From the IMG/VR virus record IMGVR_UViG_3300010430_000300, positions 1 to 33,119 of that record: a stretch of 33,119 nucleotides of DNA. One strand, given 5' to 3'. Source of the DNA: a virus. Position 1 is the stretch's first letter; every line of letters starts with the position of its first letter. Below the pieces are notes generated by a model. The model saw only the letters and a list, made by a program, of their open reading frames with translations, was not told the DNA's origin and searched no databases. Positions 1-33,119 of this stretch are shown here, piece by piece. Made by a program: the position numbers and the translations under genes.

Positions 1-2
1 CA

Positions 3-233
3 GTCCTGGGCATGCTGATTGCCCTCCACGGATTCGCCGGACAGGCGACGTTCTCCAGCGGGACGTTCTCCAGCGCAATGTCGGGGGCTACGGCCCCCTC
101 AGCCAATCTGGCCTCAACTGAGTCCGAGGTCTGCGGCAGCCTGCCGAACTACGACTCCACATCCGCCGAGGCTGTTGGGGCCGGGTTCGACTGCTACTTC
201 ACGCCGCTTGCGGCCACGGGGAATCCCGACTAA
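3..233 (+). CDS. C-terminal part of an unknown protein (5' partial)
   Basis: The reading frame is open from the left edge to TAA at 231-233, so this is probably the end of a gene that begins outside the window. An ATG at 12 could also start a 73-residue protein; the first visible residues (LGMLIALHGFAGQ) are hydrophobic, so a short secreted protein starting there cannot be excluded. The sequence is rich in Ser, Thr, Ala and Gly and has two cysteines. A tandem 15-bp repeat near 46-75 encodes TFSSG-TFSSA. The stop overlaps the next start as TAATG, so the two genes are translationally coupled. Low-complexity Ser/Ala/Gly content next to a fibre gene suggests a structural or tail-tip protein, but no family is recognised. 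Confidence 0.5.
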   Translation, partial: VLGMLIALHGFAGQATFSSGTFSSAMSGATAPSANLASTESEVCGSLPNYDSTSAEAVGAGFDCYFTPLAATGNPD

Positions 234-2938
234 TGCGCTTGCTGGCTCTGTTTGTCCTGGGCTGTGTTTCGGCGGCGGCTCAGATTTCTAACGTCGAGAT
301 GATCGCGATCGAGGACGGCGCGGTGTCGCTGCGGTTCGACACGGCGAGCGGGACGCGCGTGCGCGTGGCCTACGGCACGACGACCTCGGGGCCTACTGAC
401 TACCTCGGCTACGCCACAGAGAACGGCACTGCCAATGGTTGGGCTATCGGCGGCCTGGAGCCCGGAACTACCTACGAGATCCGGCCCGAGTACTACAACG
501 GCTCGTGGCAGACGGGGTACAGGTGCGACACAGACGGGGGGCTCGACCTGACGCCGAGCATTTCGTCTACTGGCTCCGCGGCGTGCCCCACGGACACCAT
601 TCAGGTGACCACAGAGGCCGCAGGGAGCAAAACGCCCACGGCCCCGAGCGGTTACCCCACGCCGTCGATCCCGGACTTCTCGTCGGCGTCTCGGACGCTC
701 ACGGCGTCCACCTGTGCCGACCTTCGGACGCACGTGATCGACCTAGAAAACGACACGGGCGACGGAAACATCGAGGTCATCGAAATGCCGGGGGGTACGA
801 GCCTGGATTGTCCCGATTGGGCTTCCACGGCCACCCAGACGAACACGGATCGTATCTGGGTTATCTCTGACGCCGCCGATGAAGACTGCCCGCCCGAGGG
901 CGTGTCGATCGACCCAGCGTATTCGGATTGCTACGTCACGCTTCGAGGGCCGGTAACCGGCTCTATTCAGGACGGGACGCACGACGGTCTGTACTACTAC
1001 CGGGTCAAGTTCGCCCGGCGCACCATTGACTCCGGGGACTGGTCGGATGTGGCGGCGATATCCAGCGTCGCCGACAACTCGACGAAGCTCGACGTGACTA
1101 CCTCCGCCGCGCACGGGATCACAACGGGCGGAGACCCGGACAGAATCCTGGTCGTAATGTGCGAGGAGACCGGGGCGACCACGCTCAACGGCGTCTGGCA
1201 GTACGACGCCGCGAGCGGGACGAGCATCACGCTGACGGTAGACGACGACGGGAATAACGCTGCGGGCAAGGTCTGTACGAACGGCTACGTGGTCCAGGAC
1301 CCGGAGTGGAATGTCTCGACACACCTTGTCTCTCAATTCACCGGGGCAAACGATTACGGGTACTACCAGTGCCTATTCGAGGCCAACTTCCCGACCCGTC
1401 AGGCCACGATGCTGCAAAGCCGAGGGACCGATTGGTACGTCGCTCATAGCTGGTTCGACTTCGGGACGTGGACGATGCTCGTTAGCGGGGCAGCCGACCG
1501 AGGTCCGCAGCCAGCCGTCTCCCAGGTGATGGAGGTCGCGGTCAAGGTAGACAACGCCTCCAGGTTCCTGATCCAAAACACAAAGTTTCGCGGGATGGGC
1601 CTCGCGTCGGTATTCCGCGACAGTGCCCAGGCGACCACTCAAGACGCTTTCTTCGACAACGTGTGGCACCAGATGCCGTCAAGCCGTGTCGATGTGGACG
1701 GGAACAACGGGGCGGACCAGATCGACGATGTGGTAGTCCCCGGACGCCACGGAGGCCCCGAGCTGAAAGTCTGCCAGGAATGCAAGTTCGACGGGATGAT
1801 GTGCACCGGCTACCCCGCGGCGGCCTTCTCGGATAACACGATAGCGGACTGTCTATTGCTTCGGGCGGGTGCCGGTGATTCCGGCGCCATGACCGGCCTG
1901 GGCGGAACCCGCGACATCGACATCGACAACGTGGCGGCCCACAACATGCCGCAGAACATCACCCTGGAGGGGTCAAAGAACAGCAGTGTCGGCAAACAAA
2001 CCTCGATCGAGGGGCGCTTCGACATCGACAACATTCTAGGTAGCGGGCTAACTAACAAGCTCGAAACCGACCACCAGATGAACGCGGGCAACTACGGCGG
2101 GCGGCTGTTCCAAATCGGCGGCATCGTCAACCGCATGAGTATCAGCAACTTCACGTCGTACAAACCCACCGGCGACGAGGCCACGTTTGAGCTTGGCGAC
2201 GCCCAGATGGGACTGTTCACCATTGAAAAGGGCGTCGTGGCCGGACCCACGGGACAAGGTTTCCTCAAGCGCGCAATTTCCCTGAACGTCAACCCGGCCA
2301 AGGGCACGACCTCTGCGGACCAGTTTGCGACCGCCGCCCGCCCGTTCGGCGCCACGTCAGTGATCGACGACGTAGTGGTCACGACGGGCCTGGAGGACGG
2401 CAACGCCGACGCCTACGCCACAGCCTCAGACGCAGCCGACAAGGTGGATGCAACCGAGGCTGACGCCGATCTGAACGGAACAGACTACGACGTTACCGAC
2501 TACCTCGTGGAAGGCACGGGAACCGGAACCACGGTCGCCTCGGACATCGACGACCTGGGGCTCGGCTCGGAGTGGGAGTACTCGGGCGACGGCGTGAGTA
2601 ACGGCGACATTGCATCCGGCGATGAGGGCGTGGACGGCGTAGCGCTGAAGGAAGCGCTCGGCATTCTTCGCCCCTACACGGGTGAGAGCGATGTGGTGGC
2701 GCTGGCCCGCTCGGGCGATACGGGCATCCGTTTCCGCTTCCGCATGACTGACACATCGACCGACACCTATCTCCGCTACCGCGAGGTGGATGGGGCGTGG
2801 TCGCGACAGACTTGCGCGGCGGGAGCCTCCAAGGATCGCGAATGCACGCTGACTGGGCTCACGGCTGGAACGAGGTACGAGTGGTGGCTTGAGACGCCTT
2901 CGATGGTGGTGCGCGGGCGCTCGACGCCGGGGAGATAG
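233..2938 (+). CDS. Putative tail fibre / adhesin with signal peptide, FN3-like ends and beta-rich core
   Basis: A 901-residue protein whose start overlaps the previous stop (TAATG). Residues 1-17 look like a Sec signal peptide (MRLLALFVLGCVSAAAQ), which is unusual for a phage fibre. Residues about 18-100 resemble a fibronectin type III domain (GLEPGTTYEIRPEYYNGSW), and the last 80 or so residues resemble a second one (LTGLTAGTRYEWWLET). The long middle has many short Asn/Asp/Gly-rich strands, as in right-handed beta-helix fibres, with several cysteines. Its place directly before the lysis cassette fits a receptor-binding or tail-appendage protein. Alternatives are a virion-attached carbohydrate-active protein or a secreted moron product expressed by a lysogen. 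No catalytic motif was recognised. The fold and role are inferred; the signal-like N-terminus and FN3-like motifs are visible. Confidence 0.6.
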   Translation: MRLLALFVLGCVSAAAQISNVEMIAIEDGAVSLRFDTASGTRVRVAYGTTTSGPTDYLGYATENGTANGWAIGGLEPGTTYEIRPEYYNGSWQTGYRCDTDGGLDLTPSISSTGSAACPTDTIQVTTEAAGSKTPTAPSGYPTPSIPDFSSASRTLTASTCADLRTHVIDLENDTGDGNIEVIEMPGGTSLDCPDWASTATQTNTDRIWVISDAADEDCPPEGVSIDPAYSDCYVTLRGPVTGSIQDGTHDGLYYYRVKFARRTIDSGDWSDVAAISSVADNSTKLDVTTSAAHGITTGGDPDRILVVMCEETGATTLNGVWQYDAASGTSITLTVDDDGNNAAGKVCTNGYVVQDPEWNVSTHLVSQFTGANDYGYYQCLFEANFPTRQATMLQSRGTDWYVAHSWFDFGTWTMLVSGAADRGPQPAVSQVMEVAVKVDNASRFLIQNTKFRGMGLASVFRDSAQATTQDAFFDNVWHQMPSSRVDVDGNNGADQIDDVVVPGRHGGPELKVCQECKFDGMMCTGYPAAAFSDNTIADCLLLRAGAGDSGAMTGLGGTRDIDIDNVAAHNMPQNITLEGSKNSSVGKQTSIEGRFDIDNILGSGLTNKLETDHQMNAGNYGGRLFQIGGIVNRMSISNFTSYKPTGDEATFELGDAQMGLFTIEKGVVAGPTGQGFLKRAISLNVNPAKGTTSADQFATAARPFGATSVIDDVVVTTGLEDGNADAYATASDAADKVDATEADADLNGTDYDVTDYLVEGTGTGTTVASDIDDLGLGSEWEYSGDGVSNGDIASGDEGVDGVALKEALGILRPYTGESDVVALARSGDTGIRFRFRMTDTSTDTYLRYREVDGAWSRQTCAAGASKDRECTLTGLTAGTRYEWWLETPSMVVRGRSTPGR

Positions 2939-2941
2939 TTC

Positions 2942-3232
2942 ATGAACGGGATTCTCGCAGCAATGAAGGCGGTATTCGGGGCCGAGGAGACCAAGGTCTT
3001 GGCCGAGGGTCTCGTCGCGACGATTCGCGGGATGAGAGACCGAAAGCAGAAGCTCGGGGCGATCGAGATGGTTGCCTCCGTGAAGAAGTTCGAGGCGGGG
3101 CTGTTTCTCGACATCCTCAACTCGGTAGAAGGCGACTCGATCCCCAAGGGCGAAGTTATGGCGATGTTCGCCGCGTCCAACCAGTTCACCTGGGGGCTTG
3201 TGCAAGAGGTTTCGGACGAGGACGGGGAGTAG
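2942..3232 (+). CDS. Conserved-looking small phage protein, unknown function
   Basis: A 96-residue protein beginning three bases after the fibre-like gene, with a GGGGAG ribosome-binding site about seven bases upstream. It looks mostly helical and alternates basic residues (RGMRDRKQK) with hydrophobic ones; there is no membrane segment, signal peptide or cysteine motif. It lies between the fibre gene and the holin candidate, so a role in tail-fibre assembly or lysis timing is possible. The family is not recognised. The good ribosome-binding site and tight packing support it as a real gene. Confidence 0.7.
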   Translation: MNGILAAMKAVFGAEETKVLAEGLVATIRGMRDRKQKLGAIEMVASVKKFEAGLFLDILNSVEGDSIPKGEVMAMFAASNQFTWGLVQEVSDEDGE

Positions 3233-3237
3233 ACGAA

Positions 3238-3483
3238 ATGGGACTGATCCGCAAAATCAAACGCAAGCCGGTTCGCAAGGTCAAGGCGGCCATGATCGCA
3301 GCGGCGATATCCGGCCCCCTGATTGCGGCCTTCGGCTACTGGGGCTTGGACCTCGACGACGAGCAAGCGCGCGCACTGGCGAACGCTATCGCGCTCCTGG
3401 TCGTCTCGGGTATCCCGGTCGTCACGGCATGGAAGACCAGACAATCCGAGGACGACATTGAGCCCACGGATGTGGTCGAATGA
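3238..3483 (+). CDS. Putative holin (two transmembrane segments)
   Basis: An 81-residue protein with a basic N-terminus (MGLIRKIKRKPVRKVK), a hydrophobic helix at about 17-36, a short acidic turn (LDLDDEQAR) and a second hydrophobic helix at about 46-64, ending in a charged tail. This is the plan of small class II-type holins, which form lesions in the inner membrane so that the endolysin can reach the wall. A GGGGAG site lies eight bases before the ATG. The muramidase gene starts five bases after its stop. Holins diverge too much for sequence alone to prove the role; position next to the endolysin is the main support. Confidence 0.6.
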   Translation: MGLIRKIKRKPVRKVKAAMIAAAISGPLIAAFGYWGLDLDDEQARALANAIALLVVSGIPVVTAWKTRQSEDDIEPTDVVE

Positions 3484-3487
3484 GTCC

Positions 3488-4102
3488 ATGTATCCAATCC
3501 TCGTGCTCTGCGCGATACTCTCGGGCGGGACGATCAATATGAGCGGCCCGGTCTCATCCTTCGACGCTGAGGCCCGCTGGCCTGTCGCCTGGGCGGAGAT
3601 CGACCACGTAGAGGGCGGCTGGGCGAACGACCCGCACGACATCGGCGGCGAGACCTACCGGGGGATCGTCAAGAAATGGCACGCCAAGAAGCACTTTCCC
3701 GAGTGGGCCAGGGGCGAACGCCTACCGACAGACGCCGAGGTTGAGTGGTTCTACCGAGCGGGGTACTGGGAAGGGCTGACCGGCCCGATGATTCCGTTCT
3801 TCTCCGATCGCATGGTCCGGGCATATATCGGCGTCCTCATCAACGTCGAGGACCCCAACTTCAGGACGAAGTGGCCGCCGAGTGAAACCCTGAAGCTCCT
3901 GCAACTCTCCCTGAATGTCTGCGGAGCCGATCTAGCGGTCGATGGGGAGCTTGGAGACCAAACCCTCCACGCGCTCGCCGCAGCCGACGAGGGGAGACTG
4001 TACGACGCCTTTCGGGCCGCTTACCTGGGCCGCCTAACCAAAAGCAAGACCTGGGGCCGCCATAAACGCTCCTGGGCACGACGAGTAAGGACTGTGGCCT
4101 GA
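3488..4102 (+). CDS. Endolysin: GH108-type N-acetylmuramidase with peptidoglycan-binding C-terminus
   Basis: A 204-residue protein if started at ATG 3488, or 187 residues from the in-frame ATG at 3539. The core shows the glycosyl hydrolase 108 signature: EGG at 42-44 (Glu42 is the expected catalytic acid), then DIGGETYRGI at 51-60. The C-terminal half, with LQLSLN, a DGELGDQT turn and a helical end, matches the PG_binding_3 domain that usually follows. The enzyme should cut the glycan strand of peptidoglycan during lysis. The first 17 residues of the longer form (YPILVLCAILSGG) are hydrophobic and might act as a weak signal or SAR anchor; the shorter form would be cytoplasmic and need the holin. 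The stop overlaps the next ATG (TGATG). Confidence 0.88.
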   Translation: MYPILVLCAILSGGTINMSGPVSSFDAEARWPVAWAEIDHVEGGWANDPHDIGGETYRGIVKKWHAKKHFPEWARGERLPTDAEVEWFYRAGYWEGLTGPMIPFFSDRMVRAYIGVLINVEDPNFRTKWPPSETLKLLQLSLNVCGADLAVDGELGDQTLHALAAADEGRLYDAFRAAYLGRLTKSKTWGRHKRSWARRVRTVA

Positions 4103-4560
4103 TGACCAACAAGACCCCCCGGCTGCCCGAGGCAATACCCGCAATGACCATACCTATAACCAAGAAGCGATCGGTGTCCATCCCGAGCATTCAGACCCAT
4201 CGCCTTTTGGCTGTTGTCGGGTTCTGCGTCGTCTATGTGTTCCTCGGACATACCGTGGTTGCCCAGTCGATCGTCCGCGATCAACAAGGGCGTACCGACA
4301 GAGTGAATCAGAGGGTGGATGAGGCCGTGCGCGACCTGTCAGCGGTCATGCGCCAACTCGCCGCCCACGAGTCCACTATCGGACACCCCGAGATGGCCGC
4401 CAGGGTGCTCGCCCTGGAGAGCAAGATGGAGCAGTCTCAACTAGAGATCGCTACGTTTCGCGGACAGTTCCTCGGGGGCGGGGTTTTGGCTACGGCGTTG
4501 ATTGCCGGGCTTCAGATCCTTGGATTGCTAGGGGTTCGGCTGAACAAGCTAACTCCATAG
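4102..4560 (+). CDS. Lysis-cassette membrane protein with two TM segments and central coiled coil
   Basis: A 152-residue protein whose ATG shares one base with the endolysin stop. A hydrophobic helix lies at about 34-54 and a second at about 124-145; between them is a charged, heptad-like helical stretch (VNQRVDEAVRDLSAVMRQL, then a segment around ESKMEQSQLEIA). Two membrane helices bracketing a coiled coil next to holin and endolysin could be a spanin-like, antiholin or second holin component. It lacks a lipobox, so it is not a typical outer-membrane spanin, and no separate Rz1-like lipoprotein was found. The role is inferred from position only. Confidence 0.65.
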   Translation: MTNKTPRLPEAIPAMTIPITKKRSVSIPSIQTHRLLAVVGFCVVYVFLGHTVVAQSIVRDQQGRTDRVNQRVDEAVRDLSAVMRQLAAHESTIGHPEMAARVLALESKMEQSQLEIATFRGQFLGGGVLATALIAGLQILGLLGVRLNKLTP

Positions 4561-4586
4561 CGCTCGCCCTCTTCCGGTTCTGGGTC

Positions 4587-4820
4587 TTGAGGGCTGCGGG
4601 ACTCGCGTGGCTCGTCGTTGGGCTTCGGCTGGCGTTCCACCCGCGCGTGGTCTCCTACGACACGGGGCTGATGGGCGTGGCGCTGATCCTGGCCGGGCTC
4701 CCGATGGTTACGCCCATGTTCGTTCACGGCGACGCGGCCAGTCTGTTTCGGGCGATCGTCTCCGGGCTTTCAGCGGTTGCGCTGGTCGGGTCGCTGGCGA
4801 TGGGCAGGCGCGAGTACTGA
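4587..4820 (+). CDS. Small two-TM membrane protein
   Basis: A 77-residue protein from TTG 4587. It contains hydrophobic stretches at about 3-14, 28-43 and 55-72 (LMGVALILAGLPMV and AIVSGLSAVALVGSLAMG), so it is an integral membrane protein with two or three helices. The frame stays open upstream into the end of the previous gene with no better start codon, so the exact start is uncertain. It closes the lysis cassette just before a promoter. It could be a second holin or antiholin; no family is recognised. Confidence 0.5.
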   Translation: MRAAGLAWLVVGLRLAFHPRVVSYDTGLMGVALILAGLPMVTPMFVHGDAASLFRAIVSGLSAVALVGSLAMGRREY

Positions 4821-4827
4821 GCCCAGC

Positions 4828-4856
4828 TTGACCATAATGTGGGCACGCTGTACGAT
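4828..4856 (+). promoter_or_regulatory. Sigma70-like promoter for the methyltransferase/packaging operon
   Basis: TTGACC at 4828-4833 and TACGAT at 4851-4856 are separated by exactly 17 bases. The predicted start point, six or seven bases after the -10, falls at about 4862-4864, only a few bases before the ATG at 4867. No Shine-Dalgarno sequence lies between, so the transcript would be leaderless or nearly so. It separates the lysis cassette from the packaging genes. Confidence 0.55.
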
Positions 4857-4866
4857 TGCTCTATAA

Positions 4867-6051
4867 ATGGTTAACAGGATCGTCGCCCACGGGGAGGAGT
4901 CGCCAGCCGCATTAGTGGCGAACCCGGAGAATTGGCGCAAGCATCCAAAGGCCCAACGGGCGGCGCTCGGCGGCATCCTCTCTGAGGTTGGCTGGGTCCA
5001 GTCCGTTATCGTCAACCAGCGCACCGGGCGGCTAGTAGACGGCCACCTGCGGGTTGAGGTCGCGGCGGCCAACGGGGAGGATATGGTCCCGGTCGCCTAT
5101 GTGGATCTCAGCGAGAACGAAGAGCGGGCCATTCTCGCCACGCTCGACCCCCTGGGGGCGATGGCCGACAAGGATCGCGAGCAGCTTTCGGCGGTTCTTG
5201 AGAGCATCGAATCCGACGACAGCCTAGGAGCCGTGCTCTCGGCGGTAGCCGCAAAGAACGGCGTCGAGTATTCGATACGGGAAGTCGCCCCGCCCACGGC
5301 CAAGAAAACATCAGACGAAGAGCTAGCCGACCTCCTGAAGAAATGGGAAGTGAAGACCGGGGACCTATGGTCCGTGGGCAGGCATCGCGTCAAGTGCGGG
5401 GATAGTACGGACCCCGAGGCTGTAGCCGCGCTGCTGGACGGAAAGCGGCCTGGGATGATGGTGACAGACCCGCCGTATGGGGTTAGCTATGACGCCACCC
5501 AGCGCCCAAGAAGTAGTTCGCATGGCAAAGTGACGAACGACGATCGAGCCTCGTGGGGCGAGGCGTGGGAGCACTCCCCGGCGAAGGTCGCGTATGTCTG
5601 GCACGCAAGTGCGCTAGTCTCCGCTACCGCAGATGCGCTCAAGGCTAGCGGCTATGAGATGCGCGCACACATCATTTGGAGGAAGCCTTTCCTCATACGA
5701 GGGCGGGGGCATTACCACTACCAGCACGAGTCTTGCTTCTACGCAGTTCGCAAGGGCGCAAGCGCTGGCTGGCGGGGGGATCGGACGCAATCGACCGTCT
5801 GGGATATCGACCACAACCAGCCAATTGACGAGAAGACTCCGCACAGCACCGAGAAGCCCGTCGAGTGTATGGAGCGCCCGATCCGCAATCACTCCGGCGA
5901 TGTTTACGATCCGTTCCTCGGCAGCGGCACCACGCTCATCGCCGCCGAGCGACAGAACCGCACCTGCTACGGCCTGGAGATCGAGCCCAGGTATGTGGCA
6001 CTGATCCTCGATCGATGCTTGTCGGCGGGGCTGGAGGTTAAGCGTGGCTAA
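4867..6051 (+). CDS. ParB-like N-terminal domain fused to beta-class DNA methyltransferase
   Basis: A 394-residue protein. Residues about 15-95 are a ParB/Srx-like domain (NPENWRKHPKAQ, then LVDGHLR at 56-62). A linker follows, then the methyltransferase: the catalytic motif DPPY at 201-204 precedes the AdoMet-binding DPFLGSGTT at 348-356, an order typical of beta-class enzymes that methylate adenine N6 or cytosine N4. This ParB-MTase fusion is frequent in phages just upstream of the terminase. It may protect phage DNA from host restriction or mark it for packaging. No cognate restriction gene is present, so it is an orphan enzyme. It starts almost at a predicted transcription start, and its last eight bases overlap the next gene. 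Confidence 0.92.
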   Translation: MVNRIVAHGEESPAALVANPENWRKHPKAQRAALGGILSEVGWVQSVIVNQRTGRLVDGHLRVEVAAANGEDMVPVAYVDLSENEERAILATLDPLGAMADKDREQLSAVLESIESDDSLGAVLSAVAAKNGVEYSIREVAPPTAKKTSDEELADLLKKWEVKTGDLWSVGRHRVKCGDSTDPEAVAALLDGKRPGMMVTDPPYGVSYDATQRPRSSSHGKVTNDDRASWGEAWEHSPAKVAYVWHASALVSATADALKASGYEMRAHIIWRKPFLIRGRGHYHYQHESCFYAVRKGASAGWRGDRTQSTVWDIDHNQPIDEKTPHSTEKPVECMERPIRNHSGDVYDPFLGSGTTLIAAERQNRTCYGLEIEPRYVALILDRCLSAGLEVKRG

Positions 6052-6577
6052 GGGGCAAGAGGGGCTGAGGCCCGCCGACAAGCGGCACCCGCTGACGGCC
6101 CAGGCGCTGGAGAAGCGCACCCGAGCCCTCGAACTGCGCCGCGCCGGGCTGACGTACCGCCAGATCGGGGAGCAGATCGGGTTAAGCTCCACGGCGGCCT
6201 GGAAGCACGTCAAGACCGGGATTGACGCCGCCCGAGCGGAGATCGCCGAGACTGGGGCCGAGGTGTTGGAACTAGAGCTTGACCGACTCGATGGGATGCT
6301 TCGGGCTCTCTGGCCGAAGGTCCTGGCCGGAGACACGGACGCGATACGCACATCCCTGCGCGTCCAGGAGCGCCGCGCTCGATACCTAGGACTCGACCAG
6401 GCCGACAAGCTCGAGGTGTCCGGGCCGGGCGGCGGCCCGATCCGCACGACGCACGAGATCCACGCCGAGCTACTGGAGAAGGCCAACCGGCACGCCGAGG
6501 CGCTGGAGATGGAGGCAGACGCGAACGGCGTTTACGTGAACGGCAACGGGGCCAACGGGGTGAACGGGCATGGATGA
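6044..6577 (+). CDS. HTH protein, probable terminase small subunit
   Basis: A 177-residue protein from GTG 6044, overlapping the methyltransferase end by eight bases. Residues about 20-55 form a helix-turn-helix (RRAGLTYRQIGEQIGLSS), followed by a long helical region (AEIAETGAEVLELELDRLDG) and by text about alternative ligands (RVQERRARYLGLD) that is common in phage small-terminase or HTH packaging proteins. The C-terminus ends in an Asn/Gly-rich tail (NGVYVNGNGANGVNGHG). Position between the methyltransferase and the large terminase supports recognition of the packaging site. A general HTH regulator is the alternative. Confidence 0.72.
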   Translation: MAKGQEGLRPADKRHPLTAQALEKRTRALELRRAGLTYRQIGEQIGLSSTAAWKHVKTGIDAARAEIAETGAEVLELELDRLDGMLRALWPKVLAGDTDAIRTSLRVQERRARYLGLDQADKLEVSGPGGGPIRTTHEIHAELLEKANRHAEALEMEADANGVYVNGNGANGVNGHG

Positions 6578-6926
6578 AGAACTTAAGACCGTAGAGGACT
6601 TCTGGCGCGATCTGGTCGATGGATGTACGTACTACGACGTGCGGACTTCTCGGAAGCTGGAGGACGGCGCAGCAAGAACCCTAGTCCGTATCGGACTGGA
6701 CCCACTGAGGAGCAACACCGTTGCCCATGCCAAGGCGGCCATGCGGGCGGCTGATGTAGCGATCGATTGCAGGGGGCGATTTGAGGGCATGGGCGACCCG
6801 TTCGATCAGCCGGTAGAGTACAACCAGGAAGAAGAGGGCCTTCCAGATTGGGCGGCAGGAGCACTGCTGGGCCTCATCGTGGGGCTCTTCTTGGCGGCCT
6901 TCATAGTGGGAGGCGCAAGTGGATAG
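6570..6926 (+). CDS. Small acidic protein with C-terminal membrane anchor
   Basis: A 118-residue protein whose ATG lies inside the end of the previous gene. The first 90 residues are soluble and acidic (MDEELKTVEDFWRDLVDG at the start), and residues about 93-115 form a strong hydrophobic helix (AGALLGLIVGLFLAAFIVGG). The layout is a tail-anchored protein with its domain in the cytoplasm. Why a membrane protein sits between small and large terminase genes is unclear; superinfection exclusion or a cargo moron is possible. No family is recognised. Confidence 0.65.
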   Translation: MDEELKTVEDFWRDLVDGCTYYDVRTSRKLEDGAARTLVRIGLDPLRSNTVAHAKAAMRAADVAIDCRGRFEGMGDPFDQPVEYNQEEEGLPDWAAGALLGLIVGLFLAAFIVGGASG

Positions 6927-7071
6927 GATTCTCACCGGCCTGCTCGTCCGCCTCTACGTCTCTGGCGAGTGGGGCTTCTCGGCTGTCGTCTACGCCCTGC
7001 TGGCGGTCGTGGCGCTGGTGAGCCCGGATAGGTCCTGCGACTGGGCGGCGCGGTACGAGGCGTGGCGGTGA
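6919..7071 (+). CDS. Very small membrane protein (50 residues)
   Basis: GTG at 6919 overlaps the previous stop by eight bases and the frame runs to TGA at 7069-7071. The 50-residue product has a hydrophobic start (MDRILTGLLVRLYVSGEW) and a strong helix at about 20-34 (FSAVVYALLAVVALV), then a short polar tail. Overlap on both sides, as for its neighbours, supports translation. The function is unknown; it is the second tiny membrane protein in the packaging module. Confidence 0.5.
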   Translation: MDRILTGLLVRLYVSGEWGFSAVVYALLAVVALVSPDRSCDWAARYEAWR

Positions 7072-7256
7072 GCAATATCGCGCTCCTCATGCTTTCCCCG
7101 ACTGGGCATCTCTGGCAAGCTGACCATATCGTCCCCGTCGTTGAGGGCGGTGGAGAGTGCGGATTGGAGAACATCCGCACGCTCTGCACTAGCTACCACA
7201 AGTCCGAGACAGCCAAGCTCCGCAAGCGGATGGCGGGCAAACCGGAGGCGGCTTGA
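7062..7256 (+). CDS. Truncated HNH-nuclease-like protein
   Basis: A 64-residue frame from GTG 7062 (or GTG 7068) that encodes only the second half of an HNH fold. ADHIVPVVEGGG carries the Asp-His pair at 21-22, LENIRTLC the Asn at 37, and YHK the last His at 46. Related full-length HNH proteins have a Cys-X2-Cys knuckle before this segment and a Cys where this protein has Tyr45. Both the N-terminal zinc knuckle and that second Cys are missing; an in-frame TAG at 7029 blocks upstream extension. HNH proteins beside terminases assist packaging-site cleavage in some phages (established for HK97-like systems). This copy may be a decayed or minimal form. Confidence 0.5.
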   Translation: MAVSNIALLMLSPTGHLWQADHIVPVVEGGGECGLENIRTLCTSYHKSETAKLRKRMAGKPEAA

Positions 7257-8602
7257 ACCTCTCTCCCCTAGAGGTCGTCGCTCGACTCCCGCCCTCCGAG
7301 CGGGCCGGGTTCATCGAATCCCTCCCGCCTGATGTCCTGGCGCGCCCGTGGCGCTTCACCGCCCGCCCGAATCAAGTCCTCCCGCCTGGGGACTGGCCCG
7401 TCTGGGCGATCGTCACCGGAAGAGGCTGGGGCAAGACTCGCAGCGCCGCCGAGGGGGTTATCGACTGGGCGCAGCAGAACTACCCGCGCATCGCCCTCGT
7501 AGGCCGTACAGCCGCCGACGTGCGCGACACGATGGTCGAGGGCGAGAGCGGAATTCTGGCGTGCTCCCCTGTGGACTTCCGCCCTCGCTACTACCCGAGC
7601 CGCCGTCTCTTGGTCTGGCCTAACGGAGTCGAGGGCCACACCTACTCGGCAGAGGAGCCCAAGTCCCTGCGCGGGCCGCAGCACCACAAGGCCTGGTGCG
7701 ACGAAATCGCGGCCTGGTTCACGAACGACAAGGACGAACTCTCCCCCAAGTCGGCGAAGCGGGCGGTAGCGGCCTGGGACAACCTCCAGATGGGGCTGCG
7801 GCTCGGGGATACGCCGCAGGCGATCGCCACAACGACCCCGCAGCCGGTCTCCCTGGTGCGGAAGATCCTGGCGGACCTGGCGAACCACGTCACGCGCGGC
7901 CACATGGACGACAACCGGGGGAACCTCCCGGCGAAGTTCCTGGCCCACATGAAGGAGAAGTACGGCGGGACTCGGCTTGGGCGCCAGGAGCTAGCCGGGG
8001 AACTGCTGAGCGACGTGCCCGGCGCCCTATTCACGCGGGATCGGATCGACGGGCCTAGGGTCAGGATCAAGCCGGACCTCCATGCGGTCGTGATCGCCGT
8101 CGATCCAGCCGTCACGAAGACCGGGGACGAGACCGGGATCGTAGCGGCGGGGCAGGGGATGGATGCGCGCGGTTACTTGCTGGAAGACCTCTCGGCGAAC
8201 CTATCGATGCAGGGCTGGGGACAGCGGGCGGTGGGCGCGTACTACAAGCATCAGGCCTGCATGATCGTCGCGGAGCGGAACAACGGCGGCGATCTGGTCG
8301 AGCAGAATATCCGGCTCATAGATCCGAGCGTGCCGGTCCAAACCGTCTGGGCCTCGCGGGGCAAGGTCAAGCGCGCGGAGCCGGTTGCGCTGCTCTACGA
8401 GCAAGGCAAGGTCTCCCACGTCGGCGAGTTTGACCAACTCGAAGACGAACTCTGTCTATTCACCCCCGAGGGGGGCTTCGCCGAGTCTCCCAACCGGGCC
8501 GACGCGCTGGTCTGGGCGTTCTGGAAGCTGTTTATTGAGCAGCAGGAGCAGCAGTTCACGGGGGCCCGACTACCTGAAACGCAGATGATCTCTCCGGTAT
8601 GA
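7253..8602 (+). CDS. Terminase large subunit
   Basis: A 449-residue packaging motor. The ATPase half shows Walker A (GRGWGKTR at 56-63), Walker B (KAWCDEIAAW at 146-155, with Asp150 and Glu151) and the coupling motif TTP at 194-196. The nuclease half has an RNase H-like acidic set: VDPAV with Asp284, VAERNNGG with Glu341, and RADALVWAFW with Asp417. It cuts concatemeric phage DNA and translocates it into the prohead through the portal. The start is TTG at 7253, overlapping the previous TGA as TTGA; an in-frame ATG was not seen near this point. Length and motif order are normal for the family. Confidence 0.95.
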   Translation: MNLSPLEVVARLPPSERAGFIESLPPDVLARPWRFTARPNQVLPPGDWPVWAIVTGRGWGKTRSAAEGVIDWAQQNYPRIALVGRTAADVRDTMVEGESGILACSPVDFRPRYYPSRRLLVWPNGVEGHTYSAEEPKSLRGPQHHKAWCDEIAAWFTNDKDELSPKSAKRAVAAWDNLQMGLRLGDTPQAIATTTPQPVSLVRKILADLANHVTRGHMDDNRGNLPAKFLAHMKEKYGGTRLGRQELAGELLSDVPGALFTRDRIDGPRVRIKPDLHAVVIAVDPAVTKTGDETGIVAAGQGMDARGYLLEDLSANLSMQGWGQRAVGAYYKHQACMIVAERNNGGDLVEQNIRLIDPSVPVQTVWASRGKVKRAEPVALLYEQGKVSHVGEFDQLEDELCLFTPEGGFAESPNRADALVWAFWKLFIEQQEQQFTGARLPETQMISPV

Positions 8603-8853
8603 CGAAGCCCTACACAAACTACGACCGAGCCAAGCGGGCGAAGTGGCGACGCGAGCATAGCCCGTGCCTCTATGCGCGTCTGCGGGTCGTCCTGGTTCTG
8701 GTTGCGGCGGGCTTGGCCACGGGAGGTCTCCTGAGTCTCCTGGACTCAGCATGGTCGATCCTCCCGATCCTGGCGACTGACTGCGCCGTGGCGAACTGGG
8801 CCGCCGTCCGTCTGTGCCGGATAGACGACGACGAGCGAGGCGGCGCCCTGTGA
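8599..8853 (+). CDS. Small two-TM membrane protein
   Basis: An 84-residue protein whose ATG overlaps the terminase stop as ATGA. A basic N-terminus (MTKPYTNYDRAKRAKWRRE) is followed by hydrophobic helices at about 27-46 (LRVVLVLVAAGLATGGLL) and 53-70 (ILPILATDCAVANWAAV) and a charged end. The positive N-terminus should stay inside the cell. It is the third small membrane protein around the terminase; function unknown. Confidence 0.6.
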   Translation: MTKPYTNYDRAKRAKWRREHSPCLYARLRVVLVLVAAGLATGGLLSLLDSAWSILPILATDCAVANWAAVRLCRIDDDERGGAL

Positions 8854-9080
8854 CCCAGCAAGACCAAGTACTCCGAGCCGTCTTGCGAGGATACGGGACG
8901 GCGCCCGACATCGCCAAGGCCCTCGGGCTCGACAAGCGCGCGACTTCGACCTACCTGATAGCCCTTGAGCGGGCCGGTCGTATCGAATGCACCGGGATGC
9001 TAGGCCGCACCAAGGTCTATCTGATCCCCACCAGACGAGCCGGGCATCCTTGCCAGAGGCCGCGACAATCCCCCTCGTGA
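8850..9080 (+). CDS. Small winged-helix DNA-binding protein
   Basis: A 76-residue protein from GTG 8850, overlapping the previous stop as GTGA. Residues 1-60 read as a winged helix: QVLRAVLRGYGTAPDIAKAL (first helices), DKRATSTYLIALERAGRI (recognition helix) and a beta wing (CTGMLGRTKVYLI). This is the LexA/ArsR/MarR-like plan seen in many short phage regulators. It lies between terminase and portal genes, where it might control late transcription or help recognise packaging DNA. The last 15 residues are basic. An upstream in-frame start at 8814 would lie inside the previous gene and is less likely. Confidence 0.7.
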   Translation: MTQQDQVLRAVLRGYGTAPDIAKALGLDKRATSTYLIALERAGRIECTGMLGRTKVYLIPTRRAGHPCQRPRQSPS

Positions 9081-10573
9081 AGGCCCCGGAACCCCTTAAG
9101 CGCGTAGCCCGGAGTCTCCTGGCGGAAGAGTTCCGCAATATCCGCTCTGACCACTACGCCCAGGAAAGCTCGATTGCGGCCCTACGGGAGCAGATCGCAA
9201 CTCAGGGGTGGATGCAACTTGGGGCGGGGACCGACTCGTTCGGGCACTCCGATCTCAACCGGCTGATCCCGCTGGCTCGCGCGTGTGCGATCAAGCATCC
9301 GATGGTCGTACGCGGCCTCGCCGTGCGCGGCTACTATGTCTGGGGACAGGGGTTCAAAGCGACCGCAGACGGCGACGCAGCCCAGAAGGCCGTAGACGAT
9401 TTTCTCGGCGACAAGCGAAACCGAAGCCAACTATCCGGCCATCAAGCGCGCATCACGCTCCAGCGGGAGCGCGACACCACGGGCAACGTGTTCTTCGCGC
9501 TCCACGGCAAGAACAAGGCTGGGACCGGACTCCCGATCCCCCAGGTCCGCTCCGTCGAGTTTGAGCAGGTCAAAGAACTGATCCGCGATCCCGACGACTC
9601 GGCGTCGATCTGGTTCTACCGGCGAGAGCGCGAAGTAGCCACGGATCTCGGCGGCCAGACGAACAAGACGCTCAACACCTGGCATCCCACGCTGGACTTC
9701 CTTCGGGAGAAGGGCAACGCCCGCCCTAAGACGATCAAGGGCTCGGAGGTCCTGTACGACGTTCCAATGGTTCACCTTCGGGCGGGCGGATTTGACCACT
9801 GGGACTGGGGTATCCCGAAGGTCTACCCGGCTCTGGACTGGGCGCGCGCGCACACCCGTTTCCTGTCGTCCTGGGACGCCGTGGTCCAGGCGCTCGCCCG
9901 CTTCGCTGCCCAGGTCACTGGCAAGGGCGCGAAGCCGACCGACGTAGCCGGGGCTAAGGGGCTGTTCGATACAACGCTGGATACGACCTCCAGCGAGACG
10001 AACCCGCCGCCGCCCGCTGGGTCGCTGTTCGTCACGTCCGACCAGTGGAAGTACGAGCCGATCAAGGCCAACGGAATGGCCGTGGACGTTGAGGACGCCA
10101 AGGCGTTCCGGCTCATGATCGCCGCCGCTTTGGACGTTCCCGACCACATCCTCTCAGGCGACGTAGATCAAGGCAACCTCGCGACCGGTAAGACGCTCGA
10201 TCGACCGACCGAGTTGGCGATGCAGAACGAGCAGCAAGCCTGGGCCGAGGGGCTAGAGGATATTCTGGCGTGGGCGGTAGACCCCGCGATGAAGAGCGAG
10301 AAGGCCGCCGAGGTCTCCATCACCTTCCCGCCAATCCTGGAGGCCGATACCGCCGCGATCCTCGCGGCTATGACCGAAGCGCTGGGCGTCGAGATCCCGG
10401 CCTCGCTCCAGGGCGGGGAACTGGCGATCTGGGAGGAGATCCTAGAGACCGCTGGATTCGCCGAAGCCGAGAAGATCCTGGCCGCATCCTTCGACTCCAA
10501 GGGCGACCCGAAGGCCAGGACCGAGCGAGAGGCGCGGCTCCTGGAGATCGTCAAGCGGGCGCGGCGTGACTGA
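9077..10573 (+). CDS. Portal protein
   Basis: A 498-residue protein from GTG 9077, overlapping the previous TGA as GTGA. It follows the large terminase and precedes a Mu F-like protein, as portals do. Visible portal-like features include an N-terminal helical stem (YAQESSIAALREQIATQGW), a region on state change with YYVWGQGFK, a mid region MVHLRAGGFDHWDWGIPKVY, and LDVPDHILSGDVDQGNLATG followed by a helical crown rich in Glu and Ala. It should form the dodecameric ring at one capsid vertex that acts as DNA channel and terminase dock. The longer frame beginning at 8987 would overlap the winged-helix gene by 90 bases and is not preferred. Confidence 0.85.
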   Translation: MKAPEPLKRVARSLLAEEFRNIRSDHYAQESSIAALREQIATQGWMQLGAGTDSFGHSDLNRLIPLARACAIKHPMVVRGLAVRGYYVWGQGFKATADGDAAQKAVDDFLGDKRNRSQLSGHQARITLQRERDTTGNVFFALHGKNKAGTGLPIPQVRSVEFEQVKELIRDPDDSASIWFYRREREVATDLGGQTNKTLNTWHPTLDFLREKGNARPKTIKGSEVLYDVPMVHLRAGGFDHWDWGIPKVYPALDWARAHTRFLSSWDAVVQALARFAAQVTGKGAKPTDVAGAKGLFDTTLDTTSSETNPPPPAGSLFVTSDQWKYEPIKANGMAVDVEDAKAFRLMIAAALDVPDHILSGDVDQGNLATGKTLDRPTELAMQNEQQAWAEGLEDILAWAVDPAMKSEKAAEVSITFPPILEADTAAILAAMTEALGVEIPASLQGGELAIWEEILETAGFAEAEKILAASFDSKGDPKARTEREARLLEIVKRARRD

Positions 10574-11333
10574 CCGGGAAATCCTGCTAGAGGCCGAGAC
10601 CAAGGCCTTTCGCGGCGAGGTCGCCTCGGTCTTCGCGGCCCAGGCTGAAGCCCTCATCGCCGAACTAAGACAGTACGAGAGTCGATTCGCGACCGAGGGG
10701 CCGATCCGGGACCGGGAGTACGAGTCCGCCCTGGACGCCGCGCTCGCGGAGACGAACGAGACGCTGGCCGAAGCCTTCGGAGTCCACGCCGGGGAGGCGA
10801 TGGCGCTAGGGGGCGCGGCGGCGATCACCGAGCTACAGCTTTCGGTGGAGTTCCGATTCGACCTGGAGAACCCGAGGGCCGTTCGCTATCTGGAGCAAGC
10901 GGGCGCCCGGATGGTGACCGCCGTCTCGGAGACCACGAAGGGCCGGATACGCCGGGTGATCCTGGAGGCCTTCGAGGATGAGGTCTCCTGGAAGGAACTT
11001 GCCAAGCGGATTCGCACCGGCTTCCGCAACATGGGAGCGCGCAAGCCTCAGAAGCACATCCGCGACCGCGCGGAGTTGATCGCCGTAACGGAACTCGGTA
11101 ACGCCTTCGAGGAGGCGGGCATGGTTGCAGCCAAAGACCTAGCGGCGGGTGGGCTCTTGATGGAGAAGAAGTGGCTTCACACGGGGGACGAGAGAGTTAC
11201 CCCGGAATGCCGGGCGAACGCGGCGCGGGGCTGGGTTCCTCTCGCTGAGATCTTCCCGAGCGGCCACGGGCGGCCCCTGCGGTTTCCCGGCTGTCGCTGC
11301 GCGCTGTCGCGGCGGATGCAGCGGGACCGCTAG
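10566..11333 (+). CDS. Mu F-like / SPP1 gp7-like head morphogenesis protein
   Basis: A 255-residue protein from GTG 10566, overlapping the portal end by eight bases. The C-terminal third carries the family hallmark: a helix with ELIAVTELGNAFEEAG, then KKWLHTGDERVTPECRANA, a W-P turn, and PSGHGRPLRFPGCRCALSRR with the paired cysteines. The N-terminal part is helical (EILLEAETKAFRGEVASVFA). Proteins of this family are minor capsid or portal-associated components needed for head assembly. It is the last gene before a noncoding gap. Confidence 0.88.
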   Translation: MTDREILLEAETKAFRGEVASVFAAQAEALIAELRQYESRFATEGPIRDREYESALDAALAETNETLAEAFGVHAGEAMALGGAAAITELQLSVEFRFDLENPRAVRYLEQAGARMVTAVSETTKGRIRRVILEAFEDEVSWKELAKRIRTGFRNMGARKPQKHIRDRAELIAVTELGNAFEEAGMVAAKDLAAGGLLMEKKWLHTGDERVTPECRANAARGWVPLAEIFPSGHGRPLRFPGCRCALSRRMQRDR

Positions 11334-11342
11334 AAGCAGAAC

Positions 11343-11370
11343 AGCCGGAGGAGATTGCTCTCCCCCGGCT
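11343..11370 (+). terminator. Terminator-like hairpin after the Mu F-like gene
   Basis: AGCCGG at 11343-11348 pairs with CCGGCT at 11365-11370, with inner GGAG/CTCC-type pairing across the loop. It lies about ten bases after the stop at 11333. The following bases (CCCTTTGCTC) hold only a short T run, so termination may be partial. This would separate the packaging transcript from the head-gene transcript. Confidence 0.45.
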
Positions 11371-11388
11371 CCCTTTGCTCGATAGATA

Positions 11389-11466
11389 CGGCGGGTAGCC
11401 AAGCTGGTTAAGGCATTCCGTTTTCGCTCTGCCGGTTTGCACCCGCCCGCTCGCATCTCTGTCGCC
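11389..11466 (+). other. tRNA-like fragment (degenerate)
   Basis: TAGCCAAGCTGG at 11396-11407, followed by TTAAGGC, matches the D-arm and box A of bacterial tRNAs, and GGTTTGCACCC near 11435-11445 weakly resembles a T-arm. GGCGGGT at 11390-11396 pairs perfectly with ACCCGCC at 11441-11447. However, no anticodon stem closes and no 7-bp acceptor stem of normal length can be formed, so no complete cloverleaf exists. It could be a decayed tRNA gene, an attachment-site fragment, or chance. The region from 11334 to 11505 otherwise holds no convincing gene. Confidence 0.3.
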
Positions 11467-11519
11467 TTCGTACTCTAACATGAAATGAGCCCTAAAGGTG
11501 ATATCATGAGCCCACGAAA

Positions 11520-12047
11520 ATGGTCACCGATCAGGCCGCCGAACGGCGCAGCGCCGCCAGCCGAAAAGCCGCTCTCGCGCGGTGGAGCAAGGTACGCTCC
11601 AGGGAGCGCCGCCCTCGAAAGCCCGCGACGATCAACGAGCAACAGCTGCGACGGCTAGCGGCGGCGATACTCCTGCGGGCGCTCGATGATCTGATCCTCC
11701 CTCCCGATACCAGCAAGCGGACCCCCGGCGAGCGCCAAGAGAGGGCCGAAGCCATCCGCAGCGCTGCGGCGTTCTTCTCACTCCAGCGGTCGCACGATTT
11801 CCGATGGGTCTGTCGAGCACTCGACCTTCGCCCCGGCCCTGTTCTTCGAGTGGTCTACGGGGACCGGGCCAGCCTGATCGAGCTTGTCGAGCGGATGCGC
11901 TACCACTACCTGGACGAAGGCTACACCCACCCAGGGCCGAGTGCGAGCGTGGTTAGAGCCCGCCAGACGCGGGCAATAGGAGGCCAGACCGAGTACGGAC
12001 CGGTCTACATAGAGCGGCCTGGCCGCAAGCACTACCAGCCCTTCTGA
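11520..12047 (+). CDS. Unknown basic protein before the protease/scaffold gene
   Basis: A 175-residue protein from ATG 11520. The N-terminus is very basic (SRKAALARWSKVRSRERRPR), followed by a helical segment (QQLRRLAAAILLRALDDL) and a motif FSLQRSHDFRWVCRALDLRP that is reminiscent of a short conserved phage domain in which a Phe-Trp-Cys helix precedes an Asp-Pro turn. The C-terminus ends IERPGRKHYQPF. No ribosome-binding site precedes this ATG, whereas ATG 11506 in another frame has an AGGTG upstream but gives only a 50-residue peptide; that upstream start might lead translation into this gene. Probable role: nucleic-acid-binding head or packaging accessory, inferred only from charge and position. 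Confidence 0.6.
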   Translation: MVTDQAAERRSAASRKAALARWSKVRSRERRPRKPATINEQQLRRLAAAILLRALDDLILPPDTSKRTPGERQERAEAIRSAAAFFSLQRSHDFRWVCRALDLRPGPVLRVVYGDRASLIELVERMRYHYLDEGYTHPGPSASVVRARQTRAIGGQTEYGPVYIERPGRKHYQPF

Positions 12048-12086
12048 TCGAGTCGCATCCTTGGCAGCGGGCGCGACCATCCCCCC

Positions 12087-13517
12087 GTGCCGAAGAGCTT
12101 CGACCCCAAACGGACGCAGCGACGACTACGAGAGATCTTCGCCCGCGTCCGCAGTGCCGTTGAATCGACCGGCGCCCTGTCCCCCGAAGAGCTAGAGGCC
12201 GCGACCCGGAAGCTCGCGAGCGAGGCCGCCGAGATCATCGACAAGGGCAACTCGACCCGGCGAATCTTCGATCTCGTTCGCGAGAAGCTGAACGAAAACG
12301 CCGAGTCCAAGGGCTACGCCTGGGCTGTCGAGTGGTTCGCCGATTCCGTCGTCTTCGAGCGTGGCGGGTCCGACGAACTCTACATGGTGGACTTCGAGGT
12401 CTCCGAAGGCGAGACGGTCACGCTCGGCGAAATCAAGCGCGTACGACGGGTCTATCAAGAGATGGCCGTGGACCCGAAGCCGGTCCCGGCGCACGAGACC
12501 CGCGTCCGCACCACCGAAGCCGTACAGGTCGAGGCGCAAGAGTCGCTATCGGGCGGCATGGTGAAGATTATTCAGCCGGGAGAGGGATCAACCGGCAATT
12601 GGCTAGCGGAAACCCTCCGACGAGACGGGCCTCAGGCCTTCCCGAAGGGTACGCACATGTATTGGGATCACCCGACCGCCTCGGAGCAATTTGAGCTTCC
12701 CGAGCGCAGCGTCGAGCGGCTGGCGGCGACGCTTGCCGAAGATGCCAAGTGGATTCAGTCCGGCCCCGAGGGGCCAGGACTCTATGCGTCGATCGCTGTT
12801 CGCGAACAGTATTCCCAGTCCGTCCGAGACATGAAGGATTGGATTGGGGTATCGGTGCGATGCCGTGTAGGAATCAGCGAGGCCGGGGATATCGTTTCGA
12901 TCGATCCCTCGGAATTCAACTCGGTGGATTTCGTCACGGTTCCGGGCGCTGGCGGCAAAGTCGTCGAAGCCTTCGAGAGCGCGGGCCGAGGCCCTGCCAA
13001 ACCCTTGAAAACACAGGAGAACCAAAAGATGGACAAGGAAATCAAGGACGCCTTTGAAGCCTTGACGGCCAAGGTCGATGCGCTCGCAGAGAGCACGGAG
13101 GCCCAGGTCGGCAAAGCTGTCGAGGCCGCCGAGTCGGTCCAGGCCGCCCAGAGCGCCACCGACGAGCGAGTCTTCCGCAACGAGGCCCGCGAGGCCGCCC
13201 GCGCGGCGGTCGAGAAGGCCGACCTCCCCGAGGCCGCGAAGGTCCGGGTACAGGAGTCGATCCTCCGCAACGTCCCCAAGACGGACGCGGGCGAACTCGA
13301 CCACGAGAAGCTGGCCTCCCAGGCCGCCGAAGCCGTGAAGCAAGAGAGCGAGTATCTCGCCTCGGTCACCGGCACCAAGATCACCGGCGAGGGTGGCAGC
13401 GCCACTGAGAGCGCCGACGACGCCAAGGAACTGTTCGAGTTCCACCGCGAGCGCCTCGTGCGCGAAGGCATGAGCGACGACGACGCCAAGGCCGCCGCCC
13501 AGCGGATGGCCGCCTAA
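12087..13517 (+). CDS. Capsid maturation protease with C-terminal scaffold domain
   Basis: A 476-residue protein from GTG 12087. The N-terminal 140 residues are helical, then comes a protease-like region (SGGMVKIIQPGEGSTGNW, later FPKGTHMYWDHPTASEQ near 195-205, and a SVRCRVG-SEFNSVDFVTVP segment) matching phage head maturation proteases, in which a conserved His and Ser form the active site; the exact catalytic residues cannot be confirmed by eye. The last 160 residues are a long, Ala/Glu/Lys-rich coiled-coil scaffold (DKEIKDAFEALTAKVDALAE). It precedes decoration and major capsid genes, the normal order. The scaffold half can also start from an internal ATG (separate entry). Confidence 0.78.
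   Translation: MPKSFDPKRTQRRLREIFARVRSAVESTGALSPEELEAATRKLASEAAEIIDKGNSTRRIFDLVREKLNENAESKGYAWAVEWFADSVVFERGGSDELYMVDFEVSEGETVTLGEIKRVRRVYQEMAVDPKPVPAHETRVRTTEAVQVEAQESLSGGMVKIIQPGEGSTGNWLAETLRRDGPQAFPKGTHMYWDHPTASEQFELPERSVERLAATLAEDAKWIQSGPEGPGLYASIAVREQYSQSVRDMKDWIGVSVRCRVGISEAGDIVSIDPSEFNSVDFVTVPGAGGKVVEAFESAGRGPAKPLKTQENQKMDKEIKDAFEALTAKVDALAESTEAQVGKAVEAAESVQAAQSATDERVFRNEAREAARAAVEKADLPEAAKVRVQESILRNVPKTDAGELDHEKLASQAAEAVKQESEYLASVTGTKITGEGGSATESADDAKELFEFHRERLVREGMSDDDAKAAAQRMAA
13029..13517 (+). CDS. Nested scaffold protein from an internal in-frame start
   Basis: ATG 13029 lies in the same frame as the protease gene and is preceded by AGGAG at 13015-13019, nine bases away. The same string ACACAGGAGA precedes the next gene at 13554, so this internal site is as good as a true gene start, and better than that of the protease gene itself. 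The 162-residue product is a pure coiled-coil protein rich in Ala, Glu, Lys and Asp, as expected for a scaffold. Lambda C/Nu3 and related phages use the same nested arrangement (established). The scaffold would guide capsid assembly and then be removed by the protease. Confidence 0.65.
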   Translation: MDKEIKDAFEALTAKVDALAESTEAQVGKAVEAAESVQAAQSATDERVFRNEAREAARAAVEKADLPEAAKVRVQESILRNVPKTDAGELDHEKLASQAAEAVKQESEYLASVTGTKITGEGGSATESADDAKELFEFHRERLVREGMSDDDAKAAAQRMAA

Positions 13518-13553
13518 GGGGCCGAAGCCCCCAACAACACAGGAGATTGACGC

Positions 13554-13916
13554 ATGTCCCTCACTCAAGCGTATAAGCGCAACCACATCCTCCAGGTCGC
13601 TGCGGCCTCCGTCTCGGCGGGCGACGCGGTTCTCGTCGGGAACTTCCTGACCGGCATCGCCATCACAGACACGGACGGGGACGGAAACGTCGAGATCGAT
13701 CTCGGCTACGAAGCCTCGTTCCACACCCTCTCGGTCGTCGGCGCGGACGGCAGCGGAAACGCCGCCATCGCGATCGGCGATTTCGTCTACGTGGACGGCT
13801 CGGCGGTCAACGCCGACGACGCCAACGGCGTCCTCCTGGGCATCGCCCTCGGAGCCGTTGCGTCCGGCGCCACGACTTCTATCGTCGTGATGCTGCTCCC
13901 CGGACCCACCGCCTAA
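13554..13916 (+). CDS. DUF2190-type capsid decoration protein
   Basis: A 120-residue protein with an ACACAGGAGA ribosome-binding site. It is almost entirely beta-prone, with the family pattern of short turns and Gly/Asp repeats: AGDAVLVGNFLTGIAIT, IDLGYEASFHTLSVVGAD and IAIGDFVYVDGSAVNADDA. DUF2190 proteins are small head decoration or cement proteins that bind the outside of the capsid. Its position between protease/scaffold and major capsid protein is typical. Confidence 0.8.
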   Translation: MSLTQAYKRNHILQVAAASVSAGDAVLVGNFLTGIAITDTDGDGNVEIDLGYEASFHTLSVVGADGSGNAAIAIGDFVYVDGSAVNADDANGVLLGIALGAVASGATTSIVVMLLPGPTA

Positions 13917-13949
13917 GGGCGCTGAAGCATAGAAGGAGAAATCAAGAAA

Positions 13950-15050
13950 ATGAACATGCTACAAGCCACGGGCGGCCAGTCTGCGAGCGCCGGGTTCACC
14001 GCCCCCACCGTCGAAAGCGCCAAGCGCCGCTTGGCCTTCGCGAAATCCATGGACGCCTGGGAGAGCGGACGGCTTTCGGGCCGCCAATTCGTCCAAGAGG
14101 CGATGAGTACCGACGACTTCCCGAACGTTCTCGGCGACACGCTGAACCGCGAGGTCCAGGAGGCCTATCGGACCTGGCCGAAGATCTGGGAGGCCCTGGC
14201 GGCCAAGCGCCGCGCCAAGGACTACCGGACGCTCAAGTCCTTCACGCCCAACTCGATCAACGGGCGCCTGGCCAAGGTCGGCGAGTTCGGCGCGAACTCC
14301 ACGACTCAAAACAAGGCCGACCGTACCGCCGTGACCTACTCGGTGGAGGACTACGAGGGCCATGCGTCCCTGTCGCACAAGGTCTTCATCAACGACGACG
14401 TGGACGAGTTCTCGCGAATCCCGACCGATTTCGCCGAGGCGGCGGTCCACACGGAGGGCTTCCAGTTCTCCTCGACCTACGTCAACGCCTCCGGCCCGAC
14501 CGGCCTTACGCAGCTGACCAGCAACCCGGTCTTCGGCGTCACCGGCCTGAAGGCCGCGTTCACGCAGATCCTCAAGTCCACCGATAGCGGCACCGGCGAG
14601 CCGATCATGATCGAAGCGCCGGTCTTGGTCATTGGGCCGGGCCTGGCGATCGACGCCGCCGAGGTCATCAAGGCCACCACGATCGAGATGAACACGGCAG
14701 CGGGCACCCGCAATCTGTTCACCGAGAACTGGGTCAAAACCATGATCGATAAGGTCGTGGTCGATCCCTACATTCCGATCATCGCCTCCTCGAACGAGGA
14801 CACCATGTGGTGCCTGATCGCGCAGCCCAAGCTGGGCCGCTCGGCGTTTGAGGCCGCGTTCTTGAACGGCATGGAGCAGCCCCGCATCCTCATCAAAGCG
14901 CCGACGGCGCAGCGAGCGGGCGGCGGCGATCCGGCCTTCATGGATCGATCCTTTGAAGGCATGACGGTCGAGTATCTGGTGCGCCACACCTTGGCATTCG
15001 CGAAGGTCAACGCGCAGTACGGCTTCATGTCCAACGGTTCGGGCTCCTAG
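13950..15050 (+). CDS. Major capsid protein (Mu gpT-like, HK97 fold)
   Basis: A 366-residue protein with AGAAGGAGA upstream of the ATG. The N-terminal helix and segments such as DTLNREVQEAYRTWPKIWEA, GEFGANSTTQNKADRTAVTY and YEGHASLSHKVFINDDVDEF resemble Mu-like major head subunits with an HK97 fold. It follows the protease/scaffold and decoration genes and precedes the connectors. A strong GC hairpin lies directly after the gene, consistent with high and separately tuned expression. There is no obvious N-terminal delta domain beyond about 60 residues, which agrees with a separate or nested scaffold. Confidence 0.85.
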   Translation: MNMLQATGGQSASAGFTAPTVESAKRRLAFAKSMDAWESGRLSGRQFVQEAMSTDDFPNVLGDTLNREVQEAYRTWPKIWEALAAKRRAKDYRTLKSFTPNSINGRLAKVGEFGANSTTQNKADRTAVTYSVEDYEGHASLSHKVFINDDVDEFSRIPTDFAEAAVHTEGFQFSSTYVNASGPTGLTQLTSNPVFGVTGLKAAFTQILKSTDSGTGEPIMIEAPVLVIGPGLAIDAAEVIKATTIEMNTAAGTRNLFTENWVKTMIDKVVVDPYIPIIASSNEDTMWCLIAQPKLGRSAFEAAFLNGMEQPRILIKAPTAQRAGGGDPAFMDRSFEGMTVEYLVRHTLAFAKVNAQYGFMSNGSGS

Positions 15051-15094
15051 AGCCTGATGCGAGCCCCCTTCCTCCGGGGCACTAACGCCGCAAA

Positions 15095-15122
15095 GGGGGC
15101 GGGTCCTGCATTGCCCGCCCCC
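15095..15122 (+). terminator. Strong GC hairpin after the major capsid gene
   Basis: GGGGGCGGG at 15095-15103 pairs perfectly with CCCGCCCCC at 15114-15122 around a ten-base loop. There is no T run after the stem, so it is not a classic intrinsic terminator. It could act as an attenuator or protect the 3' end of the abundant capsid mRNA, lowering expression of the following genes. Confidence 0.5.
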
Positions 15123-15141
15123 ACCCCTCTCAGGAGATTCG

Positions 15142-15321
15142 ATGATCCGCAAGGCAAAGAAGAAAGCCGCGGCGCCCGCCATGAAGACCGCAGCCCCGGC
15201 TAGGGAGAAGGCGAAGCGAGATCCGCTGCCCTGTCCCGCCACTGCAACGACCTCCACGGGCGAATGGCTGCAAGCGGTTTGCGCTCGGCTGGATCGAGTT
15301 ATCGAGGCGCTGGATAAGTAG
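15142..15321 (+). CDS. Small basic protein (59 residues) after the capsid gene
   Basis: ATG 15142 has a good CAGGAGA ribosome-binding site, and the frame ends at TAG 15319-15321, touching the ATG of the next gene. The N-terminal half is Lys/Ala-rich (MIRKAKKKAAAPAMKTAAPA), then a short Pro/Cys linker and a C-terminal helix (TGEWLQAVCARLDRVIEALD). This resembles small DNA- or connector-associated proteins found after capsid genes. Function unknown. Confidence 0.65.
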   Translation: MIRKAKKKAAAPAMKTAAPAREKAKRDPLPCPATATTSTGEWLQAVCARLDRVIEALDK

Positions 15322-15714
15322 ATGCCCTACAACTCCGCAGCCCTGGGGACGAATCAGAACAAAGTACGGCTCCTAATCCCCGATACCGACACAGCGAACG
15401 AACTCTTCGACGACGACGAGATCGACGCTTTCCTAAGCCTCCATTCGAGCAACATCTATCTCGCCGCCGCTGAGGCTTTGGAAGTCGCGGCGACGAACGA
15501 AGCTCTCCGACTGAAGGTCCAGAAGATCGTCGGGCTGGAGACGGACGGCGCGAAGCTCCTGGACGCGATCCGCAAGCGGGTCAGGTCTCTACGGGAGCGC
15601 GGAGCGTCCGGCGAAGGGGAAGCGACGTTCGGCGGCTTCGCTATTGCGAGCCCCGTGCTGACTCCGCAGCAAGCCGTAGACGTGGAGTGGAATCAAGCCC
15701 TCAGGAGCGGCTAG
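15322..15714 (+). CDS. Head-tail connector protein (gp6/gp15-like adaptor)
   Basis: A 130-residue protein starting directly after the previous stop (TAGATG). It begins with a segment typical of phage adaptors (NKVRLLIPDTDTANELFDDD, then EIDAFLSLHSSNIYLAAAEA), a four-helix pattern with a conserved early Asp-rich loop. Such adaptors form a ring below the portal. It precedes stopper, gp10-like and tail-terminator genes, the standard order of siphovirus necks. Confidence 0.78.
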   Translation: MPYNSAALGTNQNKVRLLIPDTDTANELFDDDEIDAFLSLHSSNIYLAAAEALEVAATNEALRLKVQKIVGLETDGAKLLDAIRKRVRSLRERGASGEGEATFGGFAIASPVLTPQQAVDVEWNQALRSG

Positions 15715-15717
15715 AGC

Positions 15718-16104
15718 GTGCGCCAAGCGACCAGAGCGCACCCGCAGCTAGAGGAGGCCGTCAAGCCGTCCCTAGAGCGAACGGCGACGATCCAGCGAGA
15801 CCAGTCGGATCAGGACTCCGGCCCCCAGGTAGTGGAAGATTGGCAGGACCTCGCGGGGCATATCGACATTCCATGCTCGCGCGGGGCGGTCTCGACGATC
15901 ACGAACGCCGAAGGCCGCAGCGCGGCCCTGACACTCGAAGCCAAGAGCTACCGCGTGCTGCTCTACGGCTGGCTCTCAACCGTCACGGTCAAGGACCGGA
16001 TTGTGTTCGACGACGGGATTGTCTGCGGCATTCTCGGCGTAGAGCGACCGGCTGGCGGCGCGGACCTGACCTACATCCTGTGCGAGCGGAGGACGACGGA
16101 TTGA
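15718..16104 (+). CDS. Head closure (stopper)-like protein
   Basis: A 128-residue protein from GTG 15718, four bases after the adaptor gene. Helical N-terminus (QATRAHPQLEEAVKPSLE) followed by a beta-rich C-terminal part (ALTLEAKSYRVLLYGWLSTV, KDRIVFDDGIVCGILGVERP), the common plan of neck stopper proteins that seal the portal after packaging. Identification rests on the gene order adaptor, stopper, gp10-like, terminator; sequence similarity is weak by eye. Confidence 0.6.
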   Translation: MRQATRAHPQLEEAVKPSLERTATIQRDQSDQDSGPQVVEDWQDLAGHIDIPCSRGAVSTITNAEGRSAALTLEAKSYRVLLYGWLSTVTVKDRIVFDDGIVCGILGVERPAGGADLTYILCERRTTD

Positions 16105-16454
16105 GCTTCCAGACGCTACGCCACAAGCTCACCGCCCTCAAGCTCTCGGGGGCTGATCTGGCTCCCGCCGCGATGGCTGGTGGCCTGGAGATCGAATCCG
16201 AGGCCAAGGACCGGGCGCCCGTCGATACCGGCACGCTGAAGCGCGACGTGCATACCGAGGTAGAGACCTCGGGCTCGACCGCTACGGCGCTGATCGGCAA
16301 CTCGAAGCAGGTGCCGTACGCCGCCCCCCAAGAGTTTGGGACCTCGAAGATGGCCGCCCAGCCCTACCTCCGCCCCGGCCTAGACGCGGGGAAGGCCGCC
16401 GCCGTGGATTCAGCCGGAGCCGCTATCAAGCATCTCGTTAGGAGTCGCGTATGA
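16101..16454 (+). CDS. HK97 gp10-like neck protein
   Basis: A 117-residue protein from TTG 16101, overlapping the previous stop as TTGA. The family signature is clear: a helical start, then EIESEAKDRAPVDTGTLKRD, a beta strand, and VPYAAPQEFGTSKMAAQPYL followed by a C-terminal helix. These proteins act at the head-tail joint. The longer frame from 15687 would overlap the stopper gene entirely and is rejected. The stop overlaps the next ATG. Confidence 0.85.
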   Translation: MSFQTLRHKLTALKLSGADLAPAAMAGGLEIESEAKDRAPVDTGTLKRDVHTEVETSGSTATALIGNSKQVPYAAPQEFGTSKMAAQPYLRPGLDAGKAAAVDSAGAAIKHLVRSRV

Positions 16455-16849
16455 GCCTCGTGACCATCCGCGACGCCATCCGCGACGAGTTGGTAGACGC
16501 GGGCTCGAACAGCTACGCCCTAGTCGGCACGCGGGTCTTCTATCCGCCCTTTCCCCAGGGGCGGACCTTCCCGCTGCTGACGCTCCAGACGATCTCCGGG
16601 CGCCCAGAGCACACGATGGGCACGGCTGCCGGGAACGACGTCTTCTACCGGATTCAGATTTCGGCATGGTCTCCGAGGGCGGATGCCGCCCACGCCGCGC
16701 TGGAGGCCGCTATCGCGGATCTAGACGCCGCATCCTTGCTAGGCGTCGAGACAATGCGCCACGTGAAGTTCCGCAGCCTGAACCCCGAATTGTACGAGCC
16801 CGAGGCGGGGCTCTACATGATCTCGGCGGACTTTGAGTTGGTGCAATAG
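16451..16849 (+). CDS. Tail terminator protein (DUF3168-like)
   Basis: A 132-residue protein whose ATG overlaps the previous stop as ATGA. The pattern is helix (VTIRDAIRDELVDAGSNSYA), strand with PPFPQGRTFPLLTLQTISGR, a strand with YRIQISAWSPRADAAHAALE, and a C-terminal strand ending in FELVQ, as in tail terminators that cap the tail tube and dock to the neck. It precedes the tail-tube genes, as expected. Confidence 0.72.
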   Translation: MSLVTIRDAIRDELVDAGSNSYALVGTRVFYPPFPQGRTFPLLTLQTISGRPEHTMGTAAGNDVFYRIQISAWSPRADAAHAALEAAIADLDAASLLGVETMRHVKFRSLNPELYEPEAGLYMISADFELVQ

Positions 16850-17563
16850 ATGGCCTCGCAACCGATCCAAAGGCAACCCATCTGGCTCGGCAAGCTGCGG
16901 CTCGACGGGCAGATCAACTCGATCGACCTAGACAACCAAGTCGAGGTTGTAGACGCGGCCACGCTGGACGACAAGACGGCTATCGTCGCCGCCACGCGCT
17001 TCGGTTTCTCCATGTCGCTCTCGGGCTTCTGGGACACCGCCGACGCAATCGACGGCGAACTGCAAAGCGCGGTCGGTGCGGTGCGCCCGTTCTTCATTGA
17101 CGTGGCGAATGCGGGAGAGGGCGGGGTGGCCTACGTAGCCAATCCGCTAATCCAGGCGCGGCCCTTCGGCGGCTCGCACGGCCAACTTAACGGCATGTCT
17201 ATCGCGGGGCTGGCTTCGGAGGTCCCGGCTATCCGGGGAATCCTGGAGTGCATGTCCGAGGGCATCTCGGCGTCCCGCAACACCGGGGGCTCTCAGCTTG
17301 GCGCGGTCGCCACGGGCTCGAAGCTCTACGCGGCGATCTCGGTCTCGGGCGGTTCCTCGATTGACCTGGACTCCAAGGTCGTCTCCGACGATAACGGCTC
17401 ATTTTCGAGCGCAACGGATCGAATTACGTTCGCCAACCTGACGGACCTCGGATACGAGTGGGCCTCGGTTGCCGGACCCATCACGGACGACTACTTCCGC
17501 GTGGAGTTGACCGTCAACAGCGGAACCGACCTCGACGTAGCGGTAGCTATCGGGATTTTGTAG
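16850..17563 (+). CDS. Tail tube-like protein A (long paralogue)
   Basis: A 237-residue protein starting directly after the tail terminator stop. It is beta-rich. Residues about 24-60 (IDLDNQVEVVDAATLDDKTA, then IVAATRFGFSMSLSG) match the following gene, as does GSHGQLNGMSI later. The C-terminal 110 residues are an extra beta domain with Ser/Asp-rich strands, perhaps an Ig-like decoration of the tail surface. The gene has the position of a major tail protein, but it is not clear whether this or the next product forms the tube. Confidence 0.65.
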   Translation: MASQPIQRQPIWLGKLRLDGQINSIDLDNQVEVVDAATLDDKTAIVAATRFGFSMSLSGFWDTADAIDGELQSAVGAVRPFFIDVANAGEGGVAYVANPLIQARPFGGSHGQLNGMSIAGLASEVPAIRGILECMSEGISASRNTGGSQLGAVATGSKLYAAISVSGGSSIDLDSKVVSDDNGSFSSATDRITFANLTDLGYEWASVAGPITDDYFRVELTVNSGTDLDVAVAIGIL

Positions 17564-17572
17564 GAGACAGAC

Positions 17573-17986
17573 ATGGCAAGCCTAGCCCTCAACGACGCCT
17601 TTGTATCGCTCGCCGGGACCGACATCTCGGCATTCGTCGAGTCGGTCGATTTGGACTATCAGGTCGAGACCGACGACGACGCCGCGATGGGCGACGACAC
17701 CGCCATTGTCGCGGCAACCCGCGAGAACTGGTCCGTCTCGATCACGGCCAAACAGGACTACGGGGCCTCGCAACTCGACTCGGTGCTCTGGGCGGCGGCC
17801 AGCGGCAAAGTTGCCGTTGCGCTGATCGTGCGCCCGACCTCGGGCGCGGTCTCGACCTCCAATCCGGAATTCACCGGCAACGTCATCCTCACGAACTACA
17901 AGCCGATCGCGGGTTCGCACGGCAGCCTGGCGCGTACTCCGATCGCGCTGGCGCCCGCTAGCGATCTCGCTCGAGCGACCTCGTAG
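17573..17986 (+). CDS. Tail tube-like protein B (short paralogue)
   Basis: A 137-residue beta-rich protein with an AGGAG site seven bases upstream. It shares with the preceding product the segment DLD-x-QVE-x2-DAA, then DTAIVAATRENWSVS, and a GSHGSLARTPIAL turn; it is therefore a paralogue lacking the C-terminal extra domain. The size and plan match a minimal tail tube protein that polymerises around the tape measure. The next genes are the G/GT chaperones and tape measure, so this product is the better tube candidate. Confidence 0.65.
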   Translation: MASLALNDAFVSLAGTDISAFVESVDLDYQVETDDDAAMGDDTAIVAATRENWSVSITAKQDYGASQLDSVLWAAASGKVAVALIVRPTSGAVSTSNPEFTGNVILTNYKPIAGSHGSLARTPIALAPASDLARATS

Positions 17987-17988
17987 CC

Positions 17989-18345
17989 ATGACGCTGAAA
18001 GAGAAGCTAGCGAGCGCGAAGGAGCGACACTCCCAGACCGTCGAGATCGACGACCTAGGAGCGGTTGAGTTCCGCGCCCTGACGTGGGGCGAACAGGCGG
18101 ACGTTGAGCAAGAGGACGACCCAACCAAGCGGGCGTACCTTTGGCTCGCCGCTCTCGCCCGCGATCCCAAGAGCGGGGAGGCTCTTTTTGAGGCGACCGA
18201 CGAGGGCTACCAGGCTTTTCGCGCGCTCCCCTTGGATCTGGCGGGAAACCTTCTACGGGCTTGCCGTGAGGCCCAGGAGAAAGGTCGAGCGAAAAAAAAC
18301 TCTCCAGCCAAGAAAAGCTCACGTACGCAATCGCGAGCCGCCTAG
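17989..18345 (+). CDS. Tail assembly chaperone, zero-frame product (gpG analogue)
   Basis: A 118-residue protein starting two bases after the tube gene. It is helical and acidic in the middle (EFRALTWGEQADVEQEDDPT), the normal look of the short tail chaperones between tube and tape measure. Near its 3' end are eight A residues followed by C at 18292-18300, forming the slippery heptamer A-AAA-AAC in the zero frame. Most ribosomes continue to TAG at 18343; a fraction should slip back and make the longer product. The protein binds the tape measure during tail assembly. Confidence 0.82.
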   Translation: MTLKEKLASAKERHSQTVEIDDLGAVEFRALTWGEQADVEQEDDPTKRAYLWLAALARDPKSGEALFEATDEGYQAFRALPLDLAGNLLRACREAQEKGRAKKNSPAKKSSRTQSRAA

Positions 18346-18509
18346 GAATCGGCGTCCAGGAAGTCCGAAGGCTGCCCGCTGAAGAGATTCACGGGTGGCT
18401 TTCTTTTTGGGCTGAAGAGAAGCAGGAGAAGGAAGAGGCGGCTAAGAGAGCGGAGATGAAAGCCGAGTCCGATCGAATGAAGGGCGACCTCAAGAGGGCC
18501 GTACGATGA
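17989..18509 (+). CDS. Tail assembly chaperone, -1 frameshift product (gpGT analogue)
   Basis: Slippage by -1 at A-AAA-AAC (18294-18300) opens a second frame without stops from 18300 to TGA 18507-18509, adding 69 residues. The added part starts LSSQEKLTYAIASRLGIGV, continues with EVRRLPAEEIHGWLSFWAEE, and ends in a charged helix rich in Glu, Lys and Arg. The frame has no start codon of its own at its beginning, and its stop overlaps the tape-measure ATG, so it is best explained as a fusion. This is the lambda G/GT scheme, found in most long-tailed phages. Confidence 0.82.
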
Positions 18510-21427
18510 CAATCGACGAACTTGTAGTCGGCCTAAGGCTCGACGCCTCCAAGTACAACTCCGGCCTGACCGCTGCCGAGCGCCGCTCGGGGACGTTCAA
18601 GACGAAGGCCGACTCGGCGGCGAAGTCCGCCACGGGAGTCGGCACGGCGGCGGCGCGGTCGGCTACCGGCCTCGGCAAAATGTCGGGCGCAAGCTCCGGC
18701 GTTAGTTCCGCTCTCGGCGCGATCGGATGGGGGGCGGCTATCGCCGGGGCTGGCGCAGTCGGCGGGGCCGTCGTCTCGATGTCTGCCGACTTCGAAGCCT
18801 CCATGAACAAGGTGAAGGCCGTCACCGGGGCAACCGGAACGACCTTCGAGGACCTGGAGCAGCAAGCCCTCACGCTGGGATCGACTACCAAGTTCTCCGC
18901 CTCCGAGGCCGCGGAGGGAATGGGCTTCCTCGGCATGGCGGGCTTCGACGCCAAAGAAATCATCGCGGCAATGCCAGCGGTGCTGGACCTTGCCGCAGCG
19001 GGGGCTATGGATCTCGGCACGGCGGCGGACATCGCCTCCAATGTGATCAGCGGGTTCAACCTAGAGGCCTCGGAGTCTGGGAGGGTTGCGGACGTTCTGG
19101 CGCTGACGGCGGCGAGCGCCAATACCAGCGTTACTCAACTCGGCCAGGCTATGAGCTTCGCGGCCCCCGTGGCCGCCTCCATCGGCGTCTCCCTCGAAGA
19201 GACGGCGGCGGCCATCGGCAAGCTATCGGATGCCGGTATCCAGGCGACGCGGGCCGGGACCAACGTTCGCGGCATGCTGTCCGGGCTGCTGGACCCGACC
19301 AAGGAAGCTACTGCCGCCCTGAAGGGAATGGGGCTCTCGCTCACTGACGTGGACGTGCAGGCCCAGGGGCTCCCCAGTGTCCTGGAGAACCTTCGCGGAG
19401 CCAACCTGGAAGCCTCGGATGCGGTGAAGATCTTCGGGCGCGAGAACGCGGCGGCGGCCCTGGTTCTGACCAACTCGCTCCCCGGCTACGACAAGCTCCT
19501 GGAAAAGGTCAAGGCCGCAGAAGGGTCCTCCGAGGACATGGCCAAGACCATGAGTGACGGTCTGGCGGGGTCGTTCAAGGAAGCCCAGAGCGCCGCCGAG
19601 GGGTTAGCCCTTGCGATCGGCGACAGCGGACTTACGGGGGCGTTGGAAGGGTTGACTGATGCGGGCTCGGAGTGGATTCGAGAGCAGACGACGATCGTCC
19701 GAATGGCCCAAGACTGGGTTCGGGATATCCGGGAAGCCGAAGGGCTCGTCAACAAGCTGAGGGCCGCGTTCTCGAACTGGGCTACGGTCTCGAAGGATGT
19801 TGAGCAGCGCATGGCCGAACTCGGTCCCGCGACCGCAGACGTAGCCCTAGAGGCCGCCAACGCGGAATTCGCCGCTACTCAACTCGCCGACGCCGAGAAG
19901 GCTGTCGAGGAAGCCACGAAGGGCGCGACCAGCGAGGCGAACAAGAACGCCAGCGCCGTCAAGAGCGCCGGGACCGCTGCGAAGGAAGCGGCTCCGAAGG
20001 TCAAGGACCTGGCCGACAGGTACGAGACGTGGATGGGGATGGACTGGGAGACCCTAGAGGACGGCTCCCTGATCCCCAAGAAGATCAAAGAGAACACGCC
20101 TCCGGCCACCGTCGCAATCGGCGAGCTAGCGGACGCCTACGGAGATCTCGGCGGGGCGCTAAAGCCTGTCGTGATCGATATGGAGAAGCTGGACCCGATT
20201 GTCGCCAACGGCCAGAAGTCGCTCGAAGACTACCAGAAGGCCGTAGACGACTCGGTGGTCTCGGTCATCGATCTGTCGGCCAGTATCGCGAACGTCGGGA
20301 CAAGCGCCTTGGAGGCGCTGGTTAATGGTGGGTCTCCGATCCAGGCGGCCACGGACGTACTGAAAAACCTTGCGCTCAACGTCATCAATGACTTGCTGAT
20401 CGGCGCTCTAAATAAGCTCCTCGGCAAGCTCAGCGAGGTCTCCATCGGATTCGGCAATGTCTTCGGCAGCGGCTCAAGCGGTGGGTCCATCTTCGGCGGT
20501 GGTGGCGGCGGTGGCGGTGGCGGCGGCGGGCTCCCCGGCCTCGGCGGAGGCGGCGACCCCATCACGGGGGCGATTACGGCGGGGGCTAGCGTCATCGGCG
20601 CGATCGGCACGATTCGCCTCGAAGGCACTATGAACGCCGTCGAGTTGAACACTCGACAGACGAAGATCCTGTTGGACCAGCAACTCCACGAGGTCGGGTT
20701 CTTCCAGAACGACGTACTCCAAGACATTCGCGGGCAGCTGATGTTCGTGAACGATTCGCTGGATTCGATCAAGGGCGGCGTGCCTATCTCTGGGCTTTCG
20801 GGCGGCGGCGGCGGCCAAGTTGCGGACGCGGTCGCGTCCGGCACGTCCTCAGGCATTCAGCAGACGGTAGGCGGCGGAGTCCCCACGGTCGAGGTCAGCT
20901 TCTCGGGCAGCACGCCGGGGCGGAGCCGGAGCGGGCAAGGCGGAGGCGGTGCCGGGGAGATCGTGAGAGATCCCGAGACCGGGATCACCCGGATACCCGA
21001 CAACTTCCGGGTGCCGGGCGGGCGCGTTCCGGGCCGCTCGCGCTCCGGGACTCAAGAGTCTCTATCGGGCTCGGAGATTATCGACCGCAACCCGCTGGGC
21101 GTCTTGGCCGCGATGGCCGGGAACCCGCTGGCAAACCTCGCGACCGGCAGCGTATTCGCACCCGTGCGGGTGGAGGTCGAGTCCTCCCCTGAGACCGATC
21201 AGCGGCTCGACGAGCTAACCGACGCGATCGTCGAGCAAGGCGAAGGGACACAGGAAGTTTCGTCGCCGTCGATCGAGGCCCGACTGGATCGCATCGATTC
21301 GCGCTTTGAGTCCATGATGTTGAGGCTAGAGCAGGTCCTGGGGCGCCCGATCAATATCGAACTAGACGGCGACCGCGTAGGCCGCGCCTCGATGGGGTTT
21401 CTAGAGAATTCGCTGGAGGCCGGATAG
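18506..21427 (+). CDS. Tail tape measure protein
   Basis: A 973-residue protein whose ATG overlaps the frameshift-product stop. Residues about 90-265 are the TP901-type core (TFEDLEQQALTLGSTTKFSA, EAAEGMGFLGMAGFDAKEI, then NTSVTQLGQAMSFAAPVAA). Long helical regions follow, then a Gly-rich tract near residue 665-690, and a C-terminal half with Gly/Ser-rich linkers and a final helix. It sets tail length and is ejected ahead of DNA. At roughly 0.15 nm per residue, the usual rule, the tail would be near 145 nm long; this is an estimate. No lytic transglycosylase motif was noted. Confidence 0.93.
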   Translation: MTIDELVVGLRLDASKYNSGLTAAERRSGTFKTKADSAAKSATGVGTAAARSATGLGKMSGASSGVSSALGAIGWGAAIAGAGAVGGAVVSMSADFEASMNKVKAVTGATGTTFEDLEQQALTLGSTTKFSASEAAEGMGFLGMAGFDAKEIIAAMPAVLDLAAAGAMDLGTAADIASNVISGFNLEASESGRVADVLALTAASANTSVTQLGQAMSFAAPVAASIGVSLEETAAAIGKLSDAGIQATRAGTNVRGMLSGLLDPTKEATAALKGMGLSLTDVDVQAQGLPSVLENLRGANLEASDAVKIFGRENAAAALVLTNSLPGYDKLLEKVKAAEGSSEDMAKTMSDGLAGSFKEAQSAAEGLALAIGDSGLTGALEGLTDAGSEWIREQTTIVRMAQDWVRDIREAEGLVNKLRAAFSNWATVSKDVEQRMAELGPATADVALEAANAEFAATQLADAEKAVEEATKGATSEANKNASAVKSAGTAAKEAAPKVKDLADRYETWMGMDWETLEDGSLIPKKIKENTPPATVAIGELADAYGDLGGALKPVVIDMEKLDPIVANGQKSLEDYQKAVDDSVVSVIDLSASIANVGTSALEALVNGGSPIQAATDVLKNLALNVINDLLIGALNKLLGKLSEVSIGFGNVFGSGSSGGSIFGGGGGGGGGGGGLPGLGGGGDPITGAITAGASVIGAIGTIRLEGTMNAVELNTRQTKILLDQQLHEVGFFQNDVLQDIRGQLMFVNDSLDSIKGGVPISGLSGGGGGQVADAVASGTSSGIQQTVGGGVPTVEVSFSGSTPGRSRSGQGGGGAGEIVRDPETGITRIPDNFRVPGGRVPGRSRSGTQESLSGSEIIDRNPLGVLAAMAGNPLANLATGSVFAPVRVEVESSPETDQRLDELTDAIVEQGEGTQEVSSPSIEARLDRIDSRFESMMLRLEQVLGRPINIELDGDRVGRASMGFLENSLEAG

Positions 21428-23254
21428 GTGCCCTCGTTCGTCTCACAACTCGGGACGGCGAACTCGCAACTCGGCTACGTTCAACTCGGCGTCGCCGGGT
21501 CGTCGGTTGGGCTGGAGGTCTCGATCGGCGGCACGACTCGCCGGGTCTTGCAGCGCGGTACGCGATTCACGCTAGAGAATCCTATCTCCACCGCGCGCCT
21601 GATCGTCAATGACTTCTCGGCGTCTCTCACCATTGCGAACCACGCCGAGGTGGTCGTGACGCTGAACGGCTCTACGCTCTGGCGCGGCATCGTGATCGAG
21701 CGCCGCATGTCGGCGCGCGGGCTCGCTTCAGGGCAGCGCCGCTGGTTCCTGGAGTGCGCCTCCCATGCTTGGCTGTTCGAGCATCCGCCCGCTCTGATCT
21801 CGTCGTCCTACAGCGCCGAGACGGACCAGAACATCGTGATCGCGCTGGTGGCGGCGGCGGGCCTCGATTCCGTCATCACGGCGACGACCTCCACGATCGA
21901 CGAAGTAAAGACCGGGCTTACGGTCCCGTTCGGGCCGAATGAGACGCTACGCAGCGCTCTCGATCTAATGGCCGAACTGTCGGGGGCTATCTGGCATCTC
22001 GACATGGATCTCGTCTTGCACTGGAATAGCAAAGCCAACGCCGACAGCGCACCGTGGGACATCTCGGACGACTCGACCGACGTAATGGACTTGGAGCTAT
22101 CGGAGCGGTTCGACAACCCGATCAACTCCGTGAAGGTCGTAGGCGGCGAGGACGGCGCGGGGCTGATCTTCACCGCGACCGATTCGGACGCTACTTCCAT
22201 CAGTGCGTACGGGACGTTCTTTAAGGCGCTGGAGGACGCCGGGTGGATCACTCAGAGCGTGGTAGACGAGATCGCCGACACCGCGATAGCCGACTCGAAG
22301 GACCCTCGGAAGCACGTCACGTTCAAGACTCGGAAGGAGTCGCCGGGGATTCTGAAGCCGAACCAATTGATAGAAGTGACGCACTCGGCTTTCGGCTTGA
22401 GCGCCGAGCCTCTCTTGATCCGACGCGTCGAGGTCGAGGCGCAGTCCTCTACGCAGCGTCTCTACCGCGCCGAGGCTGGAGACCGCCGCAACCGACTCGA
22501 CGCGCTCCTGCGACGCCTGAGAGCGCAAAGCAGGGTAGCCCAGCAGCTAGAGACCATCCGCTGCGGGCGATTCGACGGCGGGGCCAACACGCGCGGGGAC
22601 CTTGGCCTCCCGACCGATTTCGTCAGTATCCAGGACATGACAGTCTCGCTCTGGATCTACCCGTACTCGAAGCCTTCCGGCACGGCGGCGCAACTCTTCC
22701 AGGCGTCCGATGGAAATACCGAGGGCTGGGTCCTGGAGTGGACGACGGACGACAAGATCCAATGGCGAAAAGCTCGCTCTCCGTCTACGTCGTCAGAACA
22801 TTACCGCACCGACGCGGGGCTCATTCCACTGAATCAGTGGACCCACATCATGGTGGTTTCGCAGTGGTCCGCGCCTAGTACCGAGCTCTACATCAACAAC
22901 GCGGTCCCAAGCTACGACGTGAGCGACGACGCAACCGTTAATCCGGGGCCGTCAAACACTCAGGACGTGGAGTTTGGGCGCTACCTCGACGGGGCAATCT
23001 CGACGCTCGCGGTTTGGGAAGACGTACTCACGGCGGACGAACGCGCCATCGTTTCCAACCGCCCGCATAGCGGGACGATCATCACGGCGGACGAGGAGCT
23101 ATCCACCAACCTCCTGGGCTTGTGGGAGTTGGATGAGTTCGAGGATGGCGAGACCGCCACCGGAACGGATGCCTGGGCGGACAGTAGCGGGGCGGGGAGC
23201 CACGCCACACCGACCAGCAGCCCCGCTGGCGTAGATATCGCATGGGCGCCCTAG
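21428..23254 (+). CDS. Tail hub/tip protein with C-terminal LamG-like lectin domain
   Basis: A 608-residue protein from GTG 21428, directly after the tape measure stop. The N-terminal 375 residues are beta-rich, with LWRGIVIERRMSARGLASGQ, FGPNETLRSALDLMAELSGA and LSERFDNPINSVKVVGGED, which resemble the hub/distal-tail proteins of siphoviruses. From about residue 378 a concanavalin-like LamG fold begins: CGRFDGGANTRGDLGLPTDF, DMTVSLWIYPYSK, LNQWTHIMVVSQWSAPSTEL and GRYLDGAISTLAVWEDVLTA, ending LLGLWELDEFEDG. The lectin domain probably binds surface sugars on the host. Exact hub homology is inferred from position. Confidence 0.75.
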   Translation: MPSFVSQLGTANSQLGYVQLGVAGSSVGLEVSIGGTTRRVLQRGTRFTLENPISTARLIVNDFSASLTIANHAEVVVTLNGSTLWRGIVIERRMSARGLASGQRRWFLECASHAWLFEHPPALISSSYSAETDQNIVIALVAAAGLDSVITATTSTIDEVKTGLTVPFGPNETLRSALDLMAELSGAIWHLDMDLVLHWNSKANADSAPWDISDDSTDVMDLELSERFDNPINSVKVVGGEDGAGLIFTATDSDATSISAYGTFFKALEDAGWITQSVVDEIADTAIADSKDPRKHVTFKTRKESPGILKPNQLIEVTHSAFGLSAEPLLIRRVEVEAQSSTQRLYRAEAGDRRNRLDALLRRLRAQSRVAQQLETIRCGRFDGGANTRGDLGLPTDFVSIQDMTVSLWIYPYSKPSGTAAQLFQASDGNTEGWVLEWTTDDKIQWRKARSPSTSSEHYRTDAGLIPLNQWTHIMVVSQWSAPSTELYINNAVPSYDVSDDATVNPGPSNTQDVEFGRYLDGAISTLAVWEDVLTADERAIVSNRPHSGTIITADEELSTNLLGLWELDEFEDGETATGTDAWADSSGAGSHATPTSSPAGVDIAWAP

Positions 23255-23263
23255 GAGACTCAA

Positions 23264-23518
23264 ATGGCCTTCGTAAAGACGAGCAATAGGCAAATCGTAA
23301 ACGCTGATCGTATCCTCTCCGTGGAGATTGCGCGACAGACGACTACAACCGTGGATCTGCGAATGCAGCTAGACGGCGGGGGCGTTTCGCGCCGGGACCG
23401 CCGAGGAAAGATGCTCCGCAACCTAACGGACGTGCAGGCCAATATAGTCCTCGCTATGGTTGGGCATCAGGTCAGCCGGGACGGCTCCAATGTGGCTAGC
23501 ATGGCAGCCTTGCCGTGA
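23264..23518 (+). CDS. Unknown small protein
   Basis: An 84-residue protein with a good AGGAG site before its ATG. Short beta-prone strands (NRQIVNADRILSVEIARQTT, then TVDLRMQLDGGGVSRRD) precede a C-terminal helix (LTDVQANIVLAMVGHQVSRD). No family recognised. It lies between the tail hub gene and the last rightward gene, so it may be a tail-tip accessory. Confidence 0.6.
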   Translation: MAFVKTSNRQIVNADRILSVEIARQTTTTVDLRMQLDGGGVSRRDRRGKMLRNLTDVQANIVLAMVGHQVSRDGSNVASMAALP

Positions 23519-23544
23519 GCCCAAAAAGGGAGTATTCTGGCCCC

Positions 23545-24168
23545 ATGACAGAGACTCCCTTCCACGTCGTCAATACCGTTGTGCTCTCGCCTCGCGAGAT
23601 CATGATCGGCACCGGCAAACCCGGCCTCGATGAGGTCGAGCTAAAACCCGGATTCGTCACCTGCCGGGGCCACCGCCCCGTATCCGAGCAACACCACGGA
23701 GCCAAGCTAGGCGAGCGGTTCCAAGAGGCTCGGGACTTCTACGTGCAACAGGCCCTTGAGTTCATCGGCGTCGTCGATGAAGCCGAGGTTTCCGAGATCA
23801 AGGCGGCGGTCGCAACCGCTCGCGAGGTCCTGGAGCCCGCCTTCGGGCCGCTGATCGTCATTGCCGAGAAGGACGGGCTAGGCCTGTGCTTCCCCGAGTA
23901 CCAGATCGAAGACGGCTTGATGGAGAACAACCCGATGCGCGGCGCCCGCCCGCTCGTCTGGGACTCGGGCTACGTGCTGGAGAATCCCGACGCGGCGGAC
24001 GAGATCGGCTCGACGATTGCCGCAGACCTCATCGATCGGGGCATCGCGGTTCCGGGTCCTCTGACGGTGAAGCTGCGGGCCGATCTTCGCAAGAAGAATC
24101 AAGAGCTTCTGGCGGCTCAGTTGGCTCCGAAGCTGGCGAACCTTTCCGAGATCCCCGTCCTGGGGTGA
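23545..24168 (+). CDS. Unknown protein, end of the rightward late operon
   Basis: A 207-residue protein if started at ATG 23545, with AGGGAG at about 23528; GTG 23515 would add ten residues and overlap the previous stop as GTGA. Mixed strands and helices (FHVVNTVVLSPREIMIGTGK, RFQEARDFYVQQALEFIGV), a central region LIVIAEKDGLGLCFPEYQIE and a C-terminal helix (KLRADLRKKNQELLAAQLAP). No recognised domain. It ends in a convergent junction with the leftward operon, next to a terminator-like inverted repeat. Confidence 0.65.
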   Translation: MTETPFHVVNTVVLSPREIMIGTGKPGLDEVELKPGFVTCRGHRPVSEQHHGAKLGERFQEARDFYVQQALEFIGVVDEAEVSEIKAAVATAREVLEPAFGPLIVIAEKDGLGLCFPEYQIEDGLMENNPMRGARPLVWDSGYVLENPDAADEIGSTIAADLIDRGIAVPGPLTVKLRADLRKKNQELLAAQLAPKLANLSEIPVLG

Positions 24169-24262
24169 CCTCGTAGGTTCGGACCTCCCCATCCTCATCG
24201 ACCACGAAAACGCTCTCGGCGCTTCCGACCTTCATTCGGACCAGCGTCGGGGGCGTTTTCAT
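24029..24262 (-). CDS. Possible small protein at the convergent junction
   Basis: A 77-residue leftward frame whose ATG overlaps the stop of the RHH gene as AATGA, suggesting coupling. The first 35 residues read naturally (LVRMKVGSAESVFVVDEDGE, a beta-hairpin-like pattern). The second half lies opposite the 3' end of the rightward gene at 23545-24168 and looks like low-complexity Pro/Glu/Ser text, as antisense shadows often do. Its start is also inside an inverted repeat that may be a terminator. Real but short, or spurious; both remain open. Confidence 0.35.
   Translation of the reverse strand: MKTPPTLVRMKVGSAESVFVVDEDGEVRTYEVTPGRGSRKGSPASEPTEPPEALDSSCEDRPAASPSEDPEPRCPDR
24206..24260. terminator. 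Bidirectional terminator-like inverted repeat
   Basis: GAAAACGC at 24206-24213 pairs perfectly with GCGTTTTC at 24253-24260, and inside it CCGAC at 24225-24229 pairs with GTCGG at 24246-24250. Both strands thus end the stem in a TTTT-containing arm, as in two-way terminators between converging genes. It sits between the ends of the rightward late operon and the leftward regulator operon. Confidence 0.5.
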
Positions 24263-24582
24263 TTGCCCGCCGCTGCTCGTAGGACGCCGCGCAGTCGCTT
24301 GTCGCCAGCCCGCAGCACCCGTAGAAGCTCCTCGACCAGCGCGCGCTCAGGGCCGCTCGTGACGGCCACGGATCGGGCGGACCTCCCGTGGCTCAAACTC
24401 GTCAACATCGCGCGGGCGTCGGTCATGCGATCCGGGGGGATCAACTCGTAGAGTTCGGCGGCCTCGCGCATCATCGCGTCTACCGTAGTGCCGCGCTCTT
24501 CGGCTAGAGCCGTCCAGTGCTCCGCCTCCTCGACCGTGCCTCGGAAGAAAATGCGGCGGGGGTTCTCGGAAACTTTGGTCAT
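24259..24582 (-). CDS. Ribbon-helix-helix regulator (second leftward RHH protein)
   Basis: A 107-residue protein starting at ATG 24582, five bases after the stop of the upstream leftward gene. A start 26 codons further upstream would overlap that gene and is not preferred. NPRRIFFRGTVEEAEHWTAL gives a beta strand and first helix, followed by AEERGTTVDAMMREAAELYE, a typical RHH/CopG second helix. The C-terminal part is helical and basic (ERALVEELLRVLRAGDKRLR). It may bind DNA as a repressor or as the antitoxin of an unseen toxin; no toxin gene is adjacent. Confidence 0.6.
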   Translation of the reverse strand: MTKVSENPRRIFFRGTVEEAEHWTALAEERGTTVDAMMREAAELYELIPPDRMTDARAMLTSLSHGRSARSVAVTSGPERALVEELLRVLRAGDKRLRGVLRAAAGK

Positions 24583-24587
24583 TGCTC

Positions 24588-25058
24588 TCAGTGGCCCTCG
24601 ATCTTTTCGAGCTTGTATTTGGTTGTTGCGTCCTGGAGGATGGCGGCCTCGAATGCCCAAACCTCCCCGGCTGCCAGCCCACTCACGTTGGCGAAGGCGG
24701 TCCCAACCTTCTCATCGGCGTCGTTCAAGAGCGTAAAGGTGACGCTGACATAGCTCTTATCCTCGCCCGAAGTATTCCGAATTCTCCCGACGATGAGGCG
24801 ATTTCCGAACTGGCCTAGCTTGGATGAGCGCTCCAGTAGCTCAAATTCGGCGGCTTTCGCCGCAGCTAGTCGCTTTGCTTCAGCCTTCCTGTCGGCCTGC
24901 TCGTGCCTCTCCTTGAAACGCGCATCTTCCTGCCTAGCCCGCTCAATAGAGGCTCGCCGCTCGGGCGTCGGGCCGAACATTGAGTCCAGCAAGATGACGC
25001 CAACTATAAGCAATAGGGGGACGCCGAGGCATCCACCGACCACGGTTCTGTTTTTCAT
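24588..25058 (-). CDS. Membrane-anchored protein with coiled coil and FxLyD-type domain
   Basis: A 156-residue protein with a TGAGG site nine bases before its ATG. Residues 7-25 form a membrane helix (VVGGCLGVPLLLIVGVILL), 32-75 a charged coiled coil (RRASIERARQEDARFKERHE), and 84-150 a beta domain (NRLIVGRIRNTSGEDKSYVS, FTLLNDADEKVGTAF) matching the FxLyD extracytoplasmic type. It should sit in the inner membrane with the beta domain outside. It is expressed leftward with two RHH regulators, which suggests lysogeny-type expression and a role such as superinfection exclusion. The role is inferred. Confidence 0.65.
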   Translation of the reverse strand: MKNRTVVGGCLGVPLLLIVGVILLDSMFGPTPERRASIERARQEDARFKERHEQADRKAEAKRLAAAKAAEFELLERSSKLGQFGNRLIVGRIRNTSGEDKSYVSVTFTLLNDADEKVGTAFANVSGLAAGEVWAFEAAILQDATTKYKLEKIEGH

Positions 25059-25129
25059 GAAAATAGCCTCAAAATCCCTCTAGATTTTACTGAAATGAAG
25101 CTCGTTTCTCGTTGAAAATGTGGACCTTC

Positions 25130-25158
25130 TTGCAATACGGGGGCGCTTGCTGTATAAC
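25130..25158 (+). promoter_or_regulatory. Rightward sigma70-like promoter inside the leftward operon
   Basis: TTGCAA at 25130-25135 and TATAAC at 25153-25158 are 17 bases apart. A transcript from here would run right, through a small ORF at 25270 and antisense to the first RHH gene (25328-25669). It could make an antisense RNA or an alternative early transcript. A weaker leftward match (TAATTG, 17 bases, TATACA) overlaps the same place on the other strand. Confidence 0.4.
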
Positions 25159-25214
25159 CCTGACCGAGGCTCGCAATTAGGCGAACCCCCGCAGAAACCC
25201 CTGGATTTTTCAGG

Positions 25215-25231
25215 CGCGCACTGCGCGCCAC
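25215..25231. repeat. Perfect GC hairpin in the noncoding gap
   Basis: GGCGCGC and GCGCGCC surround the three-base loop ACT. It lies in the gap (25059-25269) between the membrane-protein gene and the first RHH gene. No T run follows on either strand, so it is more likely a regulatory or RNA structure than a terminator. Apart from the promoter and this hairpin I see nothing else in the gap. Confidence 0.4.
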
Positions 25232-25269
25232 TCCTTGTCCCCCAGGAGAAGTAGCCGAGGAGGGATGGG

Positions 25270-25440
25270 ATGGATTCATCATTTCGCAGAGAGCAATTCC
25301 GCGCTATTCGTATCGCCGTGAGGGCCATCAGGGTTCTCCTCCAGGATCTCGAACGACAGATTCGATCGCTCGAACGAGGACAAGCGCGTCCTTCCTGCGA
25401 GCCGGAGAAGCTGAACGGAGCGCACTCAGGACGGACCTGA
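25270..25440 (+). CDS. Possible 56-residue rightward protein antisense to the RHH gene
   Basis: ATG 25270 has a strong GGAGGG site just upstream and lies about 105 bases after the 25130 promoter. The product is basic and helical (MDSSFRREQFRAIRIAVRAI, then VLLQDLERQIRSLERGQ). From 25328 it runs opposite the 3' end of the first RHH gene, so part of it could be a shadow frame. The promoter and ribosome-binding site make it worth listing. Confidence 0.3.
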   Translation: MDSSFRREQFRAIRIAVRAIRVLLQDLERQIRSLERGQARPSCEPEKLNGAHSGRT

Positions 25441-25669
25441 TAACCCTTTCCTCTTCGTTTGATTTCGGACTCCACTCGTCGTCCTCGGGCGGCTCCGGGG
25501 CCGGTGCGTCCGGGTCCACGGACTTGATGTAGTCCCGAAACGCTCGCTCGCATAGCGAGTCCCATGAGCGCACCTGCGCCCTGCGCTTCTTCTGTTCATG
25601 GAGGAAGTCGCTCACCGCCGCGTGGGTAGTGGGGCGCAGGCGTATTGTTGTCCGGATCTTTTCCGCCAA
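25328..25669 (-). CDS. Ribbon-helix-helix regulator (first leftward RHH protein, divergent switch)
   Basis: A 113-residue protein from TTG 25669. KIRTTIRLRPTTHAAVSDFL gives the DNA-contacting strand and first helix, and RSWDSLCERAFRDYI the second helix of an RHH fold. A Pro/Glu/Asp linker (PDAPAPEPPEDDEW) joins a helical C-terminal domain (RVIRSVLSALRSASPARRKD) that may drive oligomerisation. It is transcribed away from the rightward early operon, whose first gene is another RHH protein, across a region with inverted repeats. By analogy with CI/Cro pairs it may repress the early promoter. No clear leftward promoter was found. Confidence 0.68.
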   Translation of the reverse strand: MAEKIRTTIRLRPTTHAAVSDFLHEQKKRRAQVRSWDSLCERAFRDYIKSVDPDAPAPEPPEDDEWSPKSNEEERVIRSVLSALRSASPARRKDALVLVRAIESVVRDPGGEP

Positions 25670-25682
25670 GGCAAATCTCTAC

Positions 25683-25711
25683 TTGACTCTCTTGCTGTCG
25701 CAGTGTAATGT
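25683..25711 (+). promoter_or_regulatory. Rightward early promoter overlapping operator repeats
   Basis: TTGACT at 25683-25688 and TAATGT at 25706-25711 with exactly 17 bases between. The -10 lies within the repeat element at 25696-25711, so a bound regulator would block RNA polymerase. The transcript would start near 25717 and carry the third RHH gene and the early operon. Confidence 0.6.
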
Positions 25712-25745
25712 AGTCATGACAGCAATCCGCTGCGACAACATTACA
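25696..25745. repeat. Operator-like split inverted repeats between divergent RHH genes
   Basis: TGTCGCAG (25696-25703) followed by TGTAATGT (25704-25711) reappear as their reverse complements CTGCGACA (25730-25737) and ACATTACA (25738-25745), each half inverted in place rather than as one long palindrome. Between them lies the palindrome GTCATGAC (25713-25720). Arrays of short half-sites fit binding of RHH dimers side by side. The array overlaps the rightward -10. Confidence 0.6.
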
Positions 25746-25766
25746 GCCCGCAAGGACCGAGAGAGT

Positions 25767-25937
25767 ATGCCACAGAAGCCGCGTCGAATCACTACACGCA
25801 TGAACGAGGACCTGTCCAATCGGGTCCGAGCTTTCCTCTACCGAACAGGGCAGCGAGACACCGACCTCCAGGACGTTGTAGACGAGGCCGTTGAGCGCTG
25901 GCTGAAGGATGCACGGGAAGCAAGGAAGGCCGCCTAA
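25767..25937 (+). CDS. Ribbon-helix-helix regulator heading the early operon (Cro-like position)
   Basis: A 56-residue protein from ATG 25767 with AAGGA ten bases upstream. PRRITTRMNEDLSNRVRAFL gives strand and first helix, DLQDVVDEAVERWLK the second helix: a minimal Arc/CopG-type RHH protein. An in-frame ATG at 25716 would lie at the predicted transcription start and lacks a ribosome-binding site, so the shorter form is preferred, though a leaderless 73-residue form is possible. It opens the rightward early operon opposite another RHH gene and likely binds the same operator. Confidence 0.7.
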   Translation: MPQKPRRITTRMNEDLSNRVRAFLYRTGQRDTDLQDVVDEAVERWLKDAREARKAA

Positions 25938-25939
25938 CC

Positions 25940-26380
25940 ATGCGTAAACCTTGCCACAGATCCGAGTCCGCATCTACGGGGGAAACCCGCCCTGTTTTTG
26001 ACGCCGACCGCGTTCTACGCGAGCGCTGCCAGGCCATGCGCCTGGATTACGAGGAATGGAAGCAAGCCGAGAGCGGCTCACGGGCCGAGCTTGCGGACAT
26101 CCTCTCGGAACTCTCCGAGCGCCGGGTGACCGAGCGGTCCTTGGAGAAATGGCTTTCCCCCCGTAGCAATCGACCGATGCCCCCCTGGTGTGAGTCGGCC
26201 TGGTGCACGGCGACCCGCTCGACGCGAATCAAGAACGTTGACGCGGGTCGCCTCGGGGGCCGGTTCGTCGGGCCTGACGACGTGCGGCTGATCGAACTCG
26301 GAAAGGCTGACTTGCAGGCCTACGCCTGGGGCCAGCGGCACAGGAAGATGCGCGACGAGCTTGGGCTGGAGGCAGCGTGA
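25940..26380 (+). CDS. Probable HTH-type phage regulator
   Basis: A 146-residue protein starting two bases after the RHH gene. The middle (ELADILSELSERRVTERSLE, KWLSPRSNRPMPPWCESAWC) reads as a helix-turn-helix of the kind in which a helix ends in KWL/RWL and a Pro-rich loop precedes a Trp-helix. The C-terminus DVRLIELGKADLQAYAWGQ is helical. It may regulate early transcription. No named family recognised. Confidence 0.55.
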   Translation: MRKPCHRSESASTGETRPVFDADRVLRERCQAMRLDYEEWKQAESGSRAELADILSELSERRVTERSLEKWLSPRSNRPMPPWCESAWCTATRSTRIKNVDAGRLGGRFVGPDDVRLIELGKADLQAYAWGQRHRKMRDELGLEAA

Positions 26381-26676
26381 ACGCGCTACGCACTCCCGAG
26401 CGCGTCGAGGCGGCTGTCTCGGAGGCCCTGGACCGTCTCGGCGATGACGACAAGCTCCGTGAGCAGCTTTCCATGCTCTGGGGGCGCCTGGTCGCCGACG
26501 TAGAGCTTAAGGCTCACCGCGCGAGAGTCGAGGCGGACGTACGGGCGCGGTTCCGCGTCACTCGTCGAGACCTTGACGACCGCCCCGATTCCGATGCATG
26601 GCCGGGAGAGAACGAGCCGCACGGATTCCACCTGACCGATATGCCATGCGGGCCGTACGACAGGGGGCCGCAGTAA
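26377..26676 (+). CDS. Unknown small protein
   Basis: A 99-residue protein from GTG 26377, overlapping the previous stop as GTGA. Helical and charged (RVEAAVSEALDRLGDDDKLR, VELKAHRARVEADVRARFRV), ending in a loose Pro/Gly/His-rich tail. The stop overlaps the start of the 24-residue ORF as TAATG. Function unknown. Confidence 0.6.
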   Translation: MNALRTPERVEAAVSEALDRLGDDDKLREQLSMLWGRLVADVELKAHRARVEADVRARFRVTRRDLDDRPDSDAWPGENEPHGFHLTDMPCGPYDRGPQ

Positions 26677-26750
26677 TGAACCTCCTAGTTTTCCTCGCCA
26701 TCTTGGCTATCTGCCTCGCGGACAGAGCCTACCAGAGGTCCGCACGATGA
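26676..26750 (+). CDS. 24-residue membrane microprotein
   Basis: ATG 26676 shares a base with the previous stop (TAATG), and its TGA at 26748-26750 overlaps the next ATG (ATGA). The peptide MNLLVFLAILAICLADRAY is hydrophobic for 15 residues and ends in a short basic tail (QRSAR). Exact coupling on both sides makes translation likely, and the peptide would be a single-helix membrane protein, like many recently noticed phage microproteins. Could also serve only to keep ribosomes moving. Confidence 0.5.
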   Translation: MNLLVFLAILAICLADRAYQRSAR

Positions 26751-26971
26751 GCGCCCCGAACTGGAAGCCCGAAGTAGATCGGGCGATTCGAGCCCACTAC
26801 TACGGAGAGATCCAAGACGAACTCTTGGCGGTCGTGTTGCCGGTCGCGGATCTGGTCGCCTTAACGGACGGCGTGGGCGTCGTAGAGATCCCCGACGCGG
26901 CGGCAGTCGCGGCTTGTGATCTGGTCGAGCTAGAGACGGGTGGGATTGACGGATTTGCGAGGGCTGAATGA
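26747..26971 (+). CDS. Unknown small acidic protein
   Basis: A 74-residue protein whose ATG overlaps the microprotein stop. Helical start (KPEVDRAIRAHYYGEIQDEL), hydrophobic middle (LLAVVLPVADLVALTDGVG) and acidic end. The stop overlaps the next ATG as ATGA. Function unknown. Confidence 0.6.
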   Translation: MSAPNWKPEVDRAIRAHYYGEIQDELLAVVLPVADLVALTDGVGVVEIPDAAAVAACDLVELETGGIDGFARAE

Positions 26972-27375
26972 GCACCGTAGTCGAATTCAAACCCCCGACC
27001 GCGATCGAGGAAGAGGCCGAGGACTTGATCGCTCGGGTGGCCGCCATGCGCCTCCCGGTTCGCCAGGCGGACTGCGAATCATTCCCCGGAGACTGGACGT
27101 TCTACGACGAGAACGGGCGGGAGATGACTACGCACCGCGCCTGGTACCGGAAGCGCTGCGGGCTCGTCGGCGAAGCCTACTCGATCAAGCGGCTACGCGC
27201 GGAGAGGCTGTGGGGCTCTGCCGGTCTGGTGGTAACCGCGATCGACGTAGGCGAGTGCTGGCTCCCGGAGCCGACCGAGAAAGACTGTCAAGCCTGGTGC
27301 GACGTGATCCGCTTGGCGCGGCGGTATTTCGATCAGGACGAGGGCGATGAGCCCTGGGGCGGGGAAGCGGCATGA
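26968..27375 (+). CDS. Unknown early protein
   Basis: A 135-residue acidic protein. N-terminal helix (AIEEEAEDLIARVAAMRLPV), a central aromatic segment (FPGDWTFYDENGREMTTHRA, WYRKRCG) and a C-terminal helix (CQAWCDVIRLARRYFDQDEG). Coupled on both sides (ATGA). Part of the early operon; the family is not recognised. Confidence 0.65.
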   Translation: MSTVVEFKPPTAIEEEAEDLIARVAAMRLPVRQADCESFPGDWTFYDENGREMTTHRAWYRKRCGLVGEAYSIKRLRAERLWGSAGLVVTAIDVGECWLPEPTEKDCQAWCDVIRLARRYFDQDEGDEPWGGEAA

Positions 27376-27548
27376 AGCGCCCACCAGCCCCACACCTAGC
27401 CTGCCAGCGCATCCGCTGGGCGCGCGAGGGCGGGAAGGACCCGTTTCTCAGCCGCAAGAACAAGGCCCCCAAGCACACGGAGCCGGGCCGGGGATTTGTC
27501 AAGGCTGAACTCGGGAAGAACGCCCGTAAGTGGATGGAGTCTCTATGA
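27372..27548 (+). CDS. Small basic protein (58 residues)
   Basis: ATG 27372 overlaps the previous stop as ATGA, and TGA 27546-27548 overlaps the next ATG the same way. The product is strongly basic (CQRIRWAREGGKDPFLSRKN, KAPKHTEPGRGFVKAELGKN) with no hydrophobic segment; it may bind nucleic acid. Function unknown. Confidence 0.6.
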   Translation: MKRPPAPHLACQRIRWAREGGKDPFLSRKNKAPKHTEPGRGFVKAELGKNARKWMESL

Positions 27549-27814
27549 GCGCCCTTCGCCAAGTCTGCGACCTTCGCCCCCCGTCTGGCGAGATCGTTTC
27601 TCAATCTGTGCGCGAGCGGATGTACCGGAAGCTCAGCCGCCAGACAGAGGCCGATAGAGCCGCCCTGCGGCGCTTGGACGTAGAGGCGCGAGCAATGGAG
27701 CGGCAGGAGCGAGAGAGGGCCTACAAGGCCTCCAGGAGCGCGGATCAGATCCGCGAGACGACCCTCCGGTTCTACCGGATGCGGGATTGGCTGAGAGCGC
27801 GAGGAGCGAAGTGA
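27545..27814 (+). CDS. Basic helical protein, unknown
   Basis: An 89-residue protein from ATG 27545 (ATGA overlap); a start five codons upstream is possible but breaks the overlap pattern. Long charged helix (ADRAALRRLDVEARAMERQE, RERAYKASRSADQIRETTLR) typical of coiled-coil or nucleic-acid-binding accessory proteins. It immediately precedes the replication gene. Confidence 0.6.
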   Translation: MSALRQVCDLRPPSGEIVSQSVRERMYRKLSRQTEADRAALRRLDVEARAMERQERERAYKASRSADQIRETTLRFYRMRDWLRARGAK

Positions 27815-28626
27815 GCAAGGCCCCCCAAGGAATGATGTGGTACCCGGAGGCGTGGCTCTCCTCCCCCGACGTGATGGTCATGTCTCCCGAGGCGCGATCG
27901 GGGTACTTCGACATCCTCTGCGCCATGTGGTTAGCCGGTGGGCGGCTCAAAAACGACGACAAAACCCTCCAACTTTTGTCGCGTTTAGATCGAAAAACTT
28001 GGCGAAAGGTTCGCGATTCAATCGTTAGTAAACTTCACGAAACGGAGGACGGTTTTGTCCAGCAATCGCGCCTTTCTGAGGAGTTCGCAAGGACCGAAAA
28101 ACTCCTAAGCGATAGAAAAGAAGCAGGTAAGGCCGGAGCCAAGAAGCGATGGGGTGGCGGTAGGCCCAATGGCAAAGCTAATGGCAAAGCTAATGGCGGT
28201 GCTATCGATTTGCCACCCGGTTTGCCAATACAAACCGAAACCGAAACCGAAACAAGAGAGAGAGGAAGACCTCTCTCTACCCCCCCAAACCCCCCTGTCG
28301 GGGGGCCGGATGAATGCAGGCGGATCTGGGATCAGATCCGAGTGGCGTACCCGAATGGACACAACCCCAAACCGGCCCTGGCCGCTCAGGCGTTCTTCGG
28401 TCGAATGATGGCCTTGGGTGGCGGGCGGGAGCCCGAGGAGTGGGCCGCTCAAGCGCTCGCCGACCTTAAGGCGAAATGGCTACCGGCGTGGAAGGCGGGG
28501 CGGATGGTTCCCGATCTCCACACCTGGGCTCGGGACTACGACCCTGATGCGGATATCTCACCGCCCAACGCCGAGGGTGATGAAAAACTCAGCCGCGCTC
28601 TACGGGCTGCCGGGGAGGCCGCCTAA
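27811..28626 (+). CDS. Replication protein, DUF1376-like N-terminus (initiator candidate)
   Basis: A 271-residue protein from GTG 27811, overlapping the previous stop as GTGA. Residues 8-60 (MMWYPEAWLSSPDVMVMSPE, YFDILCAMWLAGGRLKNDDK) match the DUF1376-type start found in phage replication proteins, a winged-helix-like domain. A linker with NGKANGKANGGA and ETETET repeats follows, then a C-terminal helical domain (WAAQALADLKAKWLPAWKAG) with a DYDPDADISP end. The gene body has lower GC and repeats between 28168 and 28305 that could form an origin, as in lambda O. Early position, before an annealase and nuclease, supports replication. Confidence 0.68.
   Translation: MSKAPQGMMWYPEAWLSSPDVMVMSPEARSGYFDILCAMWLAGGRLKNDDKTLQLLSRLDRKTWRKVRDSIVSKLHETEDGFVQQSRLSEEFARTEKLLSDRKEAGKAGAKKRWGGGRPNGKANGKANGGAIDLPPGLPIQTETETETRERGRPLSTPPNPPVGGPDECRRIWDQIRVAYPNGHNPKPALAAQAFFGRMMALGGGREPEEWAAQALADLKAKWLPAWKAGRMVPDLHTWARDYDPDADISPPNAEGDEKLSRALRAAGEAA
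28168..28305 (+). repeat. Possible origin region: iteron-like repeats and hairpins inside the replication gene
   Basis: Three 12-bp units of AATGGCAAAGCT type at 28168-28203 (the last diverged) contain TGGCAAA at 28170 and 28182; its reverse complement TTTGCCA occurs at 28209 and 28221, again 12 bases apart. A CCGAAA triple repeat (about 28235-28252) follows, then a perfect 9-bp hairpin (AGAGAGAGG at 28257, CCTCTCTCT at 28270) and a C6/G6 hairpin (28290-28305). Confidence 0.45.
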
Positions 28627-29198
28627 TGCAACCCGATATCCACGTCTGCCTGGAGCAGGTAGGGCGCTTCGCTTGCCTCGACGGCTACTACCGGCAAGAA
28701 GAGCAGCGGGTCGAACTTGCTCGCGCCCTGAGGGCGGCTGCGAGGTCCGAAGCCCACGCTAAGGCGATCGTTGACGAAGTGATACATAGCGAGACGAGAT
28801 GCCCGAAGCCAGCCCATTTCTACGGGCTGAACCAAGCTCAGCCGGGCGCCGACGAGGGGCCGCTGTGCAAGCTCTGCGGCGGCACGAGGCCATCGGATCG
28901 CAAGATCACCTGGCCCTACTTGGTGACCGCTCGCGACGGGCGGGAGATCGAGCGGAAGCGGATGCCGCTAAAGCCCGCCGAGATCGTCGTTGACGGCGAG
29001 GCTGTAGGGGCGGAGTCGGACCTGTACTGCTACGCGGTCGAGAGGGCCGCGCGGAAGTTTAAGGACGCATGGTTTGACCGCGTCGAGAAGGCGCAAAAGA
29101 TTCCGCCCGAGCATGTGCGCGGGCGGTTGGGGCAAGCGTGGTACGAGGTCCAGGAGCCTTGCCCGCGATGCTCCCCGAATGACAGGAACGGAGGATAG
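28626..29198 (+). CDS. Zinc-binding early protein, unknown
   Basis: A 190-residue protein whose ATG overlaps the replication gene stop (TAATG). LCKLCGG at about 80-86 and EPCPRCS near 178 supply two Cys-X2-Cys pairs. N-terminal helices (ALRAAARSEAHAKAIVDEVI) and a C-terminal helix (YAVERAARKFKDAWFDRVE) frame them. It could be a replication partner such as a helicase loader or primase-like accessory, but no enzymatic motif is seen. Confidence 0.65.
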   Translation: MQPDIHVCLEQVGRFACLDGYYRQEEQRVELARALRAAARSEAHAKAIVDEVIHSETRCPKPAHFYGLNQAQPGADEGPLCKLCGGTRPSDRKITWPYLVTARDGREIERKRMPLKPAEIVVDGEAVGAESDLYCYAVERAARKFKDAWFDRVEKAQKIPPEHVRGRLGQAWYEVQEPCPRCSPNDRNGG

Positions 29199-29204
29199 AC
29201 CGGA

Positions 29205-29663
29205 ATGGTAGAACTCACAAACTGTGCGATCAAGAGCGGCAAGTTGACGAGCCACGAAGGCTCGGACGGGCCGTACATCAAGTGCGAGTTAAAGCTGGAG
29301 GCGGACCTAACGACGGAGGCCTCCAAGGCGCTTGCCTGCGAAGGCGCGCTTGCGGACGGTCTCCCGGCCTTCACGATCCCGAAGACCCGGATCAAGAAGG
29401 GCGGCGACAAGAAGAACCCCCACGCCCTGGAACTCTTCGACGGCGACGGGAACGGCGCCCTAGCGATCCCGTACTGCTCGGTCCATGCGATCAAGGCGAA
29501 GAACAGTGGAGGGCTTGCCCGAGCGGACATCACGGTCCACGTGAACGACCCGCTGGCTCACGCGGTGATCGAATTCGCGACCGAGAAGTCCGGCATGGTC
29601 GGGAGCGTGCGGATGGACGCCTCGGAGAGCGCTGATCCGGAGCAAACGGAACTCGCCGCGTAG
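29205..29663 (+). CDS. Unknown acidic protein, possible ssDNA-binding role
   Basis: A 152-residue protein with a CGGAGG site before ATG 29205. Beta-prone pattern (CAIKSGKLTSHEGSDGPYIK, CELKLEADL, then IPYCSVHAIKAKNSGGLARA, DITVHVNDPL) and an acidic C-terminal tail (DASESADPEQTELAA), reminiscent of OB-fold SSB proteins, which also have acidic ends. Not confirmed; position between replication and recombination genes supports a nucleic-acid role. Confidence 0.5.
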   Translation: MVELTNCAIKSGKLTSHEGSDGPYIKCELKLEADLTTEASKALACEGALADGLPAFTIPKTRIKKGGDKKNPHALELFDGDGNGALAIPYCSVHAIKAKNSGGLARADITVHVNDPLAHAVIEFATEKSGMVGSVRMDASESADPEQTELAA

Positions 29664-29665
29664 CT

Positions 29666-30157
29666 ATGACGATCGAGCAGCAGAGGAAGGCGTTTCAGGT
29701 CCGCTCGCGGCAGATGCGACAGAGCATCCTAACCCGCGAGCGGGAACGCTCGGAGAGATCCGGGAAGGCCGTCACGCTGACCATGACGCTGTACGAGTGG
29801 CGAGAGTTCTTGATGGACCGGCGAGCCCGGAGCATTGGAGAGAGCTTGGGGTGGATCTGCTGTTACTGCCGCTCGCTGACACGCGTAGGGGGCATCAGCG
29901 TAGACCACGCAAAGCCCCTGGCGCGTGGCGGTAGTAGCGATCGGGACAACCTGGCCGTCTGCTGCCGCCGCTGCAACAAGCTCAAGGGAAACATGCTGGC
30001 CAAAGACTTCAAAGCGCTTATGCAGGCGCTCTGGGACATGGATGAACGGTCGGCCTCGGATGTCACGCGGCGGATGCTGTCGCAGCGCCAGCACGGTTGG
30101 GGCGGCAAGGCAAAGAAGGAGGAAGGGGATGGCAAACGCGAAAACGATACTACTTGA
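29666..30157 (+). CDS. HNH endonuclease
   Basis: A 163-residue protein. WICCYC at 63-68 gives a Cys65-X2-Cys68 knuckle, SVDHAKPLARGG the catalytic Asp80-His81 pair, then Asn95 and VCCRRCNKLKGN with the second Cys100-X2-Cys103 pair: a complete HNH of the McrA type. N-terminal basic helix (FQVRSRQMRQSILTRERERS). It may act in replication, recombination or as a homing/mobile nuclease. The last part overlaps a strong ribosome-binding site for the next frame. Confidence 0.88.
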   Translation: MTIEQQRKAFQVRSRQMRQSILTRERERSERSGKAVTLTMTLYEWREFLMDRRARSIGESLGWICCYCRSLTRVGGISVDHAKPLARGGSSDRDNLAVCCRRCNKLKGNMLAKDFKALMQALWDMDERSASDVTRRMLSQRQHGWGGKAKKEEGDGKRENDTT

Positions 30158-30302
30158 GACGACGAAGGTCCCAGTAGGCCGGAGAATTACCTCTATCCAG
30201 GGGTTGCTGGCCCGCAGACAGCCCACGCTACAAGGCAATCGGCAACAGCATGGCCGTCCCGGTTGTGCGCTGGATTGGCGAGCGTATCGACCACGTAGAT
30301 AA
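30129..30302 (+). CDS. Short frame with strong ribosome-binding site ahead of the methyltransferase remnant
   Basis: ATG 30129 is preceded by AAGGAGGAAGGGG, the strongest such site in the window, and lies in the last codons of the HNH gene. The 57-residue product (MANAKTILLETTKVPVGRR at its start) continues through the remnant in the wrong frame, ending RAYRPRR. It probably marks the original start of a now internally deleted gene. Stable expression as a protein is doubtful. Confidence 0.3.
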   Translation: MANAKTILLETTKVPVGRRITSIQGLLARRQPTLQGNRQQHGRPGCALDWRAYRPRR

Positions 30303-30324
30303 AGCGACGCGGAGGGCGGCATGA
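30178..30324 (+). pseudogene. Decayed C-terminal end of a cytosine-C5 DNA methyltransferase
   Basis: In the frame after TAG 30175, the text reads PADSPRYKAIGNSMAVPVV, then RWIGERIDHVDKATRRAA and TGA at 30322-30324. RYKAIGNSMAVPV is the conserved motif X end of Dcm-type cytosine-C5 methyltransferases. Neither the AdoMet-binding motif nor the Pro-Cys catalytic motif is present upstream; only about 48 codons remain, and weak traces of the family (PENY in the second frame) suggest frameshifts. The stop still overlaps the resolvase ATG as ATGA, so the intact gene once stood in this operon. Confidence 0.7.
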
Positions 30325-30599
30325 ACGCAGGAGCAAAGGGATACCGCAACGAGCGGAAGACGATCGCTCACTTTGAGGCCCTGGGTTACGAGTGCGTTCG
30401 CTCCGGCGGTAGCAAGGGCGTCTTCGATTTGGTCTGCATCAGCAGCACGGATATCGTCCTGGCTCAAGTCAAGAGCAACCGCAACGTGGGGCCTGATGAG
30501 CGGGAGGCTATGAGGCAATTTCCGGCCCCGCCGAACGCTCGGAAGCTGTGTGTGCGGTGGGACGACCGGAAGCGACAGCCGCGAGTGACGGAAGTCTAG
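30321..30599 (+). CDS. Holliday-junction resolvase-like nuclease
   Basis: A 92-residue protein of the small PD-(D/E)XK type: Glu11 in the first helix (NERKTIAHFEALGYECVRS), GSKGVFDLVCI with Asp36, and AQVKSNR with Gln49 and Lys51. Most family members have Glu where this has Gln49 (E-V-K); some phage relatives carry Gln. A basic beta end (LCVRWDDRKRQPRVTEV) follows. It would cut branched DNA during phage recombination or packaging, next to an Erf annealase. Confidence 0.72.
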   Translation: MNAGAKGYRNERKTIAHFEALGYECVRSGGSKGVFDLVCISSTDIVLAQVKSNRNVGPDEREAMRQFPAPPNARKLCVRWDDRKRQPRVTEV

Positions 30600-30637
30600 G
30601 CGGTGGGGGATCGAGAGGGAGTGGAGGTGGAGATCGA

Positions 30638-31639
30638 ATGCCAGGACTAACTGGAGCAATGGCCCGATGCGCGGACGCCGTGTCTTACCTGCAAAAGTCG
30701 GGGCAGTACCGAGGCGGCGGGGGCGGTAGCTTCGCCTACTCGACTGAATCGGACGTGAAGCGCGAGTTCCGGCGAGCCTTCGCGCGGCACGGGATTCTCT
30801 TCTCGATCTCCGAGGAGTCCATCGAGACCAACCCGCACAAAAAGGCGGACGGGTCCAACTCGGGATACCTGACGACTGTCAGCCTGAAGTTCACGCTGAC
30901 CCACGTCGAATCCGGCGAGTGGCTGGAATTCCGAGGCAGCGGTACGGGCTACGACTCGACAGATAAGAGCGTCGGGAAGGCGTACTCCTACGCGGTCAAG
31001 ACGTGGCTGCTGAACTCGTTCCTTGTCGAGACCGGAGAGGACAACGAGCGCGACGACAATGACGAGCAGATCCACGCGGAGGCGATCGAGGATTCGTTCA
31101 CTCAACTCCGCAAGAAGCTGATGGCGATGCGGCCCGCCCAGGAGAAGGGGAAGACGGGGCCAGGCGCGCGCGCCTACGCGGATGCACTGGCGAAGTTTAA
31201 GTCCCGCTCGGGCCACGAGGTAACCCACACGTCTGAGTTCGTCAACCGGGCCGATGCTGTAGCTTGCCGAATTTTCCTGGAGCGCCTGATCGAGCAGTGG
31301 GTCAAGGAAGACTTCGAGGCCGAGGGGCCACAGAAGGCGTCCATCCACGGCGTGGACCCTCCCGACCCCAAGAAATCGCGGCGCACCAAGGCCGCCAAGA
31401 AGTCCCCGTCCGCTGGTTCTCCCGACGGGACCGAGCAACCCGAGCAAGCGTCGCGGGATGCAGACTCGGGTTGCTCGTTAGCGGACTTCACGGAGGAAGA
31501 GCAGCAGATGGTTCGCGAATGGCTCGGCCAGGAGCACGGACCCCAGACGCCGGAAGAGGCGGACGCCTATCTCGCCAAGTGCGGGAAAAACCCAGGCCAG
31601 GTGATCGAAGAGATGCGCGCGTGGAGGGAGTCGCGATGA
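30638..31639 (+). CDS. Erf-family single-strand annealing recombinase
   Basis: A 333-residue protein from ATG 30638 (AGGTGGAG upstream); the frame open from 30548 would overlap the resolvase. The N-terminal 180 residues show the Erf pattern: VKREFRRAFARHGILFSISE, LTTVSLKFTLTHVESGEWLE, GSGTGYDSTDKSVGKAYSYA and KTWLLNSFLVETGEDNERDD. A Lys/Arg/Pro linker (PKKSRRTKAAKKSPSAG) then leads to a short C-terminal domain (DFTEEEQQMVREWLGQEHG). It pairs complementary single strands during circularisation or recombination repair. Confidence 0.87.
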   Translation: MPGLTGAMARCADAVSYLQKSGQYRGGGGGSFAYSTESDVKREFRRAFARHGILFSISEESIETNPHKKADGSNSGYLTTVSLKFTLTHVESGEWLEFRGSGTGYDSTDKSVGKAYSYAVKTWLLNSFLVETGEDNERDDNDEQIHAEAIEDSFTQLRKKLMAMRPAQEKGKTGPGARAYADALAKFKSRSGHEVTHTSEFVNRADAVACRIFLERLIEQWVKEDFEAEGPQKASIHGVDPPDPKKSRRTKAAKKSPSAGSPDGTEQPEQASRDADSGCSLADFTEEEQQMVREWLGQEHGPQTPEEADAYLAKCGKNPGQVIEEMRAWRESR

Positions 31640-32445
31640 AGGAGCGACCGATTCCATTCAATGGCGAGATGGTCCGCGCGGTTCTCGCGGGGACGAAAAC
31701 GCAGACGCGGCGGATTGTCAAAGAAAGGCCTGTAGCTTCTGGTGTGGGGTGGAATCAGTGGTGGTCCGAGAAGGCTCAGGCCCACGTCAAGGACGAGCAC
31801 TATGCCAAGCTCCACTGCCCCTACGGCGTTCCCGGCGATCGGTTGTGGGTTCGCGAGACCCATGCAACATCACAATTTGACGGGAGGCCTGCGCGGCGCG
31901 TGGCTTATCGGGCTGACGGCACCTATGGGGCATGGTCGAGCGACGGAGAGGATCGCCACTTCATTCGCCACGGACAGGACTACCGGCCATTCGCCGTCAA
32001 TAGACAGGATCGGTTGATGCACCCGGCCTACTACGGGGACAAGTGGCGCCCATCAATCCACATGCCGCGCTGGGCCTCCCGCATCACGCTCGAAGTGGCC
32101 GACGTGCGCGTCGAGCGGGTTCAGGACATCAGCGAGGCGGACGCGAAGGCGGAGGGCATTAGCCCTCTCTTCTCGAAAGGTGAGATAGGAAGAGGAGCAT
32201 CGTACCGCGCCGACATTGATATCGACCCGATGCCTTGGACTAACTATCTGTGGCATGGAAGGGTGGGGTTGACGCGGGCTCAGATCGAGGGATGGCATCA
32301 CCAGTACAGCAGCTACAAAACCGCAATCGGGTCGTTCTCGTCGCTCTGGGAACTTATCAACGCCGATCGCGGCTTTGGATGGGCCGAGAACCCCTGGGTT
32401 TGGGTGGTCGAGTTCAAGGGAGTGGAAGGGGAGGGGCAGTTATGA
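31636..32445 (+). CDS. ASCH/PUA-like phage protein
   Basis: A 269-residue protein whose ATG overlaps the Erf stop as ATGA. The start MKERPIPFNGEMVRAVLAGT and KTQTRRIVKERP is the hallmark of a large phage family with an ASCH/PUA-like barrel, thought to bind RNA or modified nucleotides. Later segments are GDRLWVRETHATSQFD, RWASRITLEVADVRVERVQD, ISEADAKAEGI and FSSLWELINADRGFGWAENP, with WVWVVEFKGV closing the barrel. The exact job is unknown. Confidence 0.75.
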   Translation: MKERPIPFNGEMVRAVLAGTKTQTRRIVKERPVASGVGWNQWWSEKAQAHVKDEHYAKLHCPYGVPGDRLWVRETHATSQFDGRPARRVAYRADGTYGAWSSDGEDRHFIRHGQDYRPFAVNRQDRLMHPAYYGDKWRPSIHMPRWASRITLEVADVRVERVQDISEADAKAEGISPLFSKGEIGRGASYRADIDIDPMPWTNYLWHGRVGLTRAQIEGWHHQYSSYKTAIGSFSSLWELINADRGFGWAENPWVWVVEFKGVEGEGQL

Positions 32446-32696
32446 GGCACTGCTCTGTCTGTAAATCACCCGCTCCGATTGGCTGGACCCGTTGCCACGA
32501 GTGCAACCGCAGGCACCAGGCGGAGCGAAGGCGTTTGCGTATTCCCCTGAAGTCCCCGCTCGCCGAGCGCATCAGGGATCTCAAGGAACGCCGTCCATAT
32601 CTAAGCCAGCGGGACATAGCGCGGATTCAGAAGTGCGACCAGACCACAGTCAGCGCGGCGCTGAGGGGATTTCCCGCAGCGGTGGAGGCACGATGA
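32442..32696 (+). CDS. Zinc-ribbon plus HTH protein
   Basis: An 84-residue protein, ATG overlapping the previous stop as ATGA. HCSVCKSPAPIGWTRCHECN holds two Cys-X2-Cys pairs, and a basic helix (RHQAERRRLRIPLK) leads to a helix-turn-helix (RPYLSQRDIARIQKCDQTTV, SAALRGF). A small transcription regulator is the natural reading. Confidence 0.7.
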   Translation: MRHCSVCKSPAPIGWTRCHECNRRHQAERRRLRIPLKSPLAERIRDLKERRPYLSQRDIARIQKCDQTTVSAALRGFPAAVEAR

Positions 32697-32881
32697 TCGG
32701 ACGACTTGCGGCCCACATGCGGGCACTTGAGGAAGCGGACAAGCAGCGCAAGGCACAGCTTGAGCACGAACTCGAAGTGCGCGGGCTATCGCCGTTGCGC
32801 GTGCCGAAGGTGCACATCATAGGGCTAGGCGTCATGGTGCTGGCGACATTGGCGGTTGGGTGGATCGGAGGGGCGGCATGA
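32693..32881 (+). CDS. Small protein with helical start and one membrane helix
   Basis: A 62-residue protein with ATGA overlap at both ends. Charged helix first ([26 protein letters not shown]), then a membrane segment at about 41-60 ([20 protein letters not shown]). Tail-anchored, cytoplasmic helix inside. Function unknown; it joins the series of small membrane proteins in this phage. Confidence 0.65.
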
Positions 32882-33119
32882 GCGACAAGGATCGACTACT
32901 GACTGGCGTGATCGAGTGGAATAGGTGGCGATTCGGAGACGGCGTGGGGCATCGACCGAACCTCTCCGGGGCGGACCTCTCCGTGGCGGACCTCTCCGGG
33001 GCGGACCTCTCCGGGGCGGACCTCTCCGTGGCGGACCTCTCCGGGGCGGACCTCTCCGTGGCGAACCTCTCCAGGGCAAACCTCTACGGGGCGGACCTCT
33101 CCAGGGCGGACCTCTCCAG
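32878..33119 (+). CDS. Pentapeptide-repeat protein (3' partial)
   Basis: ATG 32878 overlaps the previous stop. After a helical lead ([20 protein letters not shown]), the frame runs into about eleven A(D/N)LSx repeats from 32959 to the window end, where it is cut. At DNA level the repeats are near-identical 15-mers (cggacctctccgggg type). Pentapeptide-repeat proteins fold as a four-sided helix; some mimic DNA and bind gyrase (Qnr, MfpA). In an early phage operon an anti-defence or gyrase-modulating role is possible, but not shown. Confidence 0.8.
32959..33119 (+). repeat. Tandem 15-bp repeats coding the pentapeptides
   Basis: About 10.7 copies of a 15-base unit based on GACCTCTCCGGGGCG, differing mainly in GGGG versus GTGG or AGGG and GAC versus AAC. 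The near identity at DNA level, including third positions, points to recent expansion or gene conversion rather than old divergence. It continues past the window edge. Confidence 0.85.

Follow-up and report, generated by a model that had tools for sequence, protein, structure and literature searches.

A candidate divergent control region resembling P22 mnt/arc at the head of a phage replication operon

A divergent pair of small genes flanking an operator-like array was found in a 33,119-base virus record (the window, i.e. the whole stretch of DNA that was analysed), and this locus closely resembles the mnt/arc region (immI) of phage P22, so that it is a good new example of such a region and not a new kind of switch. 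Its distinctive traits are the position at the head of the replication operon, an array of dyads set in 8-bp steps, and protein sequences too diverged for an Arc family match. We give about an even chance to the reading that it is a P22 immI-like divergent autoregulatory module heading the early (replication) operon. Behind this reading stand a rightward protein of the ribbon-helix-helix (RHH) kind, the stepping of the operator dyads, the divergent orientation of the genes, and their place in the operon.

Divergent genes and genome context

25328-25669, minus strand: leftward ORF, TTG start, 113 aa
25767-25937, plus strand: rightward ORF, ATG start, 56 aa, first gene of the rightward early operon
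25940-26380, plus strand: second gene of the rightward operon, 2 nt past the stop of the RHH gene, matching phrog_2345 'transcriptional regulator' (E = 3.7e-12)
26377-26676: gene with a PHROG match to 'toxin' that is very weak (E = 0.022)
27787-28626, plus strand: replication protein (primosomal / DUF1376) further down the rightward block (phrog_9327, E = 4.8e-12)
24588-25058, minus strand: leftward gene whose product has a hydrophobic segment at its N-terminus and a phrog_14275 domain (E = 2.8e-7)
24259-24582, minus strand: third RHH candidate, 107 aa, borderline

The two ORFs lie and diverge as an earlier sequence-only reading had described, and the intergenic gap between them measures 97 bp. 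Their GC content by codon position (0.66/0.51/0.68 in the leftward and 0.68/0.44/0.67 in the rightward ORF) is like that of this phage's genes, which argues that both are genes, whereas the long overlapping frame 25080-25565 (0.53/0.64/0.56) is unlike them and therefore unsupported. Upstream of the rightward ATG stands GCAAGGACC, with a Shine-Dalgarno-like AAGGA at a distance of 10 nt from the start codon; an alternative in-frame ATG at 25716, within the palindrome described below, has no such motif.

The second rightward gene gave no antirepressor match in the PHROG search, although going by its sequence it may still have that function. Further along, the rightward block holds the primosomal protein, an HNH endonuclease, an Erf-like protein, and a phrog_874 protein. 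On the other side, the leftward gene 24588-25058 stands apart from the late genes, downstream of the leftward regulator, and is possibly an accessory or superinfection gene with a placement like that of sieA beyond mnt. The gap of about 270 nt beyond the leftward regulator contains a hairpin without a U-run (GGCGCGC-ACT-GCGCGCC, 25213-25229), and the region 25060-25330 folds no better than its shuffles (z = -0.96).

With no repeats at its ends, the record may be incomplete. Searches of this possibly incomplete record turned up neither a tyrosine integrase nor a serine recombinase (resolvase) nor an HTH_3 (CI-type) repressor, and PF13614, the sole ATPase model run for a ParA-type ATPase, had no match in it. 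Elsewhere, positions 4867-6051 encode a ParB-like N-terminal part fused to a DNA methyltransferase (phrog_498, E = 8.8e-93; phrog_620 ParB-like, E = 1e-16), and the last stretch of the record (32955-33119) is made up of CTCTCC-GGGGCGGAC-type repeats that by eye look like pentapeptide-repeat coding and where the assembly may have stopped.

The two divergent proteins

The RHH profile used here combines nine cores that are known or annotated as RHH (Arc, Mnt, NikR, DinJ, RelB, ParG, MetJ, and both Edno5 proteins), with calibration on 1000 shuffles per window protein; its alignment was made by hand, and it is hence a moderate test. The rightward protein, aligned to model positions 1-38 of 39, reached 12.7 bits, a score equalled by none of its 1000 shuffles. 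Three of its four Pfam matches were to sub-threshold RHH families (ParG, RHH_6, 56B_RHH), with ParG the best of them (E = 0.006, below the cut-off), and ParG was also the best match among solved structures (E = 0.042). Pairwise tests against NikR, DinJ (p = 0.007), and the Mnt-like protein of phage Edno5 (p = 0.009) gave p values of 0.005-0.009. An AF2 model computed without an alignment (pLDDT 83.5) has helices at residues 11-27 and 32-55 and no strand in the monomer; Foldseek and VIA searches with this monomer returned unrelated helical chains only, a two-helix monomer being uninformative. Almost the entire protein is RHH core, with neither a ParG-like N-terminal tail nor a toxin-binding tail. 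Sequence comparison supports RHH identity for the 56-aa protein.

The sequence-only reading had taken both divergent genes for RHH genes, and the profile test bears out the rightward half of that proposal. The leftward protein scored -1.2 bits against the profile, with 104 of 1000 shuffles as good, and had no family above the cut-off in profile searches; its RHH-like pattern is visible by eye only. Its AF2 model, likewise computed without an alignment, is poor (pLDDT 55.9), with no strand and a helical C-terminal half. A MetJ-like reading of the leftward protein, which the long loop between its helices and the 8-bp step of the array had suggested, found no support in a pairwise test (p = 0.33), a kind of test that several pairs of known RHH proteins fail as well. 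As far as the sequences go, a divergent RHH pair at this locus is half shown. A third RHH protein had been placed in the leftward operon, and this was not confirmed: the candidate at 24259-24582 is borderline as an RHH protein (partial profile match of 3.8 bits, 9 of 1000 shuffles as good; NikA-like, E = 0.16), and the gap of about 270 nt (25059-25327) parts the leftward regulator gene from both 24588-25058 and 24259-24582.

Operator-like array and promoter candidate

25692-25745, no strand: operator-like array of three dyads with centres at 25708.5, 25716.5, and 25724.5 (8-bp step) and arms TTGCTGTC/GACAGCAA, TGTCGCAG/CTGCGACA, and TGTAATGT/ACATTACA
25696-25703, 25704-25711, 25730-25737, and 25738-25745: exact repeat elements TGTCGCAG, TGTAATGT, CTGCGACA, and ACATTACA, respectively
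25713-25720: central perfect palindrome GTCATGAC, with the same centre (25716.5) as the longest dyad
25641-25652, plus strand: CGTATTGTTGTC, possible third copy of the TGTAATGTTGTC element, within the start of the leftward gene
25683-25711, plus strand: weak rightward promoter candidate TTGACT-17-TAATGT, overlapping the operator-like array

The split inverted repeats and the palindrome reported earlier are exact, and in shuffle tests the dyads exceed chance. With 5000 dinucleotide shuffles of the gap, the best dyad had P = 0.0002 and a set of three exact pairs of 8-nt arms had P = 0.002, while over the whole window a single dyad as good is not rare (P = 0.147). It is the regular spacing that stands out: the trio of dyads in equal steps scored 31.4, against 27.8 for the best of 300 shuffled genomes at any step of 5-12 bp and 23.6 for the next-best stepped trio elsewhere in the 33-kb window. 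The three dyads have letters in common and therefore count as a single feature, not as three independent ones. Written as 8-bp boxes from 25697, the array reads GTCGCAGT, GTAATGTA, GTCATGAC, AGCAATCC, GCTGCGAC, AACATTAC. The palindrome has its sole exact copy within the window here, and its one-mismatch copies occur at chance level. The TGTAATGTTGTC-like element has four matches in the window (0.5 expected), three of them inside 105 bp, and the copy at 25641-25652 is no more than suggestive. No Rfam family matched in the window. The strongest single dyad of the window lies at 31432-31476 (centre 31454.5; GAGCAACCCGAG and CTCGGGTTGCTC about 20 nt apart), within the Erf-like gene 30548-31639.

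The rightward promoter, previously called good, turned out to match at chance level: TTGACT agrees with the consensus at 5/6 and TAATGT at 3/6 positions, together 8/12 (P about 0.34 in composition shuffles), and the pair was absent from the list of a consensus promoter scan. The same scoring gave 11/12 consensus positions in the P22 mnt-arc gap.

Search for relatives

Searches of viral contigs, phage records, plasmids, and genomes yielded no relative that includes the region. The viral contigs held no relatives of either divergent gene, of 25940-26380, of the Erf gene or of 28626-29198, nor the exact 30-nt operator pattern, and the prophage search of genome contigs, made with the two RHH cores joined and with the portal, gave nothing; the viral and genome collections were searched by exact 8-residue words, a method that misses diverged relatives. 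With the portal we retrieved two near-identical contigs from other metagenomes (L004 and L005, 99.86% identical to the window), both of which end before the regulatory region, the record of L005 stopping at window position 25323. The relatives of the DUF1376 gene (L001-L003, tblastx) have only that gene in common with the window, plus short methyltransferase-like pieces. The single tblastn match among phages, UAntarctica (E = 0.3), was discarded as noise.

Proposed mechanism and alternatives

If the immI-like reading is right, and we infer here both that the 56-aa RHH protein binds the repeats and where the promoters lie, its dimers would bind cooperatively, side by side, in 8-bp steps along 25692-25745. 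They would then cover the start of the rightward transcript and so turn down their own gene together with the regulator and replication genes that follow. Judging from its position alone, the leftward protein is probably the opposing regulator of the same region in place of Mnt; it might thus be a repressor, and the two proteins might repress each other. Against this reading stand the failure to find a relative with the region, the leftward RHH score within the range of shuffles, the chance-level promoter match, and the lack of an Arc family match for either protein.

A serious rival, although a rather unlikely one, is simple autoregulation in a lytic phage, where only the rightward RHH protein would use the operator, for a timed early shut-off, and the leftward gene would be unrelated, leaving no bistable switch. 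In its favour, the tests on the leftward protein give no evidence of DNA binding (pLDDT 55.9; 104/1000 shuffles), and searches of the record for integrase, resolvase, HTH_3 repressor, and ParA came back empty, but the divergent layout, the overlapping dyads, and the possible third element in the leftward gene fit two-sided control. Alternatively, the locus might be a true CI/Cro-type lysis-lysogeny switch made of RHH proteins only and directly controlling the replication operon. Its position at the head of that operon fits, and there is a precedent in SSV1 F55, an RHH protein in a CI-like role (PMC5569661); yet the record shows no integration or partition genes, no prophage copy was found, and the leftward protein scored no better on the RHH profile than many of its shuffles (-1.2 bits, 104/1000 as good), which makes such a switch improbable. 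We are equally doubtful of an RHH-only primary immunity switch, in which the 113-aa protein would keep the replication operon off and the 56-aa protein would lower the leftward gene through one shared 8-bp-stepped array, with no HTH-type CI/Cro pair in the genome. Of the CI/Cro-type switch originally proposed, a divergent regulator region with an operator-like array at the head of the early operon is supported, and a role in lysogeny is unsupported: the possibly incomplete record yielded no integrase, resolvase, CI-type HTH protein or ParA.

Two further readings concern functions other than phage gene control, and we hold both to be very improbable. RHH antitoxins, DinJ and RelB among them, regulate their own expression, and a toxin-antitoxin operon with an RHH antitoxin and its autoregulatory operator could account for the similarity of the rightward protein to DinJ and for the very weak toxin match of 26377-26676. 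The 56-aa protein is nearly all RHH core, though, with no tail to bind a toxin, and the adjacent gene matches a transcription-regulator family. The same gene neighbour speaks against partition or plasmid maintenance, where the rightward protein would be a ParG-like centromere binder and the repeats its centromere. ParG is the best match of this protein both among solved structures and among Pfam RHH families, and its binding sites consist of short boxes arrayed with spacers between them (PMC7308502), but no ParA/ParF-type ATPase (model PF13614) was found in the possibly incomplete record and the ParG-like N-terminal tail is missing.

Small RHH repressors are easily overlooked in profile searches, and the locus is a case of an RHH protein without a library match above the cut-off that is recognisable by its operator array and its position at the head of a replication operon. 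Should the 113-aa and the 56-aa protein both turn out to work through the shared array, the locus would extend the mnt/arc logic of P22 from an accessory antirepressor operon to the main early operon.

Comparison with known systems

The P22 record has mnt at 14519-14770 (leftward, 83 aa) and arc at 14861-15022 (rightward, 53 aa), and the 90 bp that separate them hold annotated promoters in both directions (Pant, Pmnt) with the operators Oarc and Omnt between them. Our locus shares the divergent small regulators at similar dimensions (113 aa/97 bp/56 aa versus 83 aa/90 bp/53 aa), operators in the gap (here operator-like dyads), the smaller protein rightward at the head of the operon and the larger one leftward, and, still further leftward, another gene (the accessory gene sieA in P22, the possible accessory gene 24588-25058 here). 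It differs in having no adjacent ant antirepressor but a regulator gene and replication genes instead, and in the 8-bp-stepped array; P22 immI sits in the late operon. Neither protein is similar in sequence to Arc or Mnt, and neither matches the Arc family (PF03869) even at E = 10, whereas P22 Arc and Mnt score above 100 bits. Arc and Mnt had been said to act in one arm only, which is incorrect: arc and ant are both repressed by Mnt, and Arc in turn inhibits the expression of mnt, moderates ant (PMC11016777), and autoregulates (PMC7549136).

A tblastn search of phage records found relatives of Mnt in 127 and of Arc in 100. Edwardsiella phage Edno5 has the same divergent layout, with Mnt-like and Arc-like genes across 117 bp, and its Mnt-like protein is the one weakly similar to our rightward protein; unlike here, the Edno5 pair is followed by ant and its proteins are Arc family by annotation. 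ParG of plasmid TP228, the best weak sequence match of the rightward protein, represses its own operon from an upstream operator (PMC7308502) but works with the ParF ATPase, for which the PF13614 search found no equivalent here, and has an N-terminal tail, which the 56-aa protein lacks. More generally, RHH dimers bind cooperatively at several operator sites and repress their own promoters (PMC5569661), a mode of action that matches the mechanism proposed above. In the archaeal virus SSV1, the small RHH protein F55 holds early genes off in the carrier state and binds repeated sites at early promoters and at its own promoter (PMC5569661), a situation like ours in that a small viral RHH protein lies beside repeated sites, and unlike it in the archaeal promoter system and the direct tandem repeats; that paper describes no divergent RHH partner of F55. 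For AvtR of AFV6, the site of action lies between its own promoter and the promoter of another predicted RHH gene (PMC5569661). The view that an RHH switch on both sides would be unusual is untenable given these precedents: in P22 immI the divergent regulators are RHH proteins on both sides, relatives of Mnt or Arc occur in about 100 phage records, Edno5 repeats the layout, and in SSV1 an RHH protein, F55, takes a CI-like part.
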